Assembly: GCA_028817275.1 (NCBI GenBank) | Contig: JAPPPZ010000123.1 | Coordinates: 1 to 36,673 of the forward strand | Direction of reading: 5' to 3' | DNA length: 36,673 bases | Source: Gammaproteobacteria bacterium | Lineage (GTDB): Bacteria; Pseudomonadota; Gammaproteobacteria; Arenicellales; Spongiicolonaceae | In this document: positions 1 through 36,673 of the stretch, in pieces | Layout: the number at the start of each line of letters is the position of its first letter | Numbering within the stretch: the stretch's first letter is position 1 | Position numbers and translations under genes: made by a program | Notes under the pieces: model-generated | Database searches by the model: none | Told to the model about the DNA's origin: nothing | Seen by the model: the letters and a program-made list of their open reading frames with translations, nothing else

Positions 1-32
1 ACCTCCGCACCGGCCAGCGGCGGTTCCAAGTC

Positions 33-755
33 TCAGCGCGCCGCCTTCACCAGGGCATCAAACAGTTTCTGCTGCACGGCGTCCTCAGCGGCGGTGAGTT
101 CCGGGTGCCATTGGACGGCCAATAGAAAACGGCGGCCCGGGGATTCAATGGCCTCCACCGCGCCGTCGGGGGCCCAGGCCACCGGTTTGAACAGCGGGGG
201 GATTTCGCGCAAGGCCTGGTGGTGCCAGGACTGGCAGGTGAAGTGGAGGCTGCCAAGCACGGCATGGAGTTTGGAGGTTGCGTCCACGGTCACGGCATGC
301 GCCACCGGCTCACGCGGCGGGGCGCGGTGGGCGACGGCCGCGCCGTAGTGGTCGGGGAGGTGCTCAAACAACGTGCCGCCGGCGGCGATGTTAAGCACCT
401 GCGCGCCACGGCAGATGCCGAGGGTGGGGAGGCCGCCGTGGTCGCCGTCGCCGTCCAGCACCGCATCGGCCAGGGCAAACTCGCTGGCGTCGCGGGCCTC
501 GTCCAGGTTGTAGATGGTTTCGTGGCGCGCGCCGTGGTAGCGGTCGGGGTTGATGTCGCCGCCGCCGGTGAGCACCAGCGCGTCCAGCAGCGGCAGCGCC
601 TCGCGCCAATCTTCCCCGCCGGGCGGCAGCAGCACGGCACAGCCGCCGGCGCGGCGCACCGCTTTGACATAATCGGCCGGCAGGTGGTAGCGGTCGCCGT
701 CGGTGAGGCCGTAGGCGCTGAGGCCCACCAGCGGGCGGGCGCGGTTTGTTTTCAT
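33..755 (-). CDS. Gamma-glutamyl-gamma-aminobutyrate hydrolase-like (peptidase C26, class-I GATase fold)
   Basis: The product is about 240 aa of the class-I glutamine amidotransferase fold, in the branch that hydrolyses gamma-glutamyl bonds in the cytosol (PuuD-like). The nucleophile elbow GICRGAQ places the catalytic Cys near residue 115, and QWHPE near residue 215 supplies the His and Glu of the triad. An early TGGGDINP loop is also typical of the family. I chose the ATG at 755 because its first bases overlap the stop of the upstream Nudix gene (ATGA), which indicates translational coupling. A longer in-frame extension to 827 would lie wholly inside the Nudix gene. Substrate is inferred from the family only; no puuABC genes are in the window, so a role in putrescine breakdown is not shown. 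The adjacent GMC oxidoreductase may point to amine or alcohol catabolism. Confidence 0.85.
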   Translation of the reverse strand: MKTNRARPLVGLSAYGLTDGDRYHLPADYVKAVRRAGGCAVLLPPGGEDWREALPLLDALVLTGGGDINPDRYHGARHETIYNLDEARDASEFALADAVLDGDGDHGGLPTLGICRGAQVLNIAAGGTLFEHLPDHYGAAVAHRAPPREPVAHAVTVDATSKLHAVLGSLHFTCQSWHHQALREIPPLFKPVAWAPDGAVEAIESPGRRFLLAVQWHPELTAAEDAVQQKLFDALVKAAR

Positions 756-1261
756 CGCGCGCCGGCCAGGGTTTTCCAGATTAAATGCAGCGAGGAGGTG
801 AAGGCCTGCGGCCGGTCGGCCATCCATCGCTCGAGCTCGGCGGCGCCGACCCAGCGCACCTGGTCAATCTCCGACTCCTGCGGCGTCACTTCGCCGTCGT
901 GGTGCAGTTCGTACACTTGAATGAATTCCATGCCGGTTTCCGCGCAGGCGTCGAGTTTAAACAGAAGTTCGGGCGCATCAACCGGGGTGAAGCCCAGTTC
1001 CTCCGCCGTCTCGCGCGTTGCGGCGGCGGCGTATTCCTCACCGCTCTGCAGGTGGCCGCCCACCGAGGTGTCCCACAGGCCGGGGTTGCAGTCTTTGTGC
1101 GGCGCGCGTTTTTGCAGCAGCAGTTCACCGCCGGCGTTGAACACCAGCACATGCACCGCGCGGTGGCGCAATCCGAGGCGGTGCACCTCGGCCCGCGGGC
1201 GGCGGTCTATGACGCGGTCTTTCTCGTCCACCACATCAAAAATTTCGGCGGCGTTTTGCAT
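752..1261 (-). CDS. Nudix hydrolase
   Basis: The 169-aa product contains a full Nudix box at about residues 69-91: G-x5-E-x7-RE-x-x-EE-x-G, with G69, E75, R83, E84, E87, E88 and G90. This box binds the metal that hydrolyses an X-linked nucleoside diphosphate. The flanking WDTSVGGHLQSGE and the N-terminal sequence resemble the YfcD / isopentenyl-diphosphate-isomerase-like branch, whose substrates are mostly unknown. The ATG at 1261 lies 2 nt past the GMC oxidoreductase stop. A TTG two codons upstream would overlap that stop and is less likely. The 3' end overlaps the next gene by 4 nt. The product probably belongs to a three-gene transcript with its neighbours. Substrate not assignable. Confidence 0.88.
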   Translation of the reverse strand: MQNAAEIFDVVDEKDRVIDRRPRAEVHRLGLRHRAVHVLVFNAGGELLLQKRAPHKDCNPGLWDTSVGGHLQSGEEYAAAATRETAEELGFTPVDAPELLFKLDACAETGMEFIQVYELHHDGEVTPQESEIDQVRWVGAAELERWMADRPQAFTSSLHLIWKTLAGAR

Positions 1262-1263
1262 GC

Positions 1264-2910
1264 TCAACGCTGCGTCTGCGGGTCGGCGCGGTAAAACGGC
1301 GCGGGCGAGGGCGCCAGCGGCGGACGGCCGCGAATCATGTCGGCGGCCTTCTCGGCCATCATGAGCACCGTGGCGTTCAGGTTGCCGTTCACCACCGCCG
1401 GCATGATGGAGGCGTCCACCACCCGCAGGTTGTGGAGGCCGTGCACCCGGGTCTCGGCGTCCACCACGGCGCCGTCACCGTCACCCATGCCGCAGGTGCA
1501 CGCCGGGTGGTATGCGCTTTCCCCCTTGGCGCGGGCGAAAGCATCGAGCGCGGCGTCACTTTGCGCAGCGGCGCCGGGGGCGAGTTCGGGGCCGCGCACA
1601 CCGTCAAACGCGCTCTGCGCAAAAATCTCCCGCGTCAACCGAATCCCGTCGCGCATGTCGCGGCGGTCCTGCTCCTCGGCCAGGTAGTTGAACAGAATTT
1701 CCGGCGCCGCCGCCGGGTCGGCATTGCGCAGTTTGACCTGGCCGCGGCTGGCCGGGCGCATGGGGCCCACATGCAGTTGGAAACCGTGGCCGCCGGCCGG
1801 CACGCTGCCGTCGTAACTCATGGCGATGGGCAGAAAGTGAAACTGCAGGTCGGGGTATTCCACGCCGGCGCGGCTGCGGATGAAACCGCCGGCTTCAAAA
1901 TGGTTGGTGGCACCGAGGCCGCGCTTAAACAGCAGCCACTCCAGCCCGGTTTTCAGTTTGTTCCACGGGCGCAGCGCCGGGTAGATGGAAACCGGCCTGG
2001 TCGCGGCGTGCTGCACGTACACTTCCAGATGATCCTGCAAGTTGGCGCCGACGCCGGGCAGGTCGTGGGTGACGGTGACGCCGGCCTGTTCCAAATCGGC
2101 GGCGCGGCCGACGCCGGACAACTGCAAAATCTGCGGCGAGTTAATGGCGCCGCCGCACAAAATCACCTCGCGCCCGGCGTACGCCTTGCGCGTTTCACCT
2201 TTGGCGCGGTATTCCACGCCAACCGCGCGCGCGCTGTCAAACAGGATGCGGCTGGCCAGCGCTTTTAACTGCACAGTTAAGTTGGGCCGCACTAACGCCG
2301 GCCGCAGGTAGGCCTTGGCCGCGCTCCAGCGTTCACCGTTGTGCACCGTCATGTCCATGGGCCCGACGCCTTCCTGCCGGTAGCCGTTCATGTCCTCGGT
2401 GCGGGCGTAGCCGGCCTGCTGCCCGGCTTCCATGAAAGCGCGGAACAGCGGGTTGGCGCAGGCGCCGGTGGACACAAAAAGCGGCCCGTCGCCGCCGCGG
2501 TAGGCGTCACCGCCGGCTGCCCGGGTTTCGGATTTTATAAAGTAGGGCAGCACTTCGGCATACGACCAGCCGCGCGCGCCGAGCCGCGCCCAGTTGTCGT
2601 AATCCATGGCGTTGCCGCGAATGTAGACCATGCCGTTGATGGAGGACGACCCGCCCAGCACCCGCCCGCGCGGACAATACACCCGCCGCCGGTCAAGGTG
2701 CGGCTCCGGCGCGCTGTGGTAGAACCAGTTAAAACGGTCGTTGGCCAGCGGAAAAGAAAACGCCGCCGGCATGTGAATGAAAACACTGCGGTCCCGCGGC
2801 CCGGCCTCCAGCAATAAAACGGTGGACTCGCCGTCTTCGGTCAAGCGGGCGGCCAGAACACAACCGGCACTGCCGGCGCCGATGATGATGTAGTCGAAAG
2901 TTTGGGGCAC
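1264..2910 (-). CDS. GMC-family FAD oxidoreductase (choline dehydrogenase-like)
   Basis: This is a flavoprotein alcohol/choline dehydrogenase-like enzyme of about 548 aa, the usual length for the BetA group. The N-terminal FAD dinucleotide motif is GAGSAGCVLAARL, followed by the family signature GGSSSINGMVYIRG near residue 80. The C-terminal active-site region has YHPACTCGMG followed by GNLNATVLMM. The His in the first motif is the expected base that removes the substrate hydroxyl proton. I chose the GTG at 2910. The alternative TTG at 2940 falls inside a near-perfect extended -10 box (TGCTATAAT) and so could not be translated from that promoter. Two-nt spacing to the Nudix gene suggests cotranscription. 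Without betB or betI nearby, choline as substrate is only one possibility. Confidence 0.86.
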   Translation of the reverse strand: MPQTFDYIIIGAGSAGCVLAARLTEDGESTVLLLEAGPRDRSVFIHMPAAFSFPLANDRFNWFYHSAPEPHLDRRRVYCPRGRVLGGSSSINGMVYIRGNAMDYDNWARLGARGWSYAEVLPYFIKSETRAAGGDAYRGGDGPLFVSTGACANPLFRAFMEAGQQAGYARTEDMNGYRQEGVGPMDMTVHNGERWSAAKAYLRPALVRPNLTVQLKALASRILFDSARAVGVEYRAKGETRKAYAGREVILCGGAINSPQILQLSGVGRAADLEQAGVTVTHDLPGVGANLQDHLEVYVQHAATRPVSIYPALRPWNKLKTGLEWLLFKRGLGATNHFEAGGFIRSRAGVEYPDLQFHFLPIAMSYDGSVPAGGHGFQLHVGPMRPASRGQVKLRNADPAAAPEILFNYLAEEQDRRDMRDGIRLTREIFAQSAFDGVRGPELAPGAAAQSDAALDAFARAKGESAYHPACTCGMGDGDGAVVDAETRVHGLHNLRVVDASIMPAVVNGNLNATVLMMAEKAADMIRGRPPLAPSPAPFYRADPQTQR

Positions 2911-2939
2911 TGGATTGCCTGGAGCCGGATTAGTTTGCA

Positions 2940-2948
2940 ATTATAGCA
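2940..2948 (-). promoter_or_regulatory. Extended -10 promoter TGCTATAAT for the GMC/Nudix/hydrolase run
   Basis: On the minus strand the sequence reads TGCTATAAT with its hexamer at 2945-2940, 29 nt upstream of the GTG at 2910. It matches the same TGC-TATAMT element seen before several other genes in the window. No clear -35 was found. The promoter lies just after the stop of the NTF2-like gene, so the GMC run can be transcribed independently of it. Confidence 0.6.
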
Positions 2949-2952
2949 AACC

Positions 2953-3405
2953 TCATTGCTCCCGCTTTCCTTCAGGCGTCACCGTATTGGCATCTCTGAT
3001 TAGCACCCAGCAGCCTCCCCGATTCTCCAGAACCGACAGCGAGTGCCCGGAGAAAGCGGTCTTCTTTTTTTCCTTCTTTTCAAGAATGCTGAATTTTATT
3101 CTGGTCCAAAGATAAGCGGTGTCCCCGGACACACGAACTTCCTCAACCTCGGCTCCGCCCTCAAACTCAAACTGGGCCAAAGTCTCGGGCGTCCTCGTCA
3201 CCGCCGAGGCAAATGCGGCCTTGTCCATCCGCCCAACACCGGGCACCAGAAACACCGCATCGTCCGCAATCAGGCTGTGCACTTTGCCAAGGTCCCCGCT
3301 TTCAGTGGCGTCTACCCACGCCCGAAACCACGCGAGAATTTTATCTTCTTCCCTGCCCGCCGAACTTTCAGGGTAATCTTTGGACTCCCCGCGTTTATAT
3401 GCCAT
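2953..3405 (-). CDS. SgcJ/EcaC-like NTF2-fold protein (DUF4440/SnoaL-type)
   Basis: A 150-aa protein of the NTF2-like cone fold. The recognisable core is EEDKILAWFRAWVDATESGD, then LIADDAVFLVPG, a central FEFEGGAEVEEVRV strand and a C-terminal CWVLIRDANT strand. This is the pattern of SgcJ/EcaC/DUF4440 proteins, which are small cytosolic proteins of varied or unknown activity. Its ATG (3405) lies 11 nt inside the end of the nuclease-like gene, so the two are probably translationally coupled. A GGGGA Shine-Dalgarno-like tract lies about 9 nt upstream. Base composition is clearly more AT-rich than the flanks, as in the gene before it, which suggests the pair was acquired together. Function unknown. 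Confidence 0.75.
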   Translation of the reverse strand: MAYKRGESKDYPESSAGREEDKILAWFRAWVDATESGDLGKVHSLIADDAVFLVPGVGRMDKAAFASAVTRTPETLAQFEFEGGAEVEEVRVSGDTAYLWTRIKFSILEKKEKKKTAFSGHSLSVLENRGGCWVLIRDANTVTPEGKREQ

Positions 3406-4306
3406 ATGCTTTCCCCGTCAGGTGGCGGTGCCATTCGTAAAGACTATCGTAACTGAGAAAAGTCACCTTGTCTATTAAATTGTTCGCCTTGAAAGTCGGC
3501 CGGTTAATTTCCCGGCCGAATTTGCCTTCTTTTTCGCTGTGGGAAACGACGTTAAAATTGTCAATGCCGGCGACCGACAGCAAAACATCGTTAAACCGCA
3601 GCAGGCCGGAGTAAATCGGGGTGGTGTGCTCCACCTCAAACAGGGAAAAAGGAGACGAGCCCTTGAGCCAGATGACGTCAACCTCGCTGATAATGCCGTT
3701 CACCTCGCTGTTGAAAAACGGCAACTCTTTGACTTTGGAAAAGTCAACGATGGAACGGTCAATTTCCGCGTAATCCCTTTTGGGGAAAAACAAACCGTAG
3801 CCTTTGTGAATGCCGATGGAACCAACCAGCGACTGCGCCTGCCCGTGGGACAATTCGGGAATGGTTTTCTGCCCGGTGGGAAACATCAACACCGTTTCCA
3901 TATGGGTGAAAGACTCCGAACTGAATTTGCCGATATTGGCGAAGTACAACTCCCGGCCGCTGTCGCGGAAAAAATGCAGCACTTTATACTGGCCGTCGGC
4001 GGACGCTTCGACGTTGGCAAAATAACTTTCGAACCGCTTGAAAGGCACGAATGCATTTTTATCCGGCTGGTCGGTCAGCAAAAACAAAAAACTTGTTTTG
4101 CCCTGCTTCACCATCAAGTCCACGTCTTTCCTGCGCAAACCGTAGAACGCATATGGCACGCGCCCCTCGGTTATTCTGGAATAGCGGAAATACACGATGA
4201 TGTCGGCGGCCGGAATGTGGAACAGGGAACGCCCATCGCCGATTTTGTTGACCGCGCCGAATTTATTTTTCAGCGCGTCGAGTTTTTCTTCTGCGGGGGT
4301 TTTCAT
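3395..4306 (-). CDS. Orphan PD-(D/E)XK-like nuclease-family protein
   Basis: A 303-aa protein I cannot assign to a named enzyme. The C-terminal half carries a pattern resembling PD-(D/E)XK nucleases: D210 in EVDVIW, then FEVEH (E224, E226, H227) about 14 residues later, followed by an SGLLRF helix (R237). This ExE-H form occurs in uncharacterised restriction-endonuclease-like proteins where the usual Lys is replaced. The N-terminal 200 residues show no motif I recognise. It starts 10 nt after the ilvD stop and overlaps the NTF2-like gene by 11 nt. Composition is much more AT-rich than ilvD or the GMC gene, a sign of horizontal acquisition. No methyltransferase lies beside it, so it is not an ordinary restriction-modification pair. 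Nuclease activity is an inference. Confidence 0.55.
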   Translation of the reverse strand: MKTPAEEKLDALKNKFGAVNKIGDGRSLFHIPAADIIVYFRYSRITEGRVPYAFYGLRRKDVDLMVKQGKTSFLFLLTDQPDKNAFVPFKRFESYFANVEASADGQYKVLHFFRDSGRELYFANIGKFSSESFTHMETVLMFPTGQKTIPELSHGQAQSLVGSIGIHKGYGLFFPKRDYAEIDRSIVDFSKVKELPFFNSEVNGIISEVDVIWLKGSSPFSLFEVEHTTPIYSGLLRFNDVLLSVAGIDNFNVVSHSEKEGKFGREINRPTFKANNLIDKVTFLSYDSLYEWHRHLTGKAYGI

Positions 4307-4315
4307 GCGGCCAAC

Positions 4316-5998
4316 TCACTCATCCGTCACACACCCCTCGCTCGCATCGCGCACGCAGCGGATGTATTTGAACAGCGTCCCGCGCTCGGCTTTGTAGGGC
4401 GGCATGGTCCACTCCTTGCGGCGGCGGCTGAGTTCGGATTCGCTGAGGGCGACGTCCAGGGTGTTGCACTCGGCGTCGATGGTGATGGCGTCGCCGTCCT
4501 GCAGCAGGGCGATGGGGCCGCCTTCCTGGGCTTCGGGGACGACGTGGCCGATGAGGAAACCGTGGCTGCCGCCGGAGAATCGGCCGTCGGTGATGAGCGC
4601 CACTTCGCCGCCCAGGCCGGCGCCGACAATGGCGCTGGTGGGGGTCAGCATCTCGGGCATGCCGGGGCCGCCTTTGGGGCCCTCGTAGCGGATGACGATG
4701 ACGTCGCCTTTGGTGACGGCGCCCTGTTCCAGCGCGGCCAGCATGTCCTCCTCGCAGTCAAACACCCGCGCGCGGCCGGTGAAGCGGGTGCCCTCCTTGC
4801 CGGTGATTTTGGCCACGGCGCCGCCGGGGGCGAGGTTGCCGCGCAGGATTTGCAGGTGGCTGGTGGACTTGATGGGCGCGCTGAGCGGTGCAATCACGTC
4901 CTGGCCTTCAGCCAGCGGCGCCGCATCGGCGAGGTTGCCGGCGATGGTGCGGCCGGTGACGGTGATGCAGTCGCCGTGCAGCATGCCTTCGGCCAGCAGC
5001 ATCTTCATCACCGCCGGAATGCCGCCCGCTTTGTGCAGGTCTTCCATCACGTATTTGCCGCTTGGCTTGAGGTCGGCGAGGTACGGGGTGCGCGCGCTGA
5101 TGTTCTGGAAGTCGTCCAGGGTGAGGGTGACGCCCACGGCGCGCGCCATGGCGATGAGGTGCAGCACCGCGTTGGTGGAGCCGCCGAGCACACTGACCAG
5201 CACCATGGCGTTGTCAAAAGCCTCGCGGCTCATGATGTCGCGCGGGGTGATGTTGCGCTCCAGCAGTTCGCGTACCGCGGCGCCGGCGCGGCGGCACTCA
5301 TCGGCCTTCAGCGGGTCGGTGGCCGGGGTGGAGGCGCTGCCGGGCAGAGACATGCCGAGGGCCTCAATGGCGCTGGCCATGGTGTTGGCGGTGTACATGC
5401 CGCCGCAGGCGCCGGCACCGGGGCAGGCGTTGCGCACGATGTCGCGGCGGGCGTCATCGGTGATGCGCTTGCCGATGAACTCGCCGTAACTCTGGAACGC
5501 CGAGACGATGTCCAGCGCGCGGCCGTCGCGGCCGGTGCCGGGGCGGATGGTGCCGCCGTAAACCATCAGGCCGGGGCGGTTGACGCGGCCCATGGCCATG
5601 ACGCAGCCGGGCATGTTCTTGTCGCAGCCGGGAATGGTGATGCACGCGTCATACCACTGCGCGGCGACCACCGTCTCAATGGAGTCGGCGATGAGGTCGC
5701 GCGACTGCAGCGAGTAACTCATGCCGGAGGTGCCCATGGAAATGCCGTCGCTGACGCCGATGGTGTTGAAGCGCAGCCCGACCATGCCGGCCCCGGCGAC
5801 GCCTTCGCGCACATCAAAGGCGAGGTCGTTCAGGTGCATGTTGCACGTGTTGCCCTCCCACCACACGCTGGCGATGCCGACCTGCGCCTTGTCCATGTCG
5901 GCCTCGCTGAGGCCGGCGCCGTACAGCATGGCCTGCGACGCCCCTTGTGAACGGGGCGCGGTGATGCGGCGGCTGACGGTGTTGAGGTTTTTGGCCAT
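4316..5998 (-). CDS. ilvD: Dihydroxy-acid dehydratase
   Basis: This enzyme converts 2,3-dihydroxy-isovalerate and dihydroxy-methylvalerate to the 2-keto acids in valine, leucine and isoleucine synthesis, in the cytosol. At 560 aa it has the usual length. Signature motifs are [31 protein letters not shown] and [12 protein letters not shown]. Cluster ligands are at about C52, C125 and C198, the three-Cys spacing of the [2Fe-2S] type. I chose the ATG at 5998 because MAKNLN is the typical N terminus and a TGCTATACT promoter lies just upstream. A longer frame to 6133 would cross that promoter and run into the divergent gene. ilvD stands alone here; no other ilv genes are present, and the downstream neighbour is the foreign-looking nuclease gene. 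Confidence 0.97.
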
Positions 5999-6010
5999 GG
6001 GGCGGCGGCG

Positions 6011-6019
6011 AGTATAGCA
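6011..6019 (-). promoter_or_regulatory. Extended -10 promoter TGCTATACT for ilvD
   Basis: On the minus strand TGCTATACT lies with its hexamer at 6016-6011, only 12 nt before the ilvD ATG. Transcription would start about 5 nt before the ATG, giving an almost leaderless mRNA. The leader is a GCC-rich tract with no Shine-Dalgarno sequence. Confidence 0.6.
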
Positions 6020-6060
6020 CCGGCGGCGGACCCTCACCGCCGCCGCCAAACCGCCCCCTT

Positions 6061-6069
6061 TGCTATACT
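6061..6069 (+). promoter_or_regulatory. Extended -10 promoter TGCTATACT for the Gfo/Idh/MocA gene
   Basis: TGCTATACT, hexamer 6064-6069, is followed after exactly 7 nt by the ATG at 6077. With normal spacing the transcript would begin at or next to the A of the ATG, so the mRNA is predicted to be leaderless. It faces away from the ilvD promoter, with about 45 nt between the two -10 boxes. Confidence 0.65.
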
Positions 6070-6076
6070 CCCCCAG

Positions 6077-7039
6077 ATGCCCCCTCCTCTCCGCATCGGC
6101 GTTGTCGGCGTTGGTTATCTTGGCAGTTTGCATGCGCGGATTTATGCCGGGATGAAGGGGGTGAAACTTGCCGGCGTGGCGGACATTGATGCGGCGGCGG
6201 CGGCGCGGGTGGCCGGGGAATGCGGCTGCGGCGGGTTTACCGCGCGGGAGAAATTATTCGGGCGGGTGGACGCGGTCAGCATTGCGGTGCCCACCGAGGC
6301 GCATGAGGAGGTGGCGGTGGACTTTCTTGCGCGTGGCGTGCATGTTCTGCTGGAAAAACCCATCGCCCCCGACCTCGCCGGCGGCCGCAACATTGTCGCC
6401 GCCGCCGAAAAGAGCGGGGCGATTTTGCAGATTGGCCACCTTGAACGTTTTAACGCCGGCGTCATGGCCATGGCCGAGCGCATCAAGGACGCGCGCTTTA
6501 TTGAGTCGCAGCGCCTCGGCACTTTTGTCGAGCGCGCCGCCGGCACCGATGTGATTACCGATTTAATGATCCACGACATTGACATCGTGATGACCATGGT
6601 TGACTCCGAAATCACCTACATCTCGGCGGTGGGCTCGCCGGTGATGACGCGGCACGTTGACATCGCCAACGCGCGCCTTGAGTTCGCCAACGGCGCGGTG
6701 GCCGATGTGACCGCCAGCCGCGTGTCGGAAAAAAAATTCCGCCGCATCCGCGTCTTCGCCCGCGACCGCTACCTGGCGCTCAACTTCAACGACCAGCAGA
6801 TTGAGGAGGCGCGCACCGCCGGCGGTGTTGGCGACGGCGACGGCGGCTTTCCGCGCATCATTCGCGAGCACATCCCGGTGCCGGCGCAGCCGCCGCTGGA
6901 CGCCGAGTTGCACCACTTCACCGCCACCGTGAAAAAAGGCGGCCGCCCGCTGGTCAACGGCGGCGACGGCATCCGCGCCCTCAGCGTCGCCCACCAGGTG
7001 CGCGAGAAAGTCGCCGCTTTCGGCCGCCCCCACCCTTAA
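6077..7039 (+). CDS. Gfo/Idh/MocA-family NAD(P)-dependent oxidoreductase
   Basis: A 320-aa sugar-type dehydrogenase. The N-terminal Rossmann motif is GVVGVGYLG (about residues 8-16), with EKP at 93-95, the conserved Lys-bearing tripeptide of this family. Then come [10 protein letters not shown] and HDID (about 165), which supplies the His of the active site. The GHLERFN form resembles enzymes that oxidise the 3-position of UDP-GlcNAc before amino-sugar lipid A synthesis (GnnA-like), but no gnnB or lpx gene is adjacent, so this is only a suggestion. The start at 6077 is fixed by the promoter lying 7 nt upstream. fadE follows after 6 nt, so the two are probably cotranscribed, an unusual pairing. 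Confidence 0.85.
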
Positions 7040-7045
7040 ACCGCC

Positions 7046-9469
7046 ATGGTTTACCTCGTCGCCCTCGCCGTTGTTCTTGCGCTGCTGTTTGTGCATGCAA
7101 GGCGCGCGCTGCCGCGCGAGGTGTGGCTGGCCGGCGGCGCCGGGCTGCTTTTGCTGCTCAGCCTCGGCGGCGGTGTCGGGTTTTTTTCCGGGCTGCTGCT
7201 GTGGATTCTGTTTCTCGGCGGCGCGGCGGTGATGTTGACGCCGGCCTGGCGCATGCGCTGGCTGAGCGCGCCGCTGCTGGCGCGCATCCGCAAAACCCTG
7301 CCGCCGGTGTCGGCCACCGAGCGCGAGGCCATCGACGCCGGCACGGTGTGGTGGGACGCGCAATTGTTCCGCGGCGACCCGGACTTCGGCGAACTGCTGG
7401 CGACAAAGCCGGCCGCCCTCACCGCCGCCGAGCGCGCTTATCTCGATGGGCCGGTGGAGGAGTTGTGCGCGATGCTGGATGACTGGGAAATCACCGAAAA
7501 CCGCGACCTGCCGCCGGCGGTGTGGAATTTTCTGAAGGAAAAAAAGTTTTTCGCCATCAACATTCCGCAGCGCTACGGCGGCCTCGGTTTTTCACCGGCG
7601 GCCAACTCGGCGGTGGTGCTGAAGGTGTGCAGCCGCAGTTCCAGCGCCGGGGTGACGGTGATGGTGCCCAACTCCCTCGGCCCCGCCGAGTTGCTGCTGC
7701 ACTACGGCACCGAGGAGCAGAAAAACCACCACTTGCCGCGCCTCGCCGCCGGCCGCGACATTCCATGCTTCGCCCTCACCGGTCCGTGGGCCGGCAGCGA
7801 CGCCGCAAGCATGACCGACAGCGGCGTGCTCACCGAAGTGGAGCGCGGCGGTACCAAAGTGCTGGGCTTCAAAGTCACCTGCGACAAGCGCTACATCACG
7901 TTGGCCCCGGTGGCCACCGTTATCGGACTCGCGTTTCGCGCCTGTGACCCGGACGGCCTGCTGGGCGGCGGCGATCCGGACCTCGGCATCACCTGCGCGC
8001 TGGTGCCGCACAACGCCCCGGGACTCAGCCTCGGCGCCCGCCACCGGCCGCTGTCGGCGGTTTTCATGAACGGCCCCATTCGCGGCGACGAGGTCTTCGT
8101 TCCGCTGGACTGGATCATCGGCGGCCGCGACGGCATCGGCAAAGGCTGGCGCATGCTGATGGAATCCCTCGCCGCCGGCCGCGCCATTTCGCTGCCGGCC
8201 TCCGGGGTCGCCATGGCCAAACTGGCCTGCGCCGCCAGCGGCGCCTACGCCCGGGTGCGCCGCCAGTTCAACCTGCCCATCAGCAAATTTGAAGGCGTGG
8301 AAGAAGTCCTCGCGCGCATGGGCGGCACCACCTACGCCATGGACGCCGCCCGGCGGCTGACCCTGGCCGCGCTGCTGCAGGGGGAAAAACCGTCGGTGAT
8401 TTCGGCCATGGTCAAGTTCCACCTCACCGAGGGCGGGCGGCGCGTGGTGTGCGACGCCATGGACATCCACGGCGGCCGCGGCATCTGCGCCGGCCCGGCC
8501 AACTACCTCGCCGCCGCCTACCAGCAGTTGCCCATCGCCATCACCGTGGAGGGCGCCAACATCCTGACCCGCAGTTTAATCATCTTCGGCCAGGGCGCCA
8601 TGCGCTGCCACCCGTTCCTGCTGCGCGAGATGGCCGCCGCCGCTGACGATGGCGACGATGCGCTGCACGAGTTTGACCGCGTCCTGTGCGAACACCTGGC
8701 GTACACCGCCGGCAATGCGGCGCGCGCTTTTGTCCGCGCCGTTGGCGGCGGGTTCACGGTTAAAGTACCGCCCGCCGCCGGCGGAAGCGAGCGCAACTAC
8801 TACCGCCGGGCGGCCAGATGGTGCGCGGCGTTTGCGCTGCTGGCCGATGTGTCGCTGCTGCTGCTCGGCGGCGCGCTGAAGCGCAGGGAAAAAATCGCCG
8901 GCCGTTTCGCCGATGCGCTGGGGCATCTGTATTTGTGCAGCGCGGCGTTGAAAATCTTCCACGAAGACGGCGCGCCGGAAGAGGACCGCCCGCTGCTGGC
9001 CTGGGCCTGTGAGCACAGCCTGGCCGAGGTGGAAACGGCGCTGCAGGGCGTGCTGCACAATTTTCCCTCGCGCGCGATGGCGGTGGCGTTGCGGCTGGCG
9101 GTGGCGCCCTTTGGTTTTCGCGCATCGCCGCCGGCCGATGCAACCGGCGCAAAAATCGCCGCGCTGATGACCACGCCGGGGCCGGCGCGCGAGCGGCTGG
9201 TGAACGGAATTTACCGCAGCGCCGATGCCGCCGATGTCACCGGCCGGCTGGAGCACGCCCTCACCGCCGTCCTGCGCGCGGAACCGGTGGAAAAACGCCT
9301 GCGCAAAGAAGGCCGCGCGCAGCCGGTCGGCGTTGCCCATGAAACGTGGGTGAAGGCGCTGGCGGAGGAAGGCGCGCTCAGTGCCGAGGAGGCGGCGCAA
9401 CTGACGGCGGCGCGGGCGGCGACTTTTGCGGCGATTTCGGTGGATGAGTTCGACCCGGCCGCCGGATAG
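7046..9469 (+). CDS. fadE: Membrane-associated acyl-CoA dehydrogenase, FadE type
   Basis: This protein catalyses the first, FAD-dependent dehydrogenation of acyl-CoA in beta-oxidation. Its length of 807 aa is close to E. coli FadE (814) and far above ordinary acyl-CoA dehydrogenases. Residues 1-65 hold two or three hydrophobic segments that would anchor it in the inner membrane. Family motifs include IPQRYGGLGF, FALTGPWAGSDAASM, DAMDIHGGRG and VEGANILTRSLIIFGQG (about residue 500). The extended C-terminal domain is typical of FadE. One oddity is LTGPWAGSD where the family usually has LTSPEAGSD in the substrate/flavin loop. The start is an ATG 6 nt after the previous stop. It converges with the radical SAM gene, with 3 nt between stops. 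Confidence 0.94.
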   Translation: MVYLVALAVVLALLFVHARRALPREVWLAGGAGLLLLLSLGGGVGFFSGLLLWILFLGGAAVMLTPAWRMRWLSAPLLARIRKTLPPVSATEREAIDAGTVWWDAQLFRGDPDFGELLATKPAALTAAERAYLDGPVEELCAMLDDWEITENRDLPPAVWNFLKEKKFFAINIPQRYGGLGFSPAANSAVVLKVCSRSSSAGVTVMVPNSLGPAELLLHYGTEEQKNHHLPRLAAGRDIPCFALTGPWAGSDAASMTDSGVLTEVERGGTKVLGFKVTCDKRYITLAPVATVIGLAFRACDPDGLLGGGDPDLGITCALVPHNAPGLSLGARHRPLSAVFMNGPIRGDEVFVPLDWIIGGRDGIGKGWRMLMESLAAGRAISLPASGVAMAKLACAASGAYARVRRQFNLPISKFEGVEEVLARMGGTTYAMDAARRLTLAALLQGEKPSVISAMVKFHLTEGGRRVVCDAMDIHGGRGICAGPANYLAAAYQQLPIAITVEGANILTRSLIIFGQGAMRCHPFLLREMAAAADDGDDALHEFDRVLCEHLAYTAGNAARAFVRAVGGGFTVKVPPAAGGSERNYYRRAARWCAAFALLADVSLLLLGGALKRREKIAGRFADALGHLYLCSAALKIFHEDGAPEEDRPLLAWACEHSLAEVETALQGVLHNFPSRAMAVALRLAVAPFGFRASPPADATGAKIAALMTTPGPARERLVNGIYRSADAADVTGRLEHALTAVLRAEPVEKRLRKEGRAQPVGVAHETWVKALAEEGALSAEEAAQLTAARAATFAAISVDEFDPAAG

Positions 9470-9472
9470 CGG

Positions 9473-10381
9473 TCAAAACGGCGGGGCGAAACCGTCCTTG
9501 CCCTCGCCGAGATGGGGCAGGCTTTTTTTCAACGTGGCGAACACCCGCTGGTAATGTTTCAGGTAACGCGCCTGATATTCGGCCTCGCCGCAGTTTAATT
9601 TTTCCGCCATCACCGCCACCGCCTCGGCGCGCGTCTGGGCGACGAATTTGCCCTTGCCGAAATGAAACGGCTGCGCGATAAATTTTTTCACGCCGGTGGC
9701 CGATAAATCTTTCACAAAGCCATCCGGATTGGAAACCAGCAGCAGGGGCGTCATGGTGATGCAGGCATCCACGCCCGCTTGCGCCACTTGGCCGATGGCA
9801 CCCATGCGCACGGCGTTGGACGGACAGGACGGCTCAAAGGCGCGGCGAATATTTTCATCGTCGGTGGTGATGGTCATGTTCACCTGAACGCGCCCGCCGG
9901 CTTGTTCAATCCTTTGATACACGTCGCAATCTCTTGCGACCATCGGGCTTCTGGTTTGCACCACGAGTTTGGGCTTGTGCGCCGCTAACGCCTCCAGCAA
10001 TGCGCGGGTCAGGCGCAGTTTCTTTTCCAGCGGCTGGTACGGGTCGGTGACGCTGCTCAGGTAGATGAGTTTGCCGCCAAGGCTGCCCGGCTTGTGCTTC
10101 TCCAGAAGCGCCACGGCGTTTTCCTTGACCCGCACCCATTTGCCCCAGTCATCCGGGTAAAATCCGCCGCGCGAAAAGAAAGCCGCATAACAATATGTGC
10201 ACCCGAAAGAGCAGCCGTTGTATGGATTCAGGGTGAAGTCGTATCCACTTAAAAAACCGCCGGCGCGAGTCAAAATGGCGCGGGCGTTTTCATATGACAC
10301 CGCCGCATTTCCCGATGTGCCGGGTTTGCCCGCGGCGGAATGCAGCGGATTAATTTGACGGGCGGGCGCATTAAGATACAT
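9473..10381 (-). CDS. SPL-family radical SAM protein (spore photoproduct lyase-like fold)
   Basis: A 302-aa radical S-adenosylmethionine protein. The iron-sulfur site is CSFGCTYCYA, with C57, C61 and C64 (CX3CX2C), preceded by LNPYNG, the pattern of the SPL / Rv2578c-like group. Later strands contain KLIYLSSVTDPYQP and VQTRSPMVARD, also shared with that group. These are generally annotated only as SPL-family radical SAM; true spore photoproduct lyase is restricted to spore formers, so DNA repair is not implied. I chose the ATG at 10381. The longer TTG frame to 10417 would overlap a TTGACA box reading toward this gene. It sits between fadE and the acyl-CoA synthetase on the opposite strand. 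Confidence 0.8.
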   Translation of the reverse strand: MYLNAPARQINPLHSAAGKPGTSGNAAVSYENARAILTRAGGFLSGYDFTLNPYNGCSFGCTYCYAAFFSRGGFYPDDWGKWVRVKENAVALLEKHKPGSLGGKLIYLSSVTDPYQPLEKKLRLTRALLEALAAHKPKLVVQTRSPMVARDCDVYQRIEQAGGRVQVNMTITTDDENIRRAFEPSCPSNAVRMGAIGQVAQAGVDACITMTPLLLVSNPDGFVKDLSATGVKKFIAQPFHFGKGKFVAQTRAEAVAVMAEKLNCGEAEYQARYLKHYQRVFATLKKSLPHLGEGKDGFAPPF

Positions 10382-10401
10382 TTGGCGTAGAATTTGACGG
10401 G
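10352..10401. promoter_or_regulatory. Direct repeat AATTTGACGGG, two copies 39 bp apart
   Basis: The 11-mer AATTTGACGGG occurs at 10352-10362 and again at 10391-10401, in the gap between the divergent radical SAM and acyl-CoA synthetase genes; the first copy overlaps the 5' end of the radical SAM gene. The second copy also forms an imperfect inverted repeat with CCCGTGTCAA (10408-10417). The layout fits a shared operator, but no regulator is known. Confidence 0.3.
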
Positions 10402-10437
10402 AAAGCGCCCGTGTCAAGTTCCCAAGCCCGCGAAAAA

Positions 10438-12204
10438 ATGAACCGCCCCCCCAAACGCGAAAGCCGCGCCGCCACCGACATTATTGCCGCCGGGCAGGCC
10501 GGGACTTTGTCCGGGTTGTTTGCCGAGCGGGTGGCGCGGTCGCCGCACAAGGCCGCGTTCCATGAGTTTGACGCCGATGCCGGGCAGTGGAAAACTTTTT
10601 CGTGGAGCGATGTGGCGCATGAGGCGGCGCGCTGGCAGGCGGCGTTTCGGGCGATGGGACTGGCCGCCGGCGAGCGCGTTGCGCTGCTGCATGCGAACAG
10701 CCGCCACTGGGCGGCGGTGGACCAGGCGGCGCTGGGCCTGAACCTGGCGGTGGTGCCGCTGTATGTGGACGACCGCGCGAGCAACCTGGTTTACATTCTC
10801 CGCCACACCGAGGCGCGCGCGCTGGTGGTGCAGCGGCATGAGCAATGGCGGCACATCGCCGAGGAAAGCGACGACTCGCTGCCGTCCATCGCCCGGGTGT
10901 TTGTGGTGGACGGCGATGGCGGCGGTGACGGCCGCGTGCATTTTGCACAGCATCTGCCCGATGGCGCCGGCAATGCCACCGCCTACCGCGGCGACCCCCA
11001 CAGTCTGGCCAGCATTGTGTACACCTCCGGCACCACCGGCCGGCCCAAGGGCGTGATGCTGAGCCACGCCAACATCCTGTGGAATGTGCACGGCAGCATT
11101 CAGAAAATTAAAATCCGCACCGATGATTTGTTTCTTTCCTTCCTGCCGCTGTCGCACACGTTTGAGCGCAGCGTCGGCTACTACCTGCCGGTGATGGCCG
11201 GCGCCGAGGTGGCGTTCAACCGCTCCATCGACCAACTGGCCGACGACCTGCGCGAGATGCGCCCCACCGTTTTAATTGCGGTGCCGCGAATCTTTGAACG
11301 CGTGCAGCGCAAACTCGCCGCGCAACTGGACGCCGGGCCGCGCCTGCGCAAAATGTTTTTTCACCTTGCGGTGGCCGTCGGCTGGCGGAAATTTTTGCGC
11401 CGCCAGGGCCGCGGCTGGTGGACGCCGGATGCGCCGCTGTGGCCGCTCATCGGCAAACCGGTGGCGCGCAAAATCGCCGCGGCCCTCGGCGGCCGGCTGC
11501 GGCTCGCCGTTTGCGGCGGCGCGCCGCTGGCCTTTCATGTGTCGCGCACCTTTCTCGCCCTCGGCGTGGACATTTGCCAGGGCTACGGCCTCACCGAGTC
11601 GGCGCCGGTGCTCACCTCCAACACCCCGGCCGCCAACCGCCCGCGCAGCATCGGCAAGCCCCTGGGCAATGTGCAACTCCGAATCGGCGATGGCGAAGAA
11701 CTGCTGGCGCGCGGCCCCAACATCATGCGCGGCTACTGGCGCGACGAGGCCGCCACCCGCGCCGCCTTCACCGGCGGCGGCGGCGACCGCTGGCTGCGCA
11801 CCGGCGACTGCGCGCGCATGGACGCCGACGGCTTTGTCTACATCACCGGCCGGCGCAAGGAAATTCTGGTGCTGTCCACCGGCGAGAAAATTCCGCCGGC
11901 CGACATGGAGGCGGCAATCAGCGAAGACCCGTTGTTTGAGCAGGTGATGGTGATTGGCGAGGCCAAACCGTTCCTCGCCGCCCTGGCCGTGGTGAACGAG
12001 GAGACGCCGGCGGAGGTTTTGCTGGCGCGCATCAAAACCCGCACCCGCCGCTTCCCCGGCTACGCCCGCATCCGCAAGGTGAGCGCCACCACCGAACCGT
12101 GGACGGTGCAAAACGGCCTGCTGACCCCCACCCTCAAACTCAAGCGCGCCAGCATCCTGCAGCAGTTTGATGCGGAGGTGGAGGAAATGTACGCCGGGCA
12201 CTGA
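10438..12204 (+). CDS. Long-chain acyl-CoA synthetase (AMP-forming, FadD15-like)
   Basis: The product activates fatty acids by forming acyl-AMP and then acyl-CoA. The adenylate-forming core motif IVYTSGTTGRPKGVMLSH lies near residue 193, GYGLTES near 382, and GDCARMDADG followed by YITGRRKEILVLSTGEKI near 456. The last includes the conserved hinge and Lys region. The overall shape, with the EISxxP-like IPPADMEAAI tail, matches the FadD15/long-chain group rather than E. coli FadD. I chose the ATG at 10438 (588 aa); a GTG at 10411 would give 597 aa, and the 9 extra residues are not diagnostic. Together with fadE it suggests a fatty-acid uptake or oxidation locus. The intergenic space to the divergent radical SAM gene is only 56 nt. 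Confidence 0.9.
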   Translation: MNRPPKRESRAATDIIAAGQAGTLSGLFAERVARSPHKAAFHEFDADAGQWKTFSWSDVAHEAARWQAAFRAMGLAAGERVALLHANSRHWAAVDQAALGLNLAVVPLYVDDRASNLVYILRHTEARALVVQRHEQWRHIAEESDDSLPSIARVFVVDGDGGGDGRVHFAQHLPDGAGNATAYRGDPHSLASIVYTSGTTGRPKGVMLSHANILWNVHGSIQKIKIRTDDLFLSFLPLSHTFERSVGYYLPVMAGAEVAFNRSIDQLADDLREMRPTVLIAVPRIFERVQRKLAAQLDAGPRLRKMFFHLAVAVGWRKFLRRQGRGWWTPDAPLWPLIGKPVARKIAAALGGRLRLAVCGGAPLAFHVSRTFLALGVDICQGYGLTESAPVLTSNTPAANRPRSIGKPLGNVQLRIGDGEELLARGPNIMRGYWRDEAATRAAFTGGGGDRWLRTGDCARMDADGFVYITGRRKEILVLSTGEKIPPADMEAAISEDPLFEQVMVIGEAKPFLAALAVVNEETPAEVLLARIKTRTRRFPGYARIRKVSATTEPWTVQNGLLTPTLKLKRASILQQFDAEVEEMYAGH

Positions 12205-12226
12205 ACATGGCGGTGCAGGATGCAAA

Positions 12227-12331
12227 AACGGTGGTTTGGAGCGCGGGAACGGTGGTTGCAAGGGCCGGAATGGTGGTTGCACCCGCGGAAACGCTGGTTT
12301 GAGTGGCGAAAACGGTGACTGCACGGCGCAT
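12227..12331. repeat. Five-unit 21-bp imperfect tandem repeat
   Basis: The core AACGGTGGTT (with one to three changes per copy) begins at 12227, 12248, 12269, 12290 and 12311, exactly 21 bp apart. A TGCA often follows the core. The array lies between the acyl-CoA synthetase stop and the ABC ATPase start. Because 21 is a multiple of 3, the array is open in one plus frame as GN-G-type heptapeptides and in a minus frame as PPF heptapeptides. It is also two turns of DNA, so the units would face the same side of the helix. Confidence 0.8.
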
Positions 12332-12348
12332 GGCGGCGGCGGCGGGCG

Positions 12349-12354
12349 TATAAT
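12349..12354 (+). promoter_or_regulatory. -10 box TATAAT for the ABC exporter genes
   Basis: A consensus TATAAT at 12349-12354 is separated by 7 nt from the ATG at 12362, the same geometry as at 6077. The transcript would be leaderless. There is no Shine-Dalgarno sequence in the CGGCGGC spacer. The 21-bp repeats end about 20 bp upstream, where a -35 or an activator site would lie. Confidence 0.55.
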
Positions 12355-12361
12355 CGGCGGC

Positions 12362-13261
12362 ATGATTTCGGCAAGCGGGCTGCGCAAAAGTTACAACGGG
12401 CGGGAGGCGGTTTGCGGGGTGGATTTTTCGGTGGCGGCGGGGGCCTGCGCCGGGCTGCTGGGGCCGAACGGGGCCGGCAAAACCACCGTAATTCGCATGA
12501 TTTTGGGCCAGTCGCCGCTGTCCGGCGGCGAGTTGGCGGTGTTTGGCATGGCCATGCCGGCGGCGGCGGTGAAGGTGCGGGCGAGAACCGGGGTGGTGCC
12601 GCAACTGGACAACCTGGACCCGGACTTCACCGCCGCCGAGAATCTGGAAACCTACGCGCGCTATTTCGGCATCAAGGCCGCGGAATTCGCCGGGCGCAAG
12701 GAGGCGCTGCTGGATTTTGCCGCCCTCGGCGGCCGCGGCGATGCGCGCATTGAGACGCTGTCCGGCGGCATGCGGCGGCGCCTGTCCATCGCCCGGGCGC
12801 TGGTCAATGACCCGCAATTGATTGTGCTGGACGAGCCCACCACCGGGCTGGACCCGCAGGCGCGGCACCTGATTTGGGCGCGGCTGCGGCAGTTGCGGCA
12901 GCAGGGCAAAACCATGCTGCTGACCACCCACTACATGGAGGAGGCGGAGCGGCTGTGCGACGAGGTGTTCATCATGGACACCGGCCGCATCATTGCGCGC
13001 GGCGCGCCGAAGGAATTAATCCGCCGGACGGTGGAGCCGCATGTGTTTGAGGTGGAGGCAGCCGCGGGGGCGGCGGCCGCGGCGGCCGAAACGGCGGGGG
13101 CGCGGGTGGAAACGGTGGGCGATGTGGTGCTGGCGTATTCCGCGGCGCCGGAAACGGTGGCGGCGGCGTTGAAAACGGTGGCCGGGGCCGACGTACTGCA
13201 CCGGCCGGCGTCGCTGGAGGACGTTTTCCTGCGGCTGACCGGGCGCGGGCTGCGCGATTGA
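12362..13261 (+). CDS. ABC exporter ATP-binding protein, NodI/DrrA-like
   Basis: A 299-aa cytosolic ATPase subunit. Walker A GPNGAGKTT lies near residue 34, the signature LSGGMRRRLSIARAL near 133 and Walker B LIVLDEPTTGLDPQ near 154, followed by the H-loop TTHYMEE. VVPQLDNLDPDFTAAENL is characteristic of the NodI-like branch of ABC-2 exporters. The last 90 residues form the usual accessory domain, here rich in Ala. I set the start at the ATG 7 nt after TATAAT. The frame is open 65 codons further upstream through the 21-bp repeats, but that extension would overlap the previous gene and the promoter. It works with the permease 15 nt downstream. NodI-like pairs are common in non-nodulating bacteria, so the substrate is unknown. 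Confidence 0.93.
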   Translation: MISASGLRKSYNGREAVCGVDFSVAAGACAGLLGPNGAGKTTVIRMILGQSPLSGGELAVFGMAMPAAAVKVRARTGVVPQLDNLDPDFTAAENLETYARYFGIKAAEFAGRKEALLDFAALGGRGDARIETLSGGMRRRLSIARALVNDPQLIVLDEPTTGLDPQARHLIWARLRQLRQQGKTMLLTTHYMEEAERLCDEVFIMDTGRIIARGAPKELIRRTVEPHVFEVEAAAGAAAAAAETAGARVETVGDVVLAYSAAPETVAAALKTVAGADVLHRPASLEDVFLRLTGRGLRD

Positions 13262-13276
13262 CCGGCGAGGTTTGCG

Positions 13277-14029
13277 ATGTTTGCGATGTTTGCAGTGTGG
13301 CGGCGCAACTTTCTGGTGTGGCGGCGGCTGCTGGGGCCGAGCCTGGTGCTGAATATCGGCGAGCCTTTTTTAATCCTGGTGGGGCTGGGTTTCGGCGTCG
13401 GTTATTTCATCGGCGAGATCGGCGGGATGCGCTACCTGGATTTCGTCGCCTCCGGCATCATCGCCTCCTCGGCCATGTTCACCGCCAGTTACGAGGCGCT
13501 GTGGTCGGTGTACACGCGCATGGTGCCGCAGCGCACGTACGAGGCGCTGCTGGCGACGCCGCTGGGGGTGGCGGACATCATGCTCGGCGAGGTTTTGTGG
13601 TGCGCCACCAAATGCACCTTCACCGGCGCCTGCATTCTGCTGGTGGTGGCGCTGTTCGGCAGCGTGCATGGGCCGGGGGCGCTGCTGGCGCTGCCGGTGG
13701 TTTTTGTCAGCGGCGTGTGCTTTGCCTCCATGGCCATGGTGGTGACGACGCGGGCGCGGAGTTACGACTTTTTTTCCTACTACCTGACGCTGTTCATCAC
13801 GCCCATGTTCGTGTTTTGCGGCGTGTTCTACCCGGTGGAGGTGCTGCCGCCGGCGGCCGAGGCGGTGGCGCAGTGGCTGCCGCTGACCCACGCCGTCGCG
13901 CTGCTGCGGCCGCTGGTGGTGGGGCAGCCGCTGGACCAGCCGCTGCTGCACTTTGCGGTGCTGCTGGCCTACACGGCAGCGTCGCTGTGGGTCGCGCTGA
14001 AGTTTGCGCGGCGGCGCCTGCTGGTGTGA
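13277..14029 (+). CDS. ABC-2 type permease, NodJ-like
   Basis: A 250-aa inner-membrane protein with about six hydrophobic segments. An N-terminal FLVWRRLLGPSLVLNIGEP precedes the first segment, and EALLATPL, a conserved cytoplasmic-loop motif of ABC-2/NodJ permeases, is in the first third. The last segment ends with a basic tail ARRRLLV. It follows the ATPase gene by 15 nt and overlaps or abuts sfsA at its stop (GTGTGA). Together the pair would form a two-plus-two exporter for a hydrophobic or glycan-type substrate, which cannot be specified. The start ATG at 13277 has an in-frame ATG alternative three codons later. Confidence 0.9.
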   Translation: MFAMFAVWRRNFLVWRRLLGPSLVLNIGEPFLILVGLGFGVGYFIGEIGGMRYLDFVASGIIASSAMFTASYEALWSVYTRMVPQRTYEALLATPLGVADIMLGEVLWCATKCTFTGACILLVVALFGSVHGPGALLALPVVFVSGVCFASMAMVVTTRARSYDFFSYYLTLFITPMFVFCGVFYPVEVLPPAAEAVAQWLPLTHAVALLRPLVVGQPLDQPLLHFAVLLAYTAASLWVALKFARRRLLV

Positions 14030-14037
14030 GCGGCCGG

Positions 14038-14733
14038 GTGTACCCCATGCCGCGCTTGTACCGCGGCACAATTTTGCGGCGTTACCAGCGGTTCCTCGCC
14101 GATGTGCAACTGGCCCGGGGCGGCATCATCACCGCCCACTGCCCCAACACCGGCGCCATGACCGCCTGCTGGAAGCCGGGCGCGCCGGCGCAACTCTCGC
14201 GCAGTGAAAACCCCGGGCGCAAATTCCCGTACACGCTGGAGCGCGTGGACATGGGCGGCGGCTGGATCGGGGTGAACACCGTGCGGGTGAACCACATCAT
14301 CGCCCACGCCCTCACCCACGGCCGCATCCCGCAACTGGCCGGCTACCGTGAGATGCGGCGCGAGGTGGTTTTCCATTCGCCGGGCATGGCGCCGGCGCGT
14401 TTTGACTTTTGCCTGCGCGGCAAAAACCGCGCGGATGCTTTTGTTGAAGTTAAAAACGCGACGCTGTTGGTGGGCGACAGCGTGCAGTTCCCCGATGCCG
14501 TCACCGGGCGCGGCCGCAAACACTTGCAACTGCTGATGCGCGCCAGAAAACTCGGCCGCCGCGCGGTCGTCCTGTTCGCTGTCAACCGCCCGGAAGGCGG
14601 CCACTTCACCCCGGCCCGCGCCATTGACCCGGAATACGCCGACACCCTGGAACAGGCCGCCGCCATGGGCGTGGAAATCATCGCCCTCCGCCTGCGGCAC
14701 ACGGCGCGCGGGGTGGAATGCGTGAGTGGATGA
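14038..14733 (+). CDS. sfsA: DNA/RNA nuclease SfsA
   Basis: The sequence matches the SfsA family over its length: YRGTILRRYQRFLADVQLA at the N terminus, HCPNTGAMTACWKPG, the nuclease core FDFCL and FVEVKNATL (PD-(D/E)XK-type D and ExK), then QFPDAVTGRGRKHLQ and VVLFAVNRPEG. E. coli SfsA was first described as a maltose-regulator suppressor and later as a nuclease. The length of about 231 aa is normal. Possible starts are GTG 14026 (overlapping the permease stop), GTG 14038 and ATG 14047; I give 14038 because it best matches the family N-terminal length, but this is not certain. It probably shares a transcript with the ABC genes. Confidence 0.92.
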   Translation: MYPMPRLYRGTILRRYQRFLADVQLARGGIITAHCPNTGAMTACWKPGAPAQLSRSENPGRKFPYTLERVDMGGGWIGVNTVRVNHIIAHALTHGRIPQLAGYREMRREVVFHSPGMAPARFDFCLRGKNRADAFVEVKNATLLVGDSVQFPDAVTGRGRKHLQLLMRARKLGRRAVVLFAVNRPEGGHFTPARAIDPEYADTLEQAAAMGVEIIALRLRHTARGVECVSG

Positions 14734-14762
14734 GCGGGCGGCGGGGGGAGGGTGGTTGGCAG

Positions 14763-14771
14763 TGCTATACT
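14763..14771 (+). promoter_or_regulatory. Extended -10 promoter TGCTATACT for the VWA/stator operon
   Basis: TGCTATACT with hexamer 14766-14771 lies 6 nt before the ATG at 14778, predicting a leaderless transcript for the first gene of the eight-gene operon. No other strong promoter-like element was noticed between 14778 and 22950, where genes overlap or nearly touch. Confidence 0.65.
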
Positions 14772-14777
14772 GCCGCC

Positions 14778-15344
14778 ATGACATGCGCAGTGCAATTTCT
14801 TGCGCGGGCCGCCGTTGTCCTGCTGCTGTTTTCCGCGCCGGCGGCGTGGGGGCAAATCGGCGACGACTGCACCGAGGTGGAAATCCATTATGAGGACGAC
14901 GCCACGTTGACCAAAGCGGAAAAACTGGCGCTGATGGAGCAGGCTTTTCAGGAATCGCTGAGCCGCTACTCGCACTGCCAGAATTCTTCCGGCGGCGGCG
15001 CGCAATCCGGCGCATCCGCATCCATTGCCGGCACCGAGGGTGAGGGCGAGGGTGAAGGCGAGGGCGGCGGCGGCGGCGAGGCGGCGGCCTCAGCCTCCGT
15101 TTCCGGAACCGAAGCCGCCGCCGAACAAAAAGAACCCGCGCAAACCGCCGCCGCGCAGCAGCCGGGCGGTGACTCCGGCGGCAAACTCCCGGAAGATATT
15201 CCGCCGGCCGACAACGACAGCATTGTGGAAGCGCAAATTCGCGCCGCCGCCATGGCCGAGCCGGACCCTGAAACCAAGGCCGCTCTGTGGAACGAGTACC
15301 GCAAATACAAAGGCCTGCCGACCGTTGACGAGGAATCCCAATGA
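14778..15344 (+). CDS. Secreted acidic low-complexity protein (operon gene 1)
   Basis: A 188-aa protein with a clear signal peptide: a hydrophobic stretch AAVVLLLFSAPAAWG, with cleavage probably before Q. The mature part opens with a short conserved-looking domain including DDCTEVEIHYEDDATLTKAE and two Cys that could pair (DDC and SHC). A middle linker of Gly-Glu and Ala-Ser repeats contains the near-duplicates ASASIAGTE and ASASVSGTE. The C-terminal domain is LPEDIPPADNDSIVEAQIR to LWNEYRKYKGLP. I know no function. The start at 14778 follows the promoter by 6 nt; a longer frame from 14718 would begin inside sfsA. The stop overlaps the next ATG (ATGA). Probably periplasmic and a partner of the other envelope proteins of this operon. 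Confidence 0.85.
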   Translation: MTCAVQFLARAAVVLLLFSAPAAWGQIGDDCTEVEIHYEDDATLTKAEKLALMEQAFQESLSRYSHCQNSSGGGAQSGASASIAGTEGEGEGEGEGGGGGEAAASASVSGTEAAAEQKEPAQTAAAQQPGGDSGGKLPEDIPPADNDSIVEAQIRAAAMAEPDPETKAALWNEYRKYKGLPTVDEESQ

Positions 15345-16582
15345 ACAGCAAAACCCTCTGCGCGCTTTTTGCCGCGTTCACTCTTCTGGCCGGTTGCGCC
15401 ACCGGCGACGGCGTGGTCAAAGTCGGGCCGGGCCAGAGCGGCGGCAAAGTGGCCAAAGTGGGGCCCGGCGCCGCCACCGCCGGCGGCGCATCCCAAACGC
15501 CGCCGGCCGTTTATGCCGGCACCCGGCTGGATGTGATTGTGCCGGTGTTTGACCCGGGCCTGCCGGCCGATTCGGACCAATACGAAAAGAAAGGCATCTG
15601 GCCCGAGTTGCGCCGCGCCGAGTCCAACAAATTCGCGCTCAACATGAAACATGCGCTGGAGGACACCGCGACTTTCGGCGCGGTGCGGGTGGCCCCGGAT
15701 GCATCCGCCAGCGGTGATTTGTACGTGCTCGGCAAAATCCTGAAATCCAACGGTGAAGACGTGCAGTTCAGCCTGCAGGTGGTGGACATTTCCGGCCGCC
15801 AGTGGATGAATAAAATCTACCGCCACCGGGTCAAGGAACGGTTCCACAAAGACCTGCGCAACAAGGGCAAAGACGCCTACCAGCCGATCTTTACGCGCGC
15901 CGCGGAAGACGTTGCAAAGTTGCTGCGCCGCAAAAAAGACGCCCAGTTGGCCGAGTTGCGCGCCGTCACCGAGATGCGCTTTGCCCAATCTTTTGCGGCG
16001 GACGCATTCGCCGGCTATTTGCGCCAAAGCGGCGGCGTCACCAAACTCAGCGGCCTGCCGGACGAGAATGACCCCATGCTGAACCGCACCCGCGGCATCC
16101 GGGTGCGCGACAGTCTTTTTATCGACAACATGCAAACCCATTACGAAAATTTCGACCGCAAGATGAGCGAAAGTTACGCCGTGTGGCAGGCCGCGGCGCT
16201 CACCGAGGCCAAAGCCGCGCGCAAGGCGAAGAAAAAATCCATCGTGCAAGGCATCGCCGGCGCCGCCGCCCTCATCGGCGGCATTGCGGCCGCGGCCAGC
16301 ACCGACAACCCCGCTGCGGCCGATGTGGCGGCGGTGACCGGCACCATTGCCGGCGGCGCGCTGCTGGGGGCCAGTTTTCACAACAGCGCGCAGGCCAAAG
16401 TGCACCGCGAGGCGCTGGCCGAACTCGGCGAATCTCTTGACATTCAACTGGCGCCGCAGGTGGTGGAGTTTGAGGGCCGCACCGAAAAACTCACCGGCGA
16501 CGCGGCCGAGCAGTTTGCCCAGTGGCGCGCTTTTTTGCAGCGCATCTACGAACAGGAAGCGACGCCCGAAACGCAACTGTAA
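15341..16582 (+). CDS. Outer-membrane-type lipoprotein of unknown function (operon gene 2)
   Basis: A 413-aa protein with a lipobox LLAGC, Cys 19 being the lipidated residue. The residue after Cys is Ala, not Asp, which favours sorting to the outer membrane. After a Gly/Ala linker the globular region holds RLDVIVPVFDPGLP, an alpha/beta stretch VAPDASASGDLYVLGKIL, and SLQVVDISGRQWMNKIYRHR, which reads like a penicillin-binding-protein-activator-type or TolB-N-like strand pattern. Near residue 310 a hydrophobic Ala/Gly run ([16 protein letters not shown]) suggests membrane contact or a glycine-zipper-like hairpin. Family not recognised. It is coupled to the previous gene by a 4-nt overlap and followed 5 nt later by gene 3. 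Confidence 0.85.
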   Translation: MNSKTLCALFAAFTLLAGCATGDGVVKVGPGQSGGKVAKVGPGAATAGGASQTPPAVYAGTRLDVIVPVFDPGLPADSDQYEKKGIWPELRRAESNKFALNMKHALEDTATFGAVRVAPDASASGDLYVLGKILKSNGEDVQFSLQVVDISGRQWMNKIYRHRVKERFHKDLRNKGKDAYQPIFTRAAEDVAKLLRRKKDAQLAELRAVTEMRFAQSFAADAFAGYLRQSGGVTKLSGLPDENDPMLNRTRGIRVRDSLFIDNMQTHYENFDRKMSESYAVWQAAALTEAKAARKAKKKSIVQGIAGAAALIGGIAAAASTDNPAAADVAAVTGTIAGGALLGASFHNSAQAKVHREALAELGESLDIQLAPQVVEFEGRTEKLTGDAAEQFAQWRAFLQRIYEQEATPETQL

Positions 16583-16587
16583 CAACC

Positions 16588-18051
16588 ATGGGCAACAGCC
16601 TCGGAGAAAAAATCTCCCGCGCCCGGGAGAGCGATGCGCGGCGCAAAAAGGGGTTGCGGCGGATGGCGCTGGCGGCGGCCGGCGCTTGCGCGGTGGTTTT
16701 CGGCGGCGGGGCGGCGGCGTATTTTTATGTTTGGCCATGGCTCGGCGGCGCGCCGGCGGTGACGCCGGCGGTGACAGTGGACCGCGCGCCGCAGGCCCCG
16801 GCGGCAACCAACCCGGCCGATAACCCGCTGCGTGAACAATATAAATCGCAACTGAAAATTTTCCACAGCGAAACCGAACCGGCGCTGGCGGCGGTGTCGG
16901 CATCGGTTTGGGCGGCGGATGCGCATGAATTAATTTTTGACGGCAAAGAAAAATCATTGCGCGCTTTTGACGCCGGCAACTATTCCTCCGCCCTCGGACT
17001 GCTGCAAAACGCGCAAACAACGGCCGGCGGGATTTTGCGGCAGGCCGAGGAAAGATTTCGCGTGAACATCAAAGCCGCCGCTGACGCTTTTGATGCAAAC
17101 GACCATCAAACCGCCGCCGCCGCCGTCACCACCGCGCTGTTGCTGAAACCGCAGCATGCGGCGGCGCGGGAGTTGCGCGGGCGCATTGATGTTTTGCCGC
17201 GGGTGCTGGAACTGCTGCAAACCGCCGCACAGGCGCGCGCTGAAAACCGGCCGCGCGCCGAACAAAAAGCGCTGGCGGAAGTTGTGCAACTGGACCCGGC
17301 GCGCAATGCGGCGCGGCAACGTTTGCAAACCGTCACCAGCGCCATTGCCGAGCGCGCATTCACCGAAAACATCACCGCCGGATTCGGCGCGCTGGAAAAA
17401 CGCGACCTGGCATCCGCGCTGCGCCACTGGAATGCCGCGAAGAAAGTTTTTCCCGGCCGCGAGGAAGCGGCGGTATTGGGCCGCGAAATTAATGATTTGG
17501 ACCGCGCCCTCACCCTGCAAAAACACCTGCGCGCCGGCGCGCGGGCCGCGGCGGAGGATGACTGGGACGGCGCGCTGCGGGCCTTTCAACAGGCGGGAAA
17601 AATTGACGCGGTCCACGCCGAAGCGGTGGCCGGGGAAAAACGCGCCCGGGCGATCCTAAGCGCGCGCAAAAACATGAATTCCCACATCGCGCGGCCGCAG
17701 CGGCTGTTTTCGCCGAATGTTGCGGCGGCGGCGGAAAAAATTCTGCACGACGCCCGCAAGTTGTACCCGTTCAGCCCGTCGCTGGCGCGGCGCGGGGAAA
17801 AGTTAACCGGGCTTCTGGCCGCGGCCAGGCGGCCGGCGACGGTGACCGTCCACTCCGACAACCAAACCGACATTCGCGTGCGCGGCGTCGGCGTCATCGG
17901 CAAAACCGAACGGCGCACGTTGGAATTGCGCCCCGGCGTGTACACTTTTGAAGGCCGGCGGCGCGGCTACCGCTCCAAGTTGGTGACGCTGACGGTGCGT
18001 CATGACCGCGCGCCGCTGGCCGTGACCGTGGTTTGCGATGAGCAAATTTAA
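16588..18051 (+). CDS. Membrane-anchored repeat protein with a PEGA-like C terminus (operon gene 3)
   Basis: A 487-aa protein with a short basic cytoplasmic tail, one TM helix at about residues 25-49 (LAAAGACAVVFGGGAAAYFY) and a large periplasmic part. From about 75 to 410 it is alpha-helical with Ala-rich TPR-like units, for example NYSSALGLLQNAQ, DHQTAAAAVTTALLLKPQHAAARELRGRI and DWDGALRAFQQAGKID. The final 75 residues are beta-rich, VTVHSDNQTDIRVRG to RPGVYTFEGRRRGYRS, a PEGA-like unit. TPR and PEGA modules usually bind proteins or glycans at the envelope. The start is the ATG 5 nt after the lipoprotein gene. Its end overlaps gene 4 by 14 nt. Confidence 0.83.
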   Translation: MGNSLGEKISRARESDARRKKGLRRMALAAAGACAVVFGGGAAAYFYVWPWLGGAPAVTPAVTVDRAPQAPAATNPADNPLREQYKSQLKIFHSETEPALAAVSASVWAADAHELIFDGKEKSLRAFDAGNYSSALGLLQNAQTTAGGILRQAEERFRVNIKAAADAFDANDHQTAAAAVTTALLLKPQHAAARELRGRIDVLPRVLELLQTAAQARAENRPRAEQKALAEVVQLDPARNAARQRLQTVTSAIAERAFTENITAGFGALEKRDLASALRHWNAAKKVFPGREEAAVLGREINDLDRALTLQKHLRAGARAAAEDDWDGALRAFQQAGKIDAVHAEAVAGEKRARAILSARKNMNSHIARPQRLFSPNVAAAAEKILHDARKLYPFSPSLARRGEKLTGLLAAARRPATVTVHSDNQTDIRVRGVGVIGKTERRTLELRPGVYTFEGRRRGYRSKLVTLTVRHDRAPLAVTVVCDEQI

Positions 18052-20053
18052 CCGGGAACTGGCCCGGGCGCGCGCCCGCTCCCGCCGCACCGGCGCCGCG
18101 GTCGCGCTCGCCGTTGCCGTGGTCGCCGTTGCGGCCGCCGCGTTTTTTGTTTACACGCGCGGCATTGCAGTCAGCGTTTCGCCGGCCGCCGCGGCGGCTT
18201 CGGCGGTGGTGGGCATCGCGCGGGGTGTGGGCTTCGCCGTCGGCGGCAAGGTGTACTCGGCCGGCGACGTGACCATCACCGTCGCCGCCCCGGGTTTCAT
18301 CACCGAGACCGTCGACGTCGCCGCCGGGCGGCGCGGGAATTTGGTCGAGGTGGTAATGCGCGAGGCGCCGTCCATGCTTCTGCTGGCGGCCAGCCCGGCG
18401 CTGCCGGAAACCCGGTGGTTTGTGGACGGCGCGCTGGTCGCAAGCGGCGCCGGCGCCACCGCCGAGGTCAAACCCGGCATGCGCCGGGTGCGCGCCGACC
18501 ACCCGCACCATGAAGTGGCCACGTTCACCGTCAACATCAAGCGCGGCGAAGAAGTGAGTCGCACGGTAAACCTCGCCCGGCTCAGCGGCCGGCTGCATGT
18601 CACCACCGTTCCGCCTGGTGCAACCGTCACCATGGACGGCGCGACCGCCGGCACCGCCCCGCTGGCCATCGACGTGGGCGGCGGAAGCCACGCCCTCACC
18701 GTCACCCTCGCCGGCCGCAAGACCGTGCGCGACACCGTCACCGTCACCAACGCCGCCCCGGCCGTCACCCGCAACTACAACCTGCCGCCGCTGGACGCCA
18801 CGGTGCGCTTTGCGCTCAGCCCGGCCGGCGGCACGTTGCTGGTGAACGGCCGGCGCATCCGCAACACCGATGCCGTGACCGTCACCGCCGGCCGTGAACA
18901 CACTGCGGCCTACGCCAAGCCCGGCCATGGCCGGCAGGTGCGGAAGTTCACCGCCGCCGCCGGCGCATCCAACGTGGTGCGCATGACGTTGCGCGCCGAG
19001 ACCGGCGAGGTGAAAGTGACGTCCACCCCGCCGGCGACGGTGACCGTTGACGGCACAGTCGCCGGCGCCACGCCGCTGGATTTGCGCCTCAGCACGGCGC
19101 CGCACACCATCACCCTCAGCAAGCCAAACTACCGCAGCGTCACCCGCACGGTGACGCCGTCCACCGGCGGCGTCAAACGGGTGGACGCGGTACTGAAAAC
19201 GGAAATGCAGGCGCGGCTTGAGGAAAGCCCGGCGCTGTACAAAAACCATGCGGGAATGACGATGAAACTGTTTGCCAGGCCGGGCGCCGTCAACATGGGC
19301 GCGCCGCGCCATGAAAAAGGCCGCCGCGCCAATGAGTTTGAACGCGCGGTGCGGCTGGCCCGGCCTTTTTATGTCGCGCTGCACGAAACCACCGTGGCGC
19401 AGTTCGGTTTGTTCCAAAGCGGGAAAGCCGGCCCGCCCACCGCGCCGGTGACCAATGTTGCGTGGGCCGATGCGGCGGCGTTTTGCAACTGGCTCAGCGC
19501 GCGGGAGGGGCTGCAGCCGTTTTATGCGCGGCGCAACGGCGGGTGGGTGAAGGCCGGCGGCGGGAGTGACGGCTACCGCCTGCCGAGCGAGGCCGAGTGG
19601 GAGTATCTTGCGCGCAAGGCCGGGCGGCCGCAGCAGACGCGCTTCACCTGGGGCGACCAAGCGCAGGTGCCGCCGCGCGCCGGCAACTTTGCGGACGAGT
19701 CGGCCAAGGGCAAAACCGCGTCTTATATTCCGCGCTACACCGACGGTTTTGCCGGCCTGGCGCCGGTGGGAAGTTTCCCGGCCGACCGCGCCGGGCTGTT
19801 CGACCTCAGCGGCAATGCCAGCGAGTGGGTGCACGACGTGTATTCGTTGACTCCGCCGCGCGGCGGTGCTATTGAAGTGGACCCCATGGGCGCCGCGCAC
19901 GGCGGCGCGCATGTGTTCAAGGGCTCCAACTGGCGCTCGGCAAGTTTGACCGAACTGCGGGCGTCGTTTCGTGAAACATCGGCCGGCGGCCGCGACGATT
20001 TGGGCTTCCGGGTGGCACGGTATTTGTACGGCGGCAACCATGCAGCGCAATAA
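18038..20053 (+). CDS. PEGA-repeat protein with a C-terminal FGE/SUMF1-fold domain (operon gene 4)
   Basis: A 671-aa envelope protein: basic tail, one TM helix (about residues 18-40), then four to five PEGA-like beta units, clearest at RLHVTTVPPGATVTMDG, VRFALSPAGGTLLVNG and VKVTSTPPATVTVDG. From about residue 405 there is a formylglycine-generating-enzyme-like domain: MKLFARPGAVNMGAPRHEKG, FYVALHETTVAQF, YRLPSEAEWEYLAR, GLFDLSGNASEWVHDV and GSNWRSASLTELRASFRE. The paired Cys used by true FGE for sulfatase activation are absent: the C-terminal motif ends GFRVAR where active bacterial enzymes have a Cys, and the only Cys is in AFCNWL. It is therefore more likely a binding module than an enzyme. 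It overlaps genes 3 and 5 by 14 nt each. Confidence 0.9.
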   Translation: MSKFNRELARARARSRRTGAAVALAVAVVAVAAAAFFVYTRGIAVSVSPAAAAASAVVGIARGVGFAVGGKVYSAGDVTITVAAPGFITETVDVAAGRRGNLVEVVMREAPSMLLLAASPALPETRWFVDGALVASGAGATAEVKPGMRRVRADHPHHEVATFTVNIKRGEEVSRTVNLARLSGRLHVTTVPPGATVTMDGATAGTAPLAIDVGGGSHALTVTLAGRKTVRDTVTVTNAAPAVTRNYNLPPLDATVRFALSPAGGTLLVNGRRIRNTDAVTVTAGREHTAAYAKPGHGRQVRKFTAAAGASNVVRMTLRAETGEVKVTSTPPATVTVDGTVAGATPLDLRLSTAPHTITLSKPNYRSVTRTVTPSTGGVKRVDAVLKTEMQARLEESPALYKNHAGMTMKLFARPGAVNMGAPRHEKGRRANEFERAVRLARPFYVALHETTVAQFGLFQSGKAGPPTAPVTNVAWADAAAFCNWLSAREGLQPFYARRNGGWVKAGGGSDGYRLPSEAEWEYLARKAGRPQQTRFTWGDQAQVPPRAGNFADESAKGKTASYIPRYTDGFAGLAPVGSFPADRAGLFDLSGNASEWVHDVYSLTPPRGGAIEVDPMGAAHGGAHVFKGSNWRSASLTELRASFRETSAGGRDDLGFRVARYLYGGNHAAQ

Positions 20054-20213
20054 AAATTCAAACCGCGCGGCGGCGGCGGTCGCGGCGGCGGCTGCGGCGG
20101 TTGCATTGGCGGTGCTCGGCGTCCTGGCAACTGTGGCCGATGACAGCGCGGCGCAAAATTCACCGCCTGAGCTCAGCCTCAACTCCGCGGCAACTTTCCC
20201 GGTGGACATCTGA
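20040..20213 (+). CDS. Small 57-aa membrane or secreted protein (operon gene 5)
   Basis: A short reading frame starts at the ATG at 20040, 14 nt inside the end of gene 4, and ends TGATG on the start codon of the channel gene. It encodes a basic N terminus (MQRNKNSNR), a long Ala/Val hydrophobic segment ending in VLGVLATVA, and a polar tail ending in a hydrophobic ATFPVDI. This is the layout of a signal anchor or cleavable signal. The overlap lengths copy those of its neighbours, which supports translation, but the Ala-rich composition could partly be a product of high GC. No homologue recognised. If real it is a small accessory subunit of the channel complex. Confidence 0.6.
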   Translation: MQRNKNSNRAAAAVAAAAAAVALAVLGVLATVADDSAAQNSPPELSLNSAATFPVDI

Positions 20214-20977
20214 TGAACATCGGCGGCCGTGAACTGTGGACCAACATCGCGGTGCTGCTGGCGGCGGCGGTTGCGGTGCATCTTTTGTACCTCGGCGTGG
20301 TCATTCCGCGCGCCGAGTTTGCAATAGAAGCGGCGCGCCAGGCCGGGCAATCGGCGCCGCGCGACCTGTTCGTCATTTTCAAAGACATGGAGCAGGAAAT
20401 TTGCGTGATTTTAATGCTCTATGGCGCGTATTTAATGCTGCGCAAACACGGCAAACTGCGCTCCACCCGGTATTTGTTCACGGTGGACCTGCTGGACAGC
20501 GCCGGGGCCGGCAAGGAGTCGCTGGCAAAGGCCCTGCAAGAGTTGGAGCAGTTGGATAAAAAATACCGTGAAACGCCGCTGGTGGAAACATTGGCCGCGA
20601 GTTTGCGCCGCTACCGCGCCACCGGCGACGTGCAAAACACCTCCGACGCCATCCGCGCCAGCGTGGAGGCGCTGGGCGTGCGCATGGAGGCGGAGAATTC
20701 CACCATTCGCTATTTAATCTGGGCCATTCCGTCGGTGGGATTCATCGGCACCGTGCGCGGCATCGGCCAGGCCCTGTCGCGGGCCGAAGAGGCGCTGGCC
20801 GGGGACATTGCCGGCATGACCGAAAGTCTGGGCATTGCGTTTAACTCCACTTTGGTGGCGCTGCTCATCAGCATTGTGCTCATGTTTCTGCTGCACCAAC
20901 TGCAGCGCGAGCAGGATGGCGTGCTGGTGGAAACGCAGTCGTACTGCGAGAAATTTCTCCTCAAGCGGATTAGTTAG
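20213..20977 (+). CDS. MotA/TolQ/ExbB-family proton channel subunit (operon gene 6)
   Basis: A 254-aa inner-membrane protein. TM1 is about residues 10-30 (IAVLLAAAVAVHLLYLGVV), TM2 about 60-78 (ICVILMLYGAYLML), followed by a cytoplasmic helical domain with several charged residues. TM3 (IWAIPSVGFIGTVRGIGQAL) carries the GxxGTVxGI family signature, and TM4 is LGIAFNSTLVALLISIVLMFLL. Four TMs with a medium loop resemble MotA/ZorA more than three-TM ExbB. Family members form pentamers around a dimeric partner and use the proton gradient to drive movement. The partners are expected to be the two VWA proteins directly downstream. Stop TAG is 3 nt before the next start. Confidence 0.9.
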   Translation: MNIGGRELWTNIAVLLAAAVAVHLLYLGVVIPRAEFAIEAARQAGQSAPRDLFVIFKDMEQEICVILMLYGAYLMLRKHGKLRSTRYLFTVDLLDSAGAGKESLAKALQELEQLDKKYRETPLVETLAASLRRYRATGDVQNTSDAIRASVEALGVRMEAENSTIRYLIWAIPSVGFIGTVRGIGQALSRAEEALAGDIAGMTESLGIAFNSTLVALLISIVLMFLLHQLQREQDGVLVETQSYCEKFLLKRIS

Positions 20978-20980
20978 CAC

Positions 20981-22012
20981 TTGTCCGCGCGCCGCAAAGC
21001 CGAGGGGTTCAACCTGGCCTTTCTGGACATCATGGCCTGCGGGCTGGGCGCGGTGATTTTGCTGTTTCTCATCGTCAAGCACAATTTTGACCGCGGCTCG
21101 GTGGAAGCCGACGTGACACTGGGCGAAATGGAAACGCTGGAACAACAGAAAGAACAACTGCAAAAAGAAGTGGCGGACATCCGCCGGCGCAACTCCGCCG
21201 AACAAAAACGCGGCGGGGAGTTGCGGCAAAAACTTCTGGCCGCGCAACAAGCGGCCGCGGCGCTCGACGAAAAAACCGCGCGGCAGAAAAAAGAAAACGA
21301 AAAACTCAAAAGCGATATGGAGGAAATCCAACGGCAGCAGGCGGCCGATGTGGTGGCCGACCCGGCGGCGGGCGAGGAGTCCTACCTTATCGGGCTGAAA
21401 ATGGAAGGGCCAAGAATTGCCATCCTCCTCGACCACAGCGCGTCCATGACCGACGAAAAACTTCTGGACATCATCGCGCGCAAGATTCGCAGCGACGCGC
21501 ACAAACAAAGCGGGCCAAAATGGCGGCGCGCAACAAAAACAGCGCGCTGGATGCTGAACCGTCTGCCGGACAAAAGCACGGTGTCGCTCATCGCCTTCAA
21601 CCGCAGCGCAAAAATCCTCGGCGGCGCGGCCTGGCACGACGGCAAAAACGCCGCCGACATCACCGCGCTGTTCAAGGCGATTGGCGAACTGGTGCCGAGC
21701 GGCGCCACCAACCTGCAGGCCGGGCTCCGGCAGTTGCAAAAATTGCGCCCGCCCGCGACCGACATCTACCTGATTACCGACGGCCTGCCCACCGCGGGCG
21801 AGGGTGATGGCTGCCGCAGCGGCCTCACCGTCGGCGGCCGCTGCCGGGGGAAAATCTTTGAAAAAACGACGCGCAAATCCACCCCGCCCGGCGCAAAAAT
21901 CAACGTGGTCCTGCTGCCGCTGGAAGGTGATCCGCAGGCCGCGCCGTACTACTGGCGCTGGGCATCGGGCAGCCGCGGCCTGATGATTGCGCCGGCCGGG
22001 AACTGGCCATGA
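20981..22012 (+). CDS. VWA protein with a stator-like TM helix, paralogue 1 (operon gene 7)
   Basis: A 343-aa protein: basic cytoplasmic tail, one TM helix at about 12-32 with the motif FLDIMACGLGAVILLFLIVK, a periplasmic coiled coil (about 45-125, Glu/Gln/Lys-rich heptads), and a von Willebrand A domain. The MIDAS metal site is D151-x-S153-x-S155, followed by SGATNL and LITDGLPT. D16 sits where MotB, ExbD and TolR carry their proton-accepting Asp. No peptidoglycan-binding OmpA domain is present. The start must be TTG at 20981: it lies 3 nt after the previous stop and the next Met (M18) would remove D16. No good Shine-Dalgarno sequence is visible. It ends ATGA with gene 8. Confidence 0.88.
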   Translation: MSARRKAEGFNLAFLDIMACGLGAVILLFLIVKHNFDRGSVEADVTLGEMETLEQQKEQLQKEVADIRRRNSAEQKRGGELRQKLLAAQQAAAALDEKTARQKKENEKLKSDMEEIQRQQAADVVADPAAGEESYLIGLKMEGPRIAILLDHSASMTDEKLLDIIARKIRSDAHKQSGPKWRRATKTARWMLNRLPDKSTVSLIAFNRSAKILGGAAWHDGKNAADITALFKAIGELVPSGATNLQAGLRQLQKLRPPATDIYLITDGLPTAGEGDGCRSGLTVGGRCRGKIFEKTTRKSTPPGAKINVVLLPLEGDPQAAPYYWRWASGSRGLMIAPAGNWP

Positions 22013-22950
22013 AACGCCGCGCCCGGGGCGGGGATATTTTCAGCCTGTCGTTTCTGGACGTGGTGTCCTGCGGCTTCGGCGCCGTGGTGCTGCTGTTGTT
22101 GATAAGCAAAAGCGGCTTCACCGAGTCGGATACAAACCGCGACATCAGCACGCTGCTGGCGCGCACATTTCAGGTGGAGGACGAGATTCAACAGTTGTCC
22201 GGCCGGCGCGAGCAATTAAAAACGGAACTCGCCGCGCGCCAAAGCAAAAACCAGGAAGCGCTGGCGGCCGCAACCGCCGCCGCGGCGCAACTTAACAAAA
22301 AGCAGGCTGAGTCGGCCAGCCTGCAAAAAGAATCCAGCGGCCTGCAAAACACCAGGGAAATTCTGCAGCGCGCATCAATTACGCCGGCCACCGCCGAAAC
22401 CCGCGACGAAGAAGTGGGCGGCATCCCGGTGGACAGCGACTACGTGATCTTTATCGTGGACACCTCGGGCAGCATGCAGGACATCTGGCCGCGGGTGCTG
22501 CGCGAGATGGAAAATGTTCTGGACATTCACCCGGCGGTCAAAGGCTTCCAAATCATGAACGACAACGGCGCCCACCTCATCCGCTCCTACCGGGGGAAAT
22601 GGATTCCGGACACGCCGCGCCGCCGCAAAAGCGTGCTGGGCGCCATGCGCAACTGGGGGGGGTTGTCCAACAGCAGCCCGGTGGAAGGACTGGAAGTGGC
22701 GCTCAAAACTTACGCCAGGCCCGGCGAAAAAGTTTCCGTTTATATTTTCGGCGACGACTACACCGGCTCTTCATATGACGCGGTGATTCAAACTTTGGCA
22801 AAGCTGAACACCGACAAAATCAGCCGCAAACCGCTGGCCAAAGTCCACGCCATCGGTTTTCTTTCCGGCCACGGCGGCGGGCGTTTTGAAATTTTAATGC
22901 GCGAAGTCACCCGCCGCCACGGCGGCACTTTTGTCGCCCTGCCGCAATAA
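22009..22950 (+). CDS. VWA protein with a stator-like TM helix, paralogue 2 (operon gene 8)
   Basis: A 313-aa protein with the same plan as gene 7: basic tail, TM helix FLDVVSCGFGAVVLLLLISK with D17, coiled coil (about 40-120), and a VWA domain with MIDAS D151-T-S153-G-S155 (DTSGSM). Later come SNSSPVEGL and YIFGDDYTG. The MIDAS Asp falls at residue 151 in both proteins, and the TM motif is almost identical, so they are paralogues by duplication. The sequence from the MIDAS onward differs clearly, so they are not redundant copies. A mixed dimer inside the channel pentamer is the natural hypothesis. Start ATG 22009 overlaps the previous stop. It is the last gene of the operon. Confidence 0.9.
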   Translation: MKRRARGGDIFSLSFLDVVSCGFGAVVLLLLISKSGFTESDTNRDISTLLARTFQVEDEIQQLSGRREQLKTELAARQSKNQEALAAATAAAAQLNKKQAESASLQKESSGLQNTREILQRASITPATAETRDEEVGGIPVDSDYVIFIVDTSGSMQDIWPRVLREMENVLDIHPAVKGFQIMNDNGAHLIRSYRGKWIPDTPRRRKSVLGAMRNWGGLSNSSPVEGLEVALKTYARPGEKVSVYIFGDDYTGSSYDAVIQTLAKLNTDKISRKPLAKVHAIGFLSGHGGGRFEILMREVTRRHGGTFVALPQ

Positions 22951-22952
22951 CC

Positions 22953-22976
22953 GCCGCAGCAGTCGTTGACTGCGGC
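22953..22976. terminator. Hairpin between convergent genes
   Basis: Between the stops of VWA-2 (22950) and the DUF6356 gene (22983) a hairpin can form: GCAGTC-GTT-GACTGC (22959-22973), extended by GCC/GGC across a 3-nt bulge. A run of five A follows on the plus strand, and no U-run follows in either direction, so intrinsic termination is uncertain. Confidence 0.35.
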
Positions 22977-22982
22977 AAAAAC

Positions 22983-23252
22983 TCAGGCCGCCCCGGCCCC
23001 AGTCGCCCGGGTTTGCGCCGGGCCCGGCGGCTGGCCGGCGGCGCTGCGGCGGGCCGACATTTCGGCGTGGATTTTGAACAGCAGGTCGCTGGCGGTGCTC
23101 TGAAACAGAAACGGCAGCACCGAATGCACTGCCGCCGCCGCCGCACAGCGGGTGAACAGGCCGGCGTAGCGCAGGGCGGAGCGCATGTGGCCGGTGTAGG
23201 TTTCGCCCACCGAAGCCGGGTGCTCGGTGAACAAGCGGGTGAAGTGTTTCAT
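22983..23252 (-). CDS. DUF6356 family small protein
   Basis: An 89-aa protein whose first half matches the DUF6356 pattern: LFTEHPASVGETYTGHMRSALRYAG, then a hydrophobic segment of about 20 residues (FTRCAAAAAVHSVLPFLF) and STASDLLFKIHAEM. The tail is low-complexity Ala/Gly/Pro. The single hydrophobic segment suggests a membrane association. No function is established for the family. The start ATG has AGAGGA 7 nt upstream. It is divergent from the Lrp regulator and shares its promoter region, and converges with the VWA operon. Confidence 0.8.
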   Translation of the reverse strand: MKHFTRLFTEHPASVGETYTGHMRSALRYAGLFTRCAAAAAVHSVLPFLFQSTASDLLFKIHAEMSARRSAAGQPPGPAQTRATGAGAA

Positions 23253-23308
23253 GGGTGTTCCTCTGTGGTTGTTTTTTGAGGTAAAATGCCACTACCGCGC
23301 CGGGAATG

Positions 23309-23358
23309 CATCCCAAAATTGCCCCGGATTGCGCTAATATTAGAATCTCATCCCAAAA
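23309..23358. promoter_or_regulatory. Candidate Lrp operator: palindrome flanked by direct repeats
   Basis: The perfect palindrome CTAATATTAG is at 23334-23343. It is flanked by two copies of CATCCCAAAA (23309-23318 and 23349-23358), which start exactly 40 bp apart, about four helical turns. A -10-like TAGAAT (23341-23346) overlaps the palindrome, so binding could repress the lrp-type gene and its divergent neighbour. Autoregulation is common in the Lrp/AsnC family. Confidence 0.45.
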
Positions 23359-23365
23359 AATGCAC

Positions 23366-23827
23366 ATGTTAGACCGCAAAGACAAGCGCATTCTGGAATG
23401 CCTGCAGGAGGACGCCTCGGTACCGCTGGCGGCGCTGGCGGAAACCGTGGGGCTGACCCGCAACCCGTGCTGGCGGCGGGTGCAGAAGTTGCAGGCCGAC
23501 GGTATCATCCGCAAAACGGTGGCGCTGGTGGACCAGCAGCAAGTCGGACTCGGCATCACCGTGTTCGTGCATATCCGCACCAACAACCACAGCAAGGAAT
23601 GGCTGCAGCGGTTTGCCAAAGTGGTTAACGCCATCCCGGAAGTGGTGGACTTCTACCGCATGAGCGGCGATGTGGACTACATGCTGAAGGTCGTGACCTC
23701 GTCCATGGAGGCCTACGATGCGGTTTACAAACGCATGATTGAAAGCATCGACATTTACGACGTCAGTTCCTACTTCGCCATGGAAAAAATCAAAAACACC
23801 ACGGCACTGCCGCTGGGGCATTTGTGA
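23366..23827 (+). CDS. Lrp/AsnC-family transcriptional regulator
   Basis: A 153-aa regulator. The N-terminal helix-turn-helix is MLDRKDKRILECLQEDASVP to LAETVGLTRNPCWRRVQKL (residues 1-50). The C-terminal RAM/AsnC ligand domain includes FVHIRTNNHSKEW, VVDFYRMSGDVDYMLKVV and the TTALPL end motif. These proteins form octamers that respond to amino acids. The start is the second of two close ATGs (23360 and 23366); MLDRKDKRIL is the family N terminus. The gene sits alone, divergent from the DUF6356 gene, downstream of a palindrome that may be its own operator. Its effector cannot be read from the sequence. Confidence 0.92.
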   Translation: MLDRKDKRILECLQEDASVPLAALAETVGLTRNPCWRRVQKLQADGIIRKTVALVDQQQVGLGITVFVHIRTNNHSKEWLQRFAKVVNAIPEVVDFYRMSGDVDYMLKVVTSSMEAYDAVYKRMIESIDIYDVSSYFAMEKIKNTTALPLGHL

Positions 23828-23944
23828 GGGTTGGGGAAATTGGAAGAATTGCCACCGGGGATGCGAGGGTGGCGGTGGACAGCGGTGTCTCGGGGCGGGG
23901 GCGGGTGTCCACCTGTAACGCCGGCATTTCCGTTGACGTGCCAT

Positions 23945-23968
23945 GCAAAAAATACAGGTGTTTTTTGC
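23945..23968 (+). terminator. GCAAAAAA / TTTTTTGC hairpin after the Lrp gene
   Basis: An 8-bp perfect stem GCAAAAAA/TTTTTTGC with an 8-nt loop lies 118 nt after the regulator stop and just before the rdgB fragment. The stem is mostly A-T, so it would be weak as a terminator. It shares the 12-mer AAAAAATACAGG with the sequence just after the intact rdgB (29157-29168). Confidence 0.3.
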
Positions 23969-23974
23969 GAGGAT

Positions 23975-24124
23975 GGTGAGGGCGGCTTCGGCTACGACCG
24001 GGTGTTGTTTGTGCCGCAACAAAACTGCGCCGCCGCCCAACTCAGCGCCGCCGGCAAAAACCGCCTAAGCCACCGCGCCCGCGCTTTCGGCGAATTAAAA
24101 CAACGCCTGGCCGGCGTTATCTGA
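23975..24124 (+). pseudogene. 3' fragment of rdgB (partial duplicate of the gene at 28519)
   Basis: Bases 23975-24113 match 28990-29128, the 3' part of the intact rdgB, with about 8 mismatches in 139 by hand alignment (near 94%). The reading frame is still open to a TGA at 24124 and would give FGYDRVLFVPQQN to [18 protein letters not shown], but the first two-thirds of the enzyme, including the substrate and metal residues, are missing. The rest of the gene-free stretch 23828-24183 holds a long-loop inverted repeat (23874-23881 / 23906-23913), an A6/T6 hairpin (23945-23968) and the promoter of the next gene. Confidence 0.8.
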
Positions 24125-24141
24125 GCGCACCGGGGGAAAAC

Positions 24142-24150
24142 TGCTATACT
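24142..24150 (+). promoter_or_regulatory. Extended -10 promoter TGCTATACT for the restriction-modification gene
   Basis: TGCTATACT with hexamer 24145-24150 lies 33 nt before the ATG at 24184. Unlike the leaderless examples, the leader here contains a strong Shine-Dalgarno GGGAGGA (24170-24176), showing that the same promoter type is used with both start modes. Confidence 0.65.
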
Positions 24151-24183
24151 GAGAAAAACGGGCGCACCCGGGAGGAATCACCA

Positions 24184-27093
24184 ATGAACAAAGGACATAA
24201 GACTGTGGAAACGACTCTCAATACTTGCCTGGCTGAACTGTTGCGCGGACATGGCTTGGATGCGGAACCTGAGCGGAGTTTAACTGAGCCGCGCCGCGCC
24301 CAACTTGATGTGGTGGTGAGCCGGGACACGGACTGCGTCGTGATTGAATGTGAATTTGCGCCGGCCCGGACGGTGCGCGATGACGCCGCAAGCCGCCTGA
24401 CCCGCCCGCCGCTTGCCTACCAGAAACTTTCGGTGCGCAGTGTTTTTGCCCTGGTGTATCCGGAACGTTTCCGCGATATCGAGCGCAGCGATGACCTGAG
24501 GCGTGAATTAATCCGCGCAGATGACCTTAAATTTGCCATTGGCCACCGCGGCCTCGAAGTGGACGCGCATTGGGAGGAGCGGGACATGGTTTGGCAGGAG
24601 GAAACCACCGGCGGGGTGTCCGACTTGGCGGATGCGCTTCTGAATTGGTGGAGCCAGTCCGACCCCGGGGCGGCGTCCATTGAAAAAATCGTCACTGCCC
24701 TGGGCCGCGCGGTTTCGCTGGCGGCGGACAAGATTGAACAGGCGCAAAACAACCCGCTGGCCGAGAACACCGCCCCGGAGGACGAAGCCGCCAGCGTGTC
24801 CGCGCTGGTGTGGGCCAATGCGATGATTTTTCAGGAGTTGCTCGCGAGCAACCTGCGCGGCCACAACATCCCGCGGCCGGTTTCTTCACCGGCCAAATTG
24901 GCCGTGCAGTGGGAGGAAATACTCAAGATAAACTGGTGGCCCATCTTCCACACCGCGCGCCTCGCGCTCAGCAACACGCCGGCGCCACAAAACCGGGAGG
25001 CCATTGAACTGCTTCTGCCGGCGGTGCAAGAGGTGGTGGAATCCGGCATCGCCACCAGCCACGACATCGCCGGGCGGGTTTTTCACCGCCTGCTGGACTC
25101 GCGCAAATTTCTCGCCACAAATTACACCACCATTTCCGCGGCGGTGTTGCTGGCCGCGCTGGCGTTTGACCCGGAGCGCTGGAAGCACGTGGACTGGGCC
25201 GACCCGCAGGCAGTCGGCAAACTGAAAATTTTCGACCCGGCCTGCGGCACCGGGACTCTGTTACTGGCGTCCATGCAGGAAGTGCTGCGCCGGCACCGCC
25301 GCGCCGGCGGTGATCCGGCGGCGGTGACCAAAGACCTGCTGGAAAAAGTCATCCACGGCTACGATGTGGTGCCGGCCGCAGTCCACTTGACCGCCGCAAC
25401 TTTGGCCATGAGCGAAACCGGGCAAGTGGTCAAGGAGATGCCGCTTTATGTCATGCCCCACGATGTGGCGCCCGACCGCGACAACAAAAAAGTCGTTGTC
25501 CCGCGGCTTGGCAGTCTGGATTTCCTGCATGGCTCAAAGGCGGCCGTAAAAACCATGTTCAGCGGCGAGGGTGACGCCGGGCGGCGCACCGGCAGCGGGG
25601 AATTGGTTCACGACGTTGACCTGCCAAACAACCCCGACTTAATCATCCAAAATCCCCCCTACACCCGCGCCGGCGGCCCCGGGGATGCAAAAAACACCGA
25701 CTGGAATCCGTTGTTCGGCTCGCTGCTTTCCAAAAGCGACGTGGAAAAGATGCAGAAAGAACTGCGCGACCGCCTCACGGGGACGCCGGCCAGTTTATAC
25801 GCCGGGCTCGGCTCCGCCTTTGCCTGCCTTGCCGATGAAAGAATTGCCCGGGAGCGGCGCGTTGCGTTTGTGCTTCCCGCCACCGTTCTCAGCGGCAGCC
25901 GCTGGGCCGCCATCCGCCGCATGTTTCTGCAGAAATACGAAATTGACTGGGTGGTGGTCAGCCACGACGGCCGCCACCGTTCCCACAAAAAAGGATTCCC
26001 CGGCCGCCGGTATGTCGGTTTTTCCGAATCCACCCGCATTGCGGAAACTTTAATTCTCGCCACCAAAGTGCAAACAATCGATTCCGGGCATCAAGTTCGC
26101 TTTGTTAACTTGCGCCACAATCCCGACCATCCTTTTGAGGCGGCGGCCGTTGGCCGGCACCTGCTGGAAAAGCCAAACGCCGATGAAATTTCCACCGGGC
26201 AGAAAGTGTGGGGGGAAATTGTGCGCGTTCCTCAGGCCGACATCCCCAAGGGCGCGCCGTGGTCGGCGACGGCTTTTATGCAGACCAGAATTTATGACGC
26301 CGCGTGTGCGCTGCTTGACGGTGAATTGCATCTCGGCGTCGACACGGTTATTCGTGTTCCTGTTGCGCCGTTGGGGGGCATTGCCGCAATCGGCCCCTAT
26401 CACATGCAGATTAAAAACCCCAAATACGGCGCTTTTAAGATTGTTGAAACCGGCAACGCAACACGACTCGGTGAGCCGGCGCTTTGGCACCACAAATCTG
26501 AGGAAATCCGCACCCTCACGCCCAAGGCCAATGCGCGCTTGCAAGTCCGCGCCGGCCGCCGAAACCGCGCGAAAGAAATGCTGCGGCGGGCCGGGCATTT
26601 GCAACTCGCAAGTGTACTTGGCCATGCGCCGCAACGGTTTGCCGCGGTGCGCACCGGGGAAGACATGCTCGGCGTGAGTTCCTGGATTACGCTGTTGATT
26701 AAACATGACGGCGAAGAAAACCTCCTTGCGGCCATGGAAAAAACCCTGGCGCTGTGGCTGAACAGTACGCCGGGTTTAATTTTGCGGATTTTCCATGCCA
26801 ACCGCCCTTATCTTGGGCGCAGCGGGATGCCCCACGAACTGGCGCGGACTTTTCCGGTGCTGGATGTGGCAAAACTGCCTGCGGAAAAACTCGCCGCCGG
26901 CGCGGCGCTGTTTGATGAACTGGCCGGCCGGGAATTCCAGGGATTTGCCCGGATGGACACCGATGAAAACCGCCGCAAATTGAACGAGGGGCTCCTCACC
27001 GACGTCCTCGGCGCGCCGGCGGCGGCCAAAACCGCAATGCGAAAACTCACCGCCCAACTCAAAGCCGAGCCGACCATCACCGCCCGCCACTGA
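24184..27093 (+). CDS. Single-polypeptide restriction-modification enzyme (Type IIG-like)
   Basis: A 969-aa protein combining nuclease, methyltransferase and probable target recognition. Residues 1-110 form a PD-(D/E)XK-like domain: D42 in QLDVVV, then IECEFAPA with E55 and E57, where the usual ExK is ExE. The middle is an N6-adenine methyltransferase with motif I DPACGTGT (D351) and motif IV NPPY (490-493), the order of Eco57I-type enzymes. The C-terminal third has no clear motif and is the likely target-recognition region. In Type IIG enzymes one chain both methylates and cuts one site. No separate specificity or nuclease gene is present. Composition is somewhat less GC-rich than the flanks. 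Strong Shine-Dalgarno sequence and own promoter; convergent with gmk. It is flanked on the left by a truncated rdgB. Confidence 0.85.
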   Translation: MNKGHKTVETTLNTCLAELLRGHGLDAEPERSLTEPRRAQLDVVVSRDTDCVVIECEFAPARTVRDDAASRLTRPPLAYQKLSVRSVFALVYPERFRDIERSDDLRRELIRADDLKFAIGHRGLEVDAHWEERDMVWQEETTGGVSDLADALLNWWSQSDPGAASIEKIVTALGRAVSLAADKIEQAQNNPLAENTAPEDEAASVSALVWANAMIFQELLASNLRGHNIPRPVSSPAKLAVQWEEILKINWWPIFHTARLALSNTPAPQNREAIELLLPAVQEVVESGIATSHDIAGRVFHRLLDSRKFLATNYTTISAAVLLAALAFDPERWKHVDWADPQAVGKLKIFDPACGTGTLLLASMQEVLRRHRRAGGDPAAVTKDLLEKVIHGYDVVPAAVHLTAATLAMSETGQVVKEMPLYVMPHDVAPDRDNKKVVVPRLGSLDFLHGSKAAVKTMFSGEGDAGRRTGSGELVHDVDLPNNPDLIIQNPPYTRAGGPGDAKNTDWNPLFGSLLSKSDVEKMQKELRDRLTGTPASLYAGLGSAFACLADERIARERRVAFVLPATVLSGSRWAAIRRMFLQKYEIDWVVVSHDGRHRSHKKGFPGRRYVGFSESTRIAETLILATKVQTIDSGHQVRFVNLRHNPDHPFEAAAVGRHLLEKPNADEISTGQKVWGEIVRVPQADIPKGAPWSATAFMQTRIYDAACALLDGELHLGVDTVIRVPVAPLGGIAAIGPYHMQIKNPKYGAFKIVETGNATRLGEPALWHHKSEEIRTLTPKANARLQVRAGRRNRAKEMLRRAGHLQLASVLGHAPQRFAAVRTGEDMLGVSSWITLLIKHDGEENLLAAMEKTLALWLNSTPGLILRIFHANRPYLGRSGMPHELARTFPVLDVAKLPAEKLAAGAALFDELAGREFQGFARMDTDENRRKLNEGLLTDVLGAPAAAKTAMRKLTAQLKAEPTITARH

Positions 27094-27158
27094 AGCCATT
27101 TAACATCCCGCCGCAAGTGGGTTGGGGGGAATATACCAGCGGGTGGGGGTGATGGCAA

Positions 27159-27785
27159 CTATGGTTTGGTCAGGTGGCGGGCGAGGGTGATGGCTTTGGT
27201 GCGGGCGGCGTCATTCGGCGGGGCGCGGTCTACGACCACCGCTTTGATGCGGGCGAGGGCGGAGTGGAAGTCGTCATTTATGATGAGGTGCGGGAATTCT
27301 TTGTGGTGCGCAATCTCGGCGCGGGCTTTTTGCATGCGGCGGGCGATGGTTTCGGGGGCGTCCTGGCCGCGGGTTTTGAGCCGCTCGGCGAGGGCGGAGC
27401 GGGATGGCGGCAGAATAAAAATCCCCACCGCATCGGGCCTGGCGGCGCGAACCTGGCGCGCGCCCTGCCAGTCAATTTCCAGAATGACATCGCGCCCGGC
27501 GCGGTGGTGGCGTTCCACCTCGGCGCGCGCGGTGCCGTAGCGGTGGCCGAACACTTTGGCATGTTCCACAAAGGCGCCGGCCTCGGCCATGGCGCGGAAT
27601 TTTTTTTCGTCCACGAAATAATAATGCCGGCCGTCCGCCTCCCCCGGGCGCGGCGGGCGGGTGGTGTGGGAAACCGAGATGGCCACCGTGGCATGCTTCT
27701 CCGCCAGGGCGCGGGTCAAACTGGTTTTGCCGGCGCCCGACGGCGCGGCGACGATGAACAGCATCGGCGGTCTGTGTTTTTCCAC
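27159..27785 (-). CDS. gmk: Guanylate kinase
   Basis: The enzyme phosphorylates GMP to GDP with ATP, essential for nucleotide supply. The P-loop is [10 protein letters not shown] at the N terminus, followed by [21 protein letters not shown], the GMP-binding segment, then [11 protein letters not shown] and [14 protein letters not shown]. At 208 aa (GTG start) it has the normal length. I chose the GTG at 27785 because TGTTATACA, a weak extended -10, lies 6 nt upstream as in the other leaderless genes. An ATG at 27764 would leave only one residue before LFIVAAPSG and is possible. It is divergent from rph with 23 nt between starts. Confidence 0.95.
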
Positions 27786-27791
27786 GCGGTT

Positions 27792-27799
27792 TGTATAAC
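27792..27799. promoter_or_regulatory. Overlapping divergent -10 boxes of gmk and rph
   Basis: In the 23-nt gap, TATAAC (27794-27799, plus strand, 9 nt before the rph ATG) and TATACA (27797-27792, minus strand, 6 nt before the gmk GTG) overlap by 4 bp. RNA polymerase could not occupy both at once. A second plus-strand candidate, CATAAT (27799-27804), lies only 4 nt from the ATG. Confidence 0.45.
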
Positions 27800-27808
27800 A
27801 TAATCGCC

Positions 27809-28518
<710 letters not shown>

Positions 28519-28522
<4 letters not shown>

Positions 28523-29157
28523 AAAAAGCCGTGCTCGCCACCGCCAACCCCGGCAAGTTGCGCGAGATACGGCAATTGCTGTCCGGCCTGCCGCTGGCGC
28601 TGAGCGCGCAAAGTGAACACGGCCTCAGCGGCGCTGATGAAGTGGGCGCGACTTTCATTGAAAACGCGCTGCTCAAAGCGCGCCACGCCGCCGCCGCCAC
28701 CGGCCTCGCCGCCATTGCCGATGATTCGGGCCTGGAAGTTGACATCCTGGGCGGCGCGCCGGGCATTCACTCGGCGCGCTACGCCGGCCCCGGTGCAGGT
28801 GACGCCGACAACCGCGCCAAATTAATGCGCGCGCTGGCGGCGGCCGGCGGTGAGGGCGAGGGTGAGGCCGGCGGCAAAAAATTCCCGGCGCGGTTTCGCT
28901 GTGTCGCCGTTTTTCTCCCCGCCGCCATGCACCCGGCGCCGCTGGTGGCGGAGGGCGTGTGGCACGGTTTTGTGCGCGCGCGCGCGGAGGGTGAGGGCGG
29001 CTTCGGCTACGACCCGGTGTTTTTTGTGCCGCAAAAAAACTGCACCGCCGCCCAACTCAGCGCCGCCGACAAAAACCAACTCAGCCACCGCGCCCGCGCT
29101 TTCGGCGAATTAAAACAACGCCTGGCCGCCGCCGGCGCCATCTTGTCCTCACCCTGA
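28519..29157 (+). CDS. rdgB: dITP/XTP pyrophosphatase (non-canonical purine NTPase)
   Basis: The product removes dITP, ITP and XTP from the nucleotide pool by hydrolysis to the monophosphate. Family motifs: [16 protein letters not shown] at the N terminus, [24 protein letters not shown] in the centre (the second Asp of ADDSG is the expected base/metal ligand), [14 protein letters not shown] and [15 protein letters not shown]. The length, 212 aa, is slightly above the usual ~197 because of a Gly/Glu-rich insert near residue 112 and an extended C terminus. It is coupled to rph by a 4-nt overlap. A decayed copy of its 3' end is at 23975-24124. Followed by AAAAAATACAGG and the next operon. Confidence 0.96.
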
Positions 29158-29225
29158 AAAAATACAGGAATACTACCCGCCCGCCGGATTTGGCAAATAA
29201 TCTTTTTTTACAGGAGGACAAGCCG

Positions 29226-29618
29226 ATGAAAATGATTCATTCCATGGTGCGGGTGCGCCATTTGGACAAGTCGCTTGAGTTTTACCGCAAGGCGCTGGGG
29301 CTGGAGGTGGCCGAGCGGCTGGATTTTGACGATTTCACGCTGGTTTACCTGCGCAGCGCGGAGAGCGATTTTGAGTTGGAACTCACCTGGAACAAAAACC
29401 AGGAACAGAACTACGACCTCGGTGGGGGTTACGGCCACCTGGCATGTTCCACCGATGACCTTGACGCCGCGCACCGGCGCATGCAGGAAGCCGGCATCGG
29501 CCCCGCCGACATCAAGGAATTCTTTCGCGACGGCGTTCTGCTGGCGCGGTTTTTCTTCATTCAGGACCCGGACGGATACAAGATTGAGGTTCTGCAGCGG
29601 CACGGCCGCTACCTGTAA
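29226..29618 (+). CDS. gloA: Glyoxalase I-like VOC metalloenzyme (GloA family)
   Basis: A 130-aa protein aligning end to end with lactoylglutathione lyase, which isomerises the methylglyoxal-glutathione adduct. The four metal ligands are present: H5 (MKMIHSMVRV), E52 (LELTWN), H71 (YGHLA) and E121 (DPDGYKIEVL), close to E. coli GloA H5, E56, H74, E122. The start ATG follows a perfect AGGAGG (29213-29218). An earlier in-frame start at 29190 lies upstream of the Shine-Dalgarno sequence and is rejected. It is the first gene of a three-gene run with strong ribosome sites, ahead of a Tat-exported protein and a GMC oxidoreductase. Confidence 0.88.
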   Translation: MKMIHSMVRVRHLDKSLEFYRKALGLEVAERLDFDDFTLVYLRSAESDFELELTWNKNQEQNYDLGGGYGHLACSTDDLDAAHRRMQEAGIGPADIKEFFRDGVLLARFFFIQDPDGYKIEVLQRHGRYL

Positions 29619-29642
29619 CCAACAACCAACCGGAGGAACCAC

Positions 29643-30143
29643 ATGAGCATTCTGGAAAACCAATCCCGCCGGGCGTTCATCCGCAAAACCGGGCTGCTGC
29701 TGACCGGCACCACGGCTTACACCGTTGTTCCGAACTTTGCCTGGGCGCAGGGTGATTCGCGGGTGGAAACGCTGGCGGCGCTAAGCCGCGCGCTGTTTCC
29801 CCACCGCCATGTTCCGCAAAAGTATTACCTGGCATGCGCCCAGGGGCTGGTGGACAAGGCCGCCGGTGATTCCGCGCTGGCGGAATTGCTTGACCGGGGA
29901 ATCGCCCGGCTGGATGCGGTGTATTCCCGGCCGTTCATGGAACTGGACGAGGAAAGCCGGCTGCTGGCCATGCAGCGGGTGCACAAGTCGGAGTTCTTCG
30001 GCAGCGTGCGCGGCCATGCGATTGTGGGCCTCTACAACATTCCCGGCATCTGGAAATACTTCGGTTATCCGGGGCCTTCCTTTTCCCAGGGCGGATATCT
30101 CAACCGCGGGCTTGACGATATCTTCTGGCTGAACGACGTGTAA
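29643..30143 (+). CDS. Tat-exported small subunit of a GMC dehydrogenase (gluconate 2-dehydrogenase subunit 3-like)
   Basis: A 166-aa protein with a twin-arginine signal, SRRAFIRKT (R9, R10), then hydrophobic LLLTGTTAYTVV and cleavage near AWA. The mature part has a helical fold with VETLAALSRALFPHR at its start and GLYNIPGIWKYFGYPGPSF near the end, the pattern of the gluconate 2-dehydrogenase subunit 3 family. Such subunits accompany the flavoprotein and carry it, folded, through the Tat pore, because the large subunit lacks its own signal. Start ATG with GGAGG 7 nt upstream. The next gene, 21 nt on, is the flavoprotein. Confidence 0.85.
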   Translation: MSILENQSRRAFIRKTGLLLTGTTAYTVVPNFAWAQGDSRVETLAALSRALFPHRHVPQKYYLACAQGLVDKAAGDSALAELLDRGIARLDAVYSRPFMELDEESRLLAMQRVHKSEFFGSVRGHAIVGLYNIPGIWKYFGYPGPSFSQGGYLNRGLDDIFWLNDV

Positions 30144-30164
30144 CGCGCCCGGAGGTGCAGAACA

Positions 30165-31736
30165 ATGAAAAAATACCGGCACTCAGATAAAAGCGTGGTC
30201 GTTGTCATCGGCTCCGGCGCCGGCGGCGGCACCCTGGCCAATGAACTGGCCCAGAAGGGCGTGGATGTTGTCTGCCTCGAGGCGGGCGGCCACCTTGACT
30301 GGAAAACCGATTTTGTCAACGACGAGTGGGAAATGTTTTCCCGCACCGCGTGGCTTGACAAGCGCACCACCTCCGGCAACTGGAGGGTGGCCAGGGATTT
30401 TCCCAATCTGCCGGCGTGGATATGCAAGACGGTCGGCGGCACCACCTTGCACTGGGCCGGGGCCAGTTTGCGCTTTCAGAAGCACGAGTGGAAGGCGCGC
30501 AGCAATTACGGCGCCATCGACGGCGCCAACCTGCTGGACTGGCCCATCCGCCCGGGCGAGATGAAAAAATACTACGCCAGCGCCGAGGACAAGATGGGCA
30601 TCACCCGCACCAACAACATCCCCGGACTGCCGGCCAGCAACAACTTCAAAGTGTTTGAGGCCGGGGCCAAACGCCTGGGCTACAAAGAGGTGCACACCGG
30701 CCGCATGGCGATTAACTCGCAGCCGCGCGACGGGCGCGGCGCCTGCCGGCAACTCGGGTTCTGTTTCCAGGGCTGCCGCATGGGCGCCAAGTGGTCCACG
30801 CTTTATGTGGACATCACCAAGGCCGCGCAGACCGACCATTTTGAATTGCGCCCGCAGTCCACCGTCGTGCAAATCACCCATGACCGGGCGGGCAAAGTGG
30901 ACGGTGTTGTGTACCACGACGCCGATGGCGTCCAGCAGCGCCAGTCGGCGCGCGCGGTCTGCGTTGCCGGCAACTCCATTGAAAGCCCGCGCCTGCTGCT
31001 TCACTCGGCCAGTGCCATGTTTCCCGATGGACTGGCCAACTCCTCCGGCCAGGTCGGGCGCAACTACATGCGCCACACCACCGGCTCGGTCTACGGCATC
31101 TTTGACAACCCGGTGCATATGTACCGCGGCACCACCATGGCCGGGATTTGCATGGACGAGGCGCGCCACGACACTTCGCGCGGCTTTGCCGGCGGCTTTG
31201 AACTGGAGACGCTGTCCCTGGGCCTGCCTTTTATGGCGGCGTTCCTGAACCCCGGCGCCTGGGGCCGCGACTTCACCGGGATGATGGACAACTACCCGAA
31301 CATGGCCGGCATGTGGATTGTCGGCGAGGACATGCCGCAGGAGAACAACCGCATCACCCTGCATGCGCATGAAAAAGACCGCTTCGGCGTGCCCATTCCG
31401 AATGTGCATTTCGATGACCATCCCAACGACAACGCCATGCGCAACTACGCCTACAAAGCGGGCGGCGACATCTACCGTGCGGTGGGCGCGCGCCAGGTTG
31501 TGGAAACGCCGCCCTATCCGTCCACCCACAACATGGGCACCAACCGCATGTCTAAAAAAGCCCGGGACGGCGTGGTGAACCGCTGGGGGCAGTCGCACGA
31601 CATCGCCAACCTGTTCGTTTCCGACGGCAGCCAGTTCACCACCGGCGCCGCCGAGAACCCCACCCTCACCATCGTCGCCCTGGCCATCCGCCAGGCCGAC
31701 TACATCGCCGAACAGATGGCGAAAGGGAATATTTAA
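30165..31736 (+). CDS. GMC oxidoreductase, flavoprotein subunit of a periplasmic dehydrogenase
   Basis: A 523-aa FAD enzyme: dinucleotide site [15 protein letters not shown] near residue 15, [18 protein letters not shown] (FAD-binding loop), [15 protein letters not shown], and the C-terminal [10 protein letters not shown] with the probable catalytic His at 455, then [19 protein letters not shown]. There is no signal peptide, so export is expected as a folded complex with the Tat-bearing small subunit upstream. Family members oxidise sugars or alcohols and usually pass electrons to a multihaem cytochrome c subunit; none is encoded here, and the operon ends at a terminator. The electron acceptor is therefore unknown. 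Strong GGAGG 9 nt before the ATG. Confidence 0.9.
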
Positions 31737-31762
31737 CCTTTCGCCGCCGCCGGCTTCACTGC

Positions 31763-31793
31763 AAAAACGGCGCCTGTTGCGGGCGCCGTTTTT
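31763..31793. terminator. Strong bidirectional intrinsic terminator
   Basis: A perfect 12-bp stem, AAAAACGGCGCC (31763-31774) and GGCGCCGTTTTT (31782-31793), with a 7-nt loop and a T-run continuing to 31796. The A-run on the other arm makes it work in both directions: it lies 26 nt after the GMC stop and 8 nt beyond the stop of the convergent RHH gene. Confidence 0.92.
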
Positions 31794-31801
31794 TTTGCCG
31801 C

Positions 31802-32080
31802 TTAGAATTGCAGTTGGGCGTTGTGCTTGCAGTACTTGAGGCACCCGACCCGCAGCAGCGAGGAAAAATTCATGTCATCCCGGGTGCTTGCCTCGCAGGC
31901 CTCTTCGTACAGGCGGTTCAGCAGTTGCGGCGTTTTCATTCCCTCGGTCACCGCCACCGCGTCCAGAATGCGCCAGAAATAATTTTCCAGCCGCACGCTG
32001 GTGGCGTGGCCCATGATGCGCACCGCGCGCGTGGTGGATGTGTAGTCCTCTTTATGCTGGTTGGAAATAATCTGGCACAT
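31802..32080 (-). CDS. Ribbon-helix-helix domain protein (RHH_4-like)
   Basis: A 92-aa protein. Residues 27-60 fit a ribbon-helix-helix DNA-binding unit: [18 protein letters not shown] (strand and first helix) and [15 protein letters not shown] (second helix). The pattern SVRLExxFWxxLDxVA is that of the RHH_4 group found in Alpha- and Gammaproteobacteria. The C-terminal 30 residues include two Cys ([10 protein letters not shown]) of unknown role. The ATG at 32080 has GGGGAGG 7 nt upstream, so longer frames are rejected. It could be autoregulated through the AT-rich 126-bp region shared with upp; no toxin gene is adjacent. Confidence 0.82.
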
Positions 32081-32104
32081 CAGCCCGCCTCCCCGGTCAG
32101 GTTT

Positions 32105-32163
32105 AATATATTTCGCCCGCGAACACCGCACAAGCGGACAAGCGCCGCGGTTCACGGTATATT
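32105..32163. promoter_or_regulatory. AT-rich divergent promoter region between the RHH gene and upp
   Basis: Minus-strand TATATT (32110-32105) and plus-strand TATATT (32158-32163) are the best -10 candidates for the RHH gene and upp. They stand out in a GC-rich setting. The upp leader would be about 35 nt and has no Shine-Dalgarno sequence. No convincing -35 elements are visible. Confidence 0.4.
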
Positions 32164-32206
32164 TACCCCCGCCAACGCCCGCGGTCAACCGCCGGCCCCG
32201 CAGCCC

Positions 32207-32866
32207 ATGCTCACCCCCGCCCAACTGAAAAAGCAAAACCTCACCATCACCCTGGTGCGCCATCCGCTGGTGCAGCACAAGTTAAGTCTGATGCGGCGGC
32301 GGGGGGAAAATTGCAGCGAGTTCCGGCGGCTGCTGCGGGAGATTTCGCTGCTGCTGTGCTACGAGGTGACGCGCGATTTGCCGCTGGCGCCGTGTGATAT
32401 TGAAACGCCGCTGGCGGCCATGCGGGCGCCCATGCTGTCGGGGAAGAAACTGTGCTTCGTTTCCATTCTGCGCGCCGGCAACGGGCTGCTGGACGGCATG
32501 CTGGATTTAATTCCCTCGGCGCGGGTGGGCCACATCGGTTTGTTCCGCGACCCCGAAACTTTGCAGGCGGTGGAATACTATTACAAACTGCCGAAAGACC
32601 CCGGCGCGCGGCTGCTGATTGTGGTGGACCCGATGCTGGCCACCGCCAACTCGGCGGTCGCCGCCGTGGCGCGGCTGAAGAAAGACGGCGCGCGGCGCAT
32701 CAAGTTTGTCTGCCTGCTGGCCGCGCCGGAAGGCGTACGCGCATTCAATGAAGCGCACCCCGATGTGGAACTTTTCGCCGCCGCCGTTGACCGGCAACTT
32801 AATGAGCACGGCTACATCGTCCCCGGCCTGGGCGACGCCGGCGACCGGATTTACGGCACGCGGTGA
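32207..32866 (+). CDS. upp: Uracil phosphoribosyltransferase
   Basis: A 219-aa salvage enzyme making UMP from uracil and PRPP. Matches along the full length: [75 protein letters not shown], the PRPP loop [16 protein letters not shown] and the end [12 protein letters not shown]. The usual PRPP loop is DPMLATGGS; here the two Gly are Ala-Asn. Some proteobacterial Upp proteins have GN at that place, so activity is still likely. I chose the ATG at 32207, the position where homology starts; the frame is open far upstream but crosses the divergent gene. Confidence 0.95.
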
Positions 32867-32869
32867 CGC

Positions 32870-33481
32870 TCACAGCATTTTTTTCAACTCGGCCCACACA
32901 ATTTCCATCAGCAGCGGCTGCGCCAGGGCGGTGGGGTGGATGCCGTCTTCCTGCATCATTCCCGGCGCCAGCGCGTCCTTTATGTTGAAAGCGGCAAGGG
33001 GCGTCTGGTATTGTTGCGCCAGGTCGCGGAAAATTTTTCCAAATGCCTCGGTATAGCGGCGGCCGTAGTTCGGCGTCAGCGAAACGCCCACCAGCAGCGG
33101 CGCGGCGCCGGCCTGCTGCGCGGTGCTGAGGATGGCACTGAGGTTGGCGCGGATGCGCTGCGGCGGAAAACCGCGCAGGCCGTCGTTGCCGCCCAACTCC
33201 ACCACCACGATGTCCGGGCGGTGGCGCTGGAGCAGCGCCGGCAGGCGGCGCAGGCCGCCGCCGCTGGTGTCGCCGGTGAGGCTGGCGTTGATGACGGCGT
33301 GGTCCCGGCCGGCGCCGGCCAGCCGTTTTCTCAGCAGCGCCACCCAGCCGCTGTCGCGCTCCATGCGGTACGCGGCGCTCAGGCTGTCGCCGAGCACCAG
33401 CACGGTCTTCGCCGCCGCCGGCGCGGCCGGCAGTGCAAAAAGCAGCAGCAGTAACAAACAACGCGGTTGGTAAAAACGCAT
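32870..33481 (-). CDS. tesA: Periplasmic GDSL-type acyl-CoA thioesterase/arylesterase (TesA-like)
   Basis: A 203-aa protein with a signal peptide (RCLLLLLLFALPAAPAAA, cleavage near residue 24) and the SGNH hydrolase blocks: GDSLSAAYRM with nucleophile S33, a Gly block in NASLTGDTSGGG, GGNDGLRG with the Asn, and DGIHPT near the C terminus with the Asp and His. This is the E. coli TesA (thioesterase I/protease I/lysophospholipase L1) arrangement. As in E. coli, it is divergent from ybbA. The ATG (33481-33479) shares 2 nt with the ybbA ATG; GAGG about 9 nt upstream, inside ybbA, could be its Shine-Dalgarno sequence. Confidence 0.94.
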   Translation of the reverse strand: MRFYQPRCLLLLLLFALPAAPAAAKTVLVLGDSLSAAYRMERDSGWVALLRKRLAGAGRDHAVINASLTGDTSGGGLRRLPALLQRHRPDIVVVELGGNDGLRGFPPQRIRANLSAILSTAQQAGAAPLLVGVSLTPNYGRRYTEAFGKIFRDLAQQYQTPLAAFNIKDALAPGMMQEDGIHPTALAQPLLMEIVWAELKKML

Positions 33482-34166
33482 GGCGCAAATCCTCAGTTGC
33501 AGCGGCCTCGGCAAAAGTGTGCGCACCGCCGAAGGCCGGCTGGATATTCTCAGCCAAATCTCCATCACCGTGGAGGCCGGCGCAAGTTTGGCCGTCACCG
33601 GCGTTTCCGGCTCCGGCAAGTCAACCCTGCTCGGCCTGCTCGCCGGCCTGGACACGCCCACCGAGGGTGAGGTTTTCCTGGCCGGCCGGCCGCTCCACCA
33701 ACTGGATGAAGAAGCCCGCGCGGCGGTACGTGCGCGTTATGTGGGGTTTGTGTTCCAGACTTTCCAGTTGCTGCCCGGCTTAAGCGCGCTGGAAAATGTC
33801 ATGCTGCCGCTGGAACTCGCCGCCGCCGACGGCGAGGGGTTAACCGCCGACCCGCGCAAACAGGCCGCCGACTACCTTGACAAAGTGGGCCTCACCCCGC
33901 GCCTGTCGCACCACCCGCGCCAACTTTCCGGCGGCGAGCAGCAGCGCGTGGCCATCGCCCGCGCTTTCGCCTCGCGCCCGCAAATTTTATTCGCCGACGA
34001 GCCCACCGGCAACCTCGACCGCGCCAGCGCCGGGCGCGTCGCCGACCTCCTGTTTCAACTCAACGCCGGCGAGGGCGCGACCTTGATTTTGGTCACCCAC
34101 GACGCCGCCCTGGCCGCCCGCTGCGACCGCAGCATCGCCCTGGCCGGCGGCCGGCTGCAATCATGA
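33480..34166 (+). CDS. ybbA: ABC transporter ATP-binding protein YbbA
   Basis: A 228-aa ATPase of the LolD/MacB-like class. Walker [10 protein letters not shown] (41-49), signature [14 protein letters not shown], Walker [13 protein letters not shown] and the H-loop LVTHD are complete. Partner of the FtsX-like permease that overlaps it by 4 nt. In E. coli ybbA-ybbP is next to tesA and has been linked to toxin or hydrophobic-compound export, but the substrate is not settled. The start at 33480 overlaps the divergent tesA start codon, so the promoter must lie within the tesA 5' coding region or leader. Confidence 0.94.
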
Positions 34167-36610
34167 ACCTCACCGCCCGGCTGTTCTGGCGCGACCTGCG
34201 CAGCGGCCGCCTGCTGGTGCTGTTCCTGTCCATCGTCGTCGCCACCGCCACCGTCACCGGCATCAGCATCGGCGTCGCCAGATTCGCCGCCGCGCTGACC
34301 TCCGAATCCTCGGTACTGTTGGGCGCCGACATGCGCCTGCGCAGCGCCGCCGCCGTTCCCGAGGAATGGATGGCCGCCGCCGCCGGCCTGGGCCTCGCCA
34401 CCAGCCGCACCCTGCGCTTTCCCTCCATGCTGTTCGCCAATGACAACCTCGCCCTCGGCGCGGTCAAGGCGGCCGGCGACCGTTACCCGCTGCGCGGCGC
34501 CCTCGCCACCAGCGATACGCCGTTCACCGAGGGCGCCGTCACCGACTCCCTGCCGGCGCCCGGCGAAACCTGGCTGGACTCACGGTTGTTCGCGCTGCTC
34601 GGCGTGGGCATCGGCGACACCGTTGAGATTGGCGACGCCGCCTTCACCGTCACCAAAGTGCTCACCGCCGAGCCCGACCCCGGCGGCGGCATGGAGTTGC
34701 TGTCGCCGCGCGCGCTGATCCGCATCGTCGACGCTGAGCGCACCGGCGTCCTGAAACCCGGCTCACGGCTGCGCTGGTCCTACCTGGTCGCCGGCGACGC
34801 CGAGGCCCGCCGCCGCTGGCGCGCCATGCTCACGCCGCAACTGGGCGCCGGCCAGCGGCTGGACGAGGTCGGCAACATGCAGTCCACCGTCGGCGAGGCG
34901 CTGGCGCGGGTGGAAAGATTCCTGCTGCTGGCCGGCTCCCTCGCGGTTCTGCTCGCCGGCCTGGCCATCGCCGTCGCCGCGCGCCACTACACCGCCGCGC
35001 ACTACGACCAGGTGGCCATTCTTAAAACCCTCGGCGCCGGCATCCGCCGCATCCGCATTTTGTACCTGGCCGGTTTCGCCGTGCTGGTGGCCGCCGCCAT
35101 TGCCACCGGCTGGGGCGCCGGCTGGGGAGTGCAGGAAGCGGTGGTGGCGCTGTTCGCCGACAACATCCGCTTCACCCTGCCGGCGCCCGGGGCGCGGCCG
35201 TTCATCGCCGGGGCGGCGACCGCGCTGCTGGGCTTTTTCATTTTCGCCTGGCCGCCGCTGTGGCGGCTGGAGCGCGCCTCGCCGTTGCGCGTGCTGCGCC
35301 GTGATTTTCCGCCGGGCGGGCGGCGGCCGTGGCTTGAGCCGCTGCTCGGCGTGGCGGGCGCCGCCGCTTTAGTGTGGTGGTCGGCGGGCGATGCGTTGGT
35401 TGCGCTGAGCCTGGTGGGCATCGGCGGCGGCGTGGCCGGCGTCATCGGCGGCGGCGCTTTTGTCGCGCTGGGTTTTCGTTTTGCCGCCGGCAACGGCCGC
35501 TTGCGGCTGGCGCTGGCCAGTTTGCGCCGCGACCGGCTTTTGAACAGTGTGCACGCGCTGGTGTTCGGCGCCGCCATCATGCTGGTGCTGCTGCTGGCGG
35601 TGGTGCGCAGCGGGCTGGTGGCGCAGTGGCAGACGCAGTTGCCGCCCGACTCACACAACCACTTTCTGGTCAACATCAGCCCCGATGAGCGCGATGCCTT
35701 AACCGCGCGGCTGGACCGCCTTGGCCTGGCGCGCAGCGCGATGCGGCCGGTGGCGCGCGGGCGGCTGGTGGGCCACGACAAAACCGCCGGCCGCCGCGCC
35801 CAGGCCGAGCCGCTGCCGAGGTGGAACTTCATGCTGTCGTGGTCGGATGCCGCCGCGCCGCCCGGCGATGATGAGTTGACCGCCGGCCGGTGGTTTGCGC
35901 CGGGCGGCGGCGGCGTGTCGGTGGACGAAGAGTTCGCCGACGATCATGATGTCCGCATCGGCGACACCCTGCACTTTGACCTCGCCGGCGCAACCGTCAC
36001 CGCCGCCGTGCAGTCGCTGCGCAAAGTCAACTGGCAGCGCATCGCCCCCGGCTTCACCTTCGTGTTCGCGCCGGAAGTGCTGCGCGATGCGCCGCATGTG
36101 TTCATGACTTCGTTCCACCTGCCGGCGGCGCGCGGCGGCGAGTTGGTGCCGCTGATGCGCGACTTCCCGACGGTGTCGGTGCTGGAGGTGGAGCGCCTGC
36201 TCAGCCGGGTACGGGTGATACTGGACCGCGCCGGCACCGCGGTGGAATTAATGCTGGCCCTGGTGGCCGCCGCCGGGGCCTTGGTTTTGGTCGCCGGCAT
36301 CCGCTACTCCATGGCCGCCCGCCGCCGCCAGACCGCCCTGCTGCGCGCCCTCGGCGCCAGCCGCCGCCTGCTGCTCGGCGCGCTGGCGGTGGAGTTTGCG
36401 CTGCTCGGCCTGCTGGCCGGCGCCATCGCCGCCATCGGCGCCGAAGCCGCCGGCGCCGTCCTGCAAGTGCAAGTCTTTGATTTGGACTACCGCGCCTACC
36501 CGTGGCTGTGGCTGGCCGGGCCACTGCTGGGCACGGCGGTGGTCACCCTGCTCGGCCTGGCGGCAAGCCGCCGGGTGCTGGCGGTTTCGCCGCTGCGGGT
36601 TTTGTTGTGA
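34163..36610 (+). CDS. ybbP: FtsX-like ABC permease YbbP
   Basis: An 815-aa inner-membrane permease with the YbbP plan: an N-terminal TM helix (about residues 14-36), a large periplasmic domain, three TM helices around 250-350, more TMs from about 390 to 480, a second periplasmic domain, and a last group of three from about 690 to 810. The FtsX-type segments are recognisable in [15 protein letters not shown] and [15 protein letters not shown], the coupling helices that contact the ATPase. Start overlaps the ybbA stop (ATGA). No truncation; it stops at 36610, just before a hairpin. Confidence 0.93.
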
Positions 36611-36615
36611 GTGGT

Positions 36616-36653
36616 GGCGGCGGGCGGCAGGCCTTACTTGACCGCCCGCCGCC
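36616..36653. terminator. GC-rich hairpin after ybbP
   Basis: A perfect 12-bp stem, GGCGGCGGGCGG (36616-36627) and CCGCCCGCCGCC (36642-36653), with a 14-nt loop, begins 6 nt after the ybbP stop. No T-run follows, so it may be a Rho-assisted or weak terminator. On the minus strand, sequence at 36662-36673 could be the end of another gene (…Arg-Phe-stop), but too little is present to call it. Confidence 0.5.
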
Positions 36654-36673
36654 GTTGACGGTTTAGAAGCGCA

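Follow-up and report, generated by a model that had tools for sequence, protein, structure and literature searches.

A tandem array upstream of an ABC exporter probably belongs to a dispersed, minisatellite-like 21-bp repeat family in two genomes of one gammaproteobacterial genus

The window analysed here, the whole stretch of 36,673 nucleotides of contig JAPPPZ010000123.1 (assembly GCA_028817275.1), carries five tandem 21-bp units upstream of an ABC exporter. This array is probably a member of a degenerate, dispersed, minisatellite-like 21-bp family with unit turnover, present in two genomes of the genus, and it probably has no exporter-specific role. What appeared as a local oddity is part of a genome-wide repeat family in which the register is locked, the units are fluid and the position is fixed. 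The fixed sites, the insertions of whole units, the spacers common to different loci and the indifference to gene context all fit a minisatellite-like family.

The array occupies positions 12227–12331 on the forward strand, with unit starts at 12227, 12248, 12269, 12290 and 12311. Successive units matched the core AACGGTGGTT at 10, 10, 9, 9 and 8 out of 10 positions. Tandem Repeats Finder recognized the part at 12227–12302 (period 21, 3.6 copies, 72% matches, 0% indels, score 68). The five-unit tandem array of the original prediction was thus confirmed by unit starts, core matches and Tandem Repeats Finder, and its description as “exact” holds for the spacing, but not for the sequence, the units being imperfect. 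A degenerate extra unit, weak (core 6/10) and in register, may precede the array at 12206–12226 (forward strand).

The array takes up most of the space separating the exporter TATAAT from the gene upstream, an AMP-binding (acyl-CoA synthetase-like) enzyme (10411–12204, forward strand, PF00501), whose stop codon lies 22 bp before the array start. Downstream, 17 bp separate the array end from TATAAT, which is present directly upstream of the exporter as predicted (12349–12354, forward strand), 7 nt before the ATG of the ABC transporter ATPase gene (12362–13261, forward strand, PF00005). An ABC-2 type membrane protein gene, the probable partner in the exporter, follows (13277–14029, forward strand, PF01061). 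The stretch from TATAAT to the ATG (12349–12361) is letter-identical in the sister species, whose genome was the only other one of the genus analysed. A promoter and terminator scan of 12100–12450 gave no −35/−10 pair and no terminator. A structured RNA was considered and rejected: folds of four arrays, on both strands, were no better than shuffles (z −1.09 to 0.97), and 12000–12600 had no Rfam match at the gathering score.

Some other features of the locus were recorded. With a distance of only 7 nt from TATAAT to the ATG, the ABC ATPase transcript would be leaderless; of 359 predicted starts in this genome, three had TAYAAT 6 or 7 nt upstream, and of 330 in the sister species, two had it at 6 nt. 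In the ABC ATPase gene, close to its 3′ end, AAACGGYGG recurs in 21- and 42-bp steps (13089–13182); a Tandem Repeats Finder row (13142–13182) falls within this run, and positions of AAACGGTGG were mapped there. The run aligns to the sister species without length change, and may therefore be chance codon usage. The nearest named relative of the AMP-binding enzyme came from the metagenome-assembled gammaproteobacterium isolate PNGst_C_binSS3 (91% identity, best segment). This isolate name, together with passages of a sponge metagenome paper (PMC6742649) that do not mention this bin, suggests a sponge origin.

The core, which the original prediction proposed to look for elsewhere in the genome, was frequent. 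In the window's genome, a 2.02-Mb draft in 166 contigs, AACGGTGGTT had 49 matches, versus 3 for the reversed pattern, and in the sister genome 45 versus 2; no comparable excess was seen in 58 other genomes of the order. A two-unit pattern matched 71 times in this genome and 56 times in the sister, with 0 control matches in each, while the remaining 192 of the 194 genomes had 0–3 matches each. Genome-wide, the 71 matches against none for the reversed control exclude chance for this repeat. A three-unit purine/pyrimidine pattern gave 68 and 47 matches (controls 0), forming 43 and 27 clusters by our own count of the listed places. This last pattern also catches coding repeats rich in Val/Ala/Thr/Ile (e.g., L236), so that its matches inside genes are not all safe family members. 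Full-text searches of an open-licence library gave no account of this 21-bp repeat.

To describe the unit, we used 62 fetched stretches from this genome (0.42 Mb) and 38 from the sister (0.36 Mb), and a position matrix built from the 144 units that matched the core at 8 or more of its 10 positions; an earlier, iterated matrix had drifted into GC-rich codons and was not used. The consensus of the internal units was RRYGRYGRYTKSRRNKGYGRR, with 96% G at positions 4 and 7. Among units scoring >10 bits in the fetched stretches, 121 pairs were 21 bp apart, 70 were 42 bp, 42 were 63 bp, 17 were 84 bp and nine were 105 bp apart, and none were found at 19, 20, 22 or 23 bp. Only nine pairs below 170 bp were off register (two at 62 bp, and one each at 78, 83, 93, 99, 104, 123 and 157 bp), and the reversed control had just two pairs, at 132 and 147 bp. 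Single units >10 bits numbered 355, versus 104 in the reversed control, and lone matches are thus unsafe. The strict 21-bp spacing despite drifting sequence, originally noted for one array, is therefore true of the whole family, and its head-to-tail units of constant period are those of a minisatellite or VNTR-type repeat.

The identity of the spacers between the cores was 0.47 between neighbours, 0.52 two units apart and 0.57 four units apart (range within arrays 0.45–0.57), versus 0.44 between arrays, with a weak 42-bp alternation along the arrays. Identical 11-bp spacers occurred in different arrays 13 times in this genome, versus 2.7 expected, and eight times in the sister, versus 1.5 expected, exceeding all 500 shuffles in each genome. 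Exact matches between loci within a genome reached at most 38 bp (L016 and L019).

Of 181 array calls, 94 were single units and were left out of every array count, and 31 had two units, some of which may be chance. By our own codon-usage ORF caller, 61 of the 87 arrays of two or more units from the two genomes together were intergenic, while called genes made up 91% of the fetched sequence. The 53 arrays of this genome were 39 intergenic, 13 coding and one mixed, and the 34 of the sister were 22 intergenic, 10 coding and two mixed. Among gaps of at least 45 bp in this genome, those with an array made up 24 of the 76 between codirectional genes, 2 of the 10 convergent ones and 7 of the 31 divergent ones; the sister had 14 of 80, 3 of 14 and 5 of 32, respectively. 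Since the stretches were mostly picked for holding matches, these figures inform only on how the gap types compare with one another. Between codirectional genes, with orthologous loci kept in, 22 arrays ran opposite to the genes and 16 along them (p 0.42). TATAAT/ATTATA was not enriched near arrays: this genome had one in 5,896 bp there and 12 in 31,917 bp of intergenic DNA elsewhere, and the sister two in 4,071 bp and 21 in 28,981 bp. Gap types, orientation and TATAAT density thus gave no tie of the arrays to promoters or gene direction.

Two other aspects of placement stood out. Core loci were found within 150 bp of a contig end in 7 of 43 cases, versus 1.06 expected (p 8e-5), although two of the seven (C42 and C164) have common sequence and may be one locus; such an excess would follow from variation in array length among members of the population. 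With both genomes pooled and orthologous loci kept in, TGTAGCAC or its complement was ~8 times denser up to 60 bp from arrays (8 in 9,967 bp versus 6 in 60,898 bp). Within or beside arrays, TGTAGCAC, whose complement GTGCTACA resembles an extended −10, was seen at L003, L022, L029 and L032.

Inside genes, 17 of 22 arrays were read in antisense phase 0, four in sense phase 2 and one in sense phase 0, commonly as a heptapeptide such as S/P-x-x-A/Q-T-T-V. Two of the 22 (L184 at 10357 and L151 at 14422) resemble a signal peptide and may be chance, and L026 has an odd frame. As some of these arrays are mutually orthologous and two are chance-like, their independent number is below 22. The array at 12227–12331 lies between genes and not in frame inside one; the suggestion that it is the remnant of a coding heptapeptide repeat suits the in-gene arrays, but not the array for which it was made.

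Comparison of the 53 arrays of this genome with the sister placed 17 by both flanks, 19 by one flank and 17 by none. In all 17 two-flank pairs the sister had at least one unit above 8 bits at the same site, a figure biased upwards because the sister contigs were partly chosen by pattern matches. Of the 78 contigs, 38 came from matches to a noisy pattern (63 and 61 matches, controls 24 and 24), 39 from a regular series and one (C4) from the two-unit listing. The series contigs contributed three of the 17 pairs; array sequence was present in all three, in one case as a lone unit >8 bits. No empty site or transfer in progress was seen between this genome and the sister.

For divergence and insertions a second set of 17 pairs was used, in which L025, with poorly aligning flanks (0.200), replaced L022. 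Array divergence exceeded flank divergence in 14 of these 17 pairs (pooled flanks 0.083), and in six of the 17 arrays the sister copy carried an insertion of 21 or 42 bp. Copy number therefore differs between the relatives by whole units, the exceptions being two 1-bp indels and one change of 54+10 bp; raw flank-to-flank length differences in the first set of 17 pairs also include non-multiples of 21 (+9, −9, −18, +36, −1, +43 and +64). At the locus of the array at 12227–12331 the flanks correspond in the sister, but the spacers do not. Beside the array of L022 (1948–2052), a ~1.3-kb (1.28-kb) stretch is present here and absent from the sister; reading by eye suggested an HNH-like motif in it.

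Between the species, core positions 4–9 diverged by 0.098 and positions 10–17 by 0.220, versus 0.104 for other intergenic DNA. By our own estimate, the core may be somewhat constrained, provided that it too is affected by unit replacement. At positions 18–21 and 1–9, the ratio of transitions to transversions was 89:23, a stronger bias than the 589:338 of other intergenic DNA (p 0.0007); positions 10–17 had 57:50. The evidence for constraint on array spacing is mixed, as two indel counts disagree. Other intergenic DNA had 0.105 indels per substitution. Global alignment of the intergenic arrays gave 2–4 off-register indels in 944 bp versus 9.9 expected from other intergenic DNA (P 0.003–0.030), whereas BLAST alignment with a 5 bp margin gave 9–11 in 1,421 bp versus 15.0 (P 0.07–0.19). 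The second count, without significant depletion, weakens the case for constraint, and the originally proposed selection on spacing is thus backed by one alignment and not by the other.

In the minisatellite-like family, arrays would gain and lose units via slipped-strand events or unequal recombination, and ectopic exchange would copy units between arrays. Such exchange would keep the family consensus while the units at any one site change. As the unit equals seven codons, arrays inside genes would be tolerated in frame, mostly as a Ser/Pro-x-x-Ala/Gln-Thr-Thr-Val-like linker. As neither an empty site nor a transfer in progress was seen, this dispersal mechanism is inferred. Several results speak against the minisatellite-like reading: neighbouring units resemble each other little more than they resemble units from elsewhere (spacers 0.47 and 0.44), unlike after a recent expansion; some length changes are not whole units; the core may be somewhat constrained; and by one of the two counts off-register indels are rarer than pure neutrality predicts. 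Strict register combined with near-equal similarity within and between arrays is not predicted by turnover alone, which leaves room for a DNA-level constraint acting genome-wide.

Such a constraint would arise if the arrays were rows of sites for a putative genus-specific architectural, nucleoid-type DNA-binding protein, acting at many loci and in any gene direction, which we regard as unlikely. With a 21-bp step, all sites would face the same side of the helix, and the strict register is also seen in arrays outside genes, which are free of any reading frame (65 arrays lie at least partly outside called genes). The indel depletion by global alignment, the transition bias around the core and the intergenic position of 61 of 87 arrays also agree with it. 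However, depletion is not significant by the BLAST count, core divergence is close to that of other intergenic DNA, and the number of units changes. Moreover, selection against in-gene arrays would also enrich them between genes, and exchange of units whose columns vary in the same way would also produce the transition bias. A combination of both ideas, with chromosome-wide sites for a putative architectural protein whose helical register is kept while units are swapped by concerted exchange, and which serve as an in-frame linker inside genes, appears quite unlikely.

We consider it very unlikely that the family began as a coding heptapeptide repeat (antisense x-x-x-Thr-Thr-Val), of which the intergenic arrays would be copies or fossils. 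The single antisense frame of 17 of 22 in-gene arrays is consistent with such an origin, as are the G-rich positions 4 and 7, which are third codon positions in that frame, and the in-gene heptad arrays found by the looser purine/pyrimidine pattern. Outside genes, however, there was no clear frame signal: stops occurred in 9 of 65 arrays in the antisense frame concerned, in 10 and 15 of 65 in the other antisense frames, and in 9 of 65 in one sense frame; selection that removes arrays in the remaining frames could equally produce the in-gene bias. The reading with the lowest probability, and highly improbable, is regulation of the exporter by an activator or repressor that binds beside TATAAT at the row of sites suggested in the original prediction. 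The array does end 17 bp before a TATAAT that is unchanged in the sister, as is its spacing from the ATG, and both species have an array at this locus. Yet similar arrays occur at dozens of other loci, in gaps of all three gene orientations as well as within genes, TATAAT/ATTATA is not enriched near them, and no −35 was found.

Among known repeats, mycobacterial interspersed repetitive units (MIRU-VNTR) form dozens of mostly intergenic tandem arrays with whole-unit variation in copy number, and their units are longer and much alike within one locus. Cyanobacterial STRR sequences and small dispersed repeats are very short and degenerate, and lie in intergenic and some coding DNA. Rickettsia palindromic elements are a family found between genes and in frame within genes, as single palindromic insertions. 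Compared with these systems, the 21-bp family resembles MIRU-VNTR in its dispersed, mostly intergenic arrays with whole-unit changes, but has a 21-bp unit, and units within an array are nearly as unlike as those of different arrays. It is short, degenerate and dispersed like the cyanobacterial repeats, and differs in unit, lineage, strict 21-bp register and weak 42-bp alternation. With the Rickettsia elements it shares the occurrence both between genes and in frame, whereas here the repeats are tandem arrays, with no fold above chance in the four tested. The family could serve as a typing marker for this uncultured lineage, and it offers a way to ask if repeat rows can keep strict spacing in the absence of a function. 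A further caution is that such arrays near promoters need not be regulatory.

A plasmid search gave three weak partial matches, none reaching 80% of the query. In viral contigs, six stretches had an exact two-unit match, and the unit matrix found in each one to five units >8 bits, with at most two in register. Three of them (L230, L234 and L235) had a nearly identical unit pair. On these grounds, the viral matches were taken for chance and rejected as family members. At one contig end, L236 (1–391) had a 105-bp (5 × 21) tandem repeat with 3.7 copies and 98% matches. Several of its reading frames are open, including an antisense one that encodes a hydrophobic sequence. A stretch similar to this repeat was found at another contig end (L237, 19–127).

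Follow-up and report, generated by a model that had tools for sequence, protein, structure and literature searches.

An eight-gene envelope operon linking a MotA/TolQ/ExbB-family channel to two VWA proteins: a candidate trans-envelope motor

Organization of the gene block

We describe a conserved block of eight genes that may encode a previously undescribed proton- or ion-driven trans-envelope motor, with its likely work at the outer membrane or cell surface. We think the chance that this reading is right is a little better than even. The block occupies positions 14778-22950 on the + strand of the window, by which we mean the whole 36,673-nucleotide stretch of DNA analyzed here. Its eight open reading frames (ORFs) are co-directional, and every junction is an overlap or a gap of at most 5 nt except for two 14-nt overlaps. 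Successive ORFs overlap by 4, 14, 14, 1, and 4 nt, and the gaps are 5 and 3 nt. The first-pass annotation had described eight co-oriented and tightly packed genes, all of which were found. It also had them led by one promoter, a claim left unsupported by a consensus scan for sigma-70-type sites, which found no sigma-70-like promoter upstream of g1. The genes and their main features are as follows.

14778-15344, + strand: g1, exported protein with an N-terminal signal segment, a low-complexity linker, and a conserved C-terminal helix motif (ORF, alignment, hydrophobic segment)
15341-16582, + strand: g2, lipoprotein with a TolB-N/PelC-like domain and a long helical hairpin (ORF, structure model, fold search)
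16588-18051, + strand: g3, N-terminal membrane anchor, TPR repeats, and a conserved C-terminal beta region
18038-20053, + strand: g4, N-terminal membrane anchor, PEGA repeats, and an FGE-fold domain
19274-20020, + strand: FGE-like domain of g4, no Cys at the FGE active-site positions
20040-20213, + strand: g5, 57-aa peptide, exported or membrane-tethered
20196-20210, + strand: FPVDI motif of the g5 C-terminus, immediately 5' of the stop codon
20213-20977, + strand: g6, MotA/TolQ/ExbB-family channel, Thr180 and Thr213 invariant
20981-22012, + strand: g7 (VWA1), cytoplasmic tip, one transmembrane (TM) helix, coiled-coil-like stretch, VWA head
21026-21028, + strand: TM Asp16 of VWA1 (FLDIMACGLGA), in 99/99 aligned loci
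21431-21445, + strand: MIDAS DxSxS of VWA1; Thr243 and Asp267 are located elsewhere in the protein
22009-22950, + strand: g8 (VWA2), paralog of g7, TM helix 13-33, helix 42-122, VWA head 145-311
22057-22059, + strand: TM Asp17 of VWA2 (FLDVVSCGFGA), in 99/100 loci
22459-22473, + strand: MIDAS DxSxS of VWA2, with Ser222 and Asp249

Domain searches returned no significant match for g1, g2, or g5, and found no TolA, TonB, Pal, TolR, or ExbD-type gene inside the block. Downstream of it (window 24184-27093) is a 969-aa ORF with a weak N6 DNA methylase match only.

Conservation and distribution

The eight genes form a conserved unit, beyond what chance would produce. Gene order is collinear on one strand in 89 of the 91 complete loci (those holding all seven large genes; about ten of them duplicate a genome present in both collections), a figure that is conditional on g6 because the loci were picked by their similarity to it. 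These loci come from Alphaproteobacteria, Gammaproteobacteria, and Desulfobacterota, and g1 heads the block in nearly all of them. The two exceptions are rearranged with the block genes still adjacent: in L099 (7726-16959) g4-g5-g6 are convergent to g1-g2-g3-g7-g8, and in L107 (2871-11241) g4-g8 are convergent to g1-g3. The co-occurrence proposed earlier as the check on the block was thus found. Each of the domains is common by itself, which could suggest a set of envelope genes with no relation beyond shared transcription, but order and membership are kept across classes, even after rearrangement. This synteny refutes the idea, which we consider exceedingly improbable.

A search with g6 of genomes from the same order found relatives in 53 of 109, and their loci show the same eight-gene order. 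When named genomes were scanned with g6, the best 80 among 584 or more relatives were in Alphaproteobacteria (Magnetovibrio, Sneathiella, Kordiimonas, Aestuariispira), Gammaproteobacteria (Methylophaga, Glaciecola, Pseudoalteromonas, Rheinheimera, Salinimonas), and Desulfobacterota (Desulfogranum and others). Separate searches that used VWA2 as the query detected this protein in 30 of 364 good gammaproteobacterial genomes (23 of 273 genera), in most cases with VWA1 adjoining, and in 12 of 391 genomes phylum-wide. One complete copy (L111) is in a bin titled Acidimicrobiaceae, where the contig is probably mis-binned.

Pairwise distances of the genes correlate at 0.79-0.91 across 80 loci and the window, as expected of one evolving unit. 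The concatenated tree reveals three subtypes, each of which mixes classes, so that operons were probably transferred whole. Pseudomonadales-like loci and those of one Arenicellales family (f2) have an additional gene of about 430 codons between g6 and g7 (for example L058:9969-11279 and L137:10747-12096). In one of the four members tested, the C-terminus of its product gave an FHA match that is weak and under the Pfam cut-off. The same two groups usually have two more lipoprotein genes after g8, and some have a TPR gene before g1. In the Pseudomonadales-like subtype two lipoprotein families without a Pfam match lie directly 3' of g8 (L067:15332-16063; L052:16052-16744). No constant partner gene outside the block was found across the subtypes; the flanking partners are subtype-specific only.

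The channel subunit

By its profile match (E=5e-13; 49.3 bits, above the curated cut-off of 22.9), g6 is a genuine PF01618 MotA/TolQ/ExbB protein. Trp170, Pro173, Gly176, Gly179, Thr180, Arg182, and Gly183 show no variation in 106 sequences, and neither do Asn211, Ser212, and Thr213 in the 105 that have letters at those positions. The last two TM helices contain the conserved polar residues Thr180 (106/106) and Thr213 (105/105), which we take to be equivalent to ExbB Thr148 and Thr181. Hydropathy indicates only two strong TM segments, with two further ones suggested by eye, and profile matches to MotA and TolQ in the PDB are weak (E=0.4-0.6). Channels of this family are pentamers around a dimer of B subunits and convert ion flow into movement (PMC9389320).

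Zorya phage defence likewise pairs a MotA-family channel, ZorA, with a dedicated partner, ZorB, and g6 has a weak ZorA match in PADLOC (E=0.0013). A Zorya-like motor is nevertheless very improbable here, since the OmpA-like ZorB and the cytosolic effectors are absent (no ZorB, ZorC, ZorD, ZorE, nuclease, or helicase) and the block is collinear across three large groups with ordinary flanking genes. A defence island was also rejected, PADLOC having given weak single matches only.

Another MotA/ExbB paralog occurs elsewhere in a row with genes for FHA, PP2C phosphatase, and Ser/Thr kinase proteins (L068:1075-4543; L069:1917-5846), possibly a phospho-regulated channel system.

The VWA proteins as candidate B subunits

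Both partners of the channel have the same layout: a short basic stretch, a single N-terminal TM helix, a helical stretch, and a VWA head. The head of g7 matches Pfam VWA_2 (E=1e-8). That of g8 is weak in Pfam, and its model matches solved VWA structures, the best at E=5e-7. The VWA2 model (mean pLDDT 85.7) has a TM helix at residues 13-33, a helix of about 80 residues at 42-122, and the VWA head; we infer that this helix, about 12 nm long, could span much of the periplasm. The TM segments of VWA1 and VWA2 align with each other at 99.5% probability, and on this evidence the two are paralogs. Alignments indicate an intact MIDAS metal site in both: in VWA1, D151 is found in 97/98 sequences, S153 in 98/98, S155 in 97/98, T or S at T243 in 98/98, and D267 in 98/98; in VWA2, D151, S153, and S155 are found in 100/100 and D249 in 96/96 where aligned.

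The TM helices share the consensus F-L-D-[VI]-x-x-C-G-x-G-A, whose Asp is present in 99/99 VWA1 and 99/100 VWA2 sequences. Its position is where the proton-binding Asp lies in ExbD, TolR, and MotB (for MotB, PMC9389320). With a near-invariant Asp at the start of the TM helix in both, VWA1 and VWA2 can be read as the B subunits themselves, an argument from the position and conservation of one residue. Curated family searches gave no ExbD or MotB_plug match to either protein. When the helix was compared with ExbD and MotB profiles, Asp fell on Asp in all four comparisons at probabilities of 0.8-3.3%, which are not significant, and the scores against ExbD fall within those of shuffled controls; homology by profile is therefore not established. 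The argument is strengthened by the host genome (92.9% complete), in which no MotB match was found and the sole ExbD-family protein is TolR, adjoining TolQ and TolA. The earlier proposal of VWA partners in place of MotB, ExbD, TolR, or ZorB is borne out by these searches.

At L070:9557-11194 the gene after a MotA paralog encodes a protein whose TM module, also with an Asp, is very similar (FSMSALDLFACALGAFILI) and in which Pfam recognizes no VWA head. This protein suggests that the axle module may be portable.

The envelope proteins

The C-terminus of g1 has the conserved motif DNDxxxxxQIRxAAxxExDPxxKxxLWxEYRKYKGLP. The lipobox of g2 is LLAGC, with Cys19 followed by Ala. The g2 model (mean pLDDT 81.6) places a domain at residues ~60-240 and, after it, a long helical hairpin whose tip is rich in Gly and Ala. 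Among the best fold matches of the domain are PelC and TolB (probability 1.0, E about 1e-3, overall TM-score low); g2 has no Pfam family, and a sequence search of the PDB with it gave nothing. The membrane-anchored g3 has TPR repeats and a conserved C-terminal beta region, SDNxTxIxVRGVG. The first-pass annotation had placed PEGA in g3, and none of 34 members has a Pfam PEGA match; the TPR repeats are there instead. The PEGA/FGE anchor that it proposed is g4, which has an N-terminal membrane anchor and matches both Pfam families (FGE-sulfatase, E=3e-36; PEGA, E=6e-27). Its FGE domain matches structures of FGE, PorK/GldK, and PvdO. No cysteine occurs in the catalytic segment in 20 homologs, which rules out a catalytic FGE, and the domain is probably structural.

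The small peptide g5 ends in [FL]-P-x-[DN]-[IM] directly at the stop codon in 108 of 113 loci. After its hydrophobic core a median of 25.5 aa follows (minimum 14; 98 non-duplicate loci). The codons of the tail and its distance to g6 vary between loci, so that conservation acts on the g5 protein; an effect of the g6 start at the DNA level is ruled out for FPVDI by the same variation. The conserved FPxDI tail is a previously unreported feature. A free, constrained C-terminus suggests a docking tail, which might conceivably engage the MIDAS site of a VWA head.

These features could also belong to a sensor or a gated channel, in which the VWA heads and the FPVDI peptide would report the state of the envelope, open or shut ion flow through g6, and signal inward. 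VWA/MIDAS domains are ligand-binding folds, the conserved free end of g5 resembles a ligand, the additional gene of one subtype has the sub-cut-off FHA match, and related MotA paralogs sit with FHA, PP2C, and kinase genes. The core eight, however, have no gene for a cytoplasmic output, and a long stalk with envelope-spanning partners suits the transfer of force equally well or better. We consider a sensor unlikely.

A proposed motor mechanism

In the motor that we favor, g6 would form the channel ring, and g7 and g8 would be its B subunits, probably as a VWA1/VWA2 heterodimer whose paired TM helices carry the ion-binding Asp. Ion flow would turn or stroke the g6 ring against the VWA1/VWA2 axle, and the long helical stalk would transmit this movement to a pair of periplasmic VWA heads. 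With their MIDAS metal sites the heads may bind an acidic ligand on partner proteins, the candidates being g3 (the TPR protein anchored in the inner membrane), the PEGA/FGE protein g4, and the free C-terminus of g5. The lipoprotein g2 would pass force to the outer membrane. The FGE fold of g4, as in PorK/GldK, and the TolB/PelC-like domain of g2 make these downstream parts resemble known receivers of force. We infer stoichiometry, ion coupling, the MIDAS ligand, the direction of force, and the cargo, in distinction to the genes, their conserved linkage, the folds, and the conserved residues, which are observed. Of the reading in the first-pass annotation, support extends to a conserved envelope system around a MotA/TolQ/ExbB channel with two VWA partners; the single promoter and the PEGA domain of g3 were not confirmed.

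Comparison with known systems

No operon of the same composition is described in the literature searched, most subscription journals and preprints lying outside its scope, and the earlier statement that no characterized system matches holds within those limits. The parts belong to known families, and by analogy the core resembles known 5:2 motors. Among possible functions the likeliest is mechanical work on the outer membrane or the cell surface, like that of the Tol, Gld/T9SS, or Agl motors.

GldLM/PorLM with GldK/PorK, of gliding and the T9SS in Bacteroidota, is a 5:2 motor driven by the PMF, with a long stalk in the periplasm and an FGE-fold component, to which the FGE fold of g4 is the likeness. 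The channel here, however, is a PF01618 protein, the stalk heads are VWA domains, and the block lacks GldN, SprA, SprE, GldL, and GldM. Moreover, g4 scores 63.6 against the NCBIfam GldK cut-off of 350 bits and is anchored by a TM segment, not by lipid. GldK is reported in a 2025 study (PMC12635249) to belong to the track that moves during gliding. The AglR-AglQ-AglS gliding motor of Myxococcus likewise has one channel gene and two paralogous B-subunit genes (PMC3169522), a precedent for one A subunit with two B paralogs (PMC3169522, PMC9389320). AglQ and AglS are ExbD/TolR-domain proteins, whereas the B-like proteins here have VWA heads and no ExbD match.

A narrower form of the motor reading names the cargo: the motor would assemble or move a surface polymer or adhesin, as in polysaccharide export, gliding, or surface translocation. 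It can draw on the resemblance of the g2 domain to TolB and to PelC, a lipoprotein of the Pel polysaccharide system, on the PorK/GldK match of g4, and on the Agl-like arrangement of one A and two B subunits (PMC3169522). However, the block has no constant link to any gene for a glycosyltransferase, adhesin, beta-barrel, or translocon, and we regard this form as possible but doubtful.

The TolQ-TolR-TolA-TolB-Pal system has its channel family in common with the block, and the g2 domain is TolB-N-like by fold. A second Tol-Pal or Ton-like system for envelope stabilization is still quite unlikely: the block has no TolR, TolA, TonB, Pal, or ExbD-type gene, and the host has TolQ, TolR, and TolA encoded elsewhere.

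Significance

Few ion-driven envelope motors are known, and a major function depends on each of them: swimming, gliding, uptake of nutrients, integrity of the envelope, secretion of proteins, and phage defence. We suggest, tentatively and with well under even confidence, that the block represents a further major class, separate from Mot, Ton/Tol, Gld, and Agl, with a VWA heterodimer as its axle and metal-dependent heads that grip and release FPxDI-COOH or an envelope partner, thereby converting the energy of the gradient into outer-membrane work. If this is true, VWA domains would serve a membrane motor as couplers that bear force. The pair of conserved aspartates, together with the FPxDI tail, opens the motor reading to direct test. 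About 8% of the gammaproteobacterial genomes sampled carry the system, which also occurs in Alphaproteobacteria and Desulfobacterota, and its hosts are mostly marine. If it is a further motor, a significant share of the envelope mechanics of these hosts would so far be unstudied.
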